Positions 1-39,837 of a DNA stretch of 39,837 nt are shown here, piece after piece. The stretch's first letter is position 1; each line of letters begins with the position of its first letter. Origin of the DNA: Gammaproteobacteria bacterium (GTDB lineage: Bacteria > Pseudomonadota > Gammaproteobacteria > VBWC01); contig JAHFRU010000022.1 of the NCBI GenBank assembly GCA_023266115.1, forward strand, positions 1 to 39,837. The letters run 5' to 3'. The position numbers were made by a program, and so were the translations under genes. The notes under the pieces are model-generated. The model worked only from the letters and a program-made list of their open reading frames with translations. It did not search any database and was not told the origin of the DNA.

Positions 1-120
1 CACGTTTGCCGGATGTGTACGTGAAAGCCTCTTTCAGCAACAGATGCGCGTGATACAGATACTGCATCGCCGTGCGGACTTTCGACTCAACATCACTGAC
101 CGGATCGAGCTTCGCGTCCT
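1..120. repeat. Left copy of a 120-bp exact terminal direct repeat
   Basis: Bases 1-120 are identical to bases 39718-39837. A coding frame crosses the junction without interruption, so this is most simply the overlap left when a circular or circularly permuted genome is assembled. It is not a transposon end. P22-type headful packaging produces circularly permuted ends, which fits. Confidence 0.95.
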
Positions 121-211
121 GCGCCGCAGCGATGGCGCTCGTTTCGTCGTACATACGGCGCGAATCGTAGGCGGCTTCCGGCTTGGTGAATGGCGGCATG
201 TGGGCGAGCAT
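1..211 (-). CDS. Hypothetical phage protein, N-terminal part (gene crosses the contig junction)
   Basis: The ATG at 211-209 overlaps the stop of the upstream gene (TGATG), the tight coupling seen throughout this operon. The frame stays open to base 1 and, through the terminal repeat, continues to a stop at 39410-39412. The joined product is 172 aa. The N-terminal part is polar, with PPFTKPEAAYDSRRMY near residue 6 and a probable helix containing VESKVRTAMQYLYHAHLLL from residue 41. I do not recognise the family. Its place between early nucleic-acid genes and the late block gives no clear job. Confidence 0.8.
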   Translation of the reverse strand, partial: MLAHMPPFTKPEAAYDSRRMYDETSAIAAAQDAKLDPVSDVESKVRTAMQYLYHAHLLLKEAFTYTSGKR

Positions 212-423
212 CACCACGCCCTCCGCACATACCGCAACCGCTTGGCAGCCGACTCGGCCTGCAACTTCTGGTAATGGTCCGGATCGCGCAGGACGTTGAT
301 CCGAACCTTGATGGATTCGATGTCCTTGAACGCGGCGGGCGCTTCGTCGAACGTGTGGCCGGATACGAAATGACGCAGCGTATCAAGCTTGGTTTGCAAC
401 TCGACTTCGGCTAACTGGGTCAT
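211..423 (-). CDS. Hypothetical phage protein, 70 aa
   Basis: Starts with ATG at 423 after the purine-rich stretch agaggattggtgc on the minus strand, and stops at 211 overlapping the next gene. It is a soluble, charged, mostly helical-looking protein (TKLDTLRHFVSGHTF, then a basic C-terminus with KRLRYVRRAW). No domain is recognised. A 45-bp gap separates it from the upstream HTH gene, one of the few gaps in this operon. Confidence 0.75.
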   Translation of the reverse strand: MTQLAEVELQTKLDTLRHFVSGHTFDEAPAAFKDIESIKVRINVLRDPDHYQKLQAESAAKRLRYVRRAW

Positions 424-468
424 GCACCAATCCTCTGGGGAGTGGTGCTAGTAAATCGGGTTTATGTC

Positions 469-753
469 TTACGCCGCGTCTGCTGCCTGCGGAGAATTTG
501 CGGCAACTGCTGCGTTGTATCGGCGCGTTACCGTGTCGCGCGAAACGCCCATGCGCTCAGCCAGCAGGCACGGGCCAAGCTCGCGGTACTCAATGACGAG
601 CTGGTTGCGATCCCTCGTGTTGGTGTAATCCTTGAGGGCATCCAGCTCAAGCCGCTGCGCGATCCGCTTGGCACCATCACGCGACACGCCAAACTTCTGC
701 ACCAGGTCATCCTCGATGTTGCGAACGTACTCAGCAAAATGTGCGTAGTTCAT
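469..753 (-). CDS. Small helix-turn-helix DNA-binding protein
   Basis: This 94-aa protein has two helix-turn-helix-like segments. The first is near residues 19-35 (QKFGVSRDGAKRIAQRL). The second, better one is near residues 61-80 (GPCLLAERMGVSRDTVTRRY). The second resembles HTHs of small phage regulators and resolvase-type recognition helices. The start is ATG 753, with a purine-rich aaggggtaaccc just upstream on the minus strand. It lies late in the leftward early operon, before the late block, so a role in the early-to-late switch is possible. That is inference from position only. Confidence 0.75.
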   Translation of the reverse strand: MNYAHFAEYVRNIEDDLVQKFGVSRDGAKRIAQRLELDALKDYTNTRDRNQLVIEYRELGPCLLAERMGVSRDTVTRRYNAAVAANSPQAADAA

Positions 754-756
754 GGG

Positions 757-1053
757 TTACCCCTTGGTTACCAATGCAATGGCTTCGTCTATCGTTCGGA
801 TGATGTGTACTTCGCCGCCCGCCCTGCCGATTTCCGCATGCACACGAATCTGCGCTGGCGTCAACGATTGATCGGCCTTCGGCTTGGCGGGATTCTTCAC
901 CTCGACCATCAGCACGCGGCCACGGAAGATCACCAGCAGATCCATCACGCCACCGCCTGAGGCGGACAGATCGAGTACGCAGGCGCCGATGGCTTTGAGT
1001 GCGGCGACGATCTGCTTCTGGTTCTCGTCCACGCGACGGCGGTGGTGGATCAT
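757..1053 (-). CDS. VRR-NUC-like nuclease (PD-(D/E)XK fold)
   Basis: This 98-aa protein shows the compact phage VRR-NUC pattern: GGGVMDLLVIFRGRVLMVEV across residues 33-52, giving the acidic residue of DLLV and the E-V-K-N catalytic core at about residues 51-54. LTPAQ follows, then a C-terminal strand and helix (GGEVHIIRTIDEAIAL). Proteins of this family are structure-specific, Holliday-junction-resolvase-like nucleases. The ATG at 1053 overlaps the stop of the upstream gene (ATGA). It sits with NinB and a Ref-like nuclease, which suggests processing of recombination or packaging intermediates. Confidence 0.8.
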   Translation of the reverse strand: MIHHRRRVDENQKQIVAALKAIGACVLDLSASGGGVMDLLVIFRGRVLMVEVKNPAKPKADQSLTPAQIRVHAEIGRAGGEVHIIRTIDEAIALVTKG

Positions 1054-1253
1054 GCCGCCTTCCTCCGCATCCTCGACTTCGCCACAGCCTCAGCCCGGCA
1101 CGCCTTGCACATGCGGTAATCCAGCAAGCCATTCACGCGCGGCCAGAACTCGCTATCTGCCGGCCAGTACGGCTCAGGGTCGCCCTTGCGCTGGCATGCG
1201 TCGCATAGCCGTTCCTCGAACATCGGCGCGTGGCGGAACTTGACGACGGTCAT
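1050..1253 (-). CDS. Small cysteine-rich (putative zinc-binding) phage protein
   Basis: This 67-aa protein starts at ATG 1253, overlapping the preceding stop as ATGA. Two CxxC pairs (CDAC near residues 17-20 and CKAC near 49-52) are spaced like a zinc ribbon. The C-terminus is very basic (KSRMRRKAA). That is consistent with a small nucleic-acid-binding protein, but no specific family is recognised. A longer frame reading upstream to 1613 is ignored because it overlaps the preceding gene almost entirely. Confidence 0.75.
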   Translation of the reverse strand: MTVVKFRHAPMFEERLCDACQRKGDPEPYWPADSEFWPRVNGLLDYRMCKACRAEAVAKSRMRRKAA

Positions 1254-1630
1254 GCCGCAATCCTTCGCAGCGGAAACGCGGTTGCGCCAATCGGAAGCCG
1301 CTGCACAGTCCGGCCCGTTCGGCGCATCCATTCGTCGATCGTTTCGACGCTCTGCGTGGCACGTATCACCGGCACGTTGCTGGCCGGCGCAATCGACACG
1401 TTGAATCGCTGTTTCGGCTTGACAGTCCCCAGCTTGAACAACTGCCGCCCACCCGTGCCGCACTTCACGACCGCCTCGCGCTTCGCCATCTCGAAACACG
1501 ACGTCTTGACTTGCGCCAGCGTGAAGCCTTCCGACTCCAACGCGGCGGACAGGTCGCGCACAGACATGGCGCGCTTGTTCTTCGCCAGCACATCGCGGAC
1601 TGCCTCGGCGCATTTGCGTACCTTTTGCAT
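1250..1630 (-). CDS. Hypothetical phage protein with winged-helix-like N-terminus
   Basis: This 126-aa protein begins at ATG 1630, one base overlapping the upstream TAA (TAATG). Residues 1-65 look like a winged helix: an amphipathic helix, SVRDLSAALESEGFTLAQVK, then a basic helix and a short wing (CGTGGRQLFKLG). The C-terminal half contains IDEWMRRTGRTVQRLP and is basic. It is likely DNA-binding, but the family is not named. Confidence 0.75.
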   Translation of the reverse strand: MQKVRKCAEAVRDVLAKNKRAMSVRDLSAALESEGFTLAQVKTSCFEMAKREAVVKCGTGGRQLFKLGTVKPKQRFNVSIAPASNVPVIRATQSVETIDEWMRRTGRTVQRLPIGATAFPLRRIAA

Positions 1631-2007
1631 TACTTCGCTCCCTTCAAAATCAGTTGAACCTTACCTAGCAATTCCGCCTCGCTGCCGAACGTCTCGATAA
1701 ACCTCACCCGGTCGAGATGGATGCTCGGCACCTTCGGATGCATCGTTCCCCGGTGATGCGGCGGGCACAGTGGAATCACATCGCTGTCCGGCGCCCTCTG
1801 CCCTGCCCCGGCATCGGTTCGGGGGTGGTGAAGCTCTGGTGGCGTTCCTGGCGTACCGGCGATCAGGCAGGCGATGCAGCCAATCTCGGCAACGCGGGAC
1901 ATGTGCGCCTTCGTCGCCTTGCTGCGGGCCTTGCGCTTACCGCTGGCGCGGATCGTCGTGGCGCGCTTGATCGGCGCGGATCGCGGTGGCATGGGGGAGC
2001 GCTTCAT
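1630..2007 (-). CDS. Ref-like RecA-dependent nuclease (HNH-type)
   Basis: This 125-aa protein has a very basic N-terminal tail (residues 1-35, rich in K and R). A compact metal-binding domain follows: GCIACLIAG near residue 43, ELHHPRTDAGAGQRAPD, VIPLCPPHHRG, and a C-terminal HLDRVRFIETFGSEAELL. The Cys pair, the HH, and the final C-HH match the P1 Ref (recombination enhancement function) family, which cuts DNA targeted by RecA filaments. The start chosen is ATG 2007, giving an ATGA overlap with the methyltransferase stop; an upstream start would overlap that gene. It is probably part of the recombination module with NinB. Confidence 0.88.
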   Translation of the reverse strand: MKRSPMPPRSAPIKRATTIRASGKRKARSKATKAHMSRVAEIGCIACLIAGTPGTPPELHHPRTDAGAGQRAPDSDVIPLCPPHHRGTMHPKVPSIHLDRVRFIETFGSEAELLGKVQLILKGAK

Positions 2008-2951
2008 GCGGCTAGCTCCCACCATGCGCGTGCAGCCACTGCTGGAACTTGACCGTTTCCAATGGCTTTAAGGCGGTCCACCCGATAGGCCACCCCATCA
2101 GCCACTCGACCCACTCCGGATTCAGGCTCATCCCCGGGGTCGCGTAGCCACCAGCCAGCAAGTCCCCCGGCAAGTGGCTGCGTCCGACTTGCGATGGCGG
2201 GAGCGTGCAATTCTTGCTGTCTTGCAGCGTTGGCGTAGCCAATGTCCGAGCCGTCACCACCGTTTCCAGATTCGGAAACCGCCTGTGCGTGCTCGCTATC
2301 GCTTCCGGTGTGATTGCTGCTGCCATTGCCGAACTTGCGCGAGGTGTCGGCCATGTCGCCACCGCCCATCCCAACTTGTTCGGTTTCGCCCTGCCATCCC
2401 CGCTGCATTGCAGCGTCACATCGTTGCTCACTGGCGCCGCATTTGGTGTGGGCCACGATCCAGAGCCGGTCGCGTTTGTGCGGCGCTCCGGTGTCGCAAG
2501 CTCCAATAACTCCCCACCTCCCCACATACCCCAGCGCGGCCAGGTCAGCGATGACGGTTCCGATATATCCGCAGGAAACAAGTCCGGGGACGTTTTCAAG
2601 CAGAACGGATTGCGGCTGTACGATGCGAATGACATCGCGTGCTGCGGGCCACATGTTGCGTTCGTCGTTTGCGGCAAGCTGCTTTCCGGCAACACTGAAC
2701 GGCTGGCAGGGAAAGCCTGCTGCAACCACGTCCGCAATGCCTCGATACTGCTCGGCTGCACCGGACTGAACGAACTCACGCACGTCAGTGAAGATGGGTG
2801 CGCTGGTGAGGTATCCGTCTGCGATTCGCGCGGCAATAACGCGCTGGCAGTATTCGTTCCATTCGACATAGCCACAGGTTTTCCATCCAAGTAAGTGGTG
2901 AGTGCCGAGCACGCCGCCGCCAGCACCGGTGAAGAGCGACAGTTCGTTCAT
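2004..2951 (-). CDS. DNA cytosine-5 methyltransferase
   Basis: At 315 aa it transfers a methyl group from S-adenosylmethionine to cytosine C5. Canonical motifs are present in order: motif I LSLFTGAGGG (residues 4-13), the catalytic PCQ loop GFPCQPFSVAG (catalytic Cys82), motif VI ENVPG (119-123), motif VIII KRDRLWIVA (159-167), a variable recognition region of about 170-285 with recurring VAH-T, MADTS and YANAA motifs, and motif X AIGNGQVPAVA near the end. Phage copies usually protect DNA from host restriction. ATG 2951 overlaps the upstream ninB stop. A second frame on the same strand is open over nearly the whole gene (see findings). Confidence 0.95.
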   Translation of the reverse strand: MNELSLFTGAGGGVLGTHHLLGWKTCGYVEWNEYCQRVIAARIADGYLTSAPIFTDVREFVQSGAAEQYRGIADVVAAGFPCQPFSVAGKQLAANDERNMWPAARDVIRIVQPQSVLLENVPGLVSCGYIGTVIADLAALGYVGRWGVIGACDTGAPHKRDRLWIVAHTKCGASEQRCDAAMQRGWQGETEQVGMGGGDMADTSRKFGNGSSNHTGSDSEHAQAVSESGNGGDGSDIGYANAARQQELHAPAIASRTQPLAGGLAGWWLRDPGDEPESGVGRVADGVAYRVDRLKAIGNGQVPAVAARAWWELAA

Positions 2952-3376
2952 GCCGCCCTCCGTTGCTCATGCCACACCACGCCATGCTCAGCGCCGAACG
3001 CATAGGCCAGCTCGATCAGTTCCGACATGTTTCCGATCGTCATGCGCGAGGTACGCTGGCCCAGCATCACAAAGCCGCCTTCGATGCCTTGCGCGACCCG
3101 CTGCGATTTGCGCAACCCGGCGGAAAGAATGTCTTTCCAGTCCTCCGGTTCCAGTAGCTGCAATTTTCCATCTACCGGCCACTCGACCTGGCGGGCGATA
3201 TCAGTCAGCACGGCCCACATAAGGTCGTTCTGCTCAAGCGTGCGCGTTGGGTTCTTTTCGTCAATCCGCACGCGTACCGGCTTGCCGAACTGCAGCAGCT
3301 CGCAAGCCACCTTCCACGCATAGACCATGCGGTCGCGGGCGTTGTCCGCGTCCAGGAAGATCGTGCGGGCGGTCAT
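2948..3376 (-). CDS. ninB: NinB-like recombination protein
   Basis: This 142-aa protein matches the lambda NinB (Orf) family. The diagnostic stretch is RTLEQNDLMWAVLTDIARQV near residues 46-65. It is followed by DGKLQLLEPEDWKDILSAGL and the C-terminal TIGNMSELIELAYAFGAEHG. NinB/Orf binds single-stranded DNA and SSB and supplies RecF/O/R-type mediator activity in phage recombination. The ATG at 3376 overlaps the preceding stop as ATGA. It belongs to the leftward early operon, between small unknown genes and the methyltransferase. Confidence 0.93.
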   Translation of the reverse strand: MTARTIFLDADNARDRMVYAWKVACELLQFGKPVRVRIDEKNPTRTLEQNDLMWAVLTDIARQVEWPVDGKLQLLEPEDWKDILSAGLRKSQRVAQGIEGGFVMLGQRTSRMTIGNMSELIELAYAFGAEHGVVWHEQRRAA

Positions 3377-3531
3377 ACATCACCATCCGTATGTGCTTCG
3401 ATGAACTGGGTCGCAACGTCAATCGCCTCGCCGAGCAACTGCGGCGACTGCATATCCATCGGCTCATCACCGTTGTATCGGCGCCACGCGTTGTGCTGGC
3501 GAAGGATGGCGGCGGCTTCGGTTGGGGTCAT
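3373..3531 (-). CDS. Small phage protein, 52 aa
   Basis: Found by reading the strand directly. The ATG at 3531 overlaps the upstream stop (ATGA), and the TGA at 3373-3375 overlaps the ninB start. The sequence begins MTPTEAAAILRQHNAWRRYN and carries PQLLGEAIDVATQFIEAH. This N-terminus is common to small proteins of Dcm/NinB-type phage operons. Function is unknown. Perfect stop/start coupling on both sides supports a real gene. Confidence 0.7.
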   Translation of the reverse strand: MTPTEAAAILRQHNAWRRYNGDEPMDMQSPQLLGEAIDVATQFIEAHTDGDV

Positions 3532-3647
3532 GCGGCTTTACTCCCGGCATAGATGGCAACGTCAATCAGGCCGTAGGGCGTTGGCGCAAAGAACTCCTCG
3601 GCTTCGACAAGCTCGCCAGCCACGGACGTTTTCATCACAGCACTCAT
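3528..3647 (-). CDS. Small phage protein, 39 aa
   Basis: The ATG at 3647 and TGA at 3528-3530 are both in ATGA overlaps with neighbours. The product begins MSAVMKTSVAGELVEAEEFF and ends VAIYAGSKAA. No domain or membrane segment is seen and the function is unknown. Support comes from coupling and the lack of space otherwise. Confidence 0.55.
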   Translation of the reverse strand: MSAVMKTSVAGELVEAEEFFAPTPYGLIDVAIYAGSKAA

Positions 3648-3703
3648 CGCCCACCCCTCTTAGCGTCCATGTCGGCGAGACGGATCAGCTTGTCGTTCTT
3701 CAT
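3644..3703 (-). CDS. Possible 19-aa microprotein
   Basis: The ATG at 3703 overlaps the stop of the 69-aa gene upstream (ATGA), and its TGA overlaps the ATG at 3647. The 19-residue product runs from MKNDKLIRL to KRGGR. Its only support is that it bridges two coupled genes. It may serve to carry ribosomes across rather than make a functional product. Confidence 0.35.
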   Translation of the reverse strand: MKNDKLIRLADMDAKRGGR

Positions 3704-3909
3704 GCGGCTTTCCTCAATGTGCGAATGCGTGCACGTTGCGGCTCGTCCAGGTGCTGCCAGACGGCGGTTTGGTAGTCGCGGGGGATTCGTGCCCAAGTGG
3801 CGCCGAGCGTTGCATCCGGCTCTGTTGCGAGCCTGCGGGCCATGTTGGGCGCGACGAATGCAAGCCACTGGTTGCGATCGGTTTCGTATAGGGAGCGCTC
3901 GTCAGTCAT
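3700..3909 (-). CDS. Hypothetical phage protein, 69 aa
   Basis: The ATG at 3909 overlaps the primase/helicase stop (ATGA). It is a soluble helical-looking protein with RNQWLAFVAPNMARRLATEP early and YQTAVWQHLDEPQRARIRTL late. No domain is recognised. It follows the replication genes in the same transcript. Confidence 0.7.
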   Translation of the reverse strand: MTDERSLYETDRNQWLAFVAPNMARRLATEPDATLGATWARIPRDYQTAVWQHLDEPQRARIRTLRKAA

Positions 3910-5699
3910 GCGACGGCACTCGACGCGGTGGAGAACGAAATCATCGGTCGCGGGTTATGCGACGACCCGGCCAGGAACTGCGTGCTTCCCTTGTCAAACC
4001 ACAGGCGGACGGTCGGCTCATTGCCTGTCGCGTTCTGCTTCAGCACCAGCAGCAGCGTGTCGGCTCCGCACTCCCCATCGGGCTGGTACTTCTCAGGCAG
4101 TGGGATTTGCGTCGCGGCCTCGCGCGCAAGGGCTTTCTCTCGCGCCTTGTTGCGCCAGATTTCAAAGACCGTGGTCGCCATGTCGGTGATGCCGCCGCTC
4201 CCCTTGACGCCCATCTTCCCGCTCGGCGCGTCCTCGCTGTCGGACTTGCGCATGTGCGCCACCAAGCAGACGTGGCAATCGTTCATGCGGGCAAAGTCGG
4301 CCAGCGTCTCGACAAACTTTTTCTGACCGGCGTAGTCGTCATCCGCGAACCCGCACTTGGTCAGGTTGTCGATCACGAACAGCTCGATCCGATAGCGGCG
4401 GCGGGCGTAGGCGAACACTTCGAGGATGCGGCCAGCTTTTGCCGCGCCCGCTACGTCAAACACCCACAGCGAGTCCTTGTACTGCGCCGTGATGTGATCG
4501 CTGAATGCGCGGGTCGGCTTGCCTGTGCCTGCGATCTGCCGGCCCATGCGGGCGAGCCATAGCGGCGTGCGCCATTCCATCGACGCGACGCAGCAGCGCG
4601 TGCCATCCATTGCCGCATGCCCGATGACGTTGCCGACCACGGCAGACTTGCCGTGCCCGTTGATGCCGGCCCATATCGACAACTCACCCGGGCGCAACTT
4701 GATCGTTTCGTGGGTTTTGGGCCACGGCAGCAAGATGCCTTCGTCGGTGCGGTTGTATTCGGCCCAGATGGCATCGGCGAACTCCGACGCGCTGCGCAAT
4801 TCAGACGGATCGAGCGTGCGTGCATCGCGCAAGGCGAGCGCGATCGTTTCAGGCGCGGTGTCCTGCATTAGGCATTCGTTCGCGTCCTTGTGCGGCAGCG
4901 TGACTACCTTCGTCCGCTCGCGCCCTAGTCGTTCGCACAATTCCGGCACAGCCTTCTGGCCCGCCGCATCCATGTCCAAGCTCAGGTAGATCGTGTCGAA
5001 CACCGACAGCGCGTCGAACTCGCCCTCGATCCACTTGTGGGCGCCAGCGCCGGTCGGCACGGACAGCGCCGGGAACCCGTAGGCGTGCCACGCGATGGCG
5101 TCCAACTCGCCTTCGCAGATCACGACAGCACGGGCCGATGGGTCAATTGCCTGCCAGCCGAATAGGATCGGCTCGCACTCAGCTTCGGCGCTGAATTGCT
5201 TCGGCAGCTTACGGTACTTGGCAAATACCAGCTCGTCGCCACGTAGGAACGGGAACATCAGGCGATCGCCGCGGCTTGCCAGCCGGTATGCCTTCAGGCT
5301 CGCATCAGGCAGCTTGCGCACGTCGCGGAGCCACGCCGCATGCTCGGCGCTCAGCGCATGCACGCCGTCGCGGTCAGGCTTGCGGTACGTCTTGGCATGA
5401 TGCTCCGGGCGATCCTCGCGAATGCCGCAGAACTCCATCGCTTCACTGCAAGCGGTGCGAAGATCCACGCGGCGGCAGGCCATCCACAGGCCGATGGCGT
5501 CGCCCGTCTCGCCCGATGCGCCATCCAGCCACACGCCGGCCTTTTCGCCGGACATGTGCACGCCCATCGACTTGCCGGCCTCGCCATCAGTCCCGCCGAC
5601 GCGCCATTCCTGGCCAACCCGGCGACCGTTCGGCAGAAGGTGGCGGACAACGGTTTCGATCTGGCCGGAAAGTGCGGCGCTTATTTCGCAAGCGCGCAT
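3906..5699 (-). CDS. Bifunctional primase/replicative helicase (TOPRIM + DnaB-type)
   Basis: This 597-aa protein is of T7 gp4-like architecture. The TOPRIM primase core is visible: VICEGELDAIAWHAYG near residue 193 (catalytic Glu) and LSLDMDAAGQKA near 239 (the DxD). The C-terminal half is a RecA/DnaB-type helicase: Walker A AGINGHGKSA at about 344-353, Walker B-like LFVIDNLTKCG near 430, and CHVCLVAHMRKS carrying the H4-type region. The N-terminus lacks an obvious CHC2 zinc finger. The ATG at 5699 overlaps the upstream stop (TGATG). With the DUF1376 protein it forms the replication module of the leftward early operon. Confidence 0.93.
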   Translation of the reverse strand: MRACEISAALSGQIETVVRHLLPNGRRVGQEWRVGGTDGEAGKSMGVHMSGEKAGVWLDGASGETGDAIGLWMACRRVDLRTACSEAMEFCGIREDRPEHHAKTYRKPDRDGVHALSAEHAAWLRDVRKLPDASLKAYRLASRGDRLMFPFLRGDELVFAKYRKLPKQFSAEAECEPILFGWQAIDPSARAVVICEGELDAIAWHAYGFPALSVPTGAGAHKWIEGEFDALSVFDTIYLSLDMDAAGQKAVPELCERLGRERTKVVTLPHKDANECLMQDTAPETIALALRDARTLDPSELRSASEFADAIWAEYNRTDEGILLPWPKTHETIKLRPGELSIWAGINGHGKSAVVGNVIGHAAMDGTRCCVASMEWRTPLWLARMGRQIAGTGKPTRAFSDHITAQYKDSLWVFDVAGAAKAGRILEVFAYARRRYRIELFVIDNLTKCGFADDDYAGQKKFVETLADFARMNDCHVCLVAHMRKSDSEDAPSGKMGVKGSGGITDMATTVFEIWRNKAREKALAREAATQIPLPEKYQPDGECGADTLLLVLKQNATGNEPTVRLWFDKGSTQFLAGSSHNPRPMISFSTASSAVA

Positions 5700-6442
5700 C
5701 AGATCGCCCCCACGAGGTAATCAGGGGTTTCGCTGTTCGCGGCATTGCGCCCAGGCTCGATCGCGTCTTCCCAGCCGCACCCGTTGACGTATGTCGATCC
5801 GTGGGGGATGTACCCGTCGCGCCACTGCCGATCCTCGGCAAGCCTGCGCTTCACGTCCGCGATGATCTGGTCCGCGATGGCATCCAGCTTCCGAGACTTC
5901 CACTTGGCCTCGGCGTCGGCTTTTCCCTTCTTCACCGGGTAGACGTTCCAGAACTCAGCGAAGCGGCTGGCGCTCGGTCGAGCAGTTTGCTGCTCAATAG
6001 CTTTTGATCTTTGCTCTTCTATGGCGTGTGGCGTGTGGTGAGCTTTCGATCCGGTTATGGGTTGGGTTATGGGTTGGGTTTCTGTTTCGGAAAGGGTTGG
6101 GTTATTTTTGGGTTTCGGTGGGCGCCCTCCTTTCTTGCCGTTTTCCCTTGCAGACTCAACCCTGGTGCGGGCTTTCGAGGTTTCACGGTCTGCGCGAGCA
6201 TTGTGCCGAAGCCCATCCTCAGAACTGACCGGGAAGAACTCGTCAGCAACACGAATAACCGCCTCCTTTTCAGTTTCGCCCATCGAACGCGCAATCCTGA
6301 AAAGGGTCGGGTTATCGTTGGGTAATGGTTTTTCGGTAGCGTAGTAGTGCAGCAAAAGCAGCACGTATGCGCCGTGTTCCGTGAGCGAAAGGTGGGCCGT
6401 GTCGCGCATGTAGTCACCCGGATAAAATTCGACGTAGTTCAC
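5699..6442 (-). CDS. DUF1376-type replication initiation protein
   Basis: At 247 aa its N-terminus (residues 1-45: FYPGDYMRDTAHLSLTEHGA then YVLLLLHYYATEKPLP) is the DUF1376/YdaU winged-helix-like signature. A basic linker follows (ENGKKGGRPPKPKNN). The C-terminal domain RFAEFWNVYPVKKGKADAEA (about 160-180) is typical of lambda O/phage replication-loader proteins. In lambdoid phages such a protein binds iterons inside its own gene and recruits the helicase. This gene has a tandem 12-bp repeat in its middle (6053-6076). The helicase gene follows at once. Confidence 0.88.
   Translation of the reverse strand: MNYVEFYPGDYMRDTAHLSLTEHGAYVLLLLHYYATEKPLPNDNPTLFRIARSMGETEKEAVIRVADEFFPVSSEDGLRHNARADRETSKARTRVESARENGKKGGRPPKPKNNPTLSETETQPITQPITGSKAHHTPHAIEEQRSKAIEQQTARPSASRFAEFWNVYPVKKGKADAEAKWKSRKLDAIADQIIADVKRRLAEDRQWRDGYIPHGSTYVNGCGWEDAIEPGRNAANSETPDYLVGAI
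6053..6120 (-). repeat. Iteron-like direct repeats within the replication gene; candidate origin
   Basis: Two perfect tandem copies of GGTTATGGGTTG (plus-strand reading) lie at 6053-6064 and 6065-6076. They are followed by related GGGTTGGGTTAT and TTTTTGGGTTTCGG at 6094-6118. A further relative, GGGTCGGGTTAT, is at about 6304. The tract is T/G-rich and contains the only T-run nearby. By analogy with lambda, whose origin iterons lie inside gene O, this is the best origin candidate. The repeat encodes QPITQPIT in the protein. Confidence 0.5.
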
Positions 6443-6621
6443 TTCGCCCCCATCCGCCGCTCCATCTCCGCCACAACCTCGGGTGACCGCGCCGCATGCG
6501 CCGCCTTGTAGCCGTTCCAGATCGCCAGCGCCGACTTGTCATCACCCTTAAGCATGGCGATGTTGCAAGCCGCGCCAAGGACGCGGATACGGGCCTCGAT
6601 AAACATGTCGCTGGCTTTCAT
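6439..6621 (-). CDS. Hypothetical phage protein, 60 aa
   Basis: The ATG at 6621 overlaps the upstream TGA, and its own stop overlaps the replication gene start. It is an all-helical-looking protein with MFIEARIRVLGAACNIAMLK early and VVAEMERRM late. No family is recognised. Coupling to the replication gene suggests co-expression. Confidence 0.7.
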   Translation of the reverse strand: MKASDMFIEARIRVLGAACNIAMLKGDDKSALAIWNGYKAAHAARSPEVVAEMERRMGAK

Positions 6622-6758
6622 GCCATCACCTCAACATCCGTCATCGCCCGCCCCATCTGCCCTTCCAGGTCGCGCCGGATTGCATCCGCAACGGGCGCCC
6701 AGCTACCAAGGTCGAACGGGATAGGATCGGACTCGCCGTGGTCGTGGATTTGGGTCAT
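6618..6758 (-). CDS. Small phage protein, 46 aa
   Basis: Identified by reading the strand: ATG at 6758 overlapping the upstream stop (ATGA), TGA at 6618-6620 overlapping the next ATG. It starts MTQIHDHGESDPIPFDLGSW and ends MTDVEVMA. It is acidic and soluble, with no known domain. Confidence 0.55.
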   Translation of the reverse strand: MTQIHDHGESDPIPFDLGSWAPVADAIRRDLEGQMGRAMTDVEVMA

Positions 6759-7087
6759 TCGGATTGCTCTCTTTCGATCTGTCGCACCAAGGCTGGCCGG
6801 TTAGATCCGTCATTCCGCTGACGCAGCGTGTTTTCGCTAACTGACGCCGAGCGGGCCACGTTGGAAATGCTTTCGCCAGCAGCGATGCGTCGGAGCAGTG
6901 CGAGCGCATCCGCATCCGAAACCTTGACGTTGCCACCGGCTTTAGGTGCACGGGATGGTTTGCGCGGGGTCGGCGGCAAGCTGTTGGCTAGCCGGCGAAG
7001 CGACGCACTGAACAGTGACCGCGTGGGCTCAACGTGGCCGAACACGCGATCAGAAGAACGACTACGCGACCTGCTTGTGCCGATCAT
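6755..7087 (-). CDS. Putative small HTH regulator downstream of cro
   Basis: This 110-aa protein starts at ATG 7087 in an ATGA overlap with cro. The N-terminal 55 residues are rich in Arg/Ser/Pro and probably disordered. The C-terminal part contains a resolvase-like helix-turn-helix: ALLRRIAAGESISNVARSAS then VSENTLRQR (about residues 66-95). Its place directly after cro is that of cII-type regulators in lambdoid phages. Sequence similarity to CII is not evident, so the role as a second early regulator is inference. Confidence 0.7.
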   Translation of the reverse strand: MIGTSRSRSRSSDRVFGHVEPTRSLFSASLRRLANSLPPTPRKPSRAPKAGGNVKVSDADALALLRRIAAGESISNVARSASVSENTLRQRNDGSNRPALVRQIEREQSE

Positions 7088-7305
7088 GCGGCGGCCCTCA
7101 GTAATGCCGCGATCCGTTCGGCGACCTCGCGCTTGTCGGTGGACGGCTCGCCGAATACATCCGGACGCAGCAGTTCGAGGAACTGGCGGCGCGCGTCGGG
7201 AATGCCGTTCTTGCGCCACTCGCTCACGCTGGGCGGCTTGATCTTGCAGATTTCGGCGACAGCGGATGTGCCGCCGAGCTTGTCGATGATTTCGGAGTCG
7301 TCCAT
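7084..7305 (-). CDS. cro: Cro-like regulator
   Basis: This 73-aa protein has an HTH at about residues 10-33 (LGGTSAVAEICKIKPPSVSE with recognition helix SVSEWRKNG). It then has the IPDARRQFLELLRPD stretch seen in many Cro/YdaS-type phage proteins. ATG 7305 is chosen. The frame is open further up, to a TTG at 7347, but that start lies upstream of the promoter. The -10 box (7317-7312) ends six bases before the ATG, so the mRNA appears leaderless. It is divergent from cI across three shared operators, and would favour lytic growth by repressing cI. Confidence 0.85.
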   Translation of the reverse strand: MDDSEIIDKLGGTSAVAEICKIKPPSVSEWRKNGIPDARRQFLELLRPDVFGEPSTDKREVAERIAALLRAAA

Positions 7306-7311
7306 GCGCGA

Positions 7312-7340
7312 AGCATAGGCATTTCTACACGCAGTGTCAA
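7312..7340 (-). promoter_or_regulatory. Early leftward promoter (cro operon)
   Basis: On the minus strand TTGACA (7340-7335), a 17-bp spacer and TATGCT (7317-7312) form a near-consensus sigma70 promoter. The upstream operator O2 abuts the -35 box and O1 overlaps the -10 box, so repressor binding would block it. The expected start point falls on or beside the cro ATG. Confidence 0.85.
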
Positions 7341-7377
7341 TAGGCATTCCTATGTTGCCAGCGCGTAGGCTTCCCTA
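7316..7377. promoter_or_regulatory. Operator cluster O1-O3 between cro and cI
   Basis: Three 12-bp sites of the form TAGG-N4-CCTA are spaced exactly 25 bp apart: O1 7316-7327 (taggcatttcta, one mismatch in the palindrome ends), O2 7341-7352 (taggcattccta) and O3 7366-7377 (taggcttcccta). O1 and O2 cover the cro promoter. O3 ends at the base before the cI ATG and covers its probable -10 box, which would give autorepression. Even spacing of about 2.4 helical turns suits cooperative dimers. Confidence 0.85.
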
Positions 7378-7378
7378 A
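7366..7378 (+). promoter_or_regulatory. Probable cI maintenance promoter (-10 region)
   Basis: TAGGCT at 7366-7371 lies six bases before the cI ATG (7378), the same geometry as the cro -10. No good -35 hexamer is visible 16-18 bp upstream, where operator O2 lies. That is what one expects of a promoter activated by repressor bound at O2. No Shine-Dalgarno sequence precedes the ATG, which fits a leaderless message as with lambda cI. Confidence 0.55.
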
Positions 7379-7728
7379 TGCTTCCGCCATGGGCCCAACG
7401 CATTGAAGACCTACTCCGGGCCGACCCAACCAAGTCGGCGGCGGGGCTCGCTCGCGCCTGCGGCATCAAGGGCGGATCGGTCAGTGGATGGTTCGGCAAA
7501 GGCAAGCCGACCAAGATGATTAGCGGCGACAACCTGGTGTCCGCCGCCGCGTATCTAGGCACCACCCCCGAATACATCATGACCGGACGGCAGAGCGCGA
7601 CGCCGAGCCAGTCTCACCCTGTGAACATGGATCTTGAGATGCTCAAGTCGTCCATCGTTAGCGTGAAAGAGGCCCTCCGCACCCTTGGCCTGGAGCTGGA
7701 TGCTTTTAAAGCTGGTGTTGGTAAGTGA
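7378..7728 (+). CDS. cI: CI-like repressor, short form
   Basis: This 116-aa protein has an N-terminal XRE/CI-type HTH (residues 7-66: IEDLLRADPTKSAAGLARAC and GIKGGSVSGWFGKGKPTKM, then AAYLGTTPEYIMTG). A short C-terminal coiled-coil-like helix follows (MDLEMLKSSIVSVKEALRTL). There is no LexA/S24 peptidase domain, so RecA-driven self-cleavage is not expected. It is divergent from cro, flanked on both sides by the operator clusters, and followed by a terminator at 7827. It most likely represses both early promoters and maintains lysogeny. Confidence 0.85.
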   Translation: MLPPWAQRIEDLLRADPTKSAAGLARACGIKGGSVSGWFGKGKPTKMISGDNLVSAAAYLGTTPEYIMTGRQSATPSQSHPVNMDLEMLKSSIVSVKEALRTLGLELDAFKAGVGK

Positions 7729-7826
7729 CAACGGGGCAGCAAGGACACGGCCCGAGCCAAGTAAGGCAGTGAAGCGAGCGGACACCCCGGACGGGAAAAC
7801 GAAGTAGCCCGCCGAAACACAGACGA

Positions 7827-7849
7827 AGCCCGCCGACGCGGGCTTTTTG
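7827..7849 (+). terminator. Rho-independent terminator after cI
   Basis: Stem agcccgc (7827-7833), loop cgac, stem gcgggct (7838-7844), then a run of five T (7844-7848). It would end the cI transcript before the rightward early promoter. Confidence 0.88.
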
Positions 7850-7891
7850 TGCGCCACGTCAAATACTGAACTCTATAGTTGCATATTTACG

Positions 7892-7928
7892 TAGGAATCC
7901 CTATTGACAGCAACCGTAGGAGTGCCTA
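7892..7928. promoter_or_regulatory. Operator cluster O4-O5 at the rightward early promoter
   Basis: Two more copies of the repressor palindrome, again 25 bp apart: O4 7892-7903 (taggaatcccta) abuts the -35 box and O5 7917-7928 (taggagtgccta) overlaps the -10 box. The arrangement mirrors O2/O1 at the cro promoter. Confidence 0.85.
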
Positions 7929-7932
7929 AGCT
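7904..7932 (+). promoter_or_regulatory. Early rightward promoter
   Basis: TTGACA (7904-7909), a 17-bp spacer and TAAGCT (7927-7932) drive the plus-strand operon starting at 7969. The start point is expected near 7939, giving a leader of about 30 nt that contains a strong Shine-Dalgarno (gggaggaag at 7951-7959). Confidence 0.87.
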
Positions 7933-7968
7933 TCACCCATCAGCCCACCAGGGCAGAGGGAGGAAGAG

Positions 7969-8178
7969 ATGGCACACGCACACGTCAGCACTTACGCACA
8001 GCAGTTGAAGGTCGCCGTAAAAATGGGCGATGAAATCCACATCGACTGCGGTCCGTTCTCCATCCGCATGGAGCGCGAAGAAGCCGCGCAGCTCGCCGTC
8101 GATCTGCTCAATGCCGTCGAAGCGGCGCCGGTTGACGCGCAACAGGCCGACCCTCTCCTCGCGTCCAAGGAGGGCTGA
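7969..8178 (+). CDS. Hypothetical phage protein, 69 aa (first gene of the rightward operon)
   Basis: ATG 7969 follows a strong ribosome-binding site. It is a soluble alpha/beta-looking protein: QQLKVAVKMGDEIHIDCGPF, then SIRMEREEAAQLAVDLLNAV. The last part resembles small phage proteins that end with an EAAQLA helix, but no function is known. It is under direct control of O4/O5. Confidence 0.8.
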   Translation: MAHAHVSTYAQQLKVAVKMGDEIHIDCGPFSIRMEREEAAQLAVDLLNAVEAAPVDAQQADPLLASKEG

Positions 8179-8180
8179 GC

Positions 8181-8669
8181 ATGAACACAGTGGACGTTCT
8201 GCACCAAAGCCAGCTTTTGCCCGAAGACAACAAATTCCACAAGGGCAACGGAGGCGACGGCAAGCACTACTGGTTGACGCCGCCCGCGTTGTTCAAGCAG
8301 CTCGACGTTGAGTTTTCCTTCGACTTCGATCCGTGCCCGTATCCGAAGCCGGAATCATTCGATGGGCTGACGCAGCCGTGGGGCATGTCGAGTTACGTCA
8401 ATCCGCCCTTCGGATCCATCATCCACGAGGGCAAGAAAAAAGGCCCGACAGCGTGGGCGCGTAAAGCCATTGCCGAACACCAGCAGGGAAAGCGCGTTGT
8501 GCTGGTCTATCCCATCGACAAGTGGGTACTGATGCTTCTAGCTGCCGGCGCGAAAGTTCGCAATCTAGGCGATGTGCGCTGGATGGCTACGGAAGATGGA
8601 TCGCAGGGCAAGGGCACTGGCCGACATATCGCCTGCTTCGTGCTTGATCACGACGAGGTGGCCGCATGA
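8181..8669 (+). CDS. Phage N-6-adenine DNA methyltransferase (Dam-like)
   Basis: This 162-aa protein is of the Dam phage-type family (DNA N-6-adenine-methyltransferase). Visible signatures are HYWLTPPALF (residues 29-38), FDFDPCPYP (47-55, matching the D-P-C-P motif) and the catalytic motif VNPPFGS (73-79, an NPPF-type methyltransferase motif). RVVLVYPIDKWV and GRHIACFVLDHD follow. It probably methylates adenine in phage DNA to avoid host restriction. ATG 8181 is three bases after the upstream stop, and the stop overlaps the next gene as ATGA. Confidence 0.92.
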   Translation: MNTVDVLHQSQLLPEDNKFHKGNGGDGKHYWLTPPALFKQLDVEFSFDFDPCPYPKPESFDGLTQPWGMSSYVNPPFGSIIHEGKKKGPTAWARKAIAEHQQGKRVVLVYPIDKWVLMLLAAGAKVRNLGDVRWMATEDGSQGKGTGRHIACFVLDHDEVAA

Positions 8670-8929
8670 ACACCCAAACCCTCACCCAGCGCCGCGCTAT
8701 CCACGCCTACAACGAGGCGCACCGGGACGCGATCTATCACGCCGAGCGGCAAGTGGACGCCGTACTGAACCGAATCCGCGAGCACGACGCATCGGGCTGT
8801 GCGGAGTGCGAGGACACCGATTCTCCACTGCCAATGATGCTGGTCTGGGCGGCTGTTGCGCTGGCTGTGTGGGCGCTGTTCGGCTGGGCCGTGGTGGCGA
8901 TGGTTCGGCACGCCGGCGGTGCGTCATGA
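8666..8929 (+). CDS. Small single-pass membrane protein, 87 aa
   Basis: A soluble, charged N-terminal half (ending REHDASGCAECEDTD with a CAEC pair) is followed by one strong transmembrane segment, PMMLVWAAVALAVWALFGWA (about residues 56-75), and a short tail. ATGA overlaps mark both ends. The function is unknown. Confidence 0.75.
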   Translation: MNTQTLTQRRAIHAYNEAHRDAIYHAERQVDAVLNRIREHDASGCAECEDTDSPLPMMLVWAAVALAVWALFGWAVVAMVRHAGGAS

Positions 8930-9336
8930 ACTTCGCCCAAGCCCAGTCGCGCCACGACGCAATGCTTCCGCCCGACAACGACACGACTCCTGGCGAAAAG
9001 CTCGACGCATTACTCGCCGAACAGGTCCGCACGTCACTCGATCCAATGGACAAGCTCATCGCGCAATACGCGGACGCGCTGCTTGAGAGTGTGGAGTCGA
9101 TCAATCAGGTCATCGTCGTGGCGCACAGCATCAAGCTGCGCCGGATGGACGACCTCGGCGAATGGGATATCGCGTTGTCGGATGGCATGTGGGAAGACAG
9201 CGCCCGCACGATCAAGGTGCGCGAACTGTGCAAGACCGGCGCGGACGATTGCCAACTCGGCAAGCTGATCCGCGAAGTGGCGCGGGAAGCATTTGCTAAG
9301 CGTTGCGTGAGTGACGCTGAGGGGAGGGTGTTGTGA
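8926..9336 (+). CDS. Hypothetical phage protein, 136 aa
   Basis: ATG 8926 overlaps the upstream stop and the TGA overlaps the next GTG start. The middle carries TSLDPMDKLIAQYADALLES and VESINQVIVVAHSIKLRRMD. The whole is soluble and mostly helical. No family is recognised. Confidence 0.75.
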   Translation: MNFAQAQSRHDAMLPPDNDTTPGEKLDALLAEQVRTSLDPMDKLIAQYADALLESVESINQVIVVAHSIKLRRMDDLGEWDIALSDGMWEDSARTIKVRELCKTGADDCQLGKLIREVAREAFAKRCVSDAEGRVL

Positions 9337-9776
9337 GCGAGCAGATTAAGGATGGTGGGCCGGCGTTTAGCTGTTCGAAGTGCGGAAATGCATTCATTCC
9401 TCGCGGCTGGCAGATCACGTCCCGCGATTATCGCTGCCTCCCATGCAAACGCGAGCAGCAGAACGCGAAGAATGCATCTGATCCCGAATCCATGCGTTCA
9501 AGGGCGCGCGTCAGATACGCAAACAACAAGACGTATTGGATTGGTTATGTGAATGATCATCGGAATGACCAGACATACAAAACTAAGCGGGCAGCCAGGA
9601 GAAAGGTTGCCACTGAGATTGAAGCCGGACGATTAAATCGACTTCCATGTGAGGTGTGCGGAAACGCAAAGACAGATGCGCATCATGAGGACTACTCCAA
9701 GCCACTCGATATTCACTGGATGTGCCGAGGTTGCCACATCAAACATGAAAAGGAGATAGCTCGTGCCGCTGCGTAA
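9333..9776 (+). CDS. HNH-type endonuclease inserted in frame after a phage N-terminus
   Basis: This 147-aa protein has a GTG start at 9333 (GTGA overlap). Residues 1-13 (MSEQIKDGGPAFS) are the usual opening of a different, common small phage protein. From residue 14 comes a zinc-binding HNH protein: CSKCG ... CLPCKR near 14-36, and the C-terminal core PCEVCGNAKTDAHHEDYSKP then LDIHWMCRGCHIKHE (about 107-142), with the conserved HH and CxxC pairs. Bases about 9370-9770 are visibly richer in A+T than neighbours. It looks like a transferred HNH gene fused to the displaced gene's start. Confidence 0.85.
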   Translation: MSEQIKDGGPAFSCSKCGNAFIPRGWQITSRDYRCLPCKREQQNAKNASDPESMRSRARVRYANNKTYWIGYVNDHRNDQTYKTKRAARRKVATEIEAGRLNRLPCEVCGNAKTDAHHEDYSKPLDIHWMCRGCHIKHEKEIARAAA

Positions 9777-9996
9777 TCAATTCGAATCCGAGGCTGAATG
9801 GCTTGAGCATATGCGCATGTACTTCGCCGCGAAAGCGATGCATGCCGAGCTGATGACATGTGGAGTGCCCGGCGAAGCATGCGATGCGCTTGTGCGCGCC
9901 ATCAAGAAGACCGGCGAGAGTCCAGAAGATCACATCGCACGCGTCGCCTATGAAATGGCCGACGCCATGCTCGCCGCCCGCGAGGCCAAGTCATGA
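9763..9996 (+). CDS. C-terminal remainder of the gene split by the HNH insertion
   Basis: This 77-aa protein starts with GTG 9763 behind a good ribosome-binding site (aaaaggag at 9748-9755). The sequence LRNQFESEAEWLEHMRMYFA followed by ESPEDHIARVAYEMADAMLA matches the usual C-terminal half of phage proteins that begin 'IKDGGPAFP'. That N-terminus is now attached to the HNH gene just upstream. The remnant may still be made as a separate protein. Its normal function is unknown. Confidence 0.75.
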   Translation: MPLRNQFESEAEWLEHMRMYFAAKAMHAELMTCGVPGEACDALVRAIKKTGESPEDHIARVAYEMADAMLAAREAKS

Positions 9997-10334
9997 CCGC
10001 CAAGACTGATCGCGAGTTGCTGGAATTGGCGGCGAAGGCTGCAGGATTAAGCCACATGAAATATCTCGGCGGTGCTGGACTAGGCCGAATGATCGACCCG
10101 GCAAGACCGGACGAAACAGGAACCTTAGGTCGTTCATGGAACCCACTCACCGACGACGGCGATGCGCTGCGTCTGGCGGTGAGGTTGATGATGGAAATGC
10201 GGATACTTAAACGAACCGCTCATGCAGAAGCGTTAAACGGACCAGGCCCGTGTAGCGAAGAAAGCGACGATATCTGCTCAGCAGTTCGCCGCGCCATCGT
10301 CCGCGCCGCCGCAGCCATAGGCGAGACGCTGTGA
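9993..10334 (+). CDS. Hypothetical phage protein, 113 aa
   Basis: ATG 9993 overlaps the upstream stop (ATGA). The sequence begins TDRELLELAAKAAGL and contains SWNPLTDDGDALRLAVRLMM, a combination frequent in small proteins of phage early operons. It ends in an Ala-rich helix (AIVRAAAAIGETL). The function is unknown. Confidence 0.78.
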   Translation: MTAKTDRELLELAAKAAGLSHMKYLGGAGLGRMIDPARPDETGTLGRSWNPLTDDGDALRLAVRLMMEMRILKRTAHAEALNGPGPCSEESDDICSAVRRAIVRAAAAIGETL

Positions 10335-10477
10335 CCCACGACCTAGCCGACGCCGATCTGCGCTGCCTCCTACCGGCACTGATCGGCATGTTTCCAACCG
10401 TCACTCACGTCAAGACAGGTGACCCATCGCCTTCTGATCCTGGCGTGGGTGACGAACTTTTGAGGATGGAAGGATGA
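10331..10477 (+). CDS. Small phage protein, 48 aa
   Basis: GTG 10331 overlaps the upstream TGA, and TGA 10475-10477 overlaps the next ATG. The product contains LADADLRCLLPALIGMFPTV and an acidic tail. No domain is seen. It is supported mainly by coupling on both sides. Confidence 0.55.
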   Translation: MTHDLADADLRCLLPALIGMFPTVTHVKTGDPSPSDPGVGDELLRMEG

Positions 10478-10836
10478 GCAGTATTGACAAGCATCATCGC
10501 GAGTTGAACGAAATGGGCGAAGGCAAATGCTCAGCCCCGATGTGGATGCACGGTGGACCGGCTGGGTTCTGCGATAAGCCCGCATATGGGGAGCGCCCAC
10601 ACAGTCCGGAGCGTATGAACTATTGCAGCGGCAATATGCAGCGGGACGACAACCGGTACAACGGCTACGTTCCTGCACTTGCCTGCCCTGGTCATGGCGG
10701 ACCGCGCGTTCGCACATTCAAAGATGGCAACGCTTGGTGCGCGGTGCTGCCCGACTTCATCAACCTGCAAGAGAGTGAGGCTGGGTTTGGCGATACCAAG
10801 GATCAGGCGATAGCTGAACTAGGTGTGCGCCCGTAA
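10474..10836 (+). CDS. Hypothetical phage protein, 120 aa
   Basis: ATG 10474 is coupled to the upstream stop. Four cysteines (KCSAP, GFCDKPA, YCSG, ACPGHGG) with nearby histidines suggest metal binding in the first 75 residues. The C-terminus WCAVLPDFINLQESEAGFGD resembles a short HicB-like strand-helix end. No firm family. Confidence 0.72.
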   Translation: MSSIDKHHRELNEMGEGKCSAPMWMHGGPAGFCDKPAYGERPHSPERMNYCSGNMQRDDNRYNGYVPALACPGHGGPRVRTFKDGNAWCAVLPDFINLQESEAGFGDTKDQAIAELGVRP

Positions 10837-10889
10837 TTGCCCCGCTTAACCACCTTCAATAACGCCGGGATTCCGGCAAGGGATTCGAG

Positions 10890-11024
10890 ATGAACATGCG
10901 CACGTCAAAGCAAAAGGGATTCACGCTTGTTGATCTTCTCATTTCACTGTGGGGAATCTTTTGCATAGGAATTGTTGGCGCTTTTATGTGGGCGATATTC
11001 CACTTCATCGCCAAGTATTGGTGA
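10890..11024 (+). CDS. 44-aa membrane microprotein with type IV prepilin-like motif
   Basis: ATG 10890 lies behind aaggga at 10878-10883. The protein has a positively charged leader MNMRTSKQKG, then FTLVDLLISLWGIFCIGIVG and a further hydrophobic run ending HFIAKYW. A basic leader ending in Gly, Phe at +1, T-L-V, an acidic residue at +5 and then a long hydrophobic helix is the class III (prepilin peptidase) signal of type IV pilins. The normal Glu5 is replaced by Asp. It may be processed by PilD and enter or jam the pilus machine, or it may simply be a small membrane protein whose motif is chance. Confidence 0.7.
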   Translation: MNMRTSKQKGFTLVDLLISLWGIFCIGIVGAFMWAIFHFIAKYW

Positions 11025-11366
11025 AACCCCCGTGAACTGCGCGCACCTTCCGCGCCGCAGTACCGGAACCGTCGCACTCTCGGTGGCATGGATGCCAAGA
11101 GTGCACACCAAAGCAGCTAGTCGGCGGGCAGGCCGATCCGAGGAGACGAAAAGCTGGCTGCTTTTGTGTTCGTGGGAATGCGCAGGCTGATGCGCTCTGA
11201 CGTTCGTTGCGAAACCCGACGAGACGCCGAAAGGCGATTGGGGATTGAGTAGAAGGTCCAGCTAGATGCTCGTTGAAATGCTGGCCGTCAGCACCGTTAA
11301 ACCGGAGTGCCGGATTAAGTCGATTGCAGCACCGGCCCCACGAACAACTATCAATTGGAGAGCGTG
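11025..11366 (+). other. 342-bp gap without a confident gene; several hairpins (candidate structured RNA)
   Basis: No coding frame here is convincing on either strand; the longest ORFs have poor composition and no start signals. Clear hairpins are present. An outer stem aaagcagc (11110-11117) pairs with gctgcttt (11157-11164), followed by TTTGTGTT, and encloses tcggc/gccga (11121-11125 with 11132-11136). A GAAA-tetraloop hairpin cgcc-gaaa-ggcg lies at 11225-11236, and ccgg-agtg-ccgg at 11302-11313. The first could be a terminator; the group could be a noncoding RNA. Confidence 0.4.
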
Positions 11367-11579
11367 ATGAAGCCAAAGATCAGCGAATCAGAACGGGCCG
11401 CAATCGACGCCGTGAAGTCTGCCATCAAGGCACTGCCTCGCTGCATCGTCATTGAGATCGACGACGACGAGGGGCGCATGAGTTTTTGGAAGCGTGAAAA
11501 GAATGAGTTCGGCCCCGGAGTTACCTCAGCTGGCGAGGCGTCCGCTGATCTGAGATGCCGACGCGTGTTCTGTCTCTAA
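11367..11579 (+). CDS. Hypothetical phage protein, 70 aa
   Basis: ATG 11367 follows ttggagagcg, a usable ribosome-binding site. The sequence has a helical N-terminus (SESERAAIDAVKSAIKALPR), a strand IVIEIDDDEG and a C-terminus SFWKREKNEFGPGVTSAG. No known family. Confidence 0.7.
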   Translation: MKPKISESERAAIDAVKSAIKALPRCIVIEIDDDEGRMSFWKREKNEFGPGVTSAGEASADLRCRRVFCL

Positions 11580-11627
11580 CCCCATTCCAAGCACCGCGCC
11601 GGGCGGAATCCCGGCAGAGGATTTGAT

Positions 11628-11798
11628 ATGTCATGCGCACCTGAATTCGCCGAAGCACTGCGCCGCCAGCGCGCGGCATTCGCAGATCGCTACAAGGAGA
11701 GCCGGATGCTTGCTGAAACGGCGGCAGATGTCGATGCAATGTTCGCGGACGACGAGGCCGAGCCGATTACCAACTATGCCGAACGGCGTGGAGAGTGA
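11628..11798 (+). CDS. Small phage protein, 56 aa
   Basis: ATG 11628 follows ggcagaggattt, and TGA 11796-11798 lies one base before the annealing-protein ATG. The product is helical and charged (SCAPEFAEALRRQRAAFADR, then MLAETAADVDAMFADDEAEP). The function is unknown. Position suggests co-translation with the recombination genes. Confidence 0.65.
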   Translation: MSCAPEFAEALRRQRAAFADRYKESRMLAETAADVDAMFADDEAEPITNYAERRGE

Positions 11799-11799
11799 C

Positions 11800-12282
11800 A
11801 TGGAACTGACGCTGCAACAGAAACTGGAATGCCCGTTCCCGGCGAACGCCGTTTCATGGCGCATTGGCCGCAAGGCGAAGGACGACAAGACCGCCGCGTT
11901 GTTGGCCTACATCGACGCCCGCGACGTAATGGAGCGCCTTGACCGAGCATGCGGCTTCGAGAACTGGCAGTGCCGCTACACCATGGCCGACTCCGGCGTG
12001 CTGATCTGTGAGGTTGGAATCCGCATCAACGGCGAATGGTTGTGGCGCGCTAACGGCGCGGGCGATACGCAGGTGGAGGCCGAGAAGGGCAAGTGCAGCG
12101 ATGCGTTCAAGCGTGCCGCCGTGCTGTGGGGTGTTGGCCGCTACCTGTACGGACTTCCCTCGCCTCGCGTTGCCATCAACGATTTCGGCAAGTGGGAGAA
12201 AGACCCGCCGCTTCCGGTATGGGCGACGCCGAAGGGCTTCATGGATGCGCTCAAGGCCGAGCAAGAAAAGAGGGCCGCCTGA
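11800..12282 (+). CDS. Rad52/22-family single-strand annealing protein
   Basis: At 160 aa, the core reads ARDVMERLDRACGFENWQCR, then GEWLWRANGAGDTQVEAEKG and CSDAFKRAAVLWGVGRYLYG with LPSPRV. This is the Rad52/Rad22 superfamily pattern seen in phage annealing proteins. Such proteins coat single-stranded DNA and anneal complementary strands. The start is ATG 11800 and the stop overlaps the exonuclease start (TGATG), so annealase and nuclease form a Red-like pair. Confidence 0.9.
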   Translation: MELTLQQKLECPFPANAVSWRIGRKAKDDKTAALLAYIDARDVMERLDRACGFENWQCRYTMADSGVLICEVGIRINGEWLWRANGAGDTQVEAEKGKCSDAFKRAAVLWGVGRYLYGLPSPRVAINDFGKWEKDPPLPVWATPKGFMDALKAEQEKRAA

Positions 12283-13061
12283 TGAGCATGGATTCAGGCC
12301 ACTACTACCTGCGCGACGGCTCGCCGTGCTACGAGCAGCCAACCAAAGCTGGCGGAACGCGTGGCATCAACCTGCGCTGGGATCGACATCTTGGCCTCGT
12401 GCCGAGTGTGACAACTGTACTGCAGGTGCTGGCAAAACCGCAGCTGGAAATGTGGAAGGTTCGGCAGGGCATCCTTTCCGCGCTCACGCTGGTCCGCAAC
12501 GAAGGGGAATGCGACGACGACTATTTGGCCCGCGTGATGGCCGATTCCAAGGAGCAGGCGAAGGCCGCTGCCGAGGAAGGCACGCGCATCCACGACGCCA
12601 TCGAGCAGAGCTTCGTCGGCGGCAAGGTTCCTGAGCAGTACGTTCCTCATGTCAACGCCACTCGATTACTGATTTCCGAACTGTTCCCCGGCGTTTCGGA
12701 CTGGATCGCAGAGGATAGCTTTGCGCACCCATCCGGCTACGGCGGCAAGGTTGACTTGCATTCGCCGTCAACCGGCATCGTCATCGACTACAAGGGCAAG
12801 GACGGCGATTTCAGCGACAAGAAAAAGCTGGCGCATGACCAACACTACCAGCTGTCCGCCTACCAGTACGGGCTTGGCCTTGCGTCGAACGCCTGCGCAA
12901 ACATCTTCGTCTCGCGCACGCATCCGGGCTGCGTTGCTCACCACTTGTGGGCGACTGAAGAACTTGCTGATGGCCTAGGTATCTTCATGGATTCGCTGGC
13001 GCTGTGGAAGCGCCTGAAACACTACGACAGCTCATTCACCAACCAACAGCAGGCAGCATAA
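12282..13061 (+). CDS. PD-(D/E)XK recombination exonuclease
   Basis: This 259-aa protein shows the RecB-like nuclease signature: GTRIHDAIE near residues 100-108 (motif I His), YGGKVDLHSP (Asp158) and GIVIDYKGKD (Asp169, Lys171) forming the D-DxK metal site, then HDQHYQLSAYQYGL near 187 for the QxxxY motif. It probably resects linear duplex ends for the Rad52-like partner encoded just upstream. Coupling is TGATG. Length and order fit phage Red-type exonucleases. Confidence 0.9.
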   Translation: MSMDSGHYYLRDGSPCYEQPTKAGGTRGINLRWDRHLGLVPSVTTVLQVLAKPQLEMWKVRQGILSALTLVRNEGECDDDYLARVMADSKEQAKAAAEEGTRIHDAIEQSFVGGKVPEQYVPHVNATRLLISELFPGVSDWIAEDSFAHPSGYGGKVDLHSPSTGIVIDYKGKDGDFSDKKKLAHDQHYQLSAYQYGLGLASNACANIFVSRTHPGCVAHHLWATEELADGLGIFMDSLALWKRLKHYDSSFTNQQQAA

Positions 13062-13063
13062 CC

Positions 13064-13372
13064 ATGGCAGACATTGAATTCATCGAAGGACTGCTGGCGA
13101 AAGCTCCGAACGACAAGGCGCCGGAATACGTCAAGGCGAAGCTTTCCATCAAGCGCGAGGATCTGATCGGCTGGCTTAAGCAGCGCGACGACGAATGGAT
13201 CAACGCGGACGTGAAGGTTGGCCGCAGCGGGAATTGGTACGTCGCGGTCGATGCGTGGAAGCCGAATAGCGAGAAGTCCGGCCAGTCCTACCGTCCGCAG
13301 CGTCAGGAACGACAGTCCGCAAACTCCCCCGTTCCGAGTGACCCGGGATTTCTCGACGAGATCCCATTCTAA
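13064..13372 (+). CDS. Single-stranded-DNA-binding-like protein with SSB-type tail
   Basis: This 102-aa protein has a small beta-rich domain with ECVK-like start KAPEYVKAKLSIKREDLIGW, then EWINADVKVGRSGNWYVAVD, a low-complexity linker, and the acidic C-terminus FLDEIPF. The DEIPF end resembles the DDDIPF tip with which SSB recruits partner proteins. ATG 13064 is two bases after the exonuclease stop. It likely works with the annealase and nuclease. Whether it is a true OB-fold SSB cannot be told by eye. Confidence 0.75.
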   Translation: MADIEFIEGLLAKAPNDKAPEYVKAKLSIKREDLIGWLKQRDDEWINADVKVGRSGNWYVAVDAWKPNSEKSGQSYRPQRQERQSANSPVPSDPGFLDEIPF

Positions 13373-13394
13373 CCACCACGAAGAGGATTGAGGG

Positions 13395-13931
13395 ATGAGC
13401 TATACGACAGCCTATGCGGTATGGCCGGGAGAGCGACACGAGAAATTGAAAGACTTCCGCAACAGCCATGGGAGCGCGCCGGTTGTGTGGTCCAAGCTGT
13501 TTGCCCGCTACGTTGACGGAAGCGGCCCCTATCCCAATAGCGGTTACATGTTTCGCACCGAAGAGCTTTGTCCGCTCTACAAGCGGAAGGACATTCCCGA
13601 GCCGCTGCGCAGCGTCCTGATGATGACGTTCGATGACGCCTACGTGGCTCGCGAGAACTATGCCAGGGCAGCCGATGATATTCGCGCGTTCCTAGCGGCC
13701 TTCGGTCTCGACCCAAGCTTCGCCAATCACTGGCCGGCGATTGCCGAACTGTTCGATTCGAACCCCGAGTGTCCCGCAATCGGATTCCGCTGGACGTCTG
13801 TTTGCGAAGACCCTTTCGGCGGCCCGTGGAACGAAGAAACCGAGGAATACGACCAGCCCGACTGGTCGAAGAAATGGGATGTCTACGCCGAGTTCGGACA
13901 CCTCACCAACACACAGGACGCCGCGCCATGA
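13395..13931 (+). CDS. Hypothetical phage protein, 178 aa
   Basis: ATG 13395 follows agaggattgaggg, a good ribosome-binding site. It is a soluble, aromatic-rich protein (HGSAPVVWSKLFARYVDGSG, ALFD-like LIAELFDSN, and an acidic C-terminus with PWNEETEEYDQPDWSKKWDV). I do not recognise a family. It follows the recombination genes. Confidence 0.78.
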   Translation: MSYTTAYAVWPGERHEKLKDFRNSHGSAPVVWSKLFARYVDGSGPYPNSGYMFRTEELCPLYKRKDIPEPLRSVLMMTFDDAYVARENYARAADDIRAFLAAFGLDPSFANHWPAIAELFDSNPECPAIGFRWTSVCEDPFGGPWNEETEEYDQPDWSKKWDVYAEFGHLTNTQDAAP

Positions 13932-14113
13932 CCACCACCATCCCCAACTGCCCGCAAGAAGATAAGCCGATCCGCGAGAGGGCGTGGACGGATGAGCAGA
14001 GGCTTGGCCTGCAGATCGTGTGCTGCGTCTTCGGCGATCCGTGCAGCATCTATTCGCCGGTCTGCGCAGAGTGCGGTCGCGTGGCACTGCAAACCATCGG
14101 AGCCACGCCATGA
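13928..14113 (+). CDS. Hypothetical phage protein, 61 aa, cysteine-rich
   Basis: The ATG at 13928 and the TGA at 14111-14113 both overlap neighbours as ATGA. Five cysteines occur in the second half (QIVCCVFGDPCSIYSPVCAE then CG), suggesting metal binding or a compact fold. The function is unknown. Confidence 0.65.
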   Translation: MTTTIPNCPQEDKPIRERAWTDEQRLGLQIVCCVFGDPCSIYSPVCAECGRVALQTIGATP

Positions 14114-14553
14114 CCGCCCGCCTGCGAGAACTTGCCGAGCGGTGGAAGGCCGGCGACTTCGAGGAGCGGGAGTGTGCTGAGCAGCTTCTCGCCATCCTGG
14201 ACGCCGAAGGCGATGGCGTGGCGGCAGGTGAAGCCGTGGCGTGGCAGTACCGGGTTCTTGATGACGAGAAAGGCCCGTCGCCGTACTGGCACGACATGAC
14301 GCGCCAGCAGTTTGAGATGTTCCGCGCCGCTGCGAGGCCGCGATACGAGCTGCGCCAGCTCTACACCCACCTCGCACGATCTGGCGTGGTTAGCGATGCA
14401 GATGTGGAGGATGCGGCGAGGTATCGGTGGTTGCGTGAGCATACGACCTATGGATTTATGGGAACTGGATCAGGGTCGCTCAACTGTGATGAGCCGGCTA
14501 GTGAATGGGATTCGTGGATCGACGACGCCCGCAAAGGAGAACGCCGTGAGTAA
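14110..14553 (+). CDS. Hypothetical phage protein, 147 aa
   Basis: ATG 14110 is coupled to the upstream stop. It contains ERWKAGDFEERECAEQLLAI, an AVAWQYRVLDDEKGPSPYW segment and RPRYELRQLYTHLA. The AWQYR...LY segment is characteristic of poorly understood small phage proteins that vary by module shuffling. The C-terminus AARYRWLREHTTYGFMGTGS is another common phage module (DAARYRWLR). No biochemical role is known. Confidence 0.78.
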   Translation: MTARLRELAERWKAGDFEERECAEQLLAILDAEGDGVAAGEAVAWQYRVLDDEKGPSPYWHDMTRQQFEMFRAAARPRYELRQLYTHLARSGVVSDADVEDAARYRWLREHTTYGFMGTGSGSLNCDEPASEWDSWIDDARKGERRE

Positions 14554-15514
14554 GTATTCGGTGGAGGAAGTGCGCTTGCAGGCGTTCAACGTATTGCATG
14601 CGTCCACGATAGATAGCGTCGTTGCTGACATGCTCGAAAACCTCGCCGAGCGCATCAAGGCAGACGAGGGGGTGATGGAGGCGACGGATGCTCAGGTCGA
14701 GGCGATTATCAAGTCAGTGCATTCCGGCTACGGGATAGACGAAAGTTCATTGTCTCAGCTTCTTGTGCGCGCCGCACTGGAATCCAAAACCGTCGCCCAA
14801 CCGCTCCCGATGGGCAAGGATGGTGATGGAGTGGTGCCGGCGCTGTGGATTGAGTTCACCGATGACGGCCAGAACATACGTCTGTGGACTCGGAACGGGC
14901 AACAGGCTGCTGAAGAAATTCGCGAGGGACGAAAACTCCTTGAGTTTTATGTCAGACCGCCAGCTCAAGCCATGAACGAACAATCCGGAATTTCCAGACA
15001 GTTGGAGTTTCGGAAGGGACTTCTTGAAGGCTTGTCGATGGCGAAAAGCGAATGCGATAACCGTGTATTTGCTTTGGATGGTGGCGACAATCAGTTCAGG
15101 CGTGAGGCTACGGCAAGTCAATGCGCGCAGGCGATCCGGCTTGTATATGCGCGGATGTTTCGCGAGATGACAGCCATGCCAGCCACCCACCCGCCAGCAC
15201 AGGCGGCGCAGGTGGATAAACCGCCGATGCTTGGCGGTTGTTGCTGTGGTGAGCCATGCACACTTGGTGTTGTTCATCGCACTGACGGCCCGTGCTTCCG
15301 CTATGCCGATCCTGCCGCGCATCCAACTACTAATTCTCCGGAAACTGACAACAAGTTAGTAGGTGGGGTGGTGGTGCCGCGAGAGGCGTTGATTTACGTC
15401 ACCGATCTGCTTGCTGAGCGCAAGCATGGACCGTCGGCGCGATCGCCAGCGCACAACGCTCGCCGAGTTGTTGAGTACTGGCTCACCGCCGCGCTACAGG
15501 AGAATGGTAAGTGA
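14546..15514 (+). CDS. Hypothetical modular phage protein, 322 aa
   Basis: GTG 14546 follows caaaggagaac, a good ribosome-binding site, and overlaps the upstream stop by 8 bp. An upstream frame to 14312 would overlap the previous gene. The segments look shuffled: a helical N-terminus, ALWIEFTDDGQNIRLWTRNG (as in small phage surface-like domains), a helical middle with LLEGLSMAKSECDN, a Cys-rich patch LGGCCCGEPCTLG, and a C-terminus EALIYVTDLLAERKHGPSAR with HNARRVVEYWL. The function is unknown. Confidence 0.7.
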   Translation: MSKYSVEEVRLQAFNVLHASTIDSVVADMLENLAERIKADEGVMEATDAQVEAIIKSVHSGYGIDESSLSQLLVRAALESKTVAQPLPMGKDGDGVVPALWIEFTDDGQNIRLWTRNGQQAAEEIREGRKLLEFYVRPPAQAMNEQSGISRQLEFRKGLLEGLSMAKSECDNRVFALDGGDNQFRREATASQCAQAIRLVYARMFREMTAMPATHPPAQAAQVDKPPMLGGCCCGEPCTLGVVHRTDGPCFRYADPAAHPTTNSPETDNKLVGGVVVPREALIYVTDLLAERKHGPSARSPAHNARRVVEYWLTAALQENGK

Positions 15515-15765
15515 AAATCGTAAAGCTTGGTTATTCCCGATCGCCTTGGCGCTTGGTTACGGACGATGGCCGAGAGATGTGTACAGACGTTAGGGACGAT
15601 GCGGGACAGATAATTGCGTCCGGCCATCCGATATGCGCGGAGACGAAAGCGGAAATGGTTGACTGGGTATTGTCGCGCCTAGGTTGGTATGTCGAACATG
15701 CTCGCGCCGGACTCGTCCCTGTAGTGCATTTCCCCGAGACAAAGATTTACGTGGAGACGGCATGA
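15511..15765 (+). CDS. Hypothetical phage protein, 84 aa
   Basis: GTG 15511 overlaps the upstream stop (GTGA). It is beta-rich: KIVKLGYSRSPWRLVTDDGR then EMCTDVRDDAGQIIASGHPI, and a helical part EMVDWVLSRLGWYV. No family is recognised. The stop overlaps the next ATG. Confidence 0.72.
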   Translation: MKIVKLGYSRSPWRLVTDDGREMCTDVRDDAGQIIASGHPICAETKAEMVDWVLSRLGWYVEHARAGLVPVVHFPETKIYVETA

Positions 15766-16070
15766 ACCCCATGACCCTCCCGCAGAACGTGAAGGATGCT
15801 GTAGGCAATGTCGATGCGTGCCGTTTGGAAACATTCGACGCTGATTGGCTGAAGATCAAAGCCGACTTGCTGAGCTACGAGGCTGAGATTGAGTGGCTAC
15901 AGGCCGGACTGGCGAAGCACGTTGACCGCGTGTGTGAACTTGAATCCCGCCTCGCTGCGGCGAATGCGCTGCTGCTGGAATGCCAGCAAACCGTCATGTC
16001 GTTGCATCCAGCGACGTACGAGCGTATCCAATCCCACCTGCAAGGAGCTGGCGATGAAGCTACTAACTGA
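15762..16070 (+). CDS. Hypothetical coiled-coil phage protein, 102 aa
   Basis: ATG 15762 is coupled to the upstream stop. Residues 30-75 form a heptad-like helix (LLSYEAEIEWLQAGLAKHVD, then ELESRLAAANALLLEC). Proteins with this pattern are frequent fillers in phage early operons. The function is unknown. The 3' end overlaps the next gene by 17 bp. Confidence 0.72.
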   Translation: MNPMTLPQNVKDAVGNVDACRLETFDADWLKIKADLLSYEAEIEWLQAGLAKHVDRVCELESRLAAANALLLECQQTVMSLHPATYERIQSHLQGAGDEATN

Positions 16071-16314
16071 AATGTCCGGCGCCAAGCTGTTAGCTGGCGG
16101 CCACGAAGCAGATGAAAATTGCTGCGAGTGGTATCAGGTCAATCAGTTGGAACACGACGCCGCCGCAGCCCACGCACTGATGATGGCGCAGGACGAATTC
16201 TGGAAGCAGGACGATCTAGGCAGTCTAGACGCACGCGATGCGGTCGAAATGATCGGAGTGCGCGCCGACGAACTCATGCAGCAATGGGGCTTCGATACTG
16301 GGGAGGGTACGTGA
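16054..16314 (+). CDS. Hypothetical phage protein, 86 aa
   Basis: ATG 16054 lies behind caaggagctggcg, a strong ribosome-binding site inside the previous gene. It is an acidic helical protein with NQLEHDAAAAHALMMAQDEF and LDARDAVEMIGVRADELMQQ. The TGA at 16312-16314 shares its last base with the ATG of the chimeric ORF. No family is recognised. Confidence 0.65.
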   Translation: MKLLTEMSGAKLLAGGHEADENCCEWYQVNQLEHDAAAAHALMMAQDEFWKQDDLGSLDARDAVEMIGVRADELMQQWGFDTGEGT

Positions 16315-16490
16315 TGAGCGACGTAATGCTGTTTGGTGTGTTGCGCATGCCCTACGAAATGGCGATGAGTTCCGAATTATCGCGGCGGCAGTTCTATGTG
16401 CGCGCCCAAGAGCTGCTCGGGCACACCGATGCGCGGGTGACGAAACGTCACTATCATGTCCGCGCCGACGCGGCGCAGCCGGTCAAATAG
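16314..16490 (+). pseudogene. Chimeric ORF: small phage protein N-terminus fused to a tyrosine integrase C-terminus
   Basis: This 58-aa ORF has two dissimilar parts. Residues 1-33 (DVMLFGVLRMPYEMAMSSEL then SRRQFYVRAQE) look like the start of a small phage early protein. From residue 34, LLGHTDARVTKRHYHV with a final AAQPVK is the tail of a tyrosine recombinase: the LGH box and, in HYH, the likely catalytic tyrosine. The upstream Arg/Lys/His parts of an integrase are nowhere nearby. Its stop lies 42 bp from the attP core, as for an intact int gene. The simplest reading is a deletion that removed most of int. Confidence 0.75.
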
Positions 16491-16705
16491 TGGAAATTTC
16501 CGCACGAAGTGGAAGCGCAGATGGCTGTAAAGTGGTGCTGGCAAAGGGATTTGAACCCTTGACCTACTGATTACAAATCAGTCTGCCGAATCGCCGTAAG
16601 TCCGCGCCACGCATAGGAAATAATGAGGTTGACCATTTCCACTATCAGGTCAGAAAGATGCCTCGCAACCCGCATTCCTGCGTCAACTTGTGCGCGATAG
16701 TGGAA
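16487..16705. repeat. Repeated atagtggaa(at) sites flanking attP; candidate integrase arm sites
   Basis: An 11-bp sequence atagtggaaat at 16487-16497 recurs as its exact reverse complement at 16635-16645. A 9-bp match atagtggaa lies at 16697-16705 and a weaker aagtggaag at 16506-16514. They lie on both sides of the tRNA-like core, the arrangement of integrase or excisionase arm-type sites. Confidence 0.5.
16533..16582 (-). other. attP core: 3' half of tRNA-Thr(TGT)
   Basis: On the minus strand this 50-bp stretch reads as an anticodon arm (16582-16566, loop TTTGTAA, anticodon TGT), a variable loop AGGTC, a perfect T arm AAGGG-TTCAAAT-CCCTT, the acceptor 3' strand TGCCAGC, discriminator A and CCA. 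No matching 5' acceptor or D arm is present upstream, so it is not a full tRNA. Phages that integrate in tRNA genes carry exactly such a 3' half to restore the tRNA. It sits beside the integrase remnant. Confidence 0.85.
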
Positions 16706-16830
16706 GAGGTCGCCCCGGCCATCGGCTGTCACGTACAGGGACGTCGCCTGACTCGCGGGGCGGGATCATTTTCGTGGCGCCGCGAAATAGATGCTGTCGG
16801 CGGATGCTGTTACAGCGTGTCAGTAATTGG
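16583..16830. other. Intergenic region between convergent early and late transcripts
   Basis: No confident gene. A minus-strand frame from GTG 16732 to TAA 16571 encodes 53 aa (DLFHYRAQVDAGMRVARHLS and later NLIISYAWRGL) and looks somewhat protein-like, but it runs into the attP core and lacks a clear ribosome-binding site; I rate it about 0.25. The candidate arm sites at 16635 and 16697 lie here. No T-tailed hairpin is evident. Confidence 0.45.
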
Positions 16831-17010
16831 TCATGCGGACTCCAGAGCATCGAGGCGTGCGGCGAGCCCGCGCGCGATAAACAGCAGCAATTCGTCGTGG
16901 CGGAAGCTGTAGCACTCGCCGGCGGCGATCGAGTCGTAGCCGTTACCCTGCGCGGTGGCGTCGAGCCCTGCCTGGATGTCGGCCGTGATCTGGTGAGCGC
17001 AGTAGGCCAT
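16831..17010 (-). CDS. Small phage protein, 59 aa (end of the late operon)
   Basis: ATG 17010 to TGA 16831. The protein reads AHQITADIQAGLDATAQGNG, YDSIAAGECYSFRHDELLLF and IARGLAARLDALESA. It is soluble, with a helical C-terminus. Last recognisable gene of the late transcript, after the tail fibres. It could be a fibre-associated or chaperone-like protein, but there is no sequence evidence. Confidence 0.65.
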   Translation of the reverse strand: MAYCAHQITADIQAGLDATAQGNGYDSIAAGECYSFRHDELLLFIARGLAARLDALESA

Positions 17011-17031
17011 GGTTGGTGCTGGCGGTGCATC

Positions 17032-17121
17032 TTATAGCGTCTCGCCAGCGGCAAGCGCGTCGCCGTCTGCGATAGAACGGAAGCTGGTCACTCCTGCTGG
17101 TGTTTTGCTGATGGCGTACAT
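17032..17121 (-). CDS. Small phage protein, 29 aa
   Basis: ATG 17121 is two bases after the upstream stop; TAA at 17032. The sequence MYAISKTPAGVTSFRSIADG with DALAAGETL resembles the beginning of tail-fibre-assembly-like or fibre-end proteins, but it is too short to assign. Confidence 0.5.
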   Translation of the reverse strand: MYAISKTPAGVTSFRSIADGDALAAGETL

Positions 17122-17123
17122 GG

Positions 17124-17852
17124 TCAGCGCTCGTAGGTGTAGCCAAGAACGTCTAGATATGCGCCGCCGCCTGATGGAGCCACGTCGAATTTGTACTGGA
17201 TGGCCTGCAATTCGTCCGTGTAAAGATCAACGACATATGTTTTGTTTGGGCCCACGTAGAAATTTACTAGCGCGTCCCCAGGAGCATTTATCGCCACGAA
17301 ACCGTTGCTGCTCAAGTTTTGAGCAAATCCGATCAGGTTGGTACTTGTGATTGGCATTGCGCTTGATGCATTTACGGTCGTCAATACGGTCGCCACTCCG
17401 TTGTTCAATATACGGAACGGAGCGGTACCACCATTACTCGAACGGTAGAGAATTTTGTTCCCGGTTTGCTTGATGCTGAAGATACCGCCGCTCGTGTCCG
17501 TTAGGATGCTCCCAACATACCGCCGCGACGTGTCGCCAGTCTTCGCGCGCGCGGTGCCGTTGTAGGGCGCTGCCGGAGCCGTCGTCACGATCTCGATGTC
17601 GGGCGTGCCGGCATTGAGATAGAGGTACACGTGGTACCAGGTCGATGCGGCAAGCGAGAGTCCGGACTTGGTGATGGCGCTTGGCGACTGCAGGCATTTG
17701 CTCAGGCTGGGAATGAAAGCCGCGCCGCTCGTCACGCTGAGCGAGGTTGCGCTGTTCCACACCATCTTCAGCCCTTCGATGTAGCCTTGCCCCGACCAGT
17801 TGGCGGTACCGGCCTGCAGGTCTGCTACGGGGAGATTCGCGAGGTTTGGCAT
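17124..17852 (-). CDS. Tail fibre/receptor-binding protein, 242 aa
   Basis: Rich in Ser, Thr, Gly, Asn and short beta strands: ANWSGQGYIEGLKMVWNSAT near 18-37, a WYHVYLYLNAG strand near 72, and the C-terminal FYVGPNKTYVVDLYTDEL. The pattern STWYHVYLY...DI is typical of phage fibre tip domains, where a beta-sandwich binds the host surface. It lies downstream of two other fibre genes in the late operon, coupled closely. The receptor cannot be predicted. Confidence 0.75.
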   Translation of the reverse strand: MPNLANLPVADLQAGTANWSGQGYIEGLKMVWNSATSLSVTSGAAFIPSLSKCLQSPSAITKSGLSLAASTWYHVYLYLNAGTPDIEIVTTAPAAPYNGTARAKTGDTSRRYVGSILTDTSGGIFSIKQTGNKILYRSSNGGTAPFRILNNGVATVLTTVNASSAMPITSTNLIGFAQNLSSNGFVAINAPGDALVNFYVGPNKTYVVDLYTDELQAIQYKFDVAPSGGGAYLDVLGYTYER

Positions 17853-17853
17853 G

Positions 17854-18738
17854 TCAGTTCGTCACCGTGATGAAGTCGCCGGTCTGCGTGACGATGGGCG
17901 TGCCGGCGATGGTGGTCAGGAACGACGCCTGGATGGCATCGGAGGTGGCCTTGTTAGCGCTGATCTGGGCCTGCAGCTTGCCCAGCGCGGACAGCACGGT
18001 ATCGGCGGCGGTGATGACGGCGCTGGTCGCGGTGGACATGCCAGCCAGTACCGTCGCCAGCACGCGTGCGGCGGTGAAGTAGAGGCTCGTCCCTTCAGCG
18101 AGGTCCGAAGTGGTCGCTGCACTGGTGCCTGTAATCCGCCCCCACGCATCGCGCACGAAGCGCTGCAGCGTGCCGCCACCGGCGTCGGTTACCGTGGCCA
18201 GGTCGATCGTCGGCAGCCCCGCCGAGGCGTCGCCGTTGGCGACAGTGATGCGGCCAGCGGTGCCGGTGATGGTCGCCGCCCGCGATCCGGTCTTGCGGCC
18301 CTTGGCGTCGAAGGTGGTCGCCAGCAGGGCGCCGGCGCCGGAGTTGGCCAGGTCGGAAAGGTCAAGCGAATGCGTGCCGTCGCCGTTGGTCAGCGTGGCG
18401 AAGTTGGCCGAATAGGTGTGCCATCCGCGCACTCCATCAGCCAGTGCGCCATAGGACGACATCGCCGGCACCGTATCCACATCGCCGGACAGGTTGATGG
18501 TGACTACACCGCTCGATAGCACGCCGTAGGAAGTGATCGACTGCTTGCCGACCACGTTACCGACGTTGCCATGCACGCCTTCCAACGCTGTCACGCGCGC
18601 GGTCAGGTCGTTGACGCTCGCCGGCAGGCCGGCAGTAGCCGACAGCCCGCGAAAGAAGCGGTAGAACTCCGGCGAGGCCACTCCGTTGCGGTCAACAAGG
18701 GCTGCGCGCTGGCCCGGTAGGGTGGTTGAGTCGGCCAC
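17854..18738 (-). CDS. Tail fibre protein, 294 aa
   Basis: GTG 18738 is chosen. It lies two bases after the upstream stop, and the longer frame to 19104 would run antisense-like through the previous gene. The N-terminus DRNGVASPEFYRFFRGLSA (about 16-34) is a common connector of phage tail appendages. It is followed by a short coiled coil (NDLTARVTALEGVHG) and repeated beta segments with DAKGRKTGSRAATITGTAGR and DAWGRITGTSAATTSDLAEG, i.e. a recurring D-A-x-G-R-x-T-G motif typical of trimeric fibres. Likely part of the host-recognition apparatus. Confidence 0.78.
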   Translation of the reverse strand: MADSTTLPGQRAALVDRNGVASPEFYRFFRGLSATAGLPASVNDLTARVTALEGVHGNVGNVVGKQSITSYGVLSSGVVTINLSGDVDTVPAMSSYGALADGVRGWHTYSANFATLTNGDGTHSLDLSDLANSGAGALLATTFDAKGRKTGSRAATITGTAGRITVANGDASAGLPTIDLATVTDAGGGTLQRFVRDAWGRITGTSAATTSDLAEGTSLYFTAARVLATVLAGMSTATSAVITAADTVLSALGKLQAQISANKATSDAIQASFLTTIAGTPIVTQTGDFITVTN

Positions 18739-18740
18739 GA

Positions 18741-19529
18741 TCAGGCCACCAAGCCGAAGGCAATCCAGGTGAACGGCACCGGGTTGACGATGTTCGGCGA
18801 TGCGCCTTGCCCTTCTGCCACGTCGAATCCGGCAGTAAAGCCGGTTGGCGACGGCGCGGACGCCAAGTAAGCCACAGGCGGGCCGCCGGGTTGCGTGTTG
18901 GCCGTCGGGGAGGTTGATACGTGCAGCACCGTCACGAACGGCACCGGGAATGTCACCGCCAGCGACGTGCTGACGGTGCCGCTGGCCGGAGCCGTGCCTG
19001 ATCCAGTCTGGATAAGGAAGTGCTGGGAGCCGGTAACGCCAACCTTGAGGCTGGTGCCGGTAATCGTGATGTCCGGCGTCACGGGAGCCGGCAGCGATTG
19101 CCAAATCAGGTTCGCGCCGTCATTGCCCAGCACCTTGCCGCTGCTGCCGGTGGGGTCGGGCACCTGCTTCACGGCACCCCACTGCAAGGTGGCGCCGTCA
19201 TTGGTCAGGAAATTACCGTTTACCAGCGCGGGGATGGCCGTTCCGCCGCCGCCTTGGATAGCCACATTGTCGGCCTCATCGACCAGCGTCCCGTCGAAGT
19301 CATACAGGCGCACCCGGTAGCTGCCGTCGCCCCAGATGTCCACCACCGGCCGCCCGTCGCTGCCGATCAGTACGCTGCTGCCGTTGTTCACGGTCTTGGC
19401 GGGGTTGCCGTAGACATCGCGTGGTGTGGTCGTGCCGGAATCGTAGAACTTCAGCGAGCCGCCGCGCGCAAGCTGGCCGGACAGGTTCAGATAGACCGGA
19501 AACGGGTCTAGAATACGGAAAGTCGGCAT
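18741..19529 (-). CDS. Tail fibre/appendage protein, 262 aa
   Basis: ATG 19529 is chosen over the TTG at 19541. The N-terminus FPVYLNLSGQLARGGSLKFY followed by DSGTTTPRDVYGNPA is the widespread module of podovirus tail-fibre heads that describe a 'spatial' beta structure. GQVLG-like GKVLGNDGANLIWQ repeats follow. The C-terminus NPVPFTWIAFGLVA is like the beta-sandwich tips of fibre proteins. It is the first gene after the terminator at 19543, so it must be reached by readthrough or antitermination. Confidence 0.8.
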   Translation of the reverse strand: MPTFRILDPFPVYLNLSGQLARGGSLKFYDSGTTTPRDVYGNPAKTVNNGSSVLIGSDGRPVVDIWGDGSYRVRLYDFDGTLVDEADNVAIQGGGGTAIPALVNGNFLTNDGATLQWGAVKQVPDPTGSSGKVLGNDGANLIWQSLPAPVTPDITITGTSLKVGVTGSQHFLIQTGSGTAPASGTVSTSLAVTFPVPFVTVLHVSTSPTANTQPGGPPVAYLASAPSPTGFTAGFDVAEGQGASPNIVNPVPFTWIAFGLVA

Positions 19530-19542
19530 GGGGTTTCCCAAT

Positions 19543-19565
19543 AAAAAGCCCGCACATGGCGGGCC
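19543..19565 (-). terminator. Rho-independent terminator (minus strand) before the tail-fibre genes
   Basis: On the minus strand: GCCCGC (19564-19559), loop CATGT, GCGGGC (19553-19548), then five T (19547-19543). The start codon of the fibre gene is only 14 bp further, so there is no room for a separate promoter in between. Confidence 0.8.
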
Positions 19566-19568
19566 GGG

Positions 19569-19608
19569 TTGAGCTTAGGAGCGTGGTTGGTGCTAGGCTT
19601 GGCGTCTA
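19569..19608 (+). promoter_or_regulatory. Possible promoter of the plus-strand moron gene
   Basis: TTGAGC (19569-19574) and an extended -10 TGcTAGGCT (19591-19599) with a 19-bp spacer. The expected start point falls next to the ATG at 19608. The spacer is long, so this is a weak call. Confidence 0.4.
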
Positions 19609-19892
19609 TGGGGTTCTGGAATCAAGCCGGCATTTTCATGCGCATCATCGCCTTCATCTGGGCGGTTATTATCGGGCTGTGGCTCCTGAAAGTAACCACC
19701 ATTGGCGTTGCTCAAATGATCGACCGCATGCTGCGCCCCATCGAGCTAAGCGTGCTTCAATGGCTGCAAGACCGGGCGATGGCTAGAACGCTCGGCGTTG
19801 ATATCGACGTCATCCGAGTTCGTCGCAGAATTGAGACCACCGGCGAGCCTATTAATGTCCCTACGGCAGAAGGAGCCAAGCGTCAGCGCTGA
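19608..19892 (+). CDS. Moron-like inner-membrane protein on the strand opposite to the late operon
   Basis: It runs from ATG 19608 (TTG/GTG codons upstream to 19569 are in frame) to 19892, 94 aa. Residues 1-35 hold a strong hydrophobic segment (IFMRIIAFIWAVIIGLWLLK). The rest is cytosolic-looking and basic (IDRMLRPIELSVLQWLQDRA, then IDVIRVRRRIE). It lies alone on the plus strand between the gp16-like and fibre genes, where P22 carries its immI region with the superinfection-exclusion gene sieA. A role in lysogenic conversion or superinfection exclusion is inferred from position, not from similarity. Confidence 0.72.
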   Translation: MGFWNQAGIFMRIIAFIWAVIIGLWLLKVTTIGVAQMIDRMLRPIELSVLQWLQDRAMARTLGVDIDVIRVRRRIETTGEPINVPTAEGAKRQR

Positions 19893-21937
19893 ATGATTTG
19901 CTGTGCAGTGGGGTCAGCCGACAGCATCAGTAAGCGACTGATCTCACTCGGCGCCTTCCTCCCCAGCATCGATCCCACTAGTGCCGGATTCTGCAGGGCC
20001 GATTGCAGCCCCCTGGCACCACCCACCGCGCCGAGCGCGGTAAGTATCGCCGTGGGGACGCCCACAATACCGCTGCCCGCCAGTACGCCCGTCCCCAGCG
20101 TGCCAGTCGTTTTGAGTGCATTGACGACGGCCGTGCGCTGCGCCGTGCCAGAGTCGGGTATTTGCGACTTCAGAAACCGCTGGCCGGCATTCGCCAAGCT
20201 GCCCAACTCGCCACGGTTGCCGGACGCCATAGACGCCTTTCCGGCCTTGTTCGACGTCACCCGCGCAAGCAACTTCGCGGGGCTGATATTCCCTTCAATG
20301 GCATCGCCAGCCACCAGTGGCTCGATCGTCTTTAGGTTCGCATACTGCCTGTTGGCAAGCTTCATCTGCGCCTTGTCCGAAGGGCCGGCTGACGCAGTGA
20401 AGGCATCGCGTAGAATCTCGCGCACCTGACCGGCATACATGCCCTTCTCGCCGCCGTTCTTGGTGATGTTGCCAAGCTCCGAATCCAGCGACTTGTACGC
20501 CTTCCCCGGCAGCGCGCCGCCGGCCATCTGCGCGTTGACGCGCTCGATCGCACTGGACACCGCGCGCGCCGAATCGTCGCTGCCGAACTGCTGCGCGCTT
20601 TTCAGCACGCTGTCCAACTTCGTCTGCACGGCTGGCGTGATGCGCGGGTTGATGCGCGTGGCGAGGTCGTCGTAGGACGCGCCAATGCGCGCCTTGGCAG
20701 CATTGAACACCTCCTGCGTGATGGCGTCTGCGTTCTCGCCAATAGTGCGCGCAACGGCGCGGTTGAACGCCTTCTGTTGCGTTTGTTGGAACGCCTGAGC
20801 GCCACTGAATGGAACCTGTCCGCTCACCGAGTCAACCAGCTTTGCCGCCTTGGAGGGTGACACCTGTGAGGCTTTCAGCGGAATGCCGGCATCCAGCGCA
20901 TAACGACCGAGTGCTGCCGCCTCTGGGCTTGGCGCCGACATCAACCGGCCAGCTCCGGAAGTGAGTGCCCGCCGGCCAGCGCCAAGGGTTGCCGGGGAGA
21001 GCCCGCCAGCCAGGCCTGCGGCAACCTGAACCGTCGCGGGGAGTCCGGCTTCTCGCGCCATGTCGGAGCCCGCAGTCCCTGCCGCCGTCGCCGCCGTCTG
21101 TGCACCAAGGTTACTGGTGAGGGCAGACCCGATGCCCTTGGCAGTGGCGCTAGTGGTGCCAGAAAGGGCGCCGCCGATCCCCGCGCCGGACAGCAAGCCG
21201 CCCACGCCGCGGTCAATACCGGACACGACGCGTTCGACACCATTCTCCGGCTGCGGGTTCGGGATGCCCACGGCATTCATGTACGAATCAAGCTGCTGAC
21301 CGCCAGGGTTGATGCGCGAGTCCGATCCGACGGCCGAGGCGATGGCGTTGTAGGGCGTCATCACCAGCGCATCGTGCAGCAGCGCCGGGATGCCAGCGAC
21401 GCCCTGGACGACGTTGCGGCCGGTCATGATCGCGGCGCGCCCCAGGTCCTGGCCGAAGCTGCGCGGCTGCGCTGCGGACATTTCCTCCGGCGTCGGCGTG
21501 ACCACCTGCGTCGGCAGCTGGTCGACCGGAGCTGCAGGCGGCTGCCCGGTCAGGTCGGACAGCTTCATGCGGGCCGGAGGCGCTTCGGCGCGCTGGTCAT
21601 AGGCGGCCGCCTGTTGGTCATGCAGCTGCTTGGCGTATGCGTCAGCGTCTTGCCATGTCTTGAACTGGCCGAGATTCTCGCCAGTGTTCTGAAAGTGTCG
21701 AATGGCATCATCATTCGATACCACCTGTCCGCCGACCACCGTTGGAATCAGGTACGAGCGCCCATCCTGGTCGACCGAAATGGAGCGCACGGTGCTGTAA
21801 GAGCCATCAGCGTTGTGCGCAATCGGCCGCTTGGCGAGGTCGATGTTTCCCGGAGCGATAAGGCCAACGGGCGCTGCCTCGGCCATGGTCTGCGGGGCCG
21901 GTGCAGGCTGCGCCGCAGCCAATTCGGAAAGCTTCAT
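19883..21937 (-). CDS. DNA ejection (injection) protein, P22 gp16-like
   Basis: At 684 aa (P22 gp16 is 609), the N-terminal part contains GNIDLAKRPIAHNADGSYST with RSISVDQDGRSYLIPTVVGG, and later NTGENLGQFKTWQDADAYAK. This module is widespread in phage internal virion proteins. The middle and C-terminus are Ala/Gly-rich helices, with a hydrophobic stretch VNALKTTGTLGTGVLAGSGI and GVPTAILTALGAVGGA that could insert in membranes. The third of three ejection genes in the order 7-20-16. The product would leave the virion with the DNA and help it cross the envelope. Confidence 0.82.
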   Translation of the reverse strand: MKLSELAAAQPAPAPQTMAEAAPVGLIAPGNIDLAKRPIAHNADGSYSTVRSISVDQDGRSYLIPTVVGGQVVSNDDAIRHFQNTGENLGQFKTWQDADAYAKQLHDQQAAAYDQRAEAPPARMKLSDLTGQPPAAPVDQLPTQVVTPTPEEMSAAQPRSFGQDLGRAAIMTGRNVVQGVAGIPALLHDALVMTPYNAIASAVGSDSRINPGGQQLDSYMNAVGIPNPQPENGVERVVSGIDRGVGGLLSGAGIGGALSGTTSATAKGIGSALTSNLGAQTAATAAGTAGSDMAREAGLPATVQVAAGLAGGLSPATLGAGRRALTSGAGRLMSAPSPEAAALGRYALDAGIPLKASQVSPSKAAKLVDSVSGQVPFSGAQAFQQTQQKAFNRAVARTIGENADAITQEVFNAAKARIGASYDDLATRINPRITPAVQTKLDSVLKSAQQFGSDDSARAVSSAIERVNAQMAGGALPGKAYKSLDSELGNITKNGGEKGMYAGQVREILRDAFTASAGPSDKAQMKLANRQYANLKTIEPLVAGDAIEGNISPAKLLARVTSNKAGKASMASGNRGELGSLANAGQRFLKSQIPDSGTAQRTAVVNALKTTGTLGTGVLAGSGIVGVPTAILTALGAVGGARGLQSALQNPALVGSMLGRKAPSEISRLLMLSADPTAQQIIQR

Positions 21938-23496
21938 TGCACCGGCTCCACATCGGGGTCATTCGGATCGCCGCCGGTCACGCGGTACTGCTTTCCGTTG
22001 TGCATGATGATCTGGCCGACCCGATAGCCACCGGCCGCCGGTGCAGCGGGTGGCGGTGCGGCCTGGCCATAGGTGGCCTTCAGCGCATCCATGCGGCGCG
22101 TCTTCGAGCTCTCCGCGTAGTCGATGATCTTTTGCAGCTGCCGCCGGTACTCGGCCTCCGATTGGGCGCGGCCGAGTGCGGCCAGGTTGTTCTGCAGCAT
22201 CTCGTTCTCGCGGTCGGACACTTGGCCCAATGCGCCGCCAGTCGGCGAGTTGTTGCGCATGTTCTGCAACACCGAAAATCCGACTTGGGATTTCAGTGCA
22301 TCGAGTTTTGCCTGGGCGTTCGCCGCATCGCCGCCAGGGATGTTCGGGAACGCTCCGGCGACGCCGGTGATTCGGCCGAGACCTGGGGCGTCGAGCACTT
22401 CCTGTGCGGCAGCGGCCAAGCGATCCAGCTCCGCATTGCCCGCGATGACGGCCGCCTTATTCTTCGGGAACGCAGCTAGCCGCTCGGCGTCCGCCTTTGC
22501 GGTCGCAGTGCCGCCAGCCTGCTGGACGGCCGCCCGCGTCTTGATCGCCTCCGTCTGCGGCAGGAACTGCAATCCCACCTGTTGCTTAGCTGCTTCGGTC
22601 GCCGCCGCCGTTTCCTCCGGCGATCGACTGACGGCCAGGCCGGGATTGCCCGGCGTCATCTCGCCAAGGCTCCGCAATTGCTGTCGCAACCACGTCTCCG
22701 CCTCTTGCGCATGCGCACCGGGGCCGCCCTCGTTTGCCATCTGCGTGGCCTGCGCCATGAGCTGTTCCGGCGTCATGCGTTGCGGCATGGACTGGCCGCC
22801 CATCACGGACGGCTCACCCGATACAGCCGCGCCTCCCATCGGCTCGAACTGCCCGGTCTGCTCGTTGTAGACCTCGAACGCGCCGGTTCGTGGGTTGCTG
22901 CGACCGATCCGCTCGCGGCCATCGGCGCCGGTCACCTTCTGGAAGCCAATGCCGGCGCTTGACGCGCGCCCCTCGCTGCCCAGGGCAATTCTGGCGGCCT
23001 GCTGGTATTCCGGCGTGCCTGGTTGCAGCCCTGCGGCCTTGGCTTTCATCTCGAATTCGCGGAAGCCAGTAGGCATGCCAGCCTGTGTGTCGCCGCCCGT
23101 CATCGCGATCGCTTGGTACACGCCCGGCTCAAGCGATGGATCCCACTGCTCTGGCGTCTGCTTACCAGTCAACTCGGCAAGGTACGGCCGGACCGCTGAC
23201 CACGCGCCCTGGATCTGTTGCGGATTCTTCGACTGCAACGCCGACGCCATGTAGCGCGCCGCGCCGCCGAGCTTCTTCATGTGGTCGGTTTCGTTCGATT
23301 GCAGCTGCCTGTCCACGGCCATACCAGCCTGCGGATCAATGCCCACCATCTGCCCGACCAGCGCGCCCTGCTGCGCAGCTGGCGCCGTGTACGCCTGCCC
23401 AGCCAGTCGATTGAAGGACTGCTGCTGGCCCTGCTGACGGCCCTTGTCGCCTTGCTGCTGGACGTAATCCATCAGCCCGAGAATGTTCGTCGCCAT
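21934..23496 (-). CDS. DNA ejection protein, P22 gp20-like
   Basis: This 520-aa protein is very Gln/Ala-rich, with QQGDKGRQQGQQQSFNRLAG at residues 14-33 and a long helical region. The repeat-rich centre (GGQSMPQRMTPEQLMAQATQ) and the C-terminal SEAEYRRQLQKIIDYAESSK fit the gp20-type internal proteins that sit in the head around the portal. The end GQIIMHNGKQYRVTGGDPND is a small module common in phage virion proteins. ATGA overlap with the next gene. Assignment rests on order and composition. Confidence 0.78.
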   Translation of the reverse strand: MATNILGLMDYVQQQGDKGRQQGQQQSFNRLAGQAYTAPAAQQGALVGQMVGIDPQAGMAVDRQLQSNETDHMKKLGGAARYMASALQSKNPQQIQGAWSAVRPYLAELTGKQTPEQWDPSLEPGVYQAIAMTGGDTQAGMPTGFREFEMKAKAAGLQPGTPEYQQAARIALGSEGRASSAGIGFQKVTGADGRERIGRSNPRTGAFEVYNEQTGQFEPMGGAAVSGEPSVMGGQSMPQRMTPEQLMAQATQMANEGGPGAHAQEAETWLRQQLRSLGEMTPGNPGLAVSRSPEETAAATEAAKQQVGLQFLPQTEAIKTRAAVQQAGGTATAKADAERLAAFPKNKAAVIAGNAELDRLAAAAQEVLDAPGLGRITGVAGAFPNIPGGDAANAQAKLDALKSQVGFSVLQNMRNNSPTGGALGQVSDRENEMLQNNLAALGRAQSEAEYRRQLQKIIDYAESSKTRRMDALKATYGQAAPPPAAPAAGGYRVGQIIMHNGKQYRVTGGDPNDPDVEPVQ

Positions 23497-24146
23497 CAGC
23501 CTGCTCCCGGCTTTTTGCCCAGATACCAGCCCGAACCGCCGCCGTTGTTGGCGGAGTTCTTCTGGTACCAGTTGTTGAATGCACCGCCGATGCCGCCGGC
23601 GAGCTGACTGTTCGTATCGCCCGTGCTGAGAAATGCCGAGGCGCGCGCGTTGCCGGCGTTCTGCAGGTTGTTGCCGATCTGGTTCGCCATGTTCGCGCCG
23701 AGGCCGCCGAGGCCAGACGCCGTGGTCTGCCCGGTGCCTGACAGGCCGGCAAGCCGGTTGTAGTAGGCGCCGTAATTCTGCGATGCGATGCCGTTCAGCG
23801 CATTGGCCAGGTCAACGTTCGTGCCGCCGCTGTACAGGCTGCCGCGTGCAGCTGCTCCGCGCTCGATGCCCTGTTGCATCTGGTCGCGGGCGTACTGGTA
23901 ATCCGGCGAGTTTTTGAAGCCGGTGAAGTCCCCGGCATTCAACGCCTGCATTTGCGTCAGCGCACTTTGTCCGGCCTGCATCCACGGCTGCTGATCCTGC
24001 CGCGTCAGGTCGAATTGGCGCTGCTGCTCGGCGGTGGCGGCGTCTGCGGCGCGACTCTGCGCATTGGCTGCGCCCTTGGCGGCCTGTTTCTGCTGGTTGG
24101 CACTGTACGCGCCGACCACGGCGGCGGCTGCAATTCCCCAGGGCAT
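23496..24146 (-). CDS. DNA ejection protein, P22 gp7-like
   Basis: At 216 aa (P22 gp7 is 229), the N-terminus MPWGIAAAAVVGAYSANQQK is a hydrophobic segment like that of many podovirus gp7/internal proteins. It is followed by an Ala/Gln helix (AAKGAANAQSRAADAATAEQ), then QPWMQAGQSALTQMQALNAG and a Gly/Asn-rich C-terminal half (SGGTNVDLANALNGIASQNY). This AAEQQRQ...QPWMQAG pattern is very common in phage DNA-transfer proteins. First of the three ejection genes. Confidence 0.85.
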   Translation of the reverse strand: MPWGIAAAAVVGAYSANQQKQAAKGAANAQSRAADAATAEQQRQFDLTRQDQQPWMQAGQSALTQMQALNAGDFTGFKNSPDYQYARDQMQQGIERGAAARGSLYSGGTNVDLANALNGIASQNYGAYYNRLAGLSGTGQTTASGLGGLGANMANQIGNNLQNAGNARASAFLSTGDTNSQLAGGIGGAFNNWYQKNSANNGGGSGWYLGKKPGAG

Positions 24147-24147
24147 A

Positions 24148-24879
24148 TCAGTTCTCCTTGCCGGCGACTGCGCGGCGAATGGCGATCATCTGGAGCGCCA
24201 TGTCGCGGCATTCCTCCAGCGTCAACTTGCGGTGTTCCTTCGTGCCGGCCCCCGGATGCACCTGCATCGAGGCGAGCGACGCGAAATACATGTCGAACGG
24301 GATGCGCTCGTCGGGCTGCAACATAGGTCGGTCTCTCCGAACGCAGACGATCAGCGTGATGCGCGGCGCGTCGCTGTCATTGGTCACCCAGTGCAGGAGC
24401 GAGTTGTCGAAGGTGTAGAGGTCGCCCGGGAGGGGGCGCAGCTCGGCATCCTCGAAACAGAACGCCTGTTGTTCATCGCCGGCGATCTGCACCGCGAACT
24501 TTTCGTAGTAGCCGGCATGCCAGCCCGTATCGACGTGCGGAGCCACGCTGCCACCCGGAGGAATGCGCGTGATCAGTACGCCGCCCAGCCGCTTACCGCC
24601 CACGTCACGCATGACCTTGCGCGCCAACGACCACGCCGCCGGCAGATCGGCGATGACCGGATACCAGCTCGATTCGTGCTCCGCGTTGAACGCCTGCACG
24701 TCGCCGGTAAAGTTCGCCCAGGCGTTGTAACGCACCCAGATGTCATCGACGGACTTGTGCGGGGTCTGGTAGGCATCCGTGCGCATCGTGTGCCGGTTCC
24801 ACGCCTCCGGGTGCGCGTCCAACTGCGCGGCCAGAGGCGCCACGTCGTAGCCGCTGGCGAGGTGGCGAATGCTGCTCAT
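24148..24879 (-). CDS. Aspartyl/asparaginyl beta-hydroxylase-like 2-oxoglutarate oxygenase
   Basis: At 243 aa, the double-stranded beta-helix core shows the Fe(II) site His115-Val-Asp117 (SVAPHVDTGW), a distal His163 in NSLLHWVTNDSD, and Arg173 for 2-oxoglutarate (APRITLIVCV). LPGDLYTFDN lies between, as in the AspH family. These enzymes hydroxylate Asp, Asn or Pro in proteins. The gene lies between the gp10-like and gp7-like genes, inside the virion cassette, so a virion or host surface protein is a plausible substrate. That part is inference. Confidence 0.88.
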   Translation of the reverse strand: MSSIRHLASGYDVAPLAAQLDAHPEAWNRHTMRTDAYQTPHKSVDDIWVRYNAWANFTGDVQAFNAEHESSWYPVIADLPAAWSLARKVMRDVGGKRLGGVLITRIPPGGSVAPHVDTGWHAGYYEKFAVQIAGDEQQAFCFEDAELRPLPGDLYTFDNSLLHWVTNDSDAPRITLIVCVRRDRPMLQPDERIPFDMYFASLASMQVHPGAGTKEHRKLTLEECRDMALQMIAIRRAVAGKEN

Positions 24880-25100
24880 CGTTCCGCCACCACCATCGTT
24901 GAGGCGCCCATCAGGTCCGCCTTGCCAGGGCCCGTCACCCGAATATCAAACACCCACTGCCGGCCTTGCCCGAATCGGCGCATCTCGATCTTCTTCACGA
25001 AATCGCCCGTTTCACCCATCGAGCACTGGCGCCAGTTCGACCAGTTGTGTCCGCCGTCTTTGGAGTAGCGGAAATCGACAGTCATGGGCGAGCCACTCAT
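24876..25100 (-). CDS. Separated C-terminal domain of the gp10-like protein
   Basis: This 74-aa protein contains DFRYSKDGGHNWSNWRQCSM, then GDFVKKIEMRRFGQGRQWVF and DIRVTGPGKADLMGAST. This matches the usual last 70 residues of gp10-type packaged-DNA stabilisation proteins (pattern RYS.DGG.TWS, then R.R.G..R..VF). Here it is a separate gene with ATG 25100 in a TGATGA overlap, while the preceding gene carries the N-terminal 400 residues plus unrelated domains. It probably reassociates with gp10. Confidence 0.75.
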   Translation of the reverse strand: MSGSPMTVDFRYSKDGGHNWSNWRQCSMGETGDFVKKIEMRRFGQGRQWVFDIRVTGPGKADLMGASTMVVAER

Positions 25101-27985
25101 CAGCCATTCCCCATGCCGAGGTCATACAGCTTCGCCAGCTGCGGCAGGCTGAAGTTTCCGGTGGTGCAGATGCAGCTGCGCGACAGGTAGCCGTTGATGC
25201 CGCTAGTGCCGTCGATGTACGAGCCGAACGTGGCTGTAATGGGTGTGCCGCCGTTGCTTAGGGGCGTGTACGTCATAGGGGATGCCATGACGATGCCGTT
25301 AATGACCGGGGCGGCGTAGTTGGTAGAAAAGCCAGCAAAGGAAAGCATGTTCCAGTCGTTCAAACGGCTTGGCGTTGAAGCAATACCCGAGGGGAATGCG
25401 TTGCCCGAAAAGTCGTTGTAACGGGTATAAAGCTTGGTGGCGTCCGCGCCTTGCATGATGGAGATGCGACCCGTCAACGGCTGCGATGCCCAGGACGCGT
25501 CGAAATACGAGTTGTTTGCCGCCGCCACAGCGGACTGTTTGAACCACATCATGGCCGAAGTGACGCCTGGGCCGCCTAGTGCCTGGGTGAATGGCGGCGT
25601 CTGCACGCGGTCATTGATGCCGTCGAGGTAGACCACGGCGTCGGCACCAAACGCCGGAGGCGGCGAAGTGGCCGTGCTATAGGCCGCGCCACTCAGCAAG
25701 TTGGCGGAGCCGATCGGGCCGAACGTGGCGCTATCTACTGCAGTCGTGCCGGTCCCATCGTTGAGCTTGTAGATGCCACCACTCTTGGAAGCCATCAGTG
25801 AAGTTAGATAGACGTCGTACGTGGTGGAGTAGCGTAGGTTGCCGAAGTCCGCGAAGAAGCGCTTCGCGCCGCTGTTGTACAGGTACGCCCATTCGGCATC
25901 GGTCAGCGAGTCATGCGCCCAGAACATCTCCGACACCTTCGGCTGGTATCCCGTCCCTTCGCGTGTGCCGATGACGAAGTGTCCGCAGTTCGTCGAAAGC
26001 GCGCTTTTGAACGTTGCCGACGTGGCCACGGTCGCACCGTTGATACGCAGCTCGAACTGGTTGTTTGTGCCGTTGACCAGCATGTTGACGCCAACATGCG
26101 TATCCGTGTTGATGGCGGCGGACGCAACCGAAGATGCCGAGGCCAGCGCCGTGCCGGTCGAACTGTAGACCGTGGCCGTCCACTTGCCGGAGGCGTTGAT
26201 ACCGATCGAGACGACACCCGCCACTGCCGAGCCGCTATCCGACCCGACCGTGAGCAGATTGGTGGCATTCGCCAGCATCGACACAGACAATCGCGCGCCA
26301 AACGCGAAGGTGCTGTATTGGCTTGCTGCCACGTAATAGTTGAAGCCGCTCGCGGTCGCCGTTGATAGCGGCACCGTGCCGGCGGCCAACATGTTGCCGG
26401 TCGCGCTGCCATTGGCCACGTAGGACGCCGTCCCCGCCTGATTGTTGCCGCCACGCGACAGATCAATCAGTGAGCTTTCAAAGTCCCACCACGAGGTAAC
26501 CTTGGGCTTCAAAGTCAACGACTCTGCGGGCTGGGTCGGTGTCGAATCGACCAGATCAACCGTTGATCCATCGGCATCCGTGACATGCACAGCCCAGGTG
26601 TAATTGCCGGTCGTCGTGCGCGTTCCGGTTACCAGGCCCGATGCGTCCATACTCAAGCCGGCCGGCAGCGCGCCGGATGCGATCGACGCCGTGCGCGGCA
26701 GCACGCCACCACTCATCGTGTACTGGTAACTGACTACTTCGCCAACAACGCCATTGGGAAGGTGTCCGTAGATAGATAGCGGCGGCAGTAACAGCTTCTG
26801 CTCAGCCGCCACTCCCGTGTCGAACACCAGCGCCACGCCATCAACCGTCGCGCGGTTCTGGTTGTCGCTCAGCACGCCGGTAATGCGCCGGCGCTCCAGT
26901 ACCGCATGATCTTCGTCCTGCACGTCCCAGTTGAGCTCGTACAACTTCCCGTTGGTGTAGTCGCCGGCAATCCATACGCCGTTCCACTTCGTGAGCGTGT
27001 TTATGCGCCAACGGGTCAGTCCCTCGGACTGTCGGCGGTGCCATTCGCCGGTGGCGGCGTCATAGCCCCACGTTTGCCCATCGGGGCAGGTCAGGTAATA
27101 AATCTTGTGGCCGCGATCTTCGAACGTGAAGGCGAAGCACTGCGCCAGGTGGCAGCGGGCCAGCGCCTGTTCCAGCGCCGACGTGGAAATGCGCTGCGGC
27201 GTGTAGCCATTGGCGCGGTACACAATGCCGTCATTGCCGACCCAGAACGCGCTGGAATCCATCTGCACGATGGACGCGCCGGAAGCGCAACCGACTTCGA
27301 TCATGGTGTTGCTGGCGCGCTGGAACGTGTTCGTCGCCGCGCCGGTGTTGATGAATGGCTCGATGGTGCGCTCGCTGAACAGCCACCATTCCCGGTGATC
27401 GACGATCTGACCCACCAGTTTGTCCGGCGAGCCCTCGGCCTCGTAACGATCCAGTGTGTTGTAGCCGGTGGCCGCGGCTAGGTTGCTGTGGAACGCGAAC
27501 CGCCGCGCCGGCTCGATGCCGGTGATGTAGCCGTCAATGAAGTCGAAGCTGATCGCGCCCGGGAAGCCTTCGTCCGTGATCTGCGCCAGCGTGCCGGTCA
27601 CGGTGTTGTAGACGTAGCCGCTCTGGCCGTTGGCGATCGCTACCTCGTTCCCGCCAGCAATCTGGTTATGCGACATGGACACGCGGCCCACGCCGGGGAT
27701 GGTGCCGATTGCCGTTGCAGCGCCCTTCGTGCTGACCTTGTAAAGCGTCGTCCCGGTGACCACCAGCAGCAGCCCCTCGACGTTGCGGGCGCCACGGATC
27801 GGCTTGTTGCTGCCGGTGATGCAGAACGTCCGCATGCCCGGCACACCGCGTAGCATCGTCGGCGACCGCCCGCCTGGACGCTCCGCCATGACCGGGATGT
27901 AATTCAACGTGTCTTGGCACGTCCACGCCTTCGCGTCGTCGCTGTAGGCGCCACCGATGACGGGGGCGGGCTTCCAGCGAGCCAT
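25100..27985 (-). CDS. gp10-like tail/DNA-stabilisation protein extended with Ig-like and LamG-like domains
   Basis: This 961-aa protein is double the size of P22 gp10 (472). Residues 1 to about 395 are gp10-like: SDDAKAWTCQDTLNYIPVMA, MLRGVPGMRTFC, a propeller-like repeat region and IVDHREWWLFSERTIEPFIN with YTNGKLYELNWDV. At about 402-485 an Ig-like He_PIG domain follows (YGHLPNGVVGEVVSYQYTMS, ALPAGLSMDASGLVTGTRTT). Residues about 493-730 and 755-950 look like two LamG/concanavalin-like domains (SWWDFESSLIDLSRGG; HFVIGTREGTGY; PAFGADAVVYLDGINDRVQT). The added domains may bind host surface sugars. Confidence 0.85.
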   Translation of the reverse strand: MARWKPAPVIGGAYSDDAKAWTCQDTLNYIPVMAERPGGRSPTMLRGVPGMRTFCITGSNKPIRGARNVEGLLLVVTGTTLYKVSTKGAATAIGTIPGVGRVSMSHNQIAGGNEVAIANGQSGYVYNTVTGTLAQITDEGFPGAISFDFIDGYITGIEPARRFAFHSNLAAATGYNTLDRYEAEGSPDKLVGQIVDHREWWLFSERTIEPFINTGAATNTFQRASNTMIEVGCASGASIVQMDSSAFWVGNDGIVYRANGYTPQRISTSALEQALARCHLAQCFAFTFEDRGHKIYYLTCPDGQTWGYDAATGEWHRRQSEGLTRWRINTLTKWNGVWIAGDYTNGKLYELNWDVQDEDHAVLERRRITGVLSDNQNRATVDGVALVFDTGVAAEQKLLLPPLSIYGHLPNGVVGEVVSYQYTMSGGVLPRTASIASGALPAGLSMDASGLVTGTRTTTGNYTWAVHVTDADGSTVDLVDSTPTQPAESLTLKPKVTSWWDFESSLIDLSRGGNNQAGTASYVANGSATGNMLAAGTVPLSTATASGFNYYVAASQYSTFAFGARLSVSMLANATNLLTVGSDSGSAVAGVVSIGINASGKWTATVYSSTGTALASASSVASAAINTDTHVGVNMLVNGTNNQFELRINGATVATSATFKSALSTNCGHFVIGTREGTGYQPKVSEMFWAHDSLTDAEWAYLYNSGAKRFFADFGNLRYSTTYDVYLTSLMASKSGGIYKLNDGTGTTAVDSATFGPIGSANLLSGAAYSTATSPPPAFGADAVVYLDGINDRVQTPPFTQALGGPGVTSAMMWFKQSAVAAANNSYFDASWASQPLTGRISIMQGADATKLYTRYNDFSGNAFPSGIASTPSRLNDWNMLSFAGFSTNYAAPVINGIVMASPMTYTPLSNGGTPITATFGSYIDGTSGINGYLSRSCICTTGNFSLPQLAKLYDLGMGNG

Positions 27986-28380
27986 CAGCCGACCTCGATG
28001 TTGTAGTAGTGGCAGTGGTTCGGAAGCTCGGAGAAGTCAGAGCGCCCCGGCTGGAAGTAACGCAGGCGCAGGCGGCTCATCGCGCCCTCGGCGACACCCG
28101 CAGCCTCAGCAGGCAGTGACTCGCCATACTCGGGCGAAAGCCTCACGGAGAGCTGGTAGGCGATGGCGTCACGATCAGCCGCGTCCGATGCCAGTACGTC
28201 GGTCAGGCTGGCGAAGCCGTAATCCGGCAAGCCAATATCGGCTTCGTGCCATTCCGCCAGCATGCCGTTGAGCGTGCCGAGCGCATCCGCTGCGTCGTTT
28301 TCGTTCAGTGCAGCATTGGAGTCCTCGACACGGCAGATCCGCAAGGCTCGTTTGATGATGTCGCCTGCAGTCGTTGCCAT
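27985..28380 (-). CDS. P22 gp4-like tail accessory factor
   Basis: At 131 aa (P22 gp4 is 166), the sequence TAGDIIKRALRICRVEDSNA then ALNENDAADALGTLNGMLAE followed by W is the characteristic gp4 family opening. In P22 gp4 is the first factor to bind the portal after packaging and the platform for gp10. The gene order portal-scaffold-coat-gp4-gp10 is that of P22. The TGATG overlap couples it to gp10. Confidence 0.88.
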   Translation of the reverse strand: MATTAGDIIKRALRICRVEDSNAALNENDAADALGTLNGMLAEWHEADIGLPDYGFASLTDVLASDAADRDAIAYQLSVRLSPEYGESLPAEAAGVAEGAMSRLRLRYFQPGRSDFSELPNHCHYYNIEVG

Positions 28381-28431
28381 CCGTGGCCTCTTGAATAAGT
28401 GGGGCGTCCTTGCCCCGTGATGCTTCCGTGC

Positions 28432-28463
28432 AAAACAAAGGGGCGAGGCCGAAGCCCCGCCCC
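28432..28463 (-). terminator. Rho-independent terminator after the coat gene
   Basis: On the minus strand GGGGCGGGGC (28463-28454), TTCG loop, GCCTCGCCCC (28449-28440), then TTTGTTTT (28439-28432). A strong UUCG-capped hairpin directly after coat would reduce transcription of the tail genes relative to coat. Confidence 0.85.
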
Positions 28464-28470
28464 GTTACGC

Positions 28471-29664
28471 TTAGTTGTTGTGGTAACGAGCGGCCAGCGC
28501 GGCTCGCAGCGTCTGGTAGCCGTACAGGAGGTCCAGGCGGCACGGGAACTGGTCGTTGTTGATGTCGTAGGCGCGAACGATGCGCATCGACAGACCATCC
28601 ATGACCTCGCGAGCGGCGAAGTCCACACCGCTGGGCATCACAAGGTCAGCCGTCGCGAAGGCGAACGCGCCCTTCTGGAAGGCCAAGCCAGTCTGCACAG
28701 CGGTCGAGGCGGTGCCGGCAGGGGTCAGCGTGGCGGTGGCGGAGGTGGACGAAACGACCACGTTCTGCTTCGCGCCCGAGACATATACGGCCGGGGCGAA
28801 CAGCAGATTGCCTGCGCCACCCGCATAGTCGGCCGTGACCACGAACTGCTGAAGCTGGCCGGTGGACGCCTTGGTTTCCGCGTGGGCGGAGAACACATTG
28901 GCGATGGTGAACACGTCGCCATTCTTGAACGTGCCCGCGCCTAAAGGAACCGCAATCTGGCTGACCGGCTGGTTGGCGGTAATGAATGTGGTGCTATCGC
29001 CCGTGGTGGCCGCCGACGCACCACGCAGATGCGACGGAAGCAAGGTGTTTTCGCCCCAGTCGAAGCCGGCAGCACGACCCACCATGCCTTCCTTGAACTG
29101 CTTGGCAATGGACGCCTGATCCTGGAACAGGGTCTTGGTGTCCTTGATCACGTCCGCCATAGCCTGCGGGTCGAGAAGCATGGTGCGGTTGTTCGACGGG
29201 GTAAGCGAGCGCTGCAACAGCACCCGTGCGTCCAGCGCCTTGTTATAGGTCGCCGCAGCGCCGCCGTTCCACACGGACTGATAGACGCCCTTGTACATGC
29301 TCAGCGCGTCGGCTTCGATATTGGCCGCAAGAACCGACATGGCCGGTTCAATGATTCGCTTGCTGAAGTTGTCCAGCGACAAGGTCAGGTCAACACTGGT
29401 GAAGTTCAGGTCCACGCCCTTCTGCGTGGCCACCCGAAGGCTGACAGAGCTTTCGGTGACATCCTGCGCCGCCAGGGTTGCGCCGCTGCGAACCGTATAC
29501 TGGTTCGGCAGACGGATCTTCAGGGTATCGCCGATCTTCGCGCCGGACTTGGCATAGGAATCGTCGTAGTCGCGGGTAATGGCCCCCACGAAGTTCAGCT
29601 TCTGGTGCAGGACGCGCAGCGACTCGCGAGTCACCGCAGTAGGGGTAAGCAGGCTATTTGCCAT
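28471..29664 (-). CDS. Major capsid (coat) protein, P22 gp5 family
   Basis: At 397 aa (P22 coat is 430), LLTPTAVTRESLRVLHQKLN with FVGAITRDYDDSYAKSGAKI at the N-terminus and KIGDTLKIRLPNQYTVRSGA are hallmark of the P22-type HK97-fold coat. LLDPQAMADVIKDTKTLFQD and QFKEGMVGRAAGFDWGENTL follow. The central beta-rich insertion (ANVFSAHAETKASTGQLQQF) corresponds to the insertion domain region. Preceded by a short 29-bp leader after the scaffold gene and followed by a strong terminator, consistent with high expression. Confidence 0.93.
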   Translation of the reverse strand: MANSLLTPTAVTRESLRVLHQKLNFVGAITRDYDDSYAKSGAKIGDTLKIRLPNQYTVRSGATLAAQDVTESSVSLRVATQKGVDLNFTSVDLTLSLDNFSKRIIEPAMSVLAANIEADALSMYKGVYQSVWNGGAAATYNKALDARVLLQRSLTPSNNRTMLLDPQAMADVIKDTKTLFQDQASIAKQFKEGMVGRAAGFDWGENTLLPSHLRGASAATTGDSTTFITANQPVSQIAVPLGAGTFKNGDVFTIANVFSAHAETKASTGQLQQFVVTADYAGGAGNLLFAPAVYVSGAKQNVVVSSTSATATLTPAGTASTAVQTGLAFQKGAFAFATADLVMPSGVDFAAREVMDGLSMRIVRAYDINNDQFPCRLDLLYGYQTLRAALAARYHNN

Positions 29665-29693
29665 GAGTTAGCGGCCTCCATGCCGCTTGAAAA

Positions 29694-30488
29694 TCAAAGT
29701 TGTTTTCGACGCCACGCCAACCATTCATCGGTCGTCATGCGATCCGGGTCTTTGGTTGAGGCAGCACCACCACCCAACACGGGAGGCGGCTTCGGTGCGT
29801 TGGTGACGGGTTTGGGCTTGGTCGCAGATACACGCGACTCGATACGACCGATCTGTGCAGCGGCAAGATGGGCAGGCAAGCGGGCAATGCTGTCCGCCTC
29901 GTCCAGATGCTGTGCGAGGTAATGCACAACAGCCGGGCCGTGTTCGCTGGCGCTAATCGTCTCCACCACTTCGGGCCGGAATTGCACCGTCTTGGTGAGC
30001 GACGAAACCGCCTCGTCAAAGTCAGGGTGTTCGGCGGCGTACCTCACCGCGCGATCTTCAAAACTCCGCTGAAGCTTCTGCGCCTCTTCCTGCTGCGTCC
30101 GCTGCTGAATCCGGGACTCCGCCTGCGCCTGTGCCTGCGTGACGGCGTATTCCGTCAACGCCGCACCGAAGGCGGACATGTCGTAGTCGTAGTCTTCGAG
30201 CTTTGGTGCGCCCTGTTTGCTTTGCGGCTGGTGTGGCGCGGGTTGCTGCTGACGAATGCTCGTCAGCTCCCGCTCTAGTGCTTCTGCGCGCCGCTCGGCT
30301 TCGCGCCGTGCCCTGGTTATTTCGTTGACGCGTTCCTGTGGAACGAATCGGCCCTTTTCATCGCGGGGCTTATCGTCACCATGGGGTTCGTCAACTTGCT
30401 CAGTGGTCGAGTCCTGAGCCTGTACTTCCTGCTCTTCTGCAGGTGCGACCGAAGCGCCGTCATCAGCGGCTGGAACAACATCACTCAT
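29694..30488 (-). CDS. Scaffolding protein
   Basis: At 264 aa it is acidic and disordered at the N-terminus (AAAD/E-rich, residues 1-45), with a coiled coil around 52-80 (RVNEITRARREAERRAEALE) and Gln-rich helices (TQAQAQAESRIQQRTQQEEA). It ends in a short basic helix (RMTTDEWLAWRRKQL). The small C-terminal basic helix resembles the coat-binding HTH of P22 gp8. Between portal and coat genes, as in P22. It directs procapsid assembly and exits before maturation. Confidence 0.88.
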   Translation of the reverse strand: MSDVVPAADDGASVAPAEEQEVQAQDSTTEQVDEPHGDDKPRDEKGRFVPQERVNEITRARREAERRAEALERELTSIRQQQPAPHQPQSKQGAPKLEDYDYDMSAFGAALTEYAVTQAQAQAESRIQQRTQQEEAQKLQRSFEDRAVRYAAEHPDFDEAVSSLTKTVQFRPEVVETISASEHGPAVVHYLAQHLDEADSIARLPAHLAAAQIGRIESRVSATKPKPVTNAPKPPPVLGGGAASTKDPDRMTTDEWLAWRRKQL

Positions 30489-30532
30489 TGCGCGTCATCC
30501 TCGACGAATAGCCCAGCGTCCGGCTGGTGCGG

Positions 30533-32680
30533 TTATTGCGCGCCCTGTTGGGGCGATGCCGCTTGCGCGGCCTGAGCCTGCTGTTGCAGCAAGGCTTGGT
30601 GGTTCTGGTCGTTTGCCTGCATAGCTAGTGCGTTCTGGCGGTCGGCTTCGTTGCCGATATGGCCCATCAAATCGGCGGCCACCTTCTGATCGAGCTGTGC
30701 CGTAGCTATCCCCGCCTTCTGTATCGCGGCGATACGTGCCGTCTCGGCGTTGTACCAAGCAAGCTCGCGGTCCTTGGCTGCGTTAACCTCGCGCAGAATC
30801 GCGTCATCCTTGGACTGTGCCTTGGCCTGAAGCTGCTGCATCTGCTGCTGCATGCCTTGAATGTGCTGCTCGGCGGCCTGCTGCATCTGCTGCATTTGGC
30901 CCTTCATCTGGGCGACTTCGGGAGGAACGTCCTTACCCTGCTGCAACGCCTGCTGGATCGGAGGCGGCAACAGCATCTTCAGCCGCTCGGCGGCTTCCTC
31001 GGCCTTCGGGAAATCCATGCTGCCAACGATCAAGTCAGGCACGGCTTGCCCGATGAGCGGGTTGCCCTGACCAAGCTGCACCAACGCATCGACGAACTCC
31101 ATGCGTTGCGTGTCGTAGCTCGGTCCAGTCGTTACCGTCACGTCGTACTTGCCAGCCGACAGATCGTTCAGCACGCTCCCGTCAGGTGCTGGCTCATACA
31201 GCTTCACAAACTGCTCGCCGCCGTCCTTGCCCAGCACGCGGATTGCTCGCGGTGTGTCGTAGACCTTGGGCAGGGCGGAAAGAAGAATCTCACCCGTGGA
31301 CTGAATGCCGAAGCTAAGCGCGTCCTGATAGTCAAATGTTGCTGTATCGCCTTCCTGCTGGCGAGCCATGATGGCCCTGCCGCTGGTTTCGTTGGAGCGC
31401 GCGCCCACCGAGGCGTCAAAGATGCCGTCCGACGCCTTGAGCATGTCGATAGCAAGCTGGCCGAACTGCGCAAAGGCAGCATGAACAGGCGGCGGCGACA
31501 GAAACTGCGGCCCACCCGGCATCTGCGGGTCGGGGGTGATCGGCAGATAGGGGACGTCGATAGTGTTCGACTTGTCCCACAGCGCCTTGACGCCAGCGCC
31601 CTCCAACATCTTTGGCGTAACGATGGGCGTTGCTTTGTGCTGCTTGGCTAGGACCTCCTGGCCCGTGGTGAAGTTGTAGTTCACCAGCTTCTGCGGGTCG
31701 CGGCTGAAGCGAACCATGCCGCACCAGATCCATTTGCCCTCGATGAAATGACGATTGGCGTAGACCGGGACGATGGGGATGCGACTGAATACCGACTCGT
31801 ATGGACCGTCGATTTCCTCTTTGCCGGAAACGATGGACATCATCACTTTGTGCGTATGGCAGACCCGCTCACGCTCAATCGTGATGCCATTATCGGATAG
31901 CTGCTGCGCCTCTTCGGCCGTGATTTCGGCTTCATCTACCGTGCGACCATCGGACAGTAGCAGTAGCTTCTTGGTGACCGGCTCTAGGCGCCAGTATTCG
32001 GCAACCCGCACCGCATCCTCGCCGAACCAGCCCATATAGCCGAAGTTCTTGGCGGATTCGAAGTCAACCGGGTCGGCCTTCGGATACAGCTCCTTGAACT
32101 TGTCGCGGCTCATCGTCTCTTCGACGAAGGCATACTTTGCGTCCCGTCCGTCCGACTCCTTGGAATCTGGGTCGAACCAGACCGATGTCAACGGGTCCGG
32201 GATCGGCTTGACGCACAGATCCTGGTCCCAACTATCGTTTACGCTGTATTCGGTCGATACTCGCCACGCGCCGAAGCCAACCGCCGATAGCAGCTCAAAC
32301 CCCGCGTCATACGCACGCTCGGCATTGCTCCGAGACTCGATGTTGCGGATCAGCCCCTGGCGAAGCTCGGCGCCCTCTACATCGCCATCCTCGACAGGAC
32401 GTATCTTGATGCCGGGGCGCGCCTTCTTCTGGTCGTTGACCACCTGACGCCAATGACTACGTAGAATCGGGAACTCGTAGCACGGGCGGCCCTTGCGAGC
32501 CTTGCGCTGCACCTCGTCCCATTGATTTCCGGGCACGGTGACAAAGCGAAGGTCGTCAATCGCCATCTCACGATTGTCCCGATCCGCCTCAAATGCGCGG
32601 TCATACCGCTCGCGCATCTCCTTCATTGGATCAGAGGTGGAGTCGTCGCCATCCTTGGCAACTTTGCGTTGTTCCTTCAC
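30533..32680 (-). CDS. Portal protein, P22 gp1 family
   Basis: At 715 aa (P22 gp1 is 725), characteristic stretches are NREMAIDDLRFVTVPGNQWD (residues 37-56), RPVEDGDVEGAELRQGLIRN, and AYDAGFELLSAVGFGAWRVS. The C-terminal approximately 120 residues are a Gln/Ala-rich helix (QMQQMQQAAEQHIQGMQQQM) like the coiled-coil barrel of the P22 portal. It forms the dodecameric DNA channel and contains the headful sensor in P22. ATGA overlap with the large terminase stop. Confidence 0.93.
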   Translation of the reverse strand: MKEQRKVAKDGDDSTSDPMKEMRERYDRAFEADRDNREMAIDDLRFVTVPGNQWDEVQRKARKGRPCYEFPILRSHWRQVVNDQKKARPGIKIRPVEDGDVEGAELRQGLIRNIESRSNAERAYDAGFELLSAVGFGAWRVSTEYSVNDSWDQDLCVKPIPDPLTSVWFDPDSKESDGRDAKYAFVEETMSRDKFKELYPKADPVDFESAKNFGYMGWFGEDAVRVAEYWRLEPVTKKLLLLSDGRTVDEAEITAEEAQQLSDNGITIERERVCHTHKVMMSIVSGKEEIDGPYESVFSRIPIVPVYANRHFIEGKWIWCGMVRFSRDPQKLVNYNFTTGQEVLAKQHKATPIVTPKMLEGAGVKALWDKSNTIDVPYLPITPDPQMPGGPQFLSPPPVHAAFAQFGQLAIDMLKASDGIFDASVGARSNETSGRAIMARQQEGDTATFDYQDALSFGIQSTGEILLSALPKVYDTPRAIRVLGKDGGEQFVKLYEPAPDGSVLNDLSAGKYDVTVTTGPSYDTQRMEFVDALVQLGQGNPLIGQAVPDLIVGSMDFPKAEEAAERLKMLLPPPIQQALQQGKDVPPEVAQMKGQMQQMQQAAEQHIQGMQQQMQQLQAKAQSKDDAILREVNAAKDRELAWYNAETARIAAIQKAGIATAQLDQKVAADLMGHIGNEADRQNALAMQANDQNHQALLQQQAQAAQAASPQQGAQ

Positions 32681-33996
32681 GCGAACTCCGAGGCAAATGA
32701 AGTGGTGTCGAACGTCACGCCGGTCCTTGGCGCGTTCTCTGTGTGGTCAATAGCAATCAAGCCGAATGCGTCGGCGCCGTGGCTGGCCCAATCGTGATTG
32801 GGGCCAAGGCCAATGCCTCGCTCGTCATCCTTTTTCTCGTGATACCAGCCCAGCGCGGCGCGCCCCGGCTCGGTCGTCTCCTCGTTGAACCACATCGACG
32901 GAAACAGTCTGCGGGCAACCTCAATGCGCGCCGAGGCGGCTCCGCGCCCCATGTTCGGGATCACGACGACCGTGTAACCGATTTGCTCAAACGCCGTGCG
33001 GTAGCTGACGCTGTAAACCTTGTCCTGCTGGTCGCCGTCATGAGGCAGAACAATCGTGGTGTTCTCGGGCTTGTAGCCGCGTTCGCGCAACCACTGCGCA
33101 TGCGTAGCCATCGGCTGGCCCTGCGCCTCGTAGTAGTCGAGGACGCGGACCTCTTTGCCGATGAACTGGTCTACCCACATCGTGAAAGCATCAGACCTCG
33201 CACCCGTTCCGCCAATGTCGCAATGGACACGGAACGTCATCAGCGGGTCAGCGGCGACGCGCCCTATACGGCCCTCGGCCTTGGCCTTTGTCAGGTCGCT
33301 TGCGTAGTAGGCGCCTTCAACGACTGACACGTAGGCGCCTTCCCATATGTGTTCGTACTGGTCGGGCCGCTCGGCCAGATCGCGTTGTCGATCGCGCTCA
33401 AGCTTTGCCGGGAACTTGGGGTTATCCCGCCAGTTGAGCTCCACAACCTTGACTCGCGGATCTTTGGAGTTGCGAAAACGGCGATCAACCGGCGCTGTCT
33501 TGCGCTTAGGGTTCCACGTCACCCACAACTCAGCATTCCAGCCCGTGCCTTCCTCACGTAGGGTTGGGATCAGTGTTGACCACGCCTCATCCGTGACAGG
33601 CTCTGCCTCGTCAACCCAAGCAAGCAGAATTCGACCCTTGGACTTGATGCTGGCGATGTTGCGATCCAGTCCGGCGAAAGCAAAGGAGATGCGTCTATCG
33701 CGGCTCCGAATGTACTTGTCACCGACCTCGTAGTAGTCGGCCAGCCATGGCTCGTCCTCAATCGCTCGCTTGCATTCCTCCAGCGACGAATCTTCCAGCG
33801 AGTTCATGAACTGGCGGCCGCACAGCAGGATTCCGCTAATGCCTGCCATGCCGTACATGTAGCCGCGAACAGCCGTCATCGTGGCAAAGCTTCGAGTCTT
33901 AGCGGAACCTCGCCCGCCGTGGGCGCCCCTTACATCGGCCTCGCCCTCAAAAACAGGGATTAGCTTGTCGGGTAGCTCAACCCTTACCGTTGCCAT
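32677..33996 (-). CDS. terL: Terminase large subunit (packaging ATPase/nuclease)
   Basis: ATG 33996 is chosen (MATVRVELPDKLIPVFEGEA; 439 aa), because the six codons above it lie inside the small terminase gene. The ATPase shows Walker A GAHGGRGSAKT (residues 24-34) and Walker B ILLAWVDEAEPVTDEAW (about 123-139). The nuclease domain starts near TFRVHCDIGGTGARSDAFTM, with later acidic residues in VLPHDGDQQDK and SHGADAFGLI. The relation is to the Terminase_3/PBSX-type group. It packages concatemeric DNA by headful, consistent with circular permutation. Confidence 0.93.
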   Translation of the reverse strand: MATVRVELPDKLIPVFEGEADVRGAHGGRGSAKTRSFATMTAVRGYMYGMAGISGILLCGRQFMNSLEDSSLEECKRAIEDEPWLADYYEVGDKYIRSRDRRISFAFAGLDRNIASIKSKGRILLAWVDEAEPVTDEAWSTLIPTLREEGTGWNAELWVTWNPKRKTAPVDRRFRNSKDPRVKVVELNWRDNPKFPAKLERDRQRDLAERPDQYEHIWEGAYVSVVEGAYYASDLTKAKAEGRIGRVAADPLMTFRVHCDIGGTGARSDAFTMWVDQFIGKEVRVLDYYEAQGQPMATHAQWLRERGYKPENTTIVLPHDGDQQDKVYSVSYRTAFEQIGYTVVVIPNMGRGAASARIEVARRLFPSMWFNEETTEPGRAALGWYHEKKDDERGIGLGPNHDWASHGADAFGLIAIDHTENAPRTGVTFDTTSFASEFA

Positions 33997-34258
33997 TGCC
34001 ACCCATGGCGACAAGCTCGATGCGGCTCACTGCCTCAACGGGCCCGCCATCTGCGCCGCTCAGCTCCACCGCTTGGGCTGGCTTGCCATCAAATCGGTTA
34101 GCCACCTCTTGTATCGCCCAGGCCTCACCAGCCTCCGCCTTCTCGCAGACAACCTTTGCAATTTTGGTTAGGGAGTCGCGCTGCACACACTGCTTGCGCA
34201 ATGCGTCAAACCACTCCTTGCCCTTCTTCGCGTTGGAGTTACCCACAGGGGCGGCCAT
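33977..34258 (-). CDS. terS: Putative terminase small subunit
   Basis: At 93 aa, the opening AAPVGNSNAKKGKEWFDALR, a helical domain LTKIAKVVCEKAEAGEAWAI, and EVANRFDGKPAQAVE are typical of small TerS-type proteins found before large terminases. The C-terminus is Gly/Asn-rich (AMGGNGNGKG). It overlaps terL by 20 bp. It should recognise the packaging start on phage DNA. Confidence 0.8.
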   Translation of the reverse strand: MAAPVGNSNAKKGKEWFDALRKQCVQRDSLTKIAKVVCEKAEAGEAWAIQEVANRFDGKPAQAVELSGADGGPVEAVSRIELVAMGGNGNGKG

Positions 34259-34306
34259 TGAAATTAACTCGACTGTTAAACGGTTGAATTGTTAAGCGGA
34301 AAGGAT

Positions 34307-34594
34307 TCACCAACAGGCGCAATAACGTGTCGGTAGAACACTGATTTGACGCGTGCCGACAAGCACCTCGCCATCAGCTAGCGTTACTGTGTTTGACAGG
34401 ATTCCTCGGCACGTCGGCGTAAGCCGAACCGTGGCCTTCGTTCCCGTCAGCGCATCCCCAGTGAGCGTCCCTGCTCCGGAATACGTCCATGTGCTTGAAA
34501 CGATCGTAGTCGCGCGCTTCTCAGCCTCAGCGGCCCACTGATTGGCTATGACGAGAGCTTCGCCATGGGTTGCCCGTACCGATTTCAGATTCAC
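34307..34594 (-). CDS. Small beta-rich phage protein (fibre/tail-adaptor-like)
   Basis: At 95 aa it is a beta-sandwich-like pattern: EKRATTIVSSTWTYSGAGTL, then TKATVRLTPTCRGILSNTVT and ADGEVLVGTRQISVL. The 'I-x-S-S-T-W ... N-x-x-T-x-x-G-x' arrangement is that of small Ig-like phage proteins often called fibre-tail adaptors. ATG 34594 overlaps the preceding stop (ATGA). It is unusual in lying between lysis and packaging genes. Confidence in the family is moderate. Confidence 0.65.
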   Translation of the reverse strand: MNLKSVRATHGEALVIANQWAAEAEKRATTIVSSTWTYSGAGTLTGDALTGTKATVRLTPTCRGILSNTVTLADGEVLVGTRQISVLPTRYCACW

Positions 34595-34710
34595 TTGGTA
34601 TCCTTCGGCACAGTCACTACAACCTCCGGCTTCGTCGTCCTAATCCGGTACATCACCCAGCTATACCCGCAGACGATGGCCAGGAGGATCAGCAGGGCGA
34701 GGATAATCAT
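34591..34710 (-). CDS. Small membrane protein, 39 aa
   Basis: ATG 34710 overlaps the o-spanin stop and TGA 34591 overlaps the next ATG. One transmembrane helix at the very N-terminus (IILALLILLAIVCGYSWVMY) and a basic, beta-prone tail. It may belong to the lysis cassette. No family. Confidence 0.65.
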   Translation of the reverse strand: MIILALLILLAIVCGYSWVMYRIRTTKPEVVVTVPKDTK

Positions 34711-34979
34711 GGTTGCAGCGCCTTGATCCGTGCCAGCTTGTCATTCGATGCTGCAAGGCATGCCTTGAGGTGTATCGCGTACTCAACCAGCGCGCCATTC
34801 GTCCACGTTGCCGGCGTGTCCACGAAGCATGGACGCAGCAGATCTGTAGGCATCGCGACGTAAACCGGCACCTTGACCTCGACAGCCTCAGTCCGAATTG
34901 CCGGCTTCGCGCAGGCGGTCAGCAACAGCAACGGGGACGCGAGTATCAGCCCACGCTTTGACAGTCGGCTCGCGCTCAT
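34707..34979 (-). CDS. Outer-membrane spanin lipoprotein (Rz1-like)
   Basis: ATG 34979 is chosen (90 aa), placing the lipoprotein signal at the N-terminus: MSASRLSKRGLILASPLLLL then TAC, with the lipobox L-T-A-C and acylated Cys23. The mature part is Pro/Val-rich (VEVKVPVYVAMPTDLLRPCF). The gene starts inside the i-spanin gene in another frame (92-bp overlap), the classic Rz/Rz1 arrangement. It would complete outer-membrane disruption with the upstream partner. Confidence 0.85.
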   Translation of the reverse strand: MSASRLSKRGLILASPLLLLTACAKPAIRTEAVEVKVPVYVAMPTDLLRPCFVDTPATWTNGALVEYAIHLKACLAASNDKLARIKALQP

Positions 34980-35304
34980 ACGTTGCCTGCAATGACTTGA
35001 TGGACTTGGCTGCGCCGGCCTGCCGCTTGGCATCGCCCTGTGCGCTCAATTGCGCCTCGTGGCGGGCTTCCGGCTGATTGGCCTTGCACTTGCTGGCCAG
35101 GCCGGCGTTAGCGCCCTGCAGCGTGGCAATCGTTGCCAGATTGGTTTTCTGCGCCGACTCGAAAGTATTGACAGCGGATTGCAAAGTTACCGCTTTCGCC
35201 TTGCAGCGGCTCACCTCGACCCGCTGCCAGCCGATCACGCCCAGGGTGATGATGGCGGCGTATGCCCAAATTGGGATGGATCGTGCCCAGAAGGGGGGTG
35301 GCAC
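34888..35304 (-). CDS. Inner-membrane spanin (Rz-like)
   Basis: GTG 35304 is chosen (138 aa). It lies two bases after the previous stop and puts the membrane anchor IPIWAYAAIITLGVIGW at residues 11-27. A periplasmic helix follows (LQSAVNTFESAQKTNLATIA, ASKCKANQPEARHEAQLSAQ). This type II topology with a long periplasmic coiled coil is that of i-spanins. It overlaps the o-spanin gene. Confidence 0.8.
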   Translation of the reverse strand: MPPPFWARSIPIWAYAAIITLGVIGWQRVEVSRCKAKAVTLQSAVNTFESAQKTNLATIATLQGANAGLASKCKANQPEARHEAQLSAQGDAKRQAGAAKSIKSLQATYEREPTVKAWADTRVPVAVADRLREAGNSD

Positions 35305-35306
35305 GG

Positions 35307-35453
35307 TTAGCCGCCGGTGGTGTCGATGCTTGGCGTTGAGGGGCGGAATACTCGCAACAAGACGTGACAATAAAACGTCTCCACAATGCAGTCTCGTAGG
35401 CGTTCGCAATAAACCATCCTGCGCGGCACTTTCCAATAACCCTTGATTTTCAT
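35307..35453 (-). CDS. Small protein in lysis cassette, 48 aa
   Basis: ATG 35453 overlaps the preceding stop (ATGA); TAA at 35307. The product is basic with several Cys and aromatic residues (KGYWKVPRRMVYCERLRDCI then VETFYCHVLLRVF). No clear membrane helix and no family. Confidence 0.55.
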   Translation of the reverse strand: MKIKGYWKVPRRMVYCERLRDCIVETFYCHVLLRVFRPSTPSIDTTGG

Positions 35454-35644
35454 GGCGTGGCATCCAGTGGTTTCTTCGCTACGGCGGAATCCGCAACGTT
35501 CGACCCGAAATACAGGCCCAGCGTCCAGACGGTGAACGACACCCATTGCTCGGATGTGAGCATGTGGGCGATGAGCAGGCCCACCCCAGCAAGGAACGCG
35601 GCGCAGGCCAGCTTGAATTTGGAGTGTAGGAACCAGTTGTTCAT
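35450..35644 (-). CDS. Holin-like small membrane protein, 64 aa
   Basis: ATG 35644 is coupled to the endolysin stop (ATGA). It has two hydrophobic segments, FKLACAAFLAGVGLLIAHML and FTVWTLGLYFGSNVA, with a short charged end. The WxLGLYxxxNVAD element recurs in phage holin or antiholin proteins. It may be a second holin or an antiholin to the gene at 36098. Confidence 0.68.
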   Translation of the reverse strand: MNNWFLHSKFKLACAAFLAGVGLLIAHMLTSEQWVSFTVWTLGLYFGSNVADSAVAKKPLDATP

Positions 35645-36111
35645 GGCTCCACACACAGCGCGTATTCGCCTTGACGGCGCGTTACCAATCCCTTGAGTTG
35701 CCGGCCGCCGCTATACGTCCATCGCAGCAGGTCGCCGCACCAGACGGCAGGCGATTGGCCCTCATTAAGCTTGCGGATCAGGGACGAGTTGCAGGCGGCA
35801 GTTACGCCCACATTCCATTCCCAACTCGCCAGTGCTGCGGCTTGGTTGAGCGTGATGGGGCGCTTGATGCACGGCTCGAACTTGCCCCACTCAATAGCGA
35901 GGCGCTTGTCCAGACGGGCTAGGCACTGTTCCATCGTGAGATTCATGCCCCACTTCACATCAGCACCAGTCTCACCCGCGCAGACGGTCGCCACGCCGTT
36001 CACGTCGGCGTAGGTGTGCGGGACGTTGCCTTCGTAGTGGACGATCAGCGGGACAGCAACCAGTATCAGTGCGCCGATAGCGATACCGGATCTGCCTTTA
36101 GGCCCCGGCAC
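35641..36111 (-). CDS. SAR endolysin, GH24 lysozyme (R21-like)
   Basis: GTG 36111 is chosen over 36180 (156 aa, 14-bp overlap with the holin). It yields a short basic start and then the signal-anchor-release segment SGIAIGALILVAVPLIV at residues 8-24. The catalytic triad of GH24 lysozymes follows at once: Glu27 (HYEG), Asp36 (TYADVNG), Thr42. Later stretches ITLNQAAALASWEWNVG and LKGLVTRRQGEYALC are typical of the lysozyme fold. SAR endolysins are exported by Sec and activated when released from the membrane; they cleave the glycan strands of peptidoglycan. Confidence 0.92.
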   Translation of the reverse strand: MPGPKGRSGIAIGALILVAVPLIVHYEGNVPHTYADVNGVATVCAGETGADVKWGMNLTMEQCLARLDKRLAIEWGKFEPCIKRPITLNQAAALASWEWNVGVTAACNSSLIRKLNEGQSPAVWCGDLLRWTYSGGRQLKGLVTRRQGEYALCVEP

Positions 36112-36316
36112 GGCCGGCTTCCGCCTCGCGCCGTTTCCGCTCAACCCACCATCGCCGCAATCGGTAAATCTGCTGGGCAATCAGGCCGAGCGTGTAGACC
36201 AGCGCCGCGATCTGCACGATGTCGGGCAATGACACGCCGAAGATTGTCAGCGCACCGACACTTATAGCTGGTGATGCCTTGACGAATTCGGTTGCGACGT
36301 CATCGGGGATCTGCAT
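36098..36316 (-). CDS. Holin
   Basis: At 72 aa, a hydrophobic region spans residues 18-52 (AISVGALTIFGVSLPDIVQI, AALVYTLGLIAQQIY), likely two membrane helices, followed by a strongly basic cytosolic tail (RLRRWWVERKRREAEAG). Its place just before the SAR endolysin fits a (pin)holin that triggers lysis by depolarising the inner membrane. The start is ATG 36316 behind aaccaaggaacgcca. Confidence 0.83.
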   Translation of the reverse strand: MQIPDDVATEFVKASPAISVGALTIFGVSLPDIVQIAALVYTLGLIAQQIYRLRRWWVERKRREAEAGRAGA

Positions 36317-36358
36317 TGGCGTTCCTTGGTTATGGCCGCCAACGCGGGCCGAGTGGAG

Positions 36359-36613
36359 TTACTTGATCGCGGTCACGTTGCCGCGCTTGCGGGACGGGCT
36401 GCGCATCTGGCCTGACTCGTTGTCCTCGCCCGTGATCGCGCCGGTCTTGTAGTCAACAAACAGGGCATTGAAGCCGTGCGTATCGGCATACCAGGCGGTG
36501 CCGTGCGGGAAGATGATTTGACCCTTCTCGCAGTCCACGTATTCGGCGTCACCCTCGGTTTCGACCTCAACGTCACCAAAGCTGGTTTCTTCGTCCTCGG
36601 GTTCGTCTGTCAT
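36359..36613 (-). CDS. Hypothetical acidic protein, 84 aa
   Basis: ATG 36613 overlaps the preceding stop (ATGA). Highly acidic start (EPEDEETSFGDVEVETEGDA), then GQIIFPHGTAWYADTHGFNA and a basic end. Unknown family. Its charge pattern could suit a small regulator or inhibitor, but nothing more can be said. Confidence 0.72.
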   Translation of the reverse strand: MTDEPEDEETSFGDVEVETEGDAEYVDCEKGQIIFPHGTAWYADTHGFNALFVDYKTGAITGEDNESGQMRSPSRKRGNVTAIK

Positions 36614-36753
36614 CGTGGCTCACTCGTCCAGCCGCTCTCGCCGCGCGTCCACTTCCGGTCAGGAAGGGACTTCACGTAATCGGAATAGCTGCCGAAGATG
36701 CGCGCCAAGGCTTGCTCAGACTCAATCTCAGCAATGCTCGGTTCGTCGGTCAT
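36610..36753 (-). CDS. Small phage protein, 47 aa
   Basis: ATG 36753 to TGA 36610, coupled to the next gene. It reads MTDEPSIAEIESEQALARIF and GSYSDYVKSLPDRKWTRGES. The first five residues are the same as in the following gene. The function is unknown. Confidence 0.6.
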   Translation of the reverse strand: MTDEPSIAEIESEQALARIFGSYSDYVKSLPDRKWTRGESGWTSEPR

Positions 36754-36764
36754 GGCTGCCTCAA

Positions 36765-36841
36765 TGGTGCTGGCCCTCCGATTCGAACGGAGATCTAGCC
36801 GGTTACGAGTCGGCTGCTCTGCCAGATTGAGCTAGACCAGC
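36765..36841 (-). tRNA. tRNA-Thr (anticodon CGT)
   Basis: A complete 77-nt cloverleaf on the minus strand: acceptor GCTGGTC/GGCCAGC (one G-T pair), D arm GCTC/GAGC with GG in the loop, anticodon arm GCCGA-CTCGTAA-CCGGC (A-C mismatch next to the loop), variable loop TAGAT, T arm CTCCG-TTCGAAT-CGGAG, discriminator A and an encoded CCA. Anticodon CGT reads the Thr codon ACG. It lies in the late transcript between two small genes. Confidence 0.95.
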
Positions 36842-36855
36842 CTGATTGATTGGGC

Positions 36856-37095
36856 TTACTTGCCCTCGGGCCGCTTTTCGAGACCCTTTTCAGCCAGAAT
36901 CTCAGCCACGTCATCGACGTGCAGGCAGTCGCACATGCAGGCCGTGCCGGCCGTGCCTGGTTCGACAATCGACCCGTTGCAGTAGTCGTTGCCGGGGGTG
37001 GCGTCAACCAGCCAGCCGAAGCTGACGATCTTTCCGCCGTTGAGCTGGACGATCTTGTCGCCGTTCTTGGCCTCGCGGCCGTTGCGGTAATGCAT
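36856..37095 (-). CDS. Hypothetical phage protein, 79 aa
   Basis: ATG 37095 follows aaggaatcctc on the minus strand. It opens MHYRNGREAKNGDKIVQLNG with GKIVSFGWLVDATPGND, a small beta-barrel-like motif frequent in phage proteins, and ends with a helix (HVDDVAEILAEKGLEKRPEG). Cys pairs CMCDC lie near residue 53. The function is unknown. Confidence 0.78.
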   Translation of the reverse strand: MHYRNGREAKNGDKIVQLNGGKIVSFGWLVDATPGNDYCNGSIVEPGTAGTACMCDCLHVDDVAEILAEKGLEKRPEGK

Positions 37096-37496
37096 GAGGA
37101 TTCCTTGTGCTGGCAGCGCAGAACGCCGCCGTTACTGTGCCGCCGCGTGGACGGTCAGATGGATCGGGGAAGGCAGAGTGATCAGCTCCGCCACGCTGCA
37201 TCCGGGTTGCCAATCTTGCGCCAGGTAACCGGGCTCCCGAGATCGCCACGTTTGCAATGCGTGGCCGGTATGCGATGCAGTCCCCGAAGGTGGCGCCAGC
37301 CCGCACTTGCATCCCGCGCTATTCAAGGGCGAACGGGAACCGGCAAAGTTGAATTTGTTACCGCTCGGGGCAATCCGGCGCTGGCGTGATGCCTAGCTGC
37401 TGGGTTATCCCGTGCGGGAAGTTGAATCGCCGCCCGTTCGAGCTTGCCGGCCTTGCGAGGCTTCGGGAGATGTCGGTAGAGGCTGGGCGGCAAAGG
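37096..37496 (-). other. 401-bp gap between early and late minus-strand genes
   Basis: No gene can be supported with confidence. A TTG-initiated frame at 37132-37326 (64 codons) and short frames reading out of the upstream gene have no ribosome-binding site and unconvincing composition. This is where a late promoter or an antitermination site would be expected, but I see no consensus promoter or hairpin with a T-run. Confidence 0.5.
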
Positions 37497-38174
37497 TTAT
37501 GCCCGCTCCGGATGCCATAGGCCGTCTGGACCAATCGCGGGGTAAAGGGTTTCGGGGTCGTGTGCCCACCCGGTTGAACATTCCCGCGTTGACGCATCCT
37601 TGGTGCAGATGCTGGCGGTAGTGGTCAACTGCGTTCGCTGGTGGTGCCACTCATTCAACTTAGTATGACGATTTCCGGGTATTTCGCTTTTGCGCGCCCT
37701 GTTCCACTCACGTTCCGCTCTGTCTCGCATTTCCAAAAAGACGCCGTGAGCCACCTTACGCATCGCGCTATAGGCGGAAATGTCCGTCTTGAACTGCTTG
37801 GCGCGGACGTTAAGCGGCTTGCACTCGCCGTAGCGCAGAAGCAGGAAAGCGTCGGCAATGGCCCCTTGAATCCACGGCAGGTCCTTGTCGTCCGGCTTGA
37901 ACTCGGACAGCACTGCGCGATAGACAATGGACATCAGCGGCAGACGGTACAAGCCCGATTGCGCCACCCATGCCTCTAGCACCTCGGGGACACACCCACG
38001 GCGCCGGGCAAAGGAAAGGGCGCCCATGTCCTCGGTGGTGTCGGGACCGGCCTCGATGCCCGCAAGGATTGACAGGAAATTACTCTGCCCCTCGATCACG
38101 GCAAGGCGCTCAACTGCCGGCTTTCGGGAAGGGTCAAACAGGCCATCGGCCTTGGGGATGGCGGCGGCGTTCAC
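37497..38174 (-). CDS. Hypothetical protein, 225 aa, at the early/late boundary
   Basis: ATG 38174 overlaps the preceding stop (ATGA). The middle part is helical (KPAVERLAVIEGQSNFLSIL; GALSFARRRGCVPEVLEAWV; WIQGAIADAFLLLRYGECKP), then basic (MRDRAEREWNRARKSE), with a polar C-terminal tail. I do not recognise the family. As the last gene before the gap that precedes the late block it occupies the place of Q-type late activators, but no similarity to them is visible. Confidence 0.75.
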   Translation of the reverse strand: MNAAAIPKADGLFDPSRKPAVERLAVIEGQSNFLSILAGIEAGPDTTEDMGALSFARRRGCVPEVLEAWVAQSGLYRLPLMSIVYRAVLSEFKPDDKDLPWIQGAIADAFLLLRYGECKPLNVRAKQFKTDISAYSAMRKVAHGVFLEMRDRAEREWNRARKSEIPGNRHTKLNEWHHQRTQLTTTASICTKDASTRECSTGWAHDPETLYPAIGPDGLWHPERA

Positions 38175-38389
38175 TTGGTCAGGTACTCGTGGACTTCATC
38201 AATGATTTTCTTCACGACCTTGATCTTGCGGATGGCCCGCTTATCGCCCGGCTTGCCGAAATACCACCAGATGCGGCGGTCACAGTCGGACAGTTTCAGA
38301 TCCACGCCGCCTGTGTCCTTGTCTACGATGACGCGGACATAGGAATCGCTTTCCTTTATTGGCTCAAGGAATACCCGTTTCGGCTTCAT
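38171..38389 (-). CDS. Hypothetical phage protein, 72 aa
   Basis: ATG 38389 is coupled to the upstream stop and TGA to the next ATG. Beta strands first (RVFLEPIKESDSYVRVIVDK; GGVDLKLSDCDRRIWWYFG), then a basic helix (AIRKIKVVKKIIDEVHEYLT). Probably a small DNA- or protein-binding protein. No family. Confidence 0.72.
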   Translation of the reverse strand: MKPKRVFLEPIKESDSYVRVIVDKDTGGVDLKLSDCDRRIWWYFGKPGDKRAIRKIKVVKKIIDEVHEYLTK

Positions 38390-39336
38390 GCGGCAGCCCT
38401 CGCCAACGTGAACCGCTGCTCAGCGTGTTCGTAGTGTTCGCGCAGGTAGCGAGCCACGCCCATGTGTTCGTACTTGCGGCAGAGGTAATCGAGCGTCAGT
38501 GGCATCTCGCAGAACTGGCCGTCGCGCACCTCGTTAAGCACCACCACGCCACGCCAGTGGGCGTTAGCCATGCCCTTGTAATCCTCGTCGTGCAGGTATG
38601 CGGAGCCAGCCACGATGCCCTTGCGGACTACGCCAGTGGCGTACTGTTTCGTTCCGACCTCGTAGCCCTGCACGTGCCCCTGCACGAAAGATGTGCCGAC
38701 ATGGTTGAGCTTGTTCTGTGCCGTACCCCCGATGGGTCGGCCCGTGTTCACTGCGGCGAAGTAGTGCGCGTAGATCACGCCGTCAATCGTGATCTGGCCG
38801 GGCGAGCCGCAGTGGTAATCCACCACTTCCCAGCCCAGCGAGCGGTCGTTGAACTGGTGAAAGCCCATCGCGCCAGACAGCTTCGGATTGCGGTCCAGAT
38901 AGCGGGTCAGGCGATCCTCGTGATTACCGCGCAGCAGAACCTTCCGGCCATGCCAGCCGCCCATCGCTTTGTGGAGGATGCTCAAGCCGTCATTCCCGGC
39001 TTTCAGATCATCCTCGTAGCGCAGTCCTTCCATGGCGCCGGACTCGGGCGCGGAGTACGTGGACAGGCTTGGGAAGTCCCAGTGATCGCCGATGTGTATC
39101 ACCACGTCCGGCTTGTAGTCGCGGATAGCCTTGCCGATCCAGCGCAAGTGGTCCATCGGCTCGCCGGGTTTGCATTGGGTATCGGGCACGATGAAATGTC
39201 GACGCGGAGCAGCATCCGGCTTCGGCATGGACTCGGCCCACCGATACAGCGTCTTGCGAGATATGCCGGTGACGCGGCTTACTTCGCGCTGGCTTGTGCC
39301 GTTGGCAAGCATGGACTGTGCGAGGGCGCGATTCAT
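38386..39336 (-). CDS. Calcineurin-like metallophosphoesterase with N-terminal HTH
   Basis: ATG 39336 is chosen (316 aa), which overlaps the upstream stop as ATGA. Residues 12-34 (NGTSQREVSRVTGISRKTLY) form a helix-turn-helix. The phosphoesterase metal motifs follow: FIVPDTQC (Asp52), VVIHIGDHWDFPSL (Asp84), LLRGNHEDRL (Asn138-His139) and GHVQGY near residue 230. Such phage proteins act on phosphodiester or phosphoprotein substrates, and the HTH suggests a nucleic-acid context. It is in the leftward early operon after the junction. Confidence 0.9.
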   Translation of the reverse strand: MNRALAQSMLANGTSQREVSRVTGISRKTLYRWAESMPKPDAAPRRHFIVPDTQCKPGEPMDHLRWIGKAIRDYKPDVVIHIGDHWDFPSLSTYSAPESGAMEGLRYEDDLKAGNDGLSILHKAMGGWHGRKVLLRGNHEDRLTRYLDRNPKLSGAMGFHQFNDRSLGWEVVDYHCGSPGQITIDGVIYAHYFAAVNTGRPIGGTAQNKLNHVGTSFVQGHVQGYEVGTKQYATGVVRKGIVAGSAYLHDEDYKGMANAHWRGVVVLNEVRDGQFCEMPLTLDYLCRKYEHMGVARYLREHYEHAEQRFTLARAAA

Positions 39337-39413
39337 GCGCGCCCATCCGGCCAGAAATTGTCGAACGCGATAACGATCAGACAAAACAGGGCAAGGCCAA
39401 GAATCCAAATCAC
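39333..39413 (-). CDS. 26-aa membrane microprotein
   Basis: GTG 39413 overlaps the preceding TGA (gTGA) and its own TGA overlaps the next ATG (ATGA). The product is essentially one transmembrane helix, IWILGLALFCLIVIAFDNFW, with a short charged end. Perfect coupling on both sides and clean hydrophobicity support a real gene. Confidence 0.6.
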   Translation of the reverse strand: MIWILGLALFCLIVIAFDNFWPDGRA

Positions 39414-39837
39414 AGTCGATCCTCCGGTGTCCGTTCGTCAGCCATACGCAAGGCTTCGGCGTTGGCTGGGTGTTGCGAAGTGGCAACAGTTGTTGCGGTT
39501 TCGGCAACATGTCGCGGCTCGACGTCGCCGATGCCGAAGCCCTTCAGCTCCTCGGCAGTCAGCACCTCGCGCAAACCGTCAACCTCGGTTGGCGTGGCGA
39601 TGCGGGAACCCTGCCTGAGCAGGTAGGCAGATTCGGCGGGGATGCCCTGTCCGGCCAGCCATTGCGGCGACCATTTCGGCGGGGCGTTGACGTGCACAGG
39701 TTCCGGCATTTCCTCGACACGTTTGCCGGATGTGTACGTGAAAGCCTCTTTCAGCAACAGATGCGCGTGATACAGATACTGCATCGCCGTGCGGACTTTC
39801 GACTCAACATCACTGACCGGATCGAGCTTCGCGTCCT
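39410..39837 (-). CDS. Hypothetical phage protein, C-terminal part (gene crosses the contig junction)
   Basis: This frame runs in from the right end of the contig and stops at 39410. With bases 1-211 it makes one 172-aa protein; the copy here repeats 40 codons of the left piece because of the terminal repeat. The C-terminal half includes KWSPQWLAGQGIPAESAYLL and LREVLTAEELKGFGIGDVEP. The function is unknown. The stop overlaps the GTG of the 26-aa membrane protein. Confidence 0.8.
   Translation of the reverse strand, partial: DAKLDPVSDVESKVRTAMQYLYHAHLLLKEAFTYTSGKRVEEMPEPVHVNAPPKWSPQWLAGQGIPAESAYLLRQGSRIATPTEVDGLREVLTAEELKGFGIGDVEPRHVAETATTVATSQHPANAEALRMADERTPEDRL
39718..39837. repeat. Right copy of the 120-bp terminal direct repeat
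   Basis: Exact copy of bases 1-120. Joining the two copies closes the genome at 39,717 bp and restores a 172-codon minus-strand gene (211 down to 1, then 39717 down to 39410). Confidence 0.95.

Follow-up and report, generated by a model that had tools for sequence, protein, structure and literature searches.

The idea that phage proteins disarm host pili is well established, and some of the described systems closest to our locus are of this sort. PfsE (PA0721), from the Pseudomonas filamentous phage Pf4, is a protein of only 30 amino acids with its N-terminus inside, which blocks pili by binding PilC, loses its activity when tagged at the C-terminus, and whose YxWGW motif contains critical aromatic residues (PMC8764522). 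Tip (from D3112) and Aqs1 (from DMS3) inhibit the pilus ATPase PilB, and the resulting shutdown of pili serves exclusion (PMC8764522, PMC11436027).

Type IV pilins and class III signal proteins (PF07963, TIGR02532) offer another term of comparison, with their basic leader, Gly at −1, aromatic residue at +1, Thr at +2, acidic residue at +5 and hydrophobic N-terminal helix. Among the shortest pilins with solved structures, the Geobacter geopilin PDB chains are about 61–90 residues long. Prepilin boxes are also found in small phage proteins, such as Nankokuvirus KPP10 gp132, KVP40.0030, a cyanophage 'pilin' and a marine family ending in TQLCTYN, which have a soluble tail or a different C-terminus from that described below; none of the short ones listed ends in HFxxKxW.

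The window analysed here, a stretch of DNA of 39,837 nucleotides that makes up its entire contig, begins and ends with a perfect direct repeat of 120 nt (1–120 and 39718–39837), so it is a phage genome closed into a circle of about 39,717 bp. It carries genes for portal, terminase, major head, head-closure and DNA-ejection proteins and for a lysozyme, and corresponds to a P22-like, probably temperate phage. As stated in a preliminary description of this DNA, it contains a phage ORF at 10890–11024 on the plus strand encoding a protein of 44 amino acids, MNMRTSKQKGFTLVDLLISLWGIFCIGIVGAFMWAIFHFIAKYW. Its basic leader MNMRTSKQKG (10890–10919), devoid of acidic residues, is predicted to be removed by a prepilin peptidase after Gly10 (−1), and is followed by the box F-T-L-V-D-L (10920–10937), with Phe at +1, Thr at +2 and Asp at +5, and by a hydrophobic helix. 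The predicted mature product, a helix of 34 residues (10920–11021), finishes with W-A-I-F-H-F-I-A-K-Y-W-stop (10989–11021), that is, with an HFxxKxW signature preceded by an aromatic residue at −4 from the His. AlphaFold2 modelled the window protein as one helix spanning residues 13–43 (mean pLDDT 90).

The window protein thus shares with pilins the whole arrangement of leader, junction and helix. In contrast to them, however, its mature part stops at the end of the helix, at the membrane, with the HFxxK[FY]W C-terminus and no periplasmic domain beyond; the mature part of its relatives with a box has 30–41 residues. It also differs from Tip and Aqs1, whose target is PilB and which are not known to be single-helix membrane peptides. 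PfsE resembles the window protein, itself a phage microprotein predicted to lie in the inner membrane with its N-terminus inside and to need a free C-terminus, although as an analogue and not as a relative: the window protein lacks YxWGW, and the PfsE paper gives no hint of a prepilin box or of HFxxKxW.

The start codon of the gene is supported by its translation-initiation leader, CCGGCARRGGATTYGANATG (10873–10892, plus strand), because this sequence recurs only at 11611–11630, before an ORF of 56 codons (11628–11798, plus strand); these are the only two copies in the window, with 0.07 expected. There is a small GCCGG..CCGGC hairpin at the 5' end of the leader, and RNA folding of 10873–10892 did not yield a stability above that of shuffled sequences.

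On its own, the window protein matches the Pfam N_methyl model below threshold (E = 0.0047, 16.9 bits, for a cut-off of 21.2 bits). The prepilin junction is nevertheless secure, because its best relatives score above the Pfam cut-off, 21 of 29 relatives with a box match TIGR02532 at E ≤ 1, and a profile built from these relatives retrieves pilins from the PDB, with MshA as the best hit (E = 1.3e-5). Within the family defined below, the complete box, G/(F,Y,I,W,A)-T-x-x-(E/D), is present in 35 of 163 non-redundant members, as compared to a mean of 0.26 and a maximum of 3 in 1000 shuffles. This pattern was searched as G[FYIWAMLV]T..[ED] near the N-terminus, so that Gly(−1), Thr(+2) and the acidic +5 are required by definition. 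The prepilin-like junction of the preliminary description is thus real, including its Asp at +5, which is unique to the window copy because the other 34 members with a box have Glu. The conservation that it asked about for G-F-T-L-V-(D/E) holds for Gly(−1), Thr(+2) and the acidic +5, and does not extend to +1, +3 and +4, which vary among members with a box (GITAIEI, GATLIEL, GFTLPEV). Two further members (L113 and L165/L395) have TLIE without Gly(−1). The predicted mature length is 34 residues in 22 of the 35 members with a box, including the window protein, 30–31 in eight, 38 in three, and 41 and 35 in one each. In a post hoc comparison that assumes some ten independent length changes, these lengths lie near multiples of a full helical turn (mean cosine of 0.58, with p about 0.001 by simulation).

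The preliminary description overlooked the C-terminal HFIAKYW, which is more widely conserved across relatives than the prepilin box. By its sequence, the window protein belongs to a large virus-specific family of single-helix microproteins ending in [Y/W]xxxHF[IV]xK[F/Y]W, since it has HFIAKYW-stop after the helix and Trp at −4. Tblastn with the window protein retrieved two named relatives, in unrelated phages: MKNMKQTGFTLIEMIFAIFGLASLIGAGFGVYAIVHFVTKYW from Aeromonas phage Ahp1_CNU-2021 (Straboviridae) and MKRAKGFTLIELIFCILALGLLGGGGYVVIHFIAKFW from Aeromonas phage vB_AdhS_TS3 (Demerecviridae), both with a box and with the same last seven residues as the window protein. Ten more relatives came from viral contigs, nine of them ending in the C-terminal motif. 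Searches of viral contigs with codon patterns of HF[IV]xK[YF]W plus a stop produced 86 stretches with one pattern and at least 120 with another and, among the matches listed, most were short ORFs with a hydrophobic helix directly before the motif. In all, the family comprises at least 163 non-redundant members, a lower bound because the patterns represented a subset of the possible codons and residues and, for some scans, the counts are of the matches listed. One sequence (L028) with the box and without the C-terminal motif was left out of this set. Members occur in P22-like, T4-like, T5-like and N4-like phages, and two viral contigs (L098 and L398) each contain two different HFxxK[FY]W members.

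The position of the motif at the very end of the protein does not derive from the search. In a scan for HFIxKFW without a stop requirement, run to remove stop bias, a stop follows the Trp immediately in 56 of 58 copies preceded by a helix (26 TAA, 19 TGA and 11 TAG), versus 4 of 40 other copies. The invariance of HFxxKxW is partly an artefact of selection, but the aromatic residue at −4 (76% of members with a box and 66% of those without it, for a background of 7–10%) and the Val, Ile or Ala at −3, also common to both sets, were not selected for, and unite members with and without a box. Among closely related copies, pN/pS is 0.38 for members with a box and 0.19 for those without it, which is indicative of purifying selection.

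A pattern of this kind retrieved 83 matches from 257 Gb of cellular genomes, nearly all in random contexts and with only about four plausible members, including copies in Paraburkholderia panacisoli (L311) and in a Chitinophagales genome (L303). Because of this scarcity, we consider the family essentially viral. Likewise, a search of plasmids found no members. Megablast of the region retrieved scraps of 43–46 nt in Pseudomonas phages and nothing longer; tblastn with several members lacking the box yielded nothing or scraps with E around 10, and with two consensus queries it retrieved named N4-like phages.

The box is absent from 128 of the 163 members (79%), which keep the helix and the C-terminus and whose start codons were set by rule. 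For instance, members without a box are annotated in two N4-like phages: gene 12 of Stenotrophomonas phage C121 (MTFRTVFIMWLVWVAIILSVAGAGLYVAWHFISKFW), which adjoins a gene for a single-stranded DNA-binding protein, and gp61 of Alcaligenes phage QDWS595 (MKYFMAIVVLAWFLVVVGLSYTAIHFIIKFW), upstream of RNA polymerase 1. A syntenic group near genes for Erf and an exonuclease includes seven members with a box and one without it (L074), which indicates that loss or gain of the box can leave the C-terminus unchanged. In L074 the start of the gene, near position 7708 on the minus strand, overlaps by GTGA the last codons of a preceding frame for an XRE-type HTH repressor-like protein, an arrangement that suggests translational coupling.

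In a comparison of the box with host PilD that comprises two points only, the Paraburkholderia host of L311, which has the box, contains PF01478, and the Chitinophagales genome with L303, without the box, has no detectable PF01478/PilD. Using base composition as a crude proxy for the host, and after removal of redundancy, members with and without a box did not differ significantly (p 0.24–0.32). The net charge of the N-terminal flank averages +1.7 with the box and +0.9 without it, and is zero or negative in 48 of the 128 members lacking the box.

The microprotein gene lies on the strand of a helix-turn-helix repressor-like gene located upstream (7378–7728, plus strand), identified by inspection, without a Pfam match and C1-like by its position. 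A P22 Cro-like regulator (7084–7347, minus strand; PF14549, E = 3e-6, just under the curated cut-off) is divergent from the microprotein operon. The microprotein gene is situated between small unknown genes, including a co-directional hypothetical gene of 120 codons without a Pfam match (10474–10836, plus strand), and the genes for an Erf-like single-strand annealing protein (11800–12282, plus strand; phrog_1097, E = 6e-45) and a phage exonuclease of the recombination module (12282–13061, plus strand; phrog_298, E = 3.4e-10), both with inferred starts. The equivalent position in lambdoid phages is occupied by the left early operon. Elsewhere in the family, the mostly co-directional neighbours include genes for primase, Erf, NinG/Rap, RecE-like exonuclease, methyltransferase and terminase, and in N4-like phages the member either precedes RNA polymerase 1, within the early block, or adjoins the single-stranded DNA-binding protein gene. 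Members thus usually lie among early genes. A group of AT-rich members without a box, with 25 syntenic loci, has an endolysin-like gene 1.6–1.9 kb upstream in five loci and a terminase gene downstream in others. Elsewhere in the window, a short ORF at 16314–16490 (plus strand) ending in LLGHTDARVTKRHYHVRADAAQPVK resembles the C-terminus of a tyrosine integrase, perhaps as an attachment-site fragment, and there is an aspartyl/asparaginyl beta-hydroxylase-like gene (24148–24879, minus strand; PF05118, E = 3.8e-7) within the structural gene block.

The host genome of the window encodes a single prepilin peptidase (PilD, PF01478), and it is thus possible for the window protein to be processed. It also contains PilB/PilC/PilT and type II secretion system genes, with four type II secretion-F/PilC domain matches, two in each of two proteins, and three PilT-family ATPases above cut-off, as well as 13 prepilin-like proteins above cut-off.

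The reading that we favour, to which we nonetheless give only even chances, is that the window protein is an early inner-membrane effector from a virus-specific family, of which the branch with a box is matured through the pilin pathway. The family itself, its strict C-terminal motif, the conserved box, the virus specificity, the early context and the PilD and pilus genes of the host all support it. The working part common to the family would be one transmembrane helix with a free C-terminus, [Y/W]xxxHF[IV]xK[F/Y]W. The N-terminus would very probably be inside and the C-terminal motif on the periplasmic side, as implied by the net positive N-terminal flanks and by the box. There, the motif would engage a conserved target in the envelope or the membrane, leading to superinfection exclusion or host takeover, roles for which and against which we see about equal reason. 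This target must be independent of pilin processing, because most relatives lack the box. In the case of the window protein, established prepilin biology makes it likely that PilD cuts after Gly10; it would probably also methylate Phe11, leaving a pilin-like helix of 34 residues with HFIAKYW at the periplasmic face. The mature helix could then enter the pilin pathway, either of the type IV pilus or of the type II secretion platform, and exert its effect there or from there; that one of these machines is the actual target of the branch with a box is a tentative proposal, which we lean against. A fuller version, in which a very widespread, virus-only family carries the C-terminal address YVxxHFIxKFW for one conserved bacterial membrane target and the branch matured by PilD consists of chain-ending mini-pilins, seems to us unlikely as a whole. 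Type IV pili are expected in Stenotrophomonas, and the absence of the box from a member in a phage of this genus, as from 79% of the family, counts against the favoured reading. So do the lack of a significant link between the box and base composition, the endolysin-like and terminase neighbours of the AT-rich group and the absence of a constant partner gene; the topology, for its part, is argued from charge, and 48 of the 128 members lacking the box do not have a positive flank.

The same distribution bears on the proposal of the preliminary description that the pilus is the reason for this protein, which as stated is not supported: members without a box occur in phages of both Stenotrophomonas and Alcaligenes, and one belongs to a Chitinophagales genome without detectable PilD. 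In its strict form, a minimal pilin processed by PilD would cap or jam the type IV pilus or the type II platform and exclude pilus-dependent phages, the relatives without a box being derived or functionally unrelated. The retention of a complete box across divergent members, the coexistence of PilD, pilus and secretion machines in the host, the post hoc constraint on helical phase from the box to the C-terminus and the precedent in kind of PfsE (PMC8764522) speak for such a dedicated poison. Most members, however, lack the box and keep the rest of the protein, and the box is replaced at one syntenic locus (L074); with no PilD detectable in the genome of L303 as well, we regard this explanation as rather improbable. 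Homologues keeping the helix without the junction, which the preliminary description considered a refutation, do exist, and in part refute the proposal: a target in the pilus alone does not explain the family. It could be argued conversely that the box serves only for membrane targeting or insertion, or is convergent, without useful processing by PilD, and that the C-terminal motif acts alone. The looseness of +1, +3 and +4, the Asp at +5 unique to the window copy and the Pfam score under the cut-off agree with this, but Gly(−1), Thr(+2) and the acidic +5 occur together 35 times versus 0.26 expected. Membrane insertion alone does not need an acidic +5; that this residue has been kept speaks for the pilin pathway, so we consider a mere targeting role quite improbable.

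A modulator of lysis, in the form of an antiholin, a pinholin-like helix or a lysis-timing peptide, would also be a single short helix, and the AT-rich group, with its endolysin-like and terminase neighbours, also fits a lysis or late role. In the window, though, the lysozyme gene is 25 kb away on the opposite strand, and the contexts of the family are mostly early or recombination genes, so that we give this possibility little credence. Only size and hydrophobicity would suggest a small membrane toxin, similar to those of type I systems, or a decayed host pilin captured by a phage. We did not find a constant partner gene among the neighbours examined across family loci, as would suit a toxin, and the near absence of the C-terminal motif from cellular genomes and the purifying selection on copies disagree with a captured pilin; both ideas are hardly credible.

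No entry describing the family was found in Pfam, PHROGs, NCBIfam or the PDB. In members with a box, it is the box that matches prepilin-type models and unnamed PHROGs, and 54 members without it gave only isolated weak matches to PHROGs or Pfam, and no PDB match below E = 0.16. A match to YmiA-like proteins (PF22868) was too weak (E = 0.27) and was dropped. The absence from family libraries is probably due to the genes having 25–50 codons and often being unannotated. Likewise, the family was not described in the literature on phage prepilins and phage-encoded pilins covered by our search, mostly outside subscription journals, and we rate it as new. Its motif, fixed in more than 160 microproteins of unrelated phage lineages and nearly absent from cells, must serve a common phage need, and knowing what HFxxK[FY]W acts on could expose a conserved weak point of the membrane. 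The branch with a box provides a clean test of the exploitation of prepilin peptidase by phages; in the fuller version outlined above, PilD would process viral proteins that serve exclusion or the takeover of the host.

Our searches also retrieved other prepilin-box proteins of small size from phages. Six of them (L404, L432, L443, L468, L488 and L517) form a second family of microproteins, with a mature part of about 61 amino acids and ending like SKQSCLSQGGKWTEGYERGRMTQLCTYN. Another four (L409, L450, L471 and L504), without HFxxKxW, are extremely short, nearly a box and a helix alone, with 26–28 residues counted from the Lys that precedes the box.
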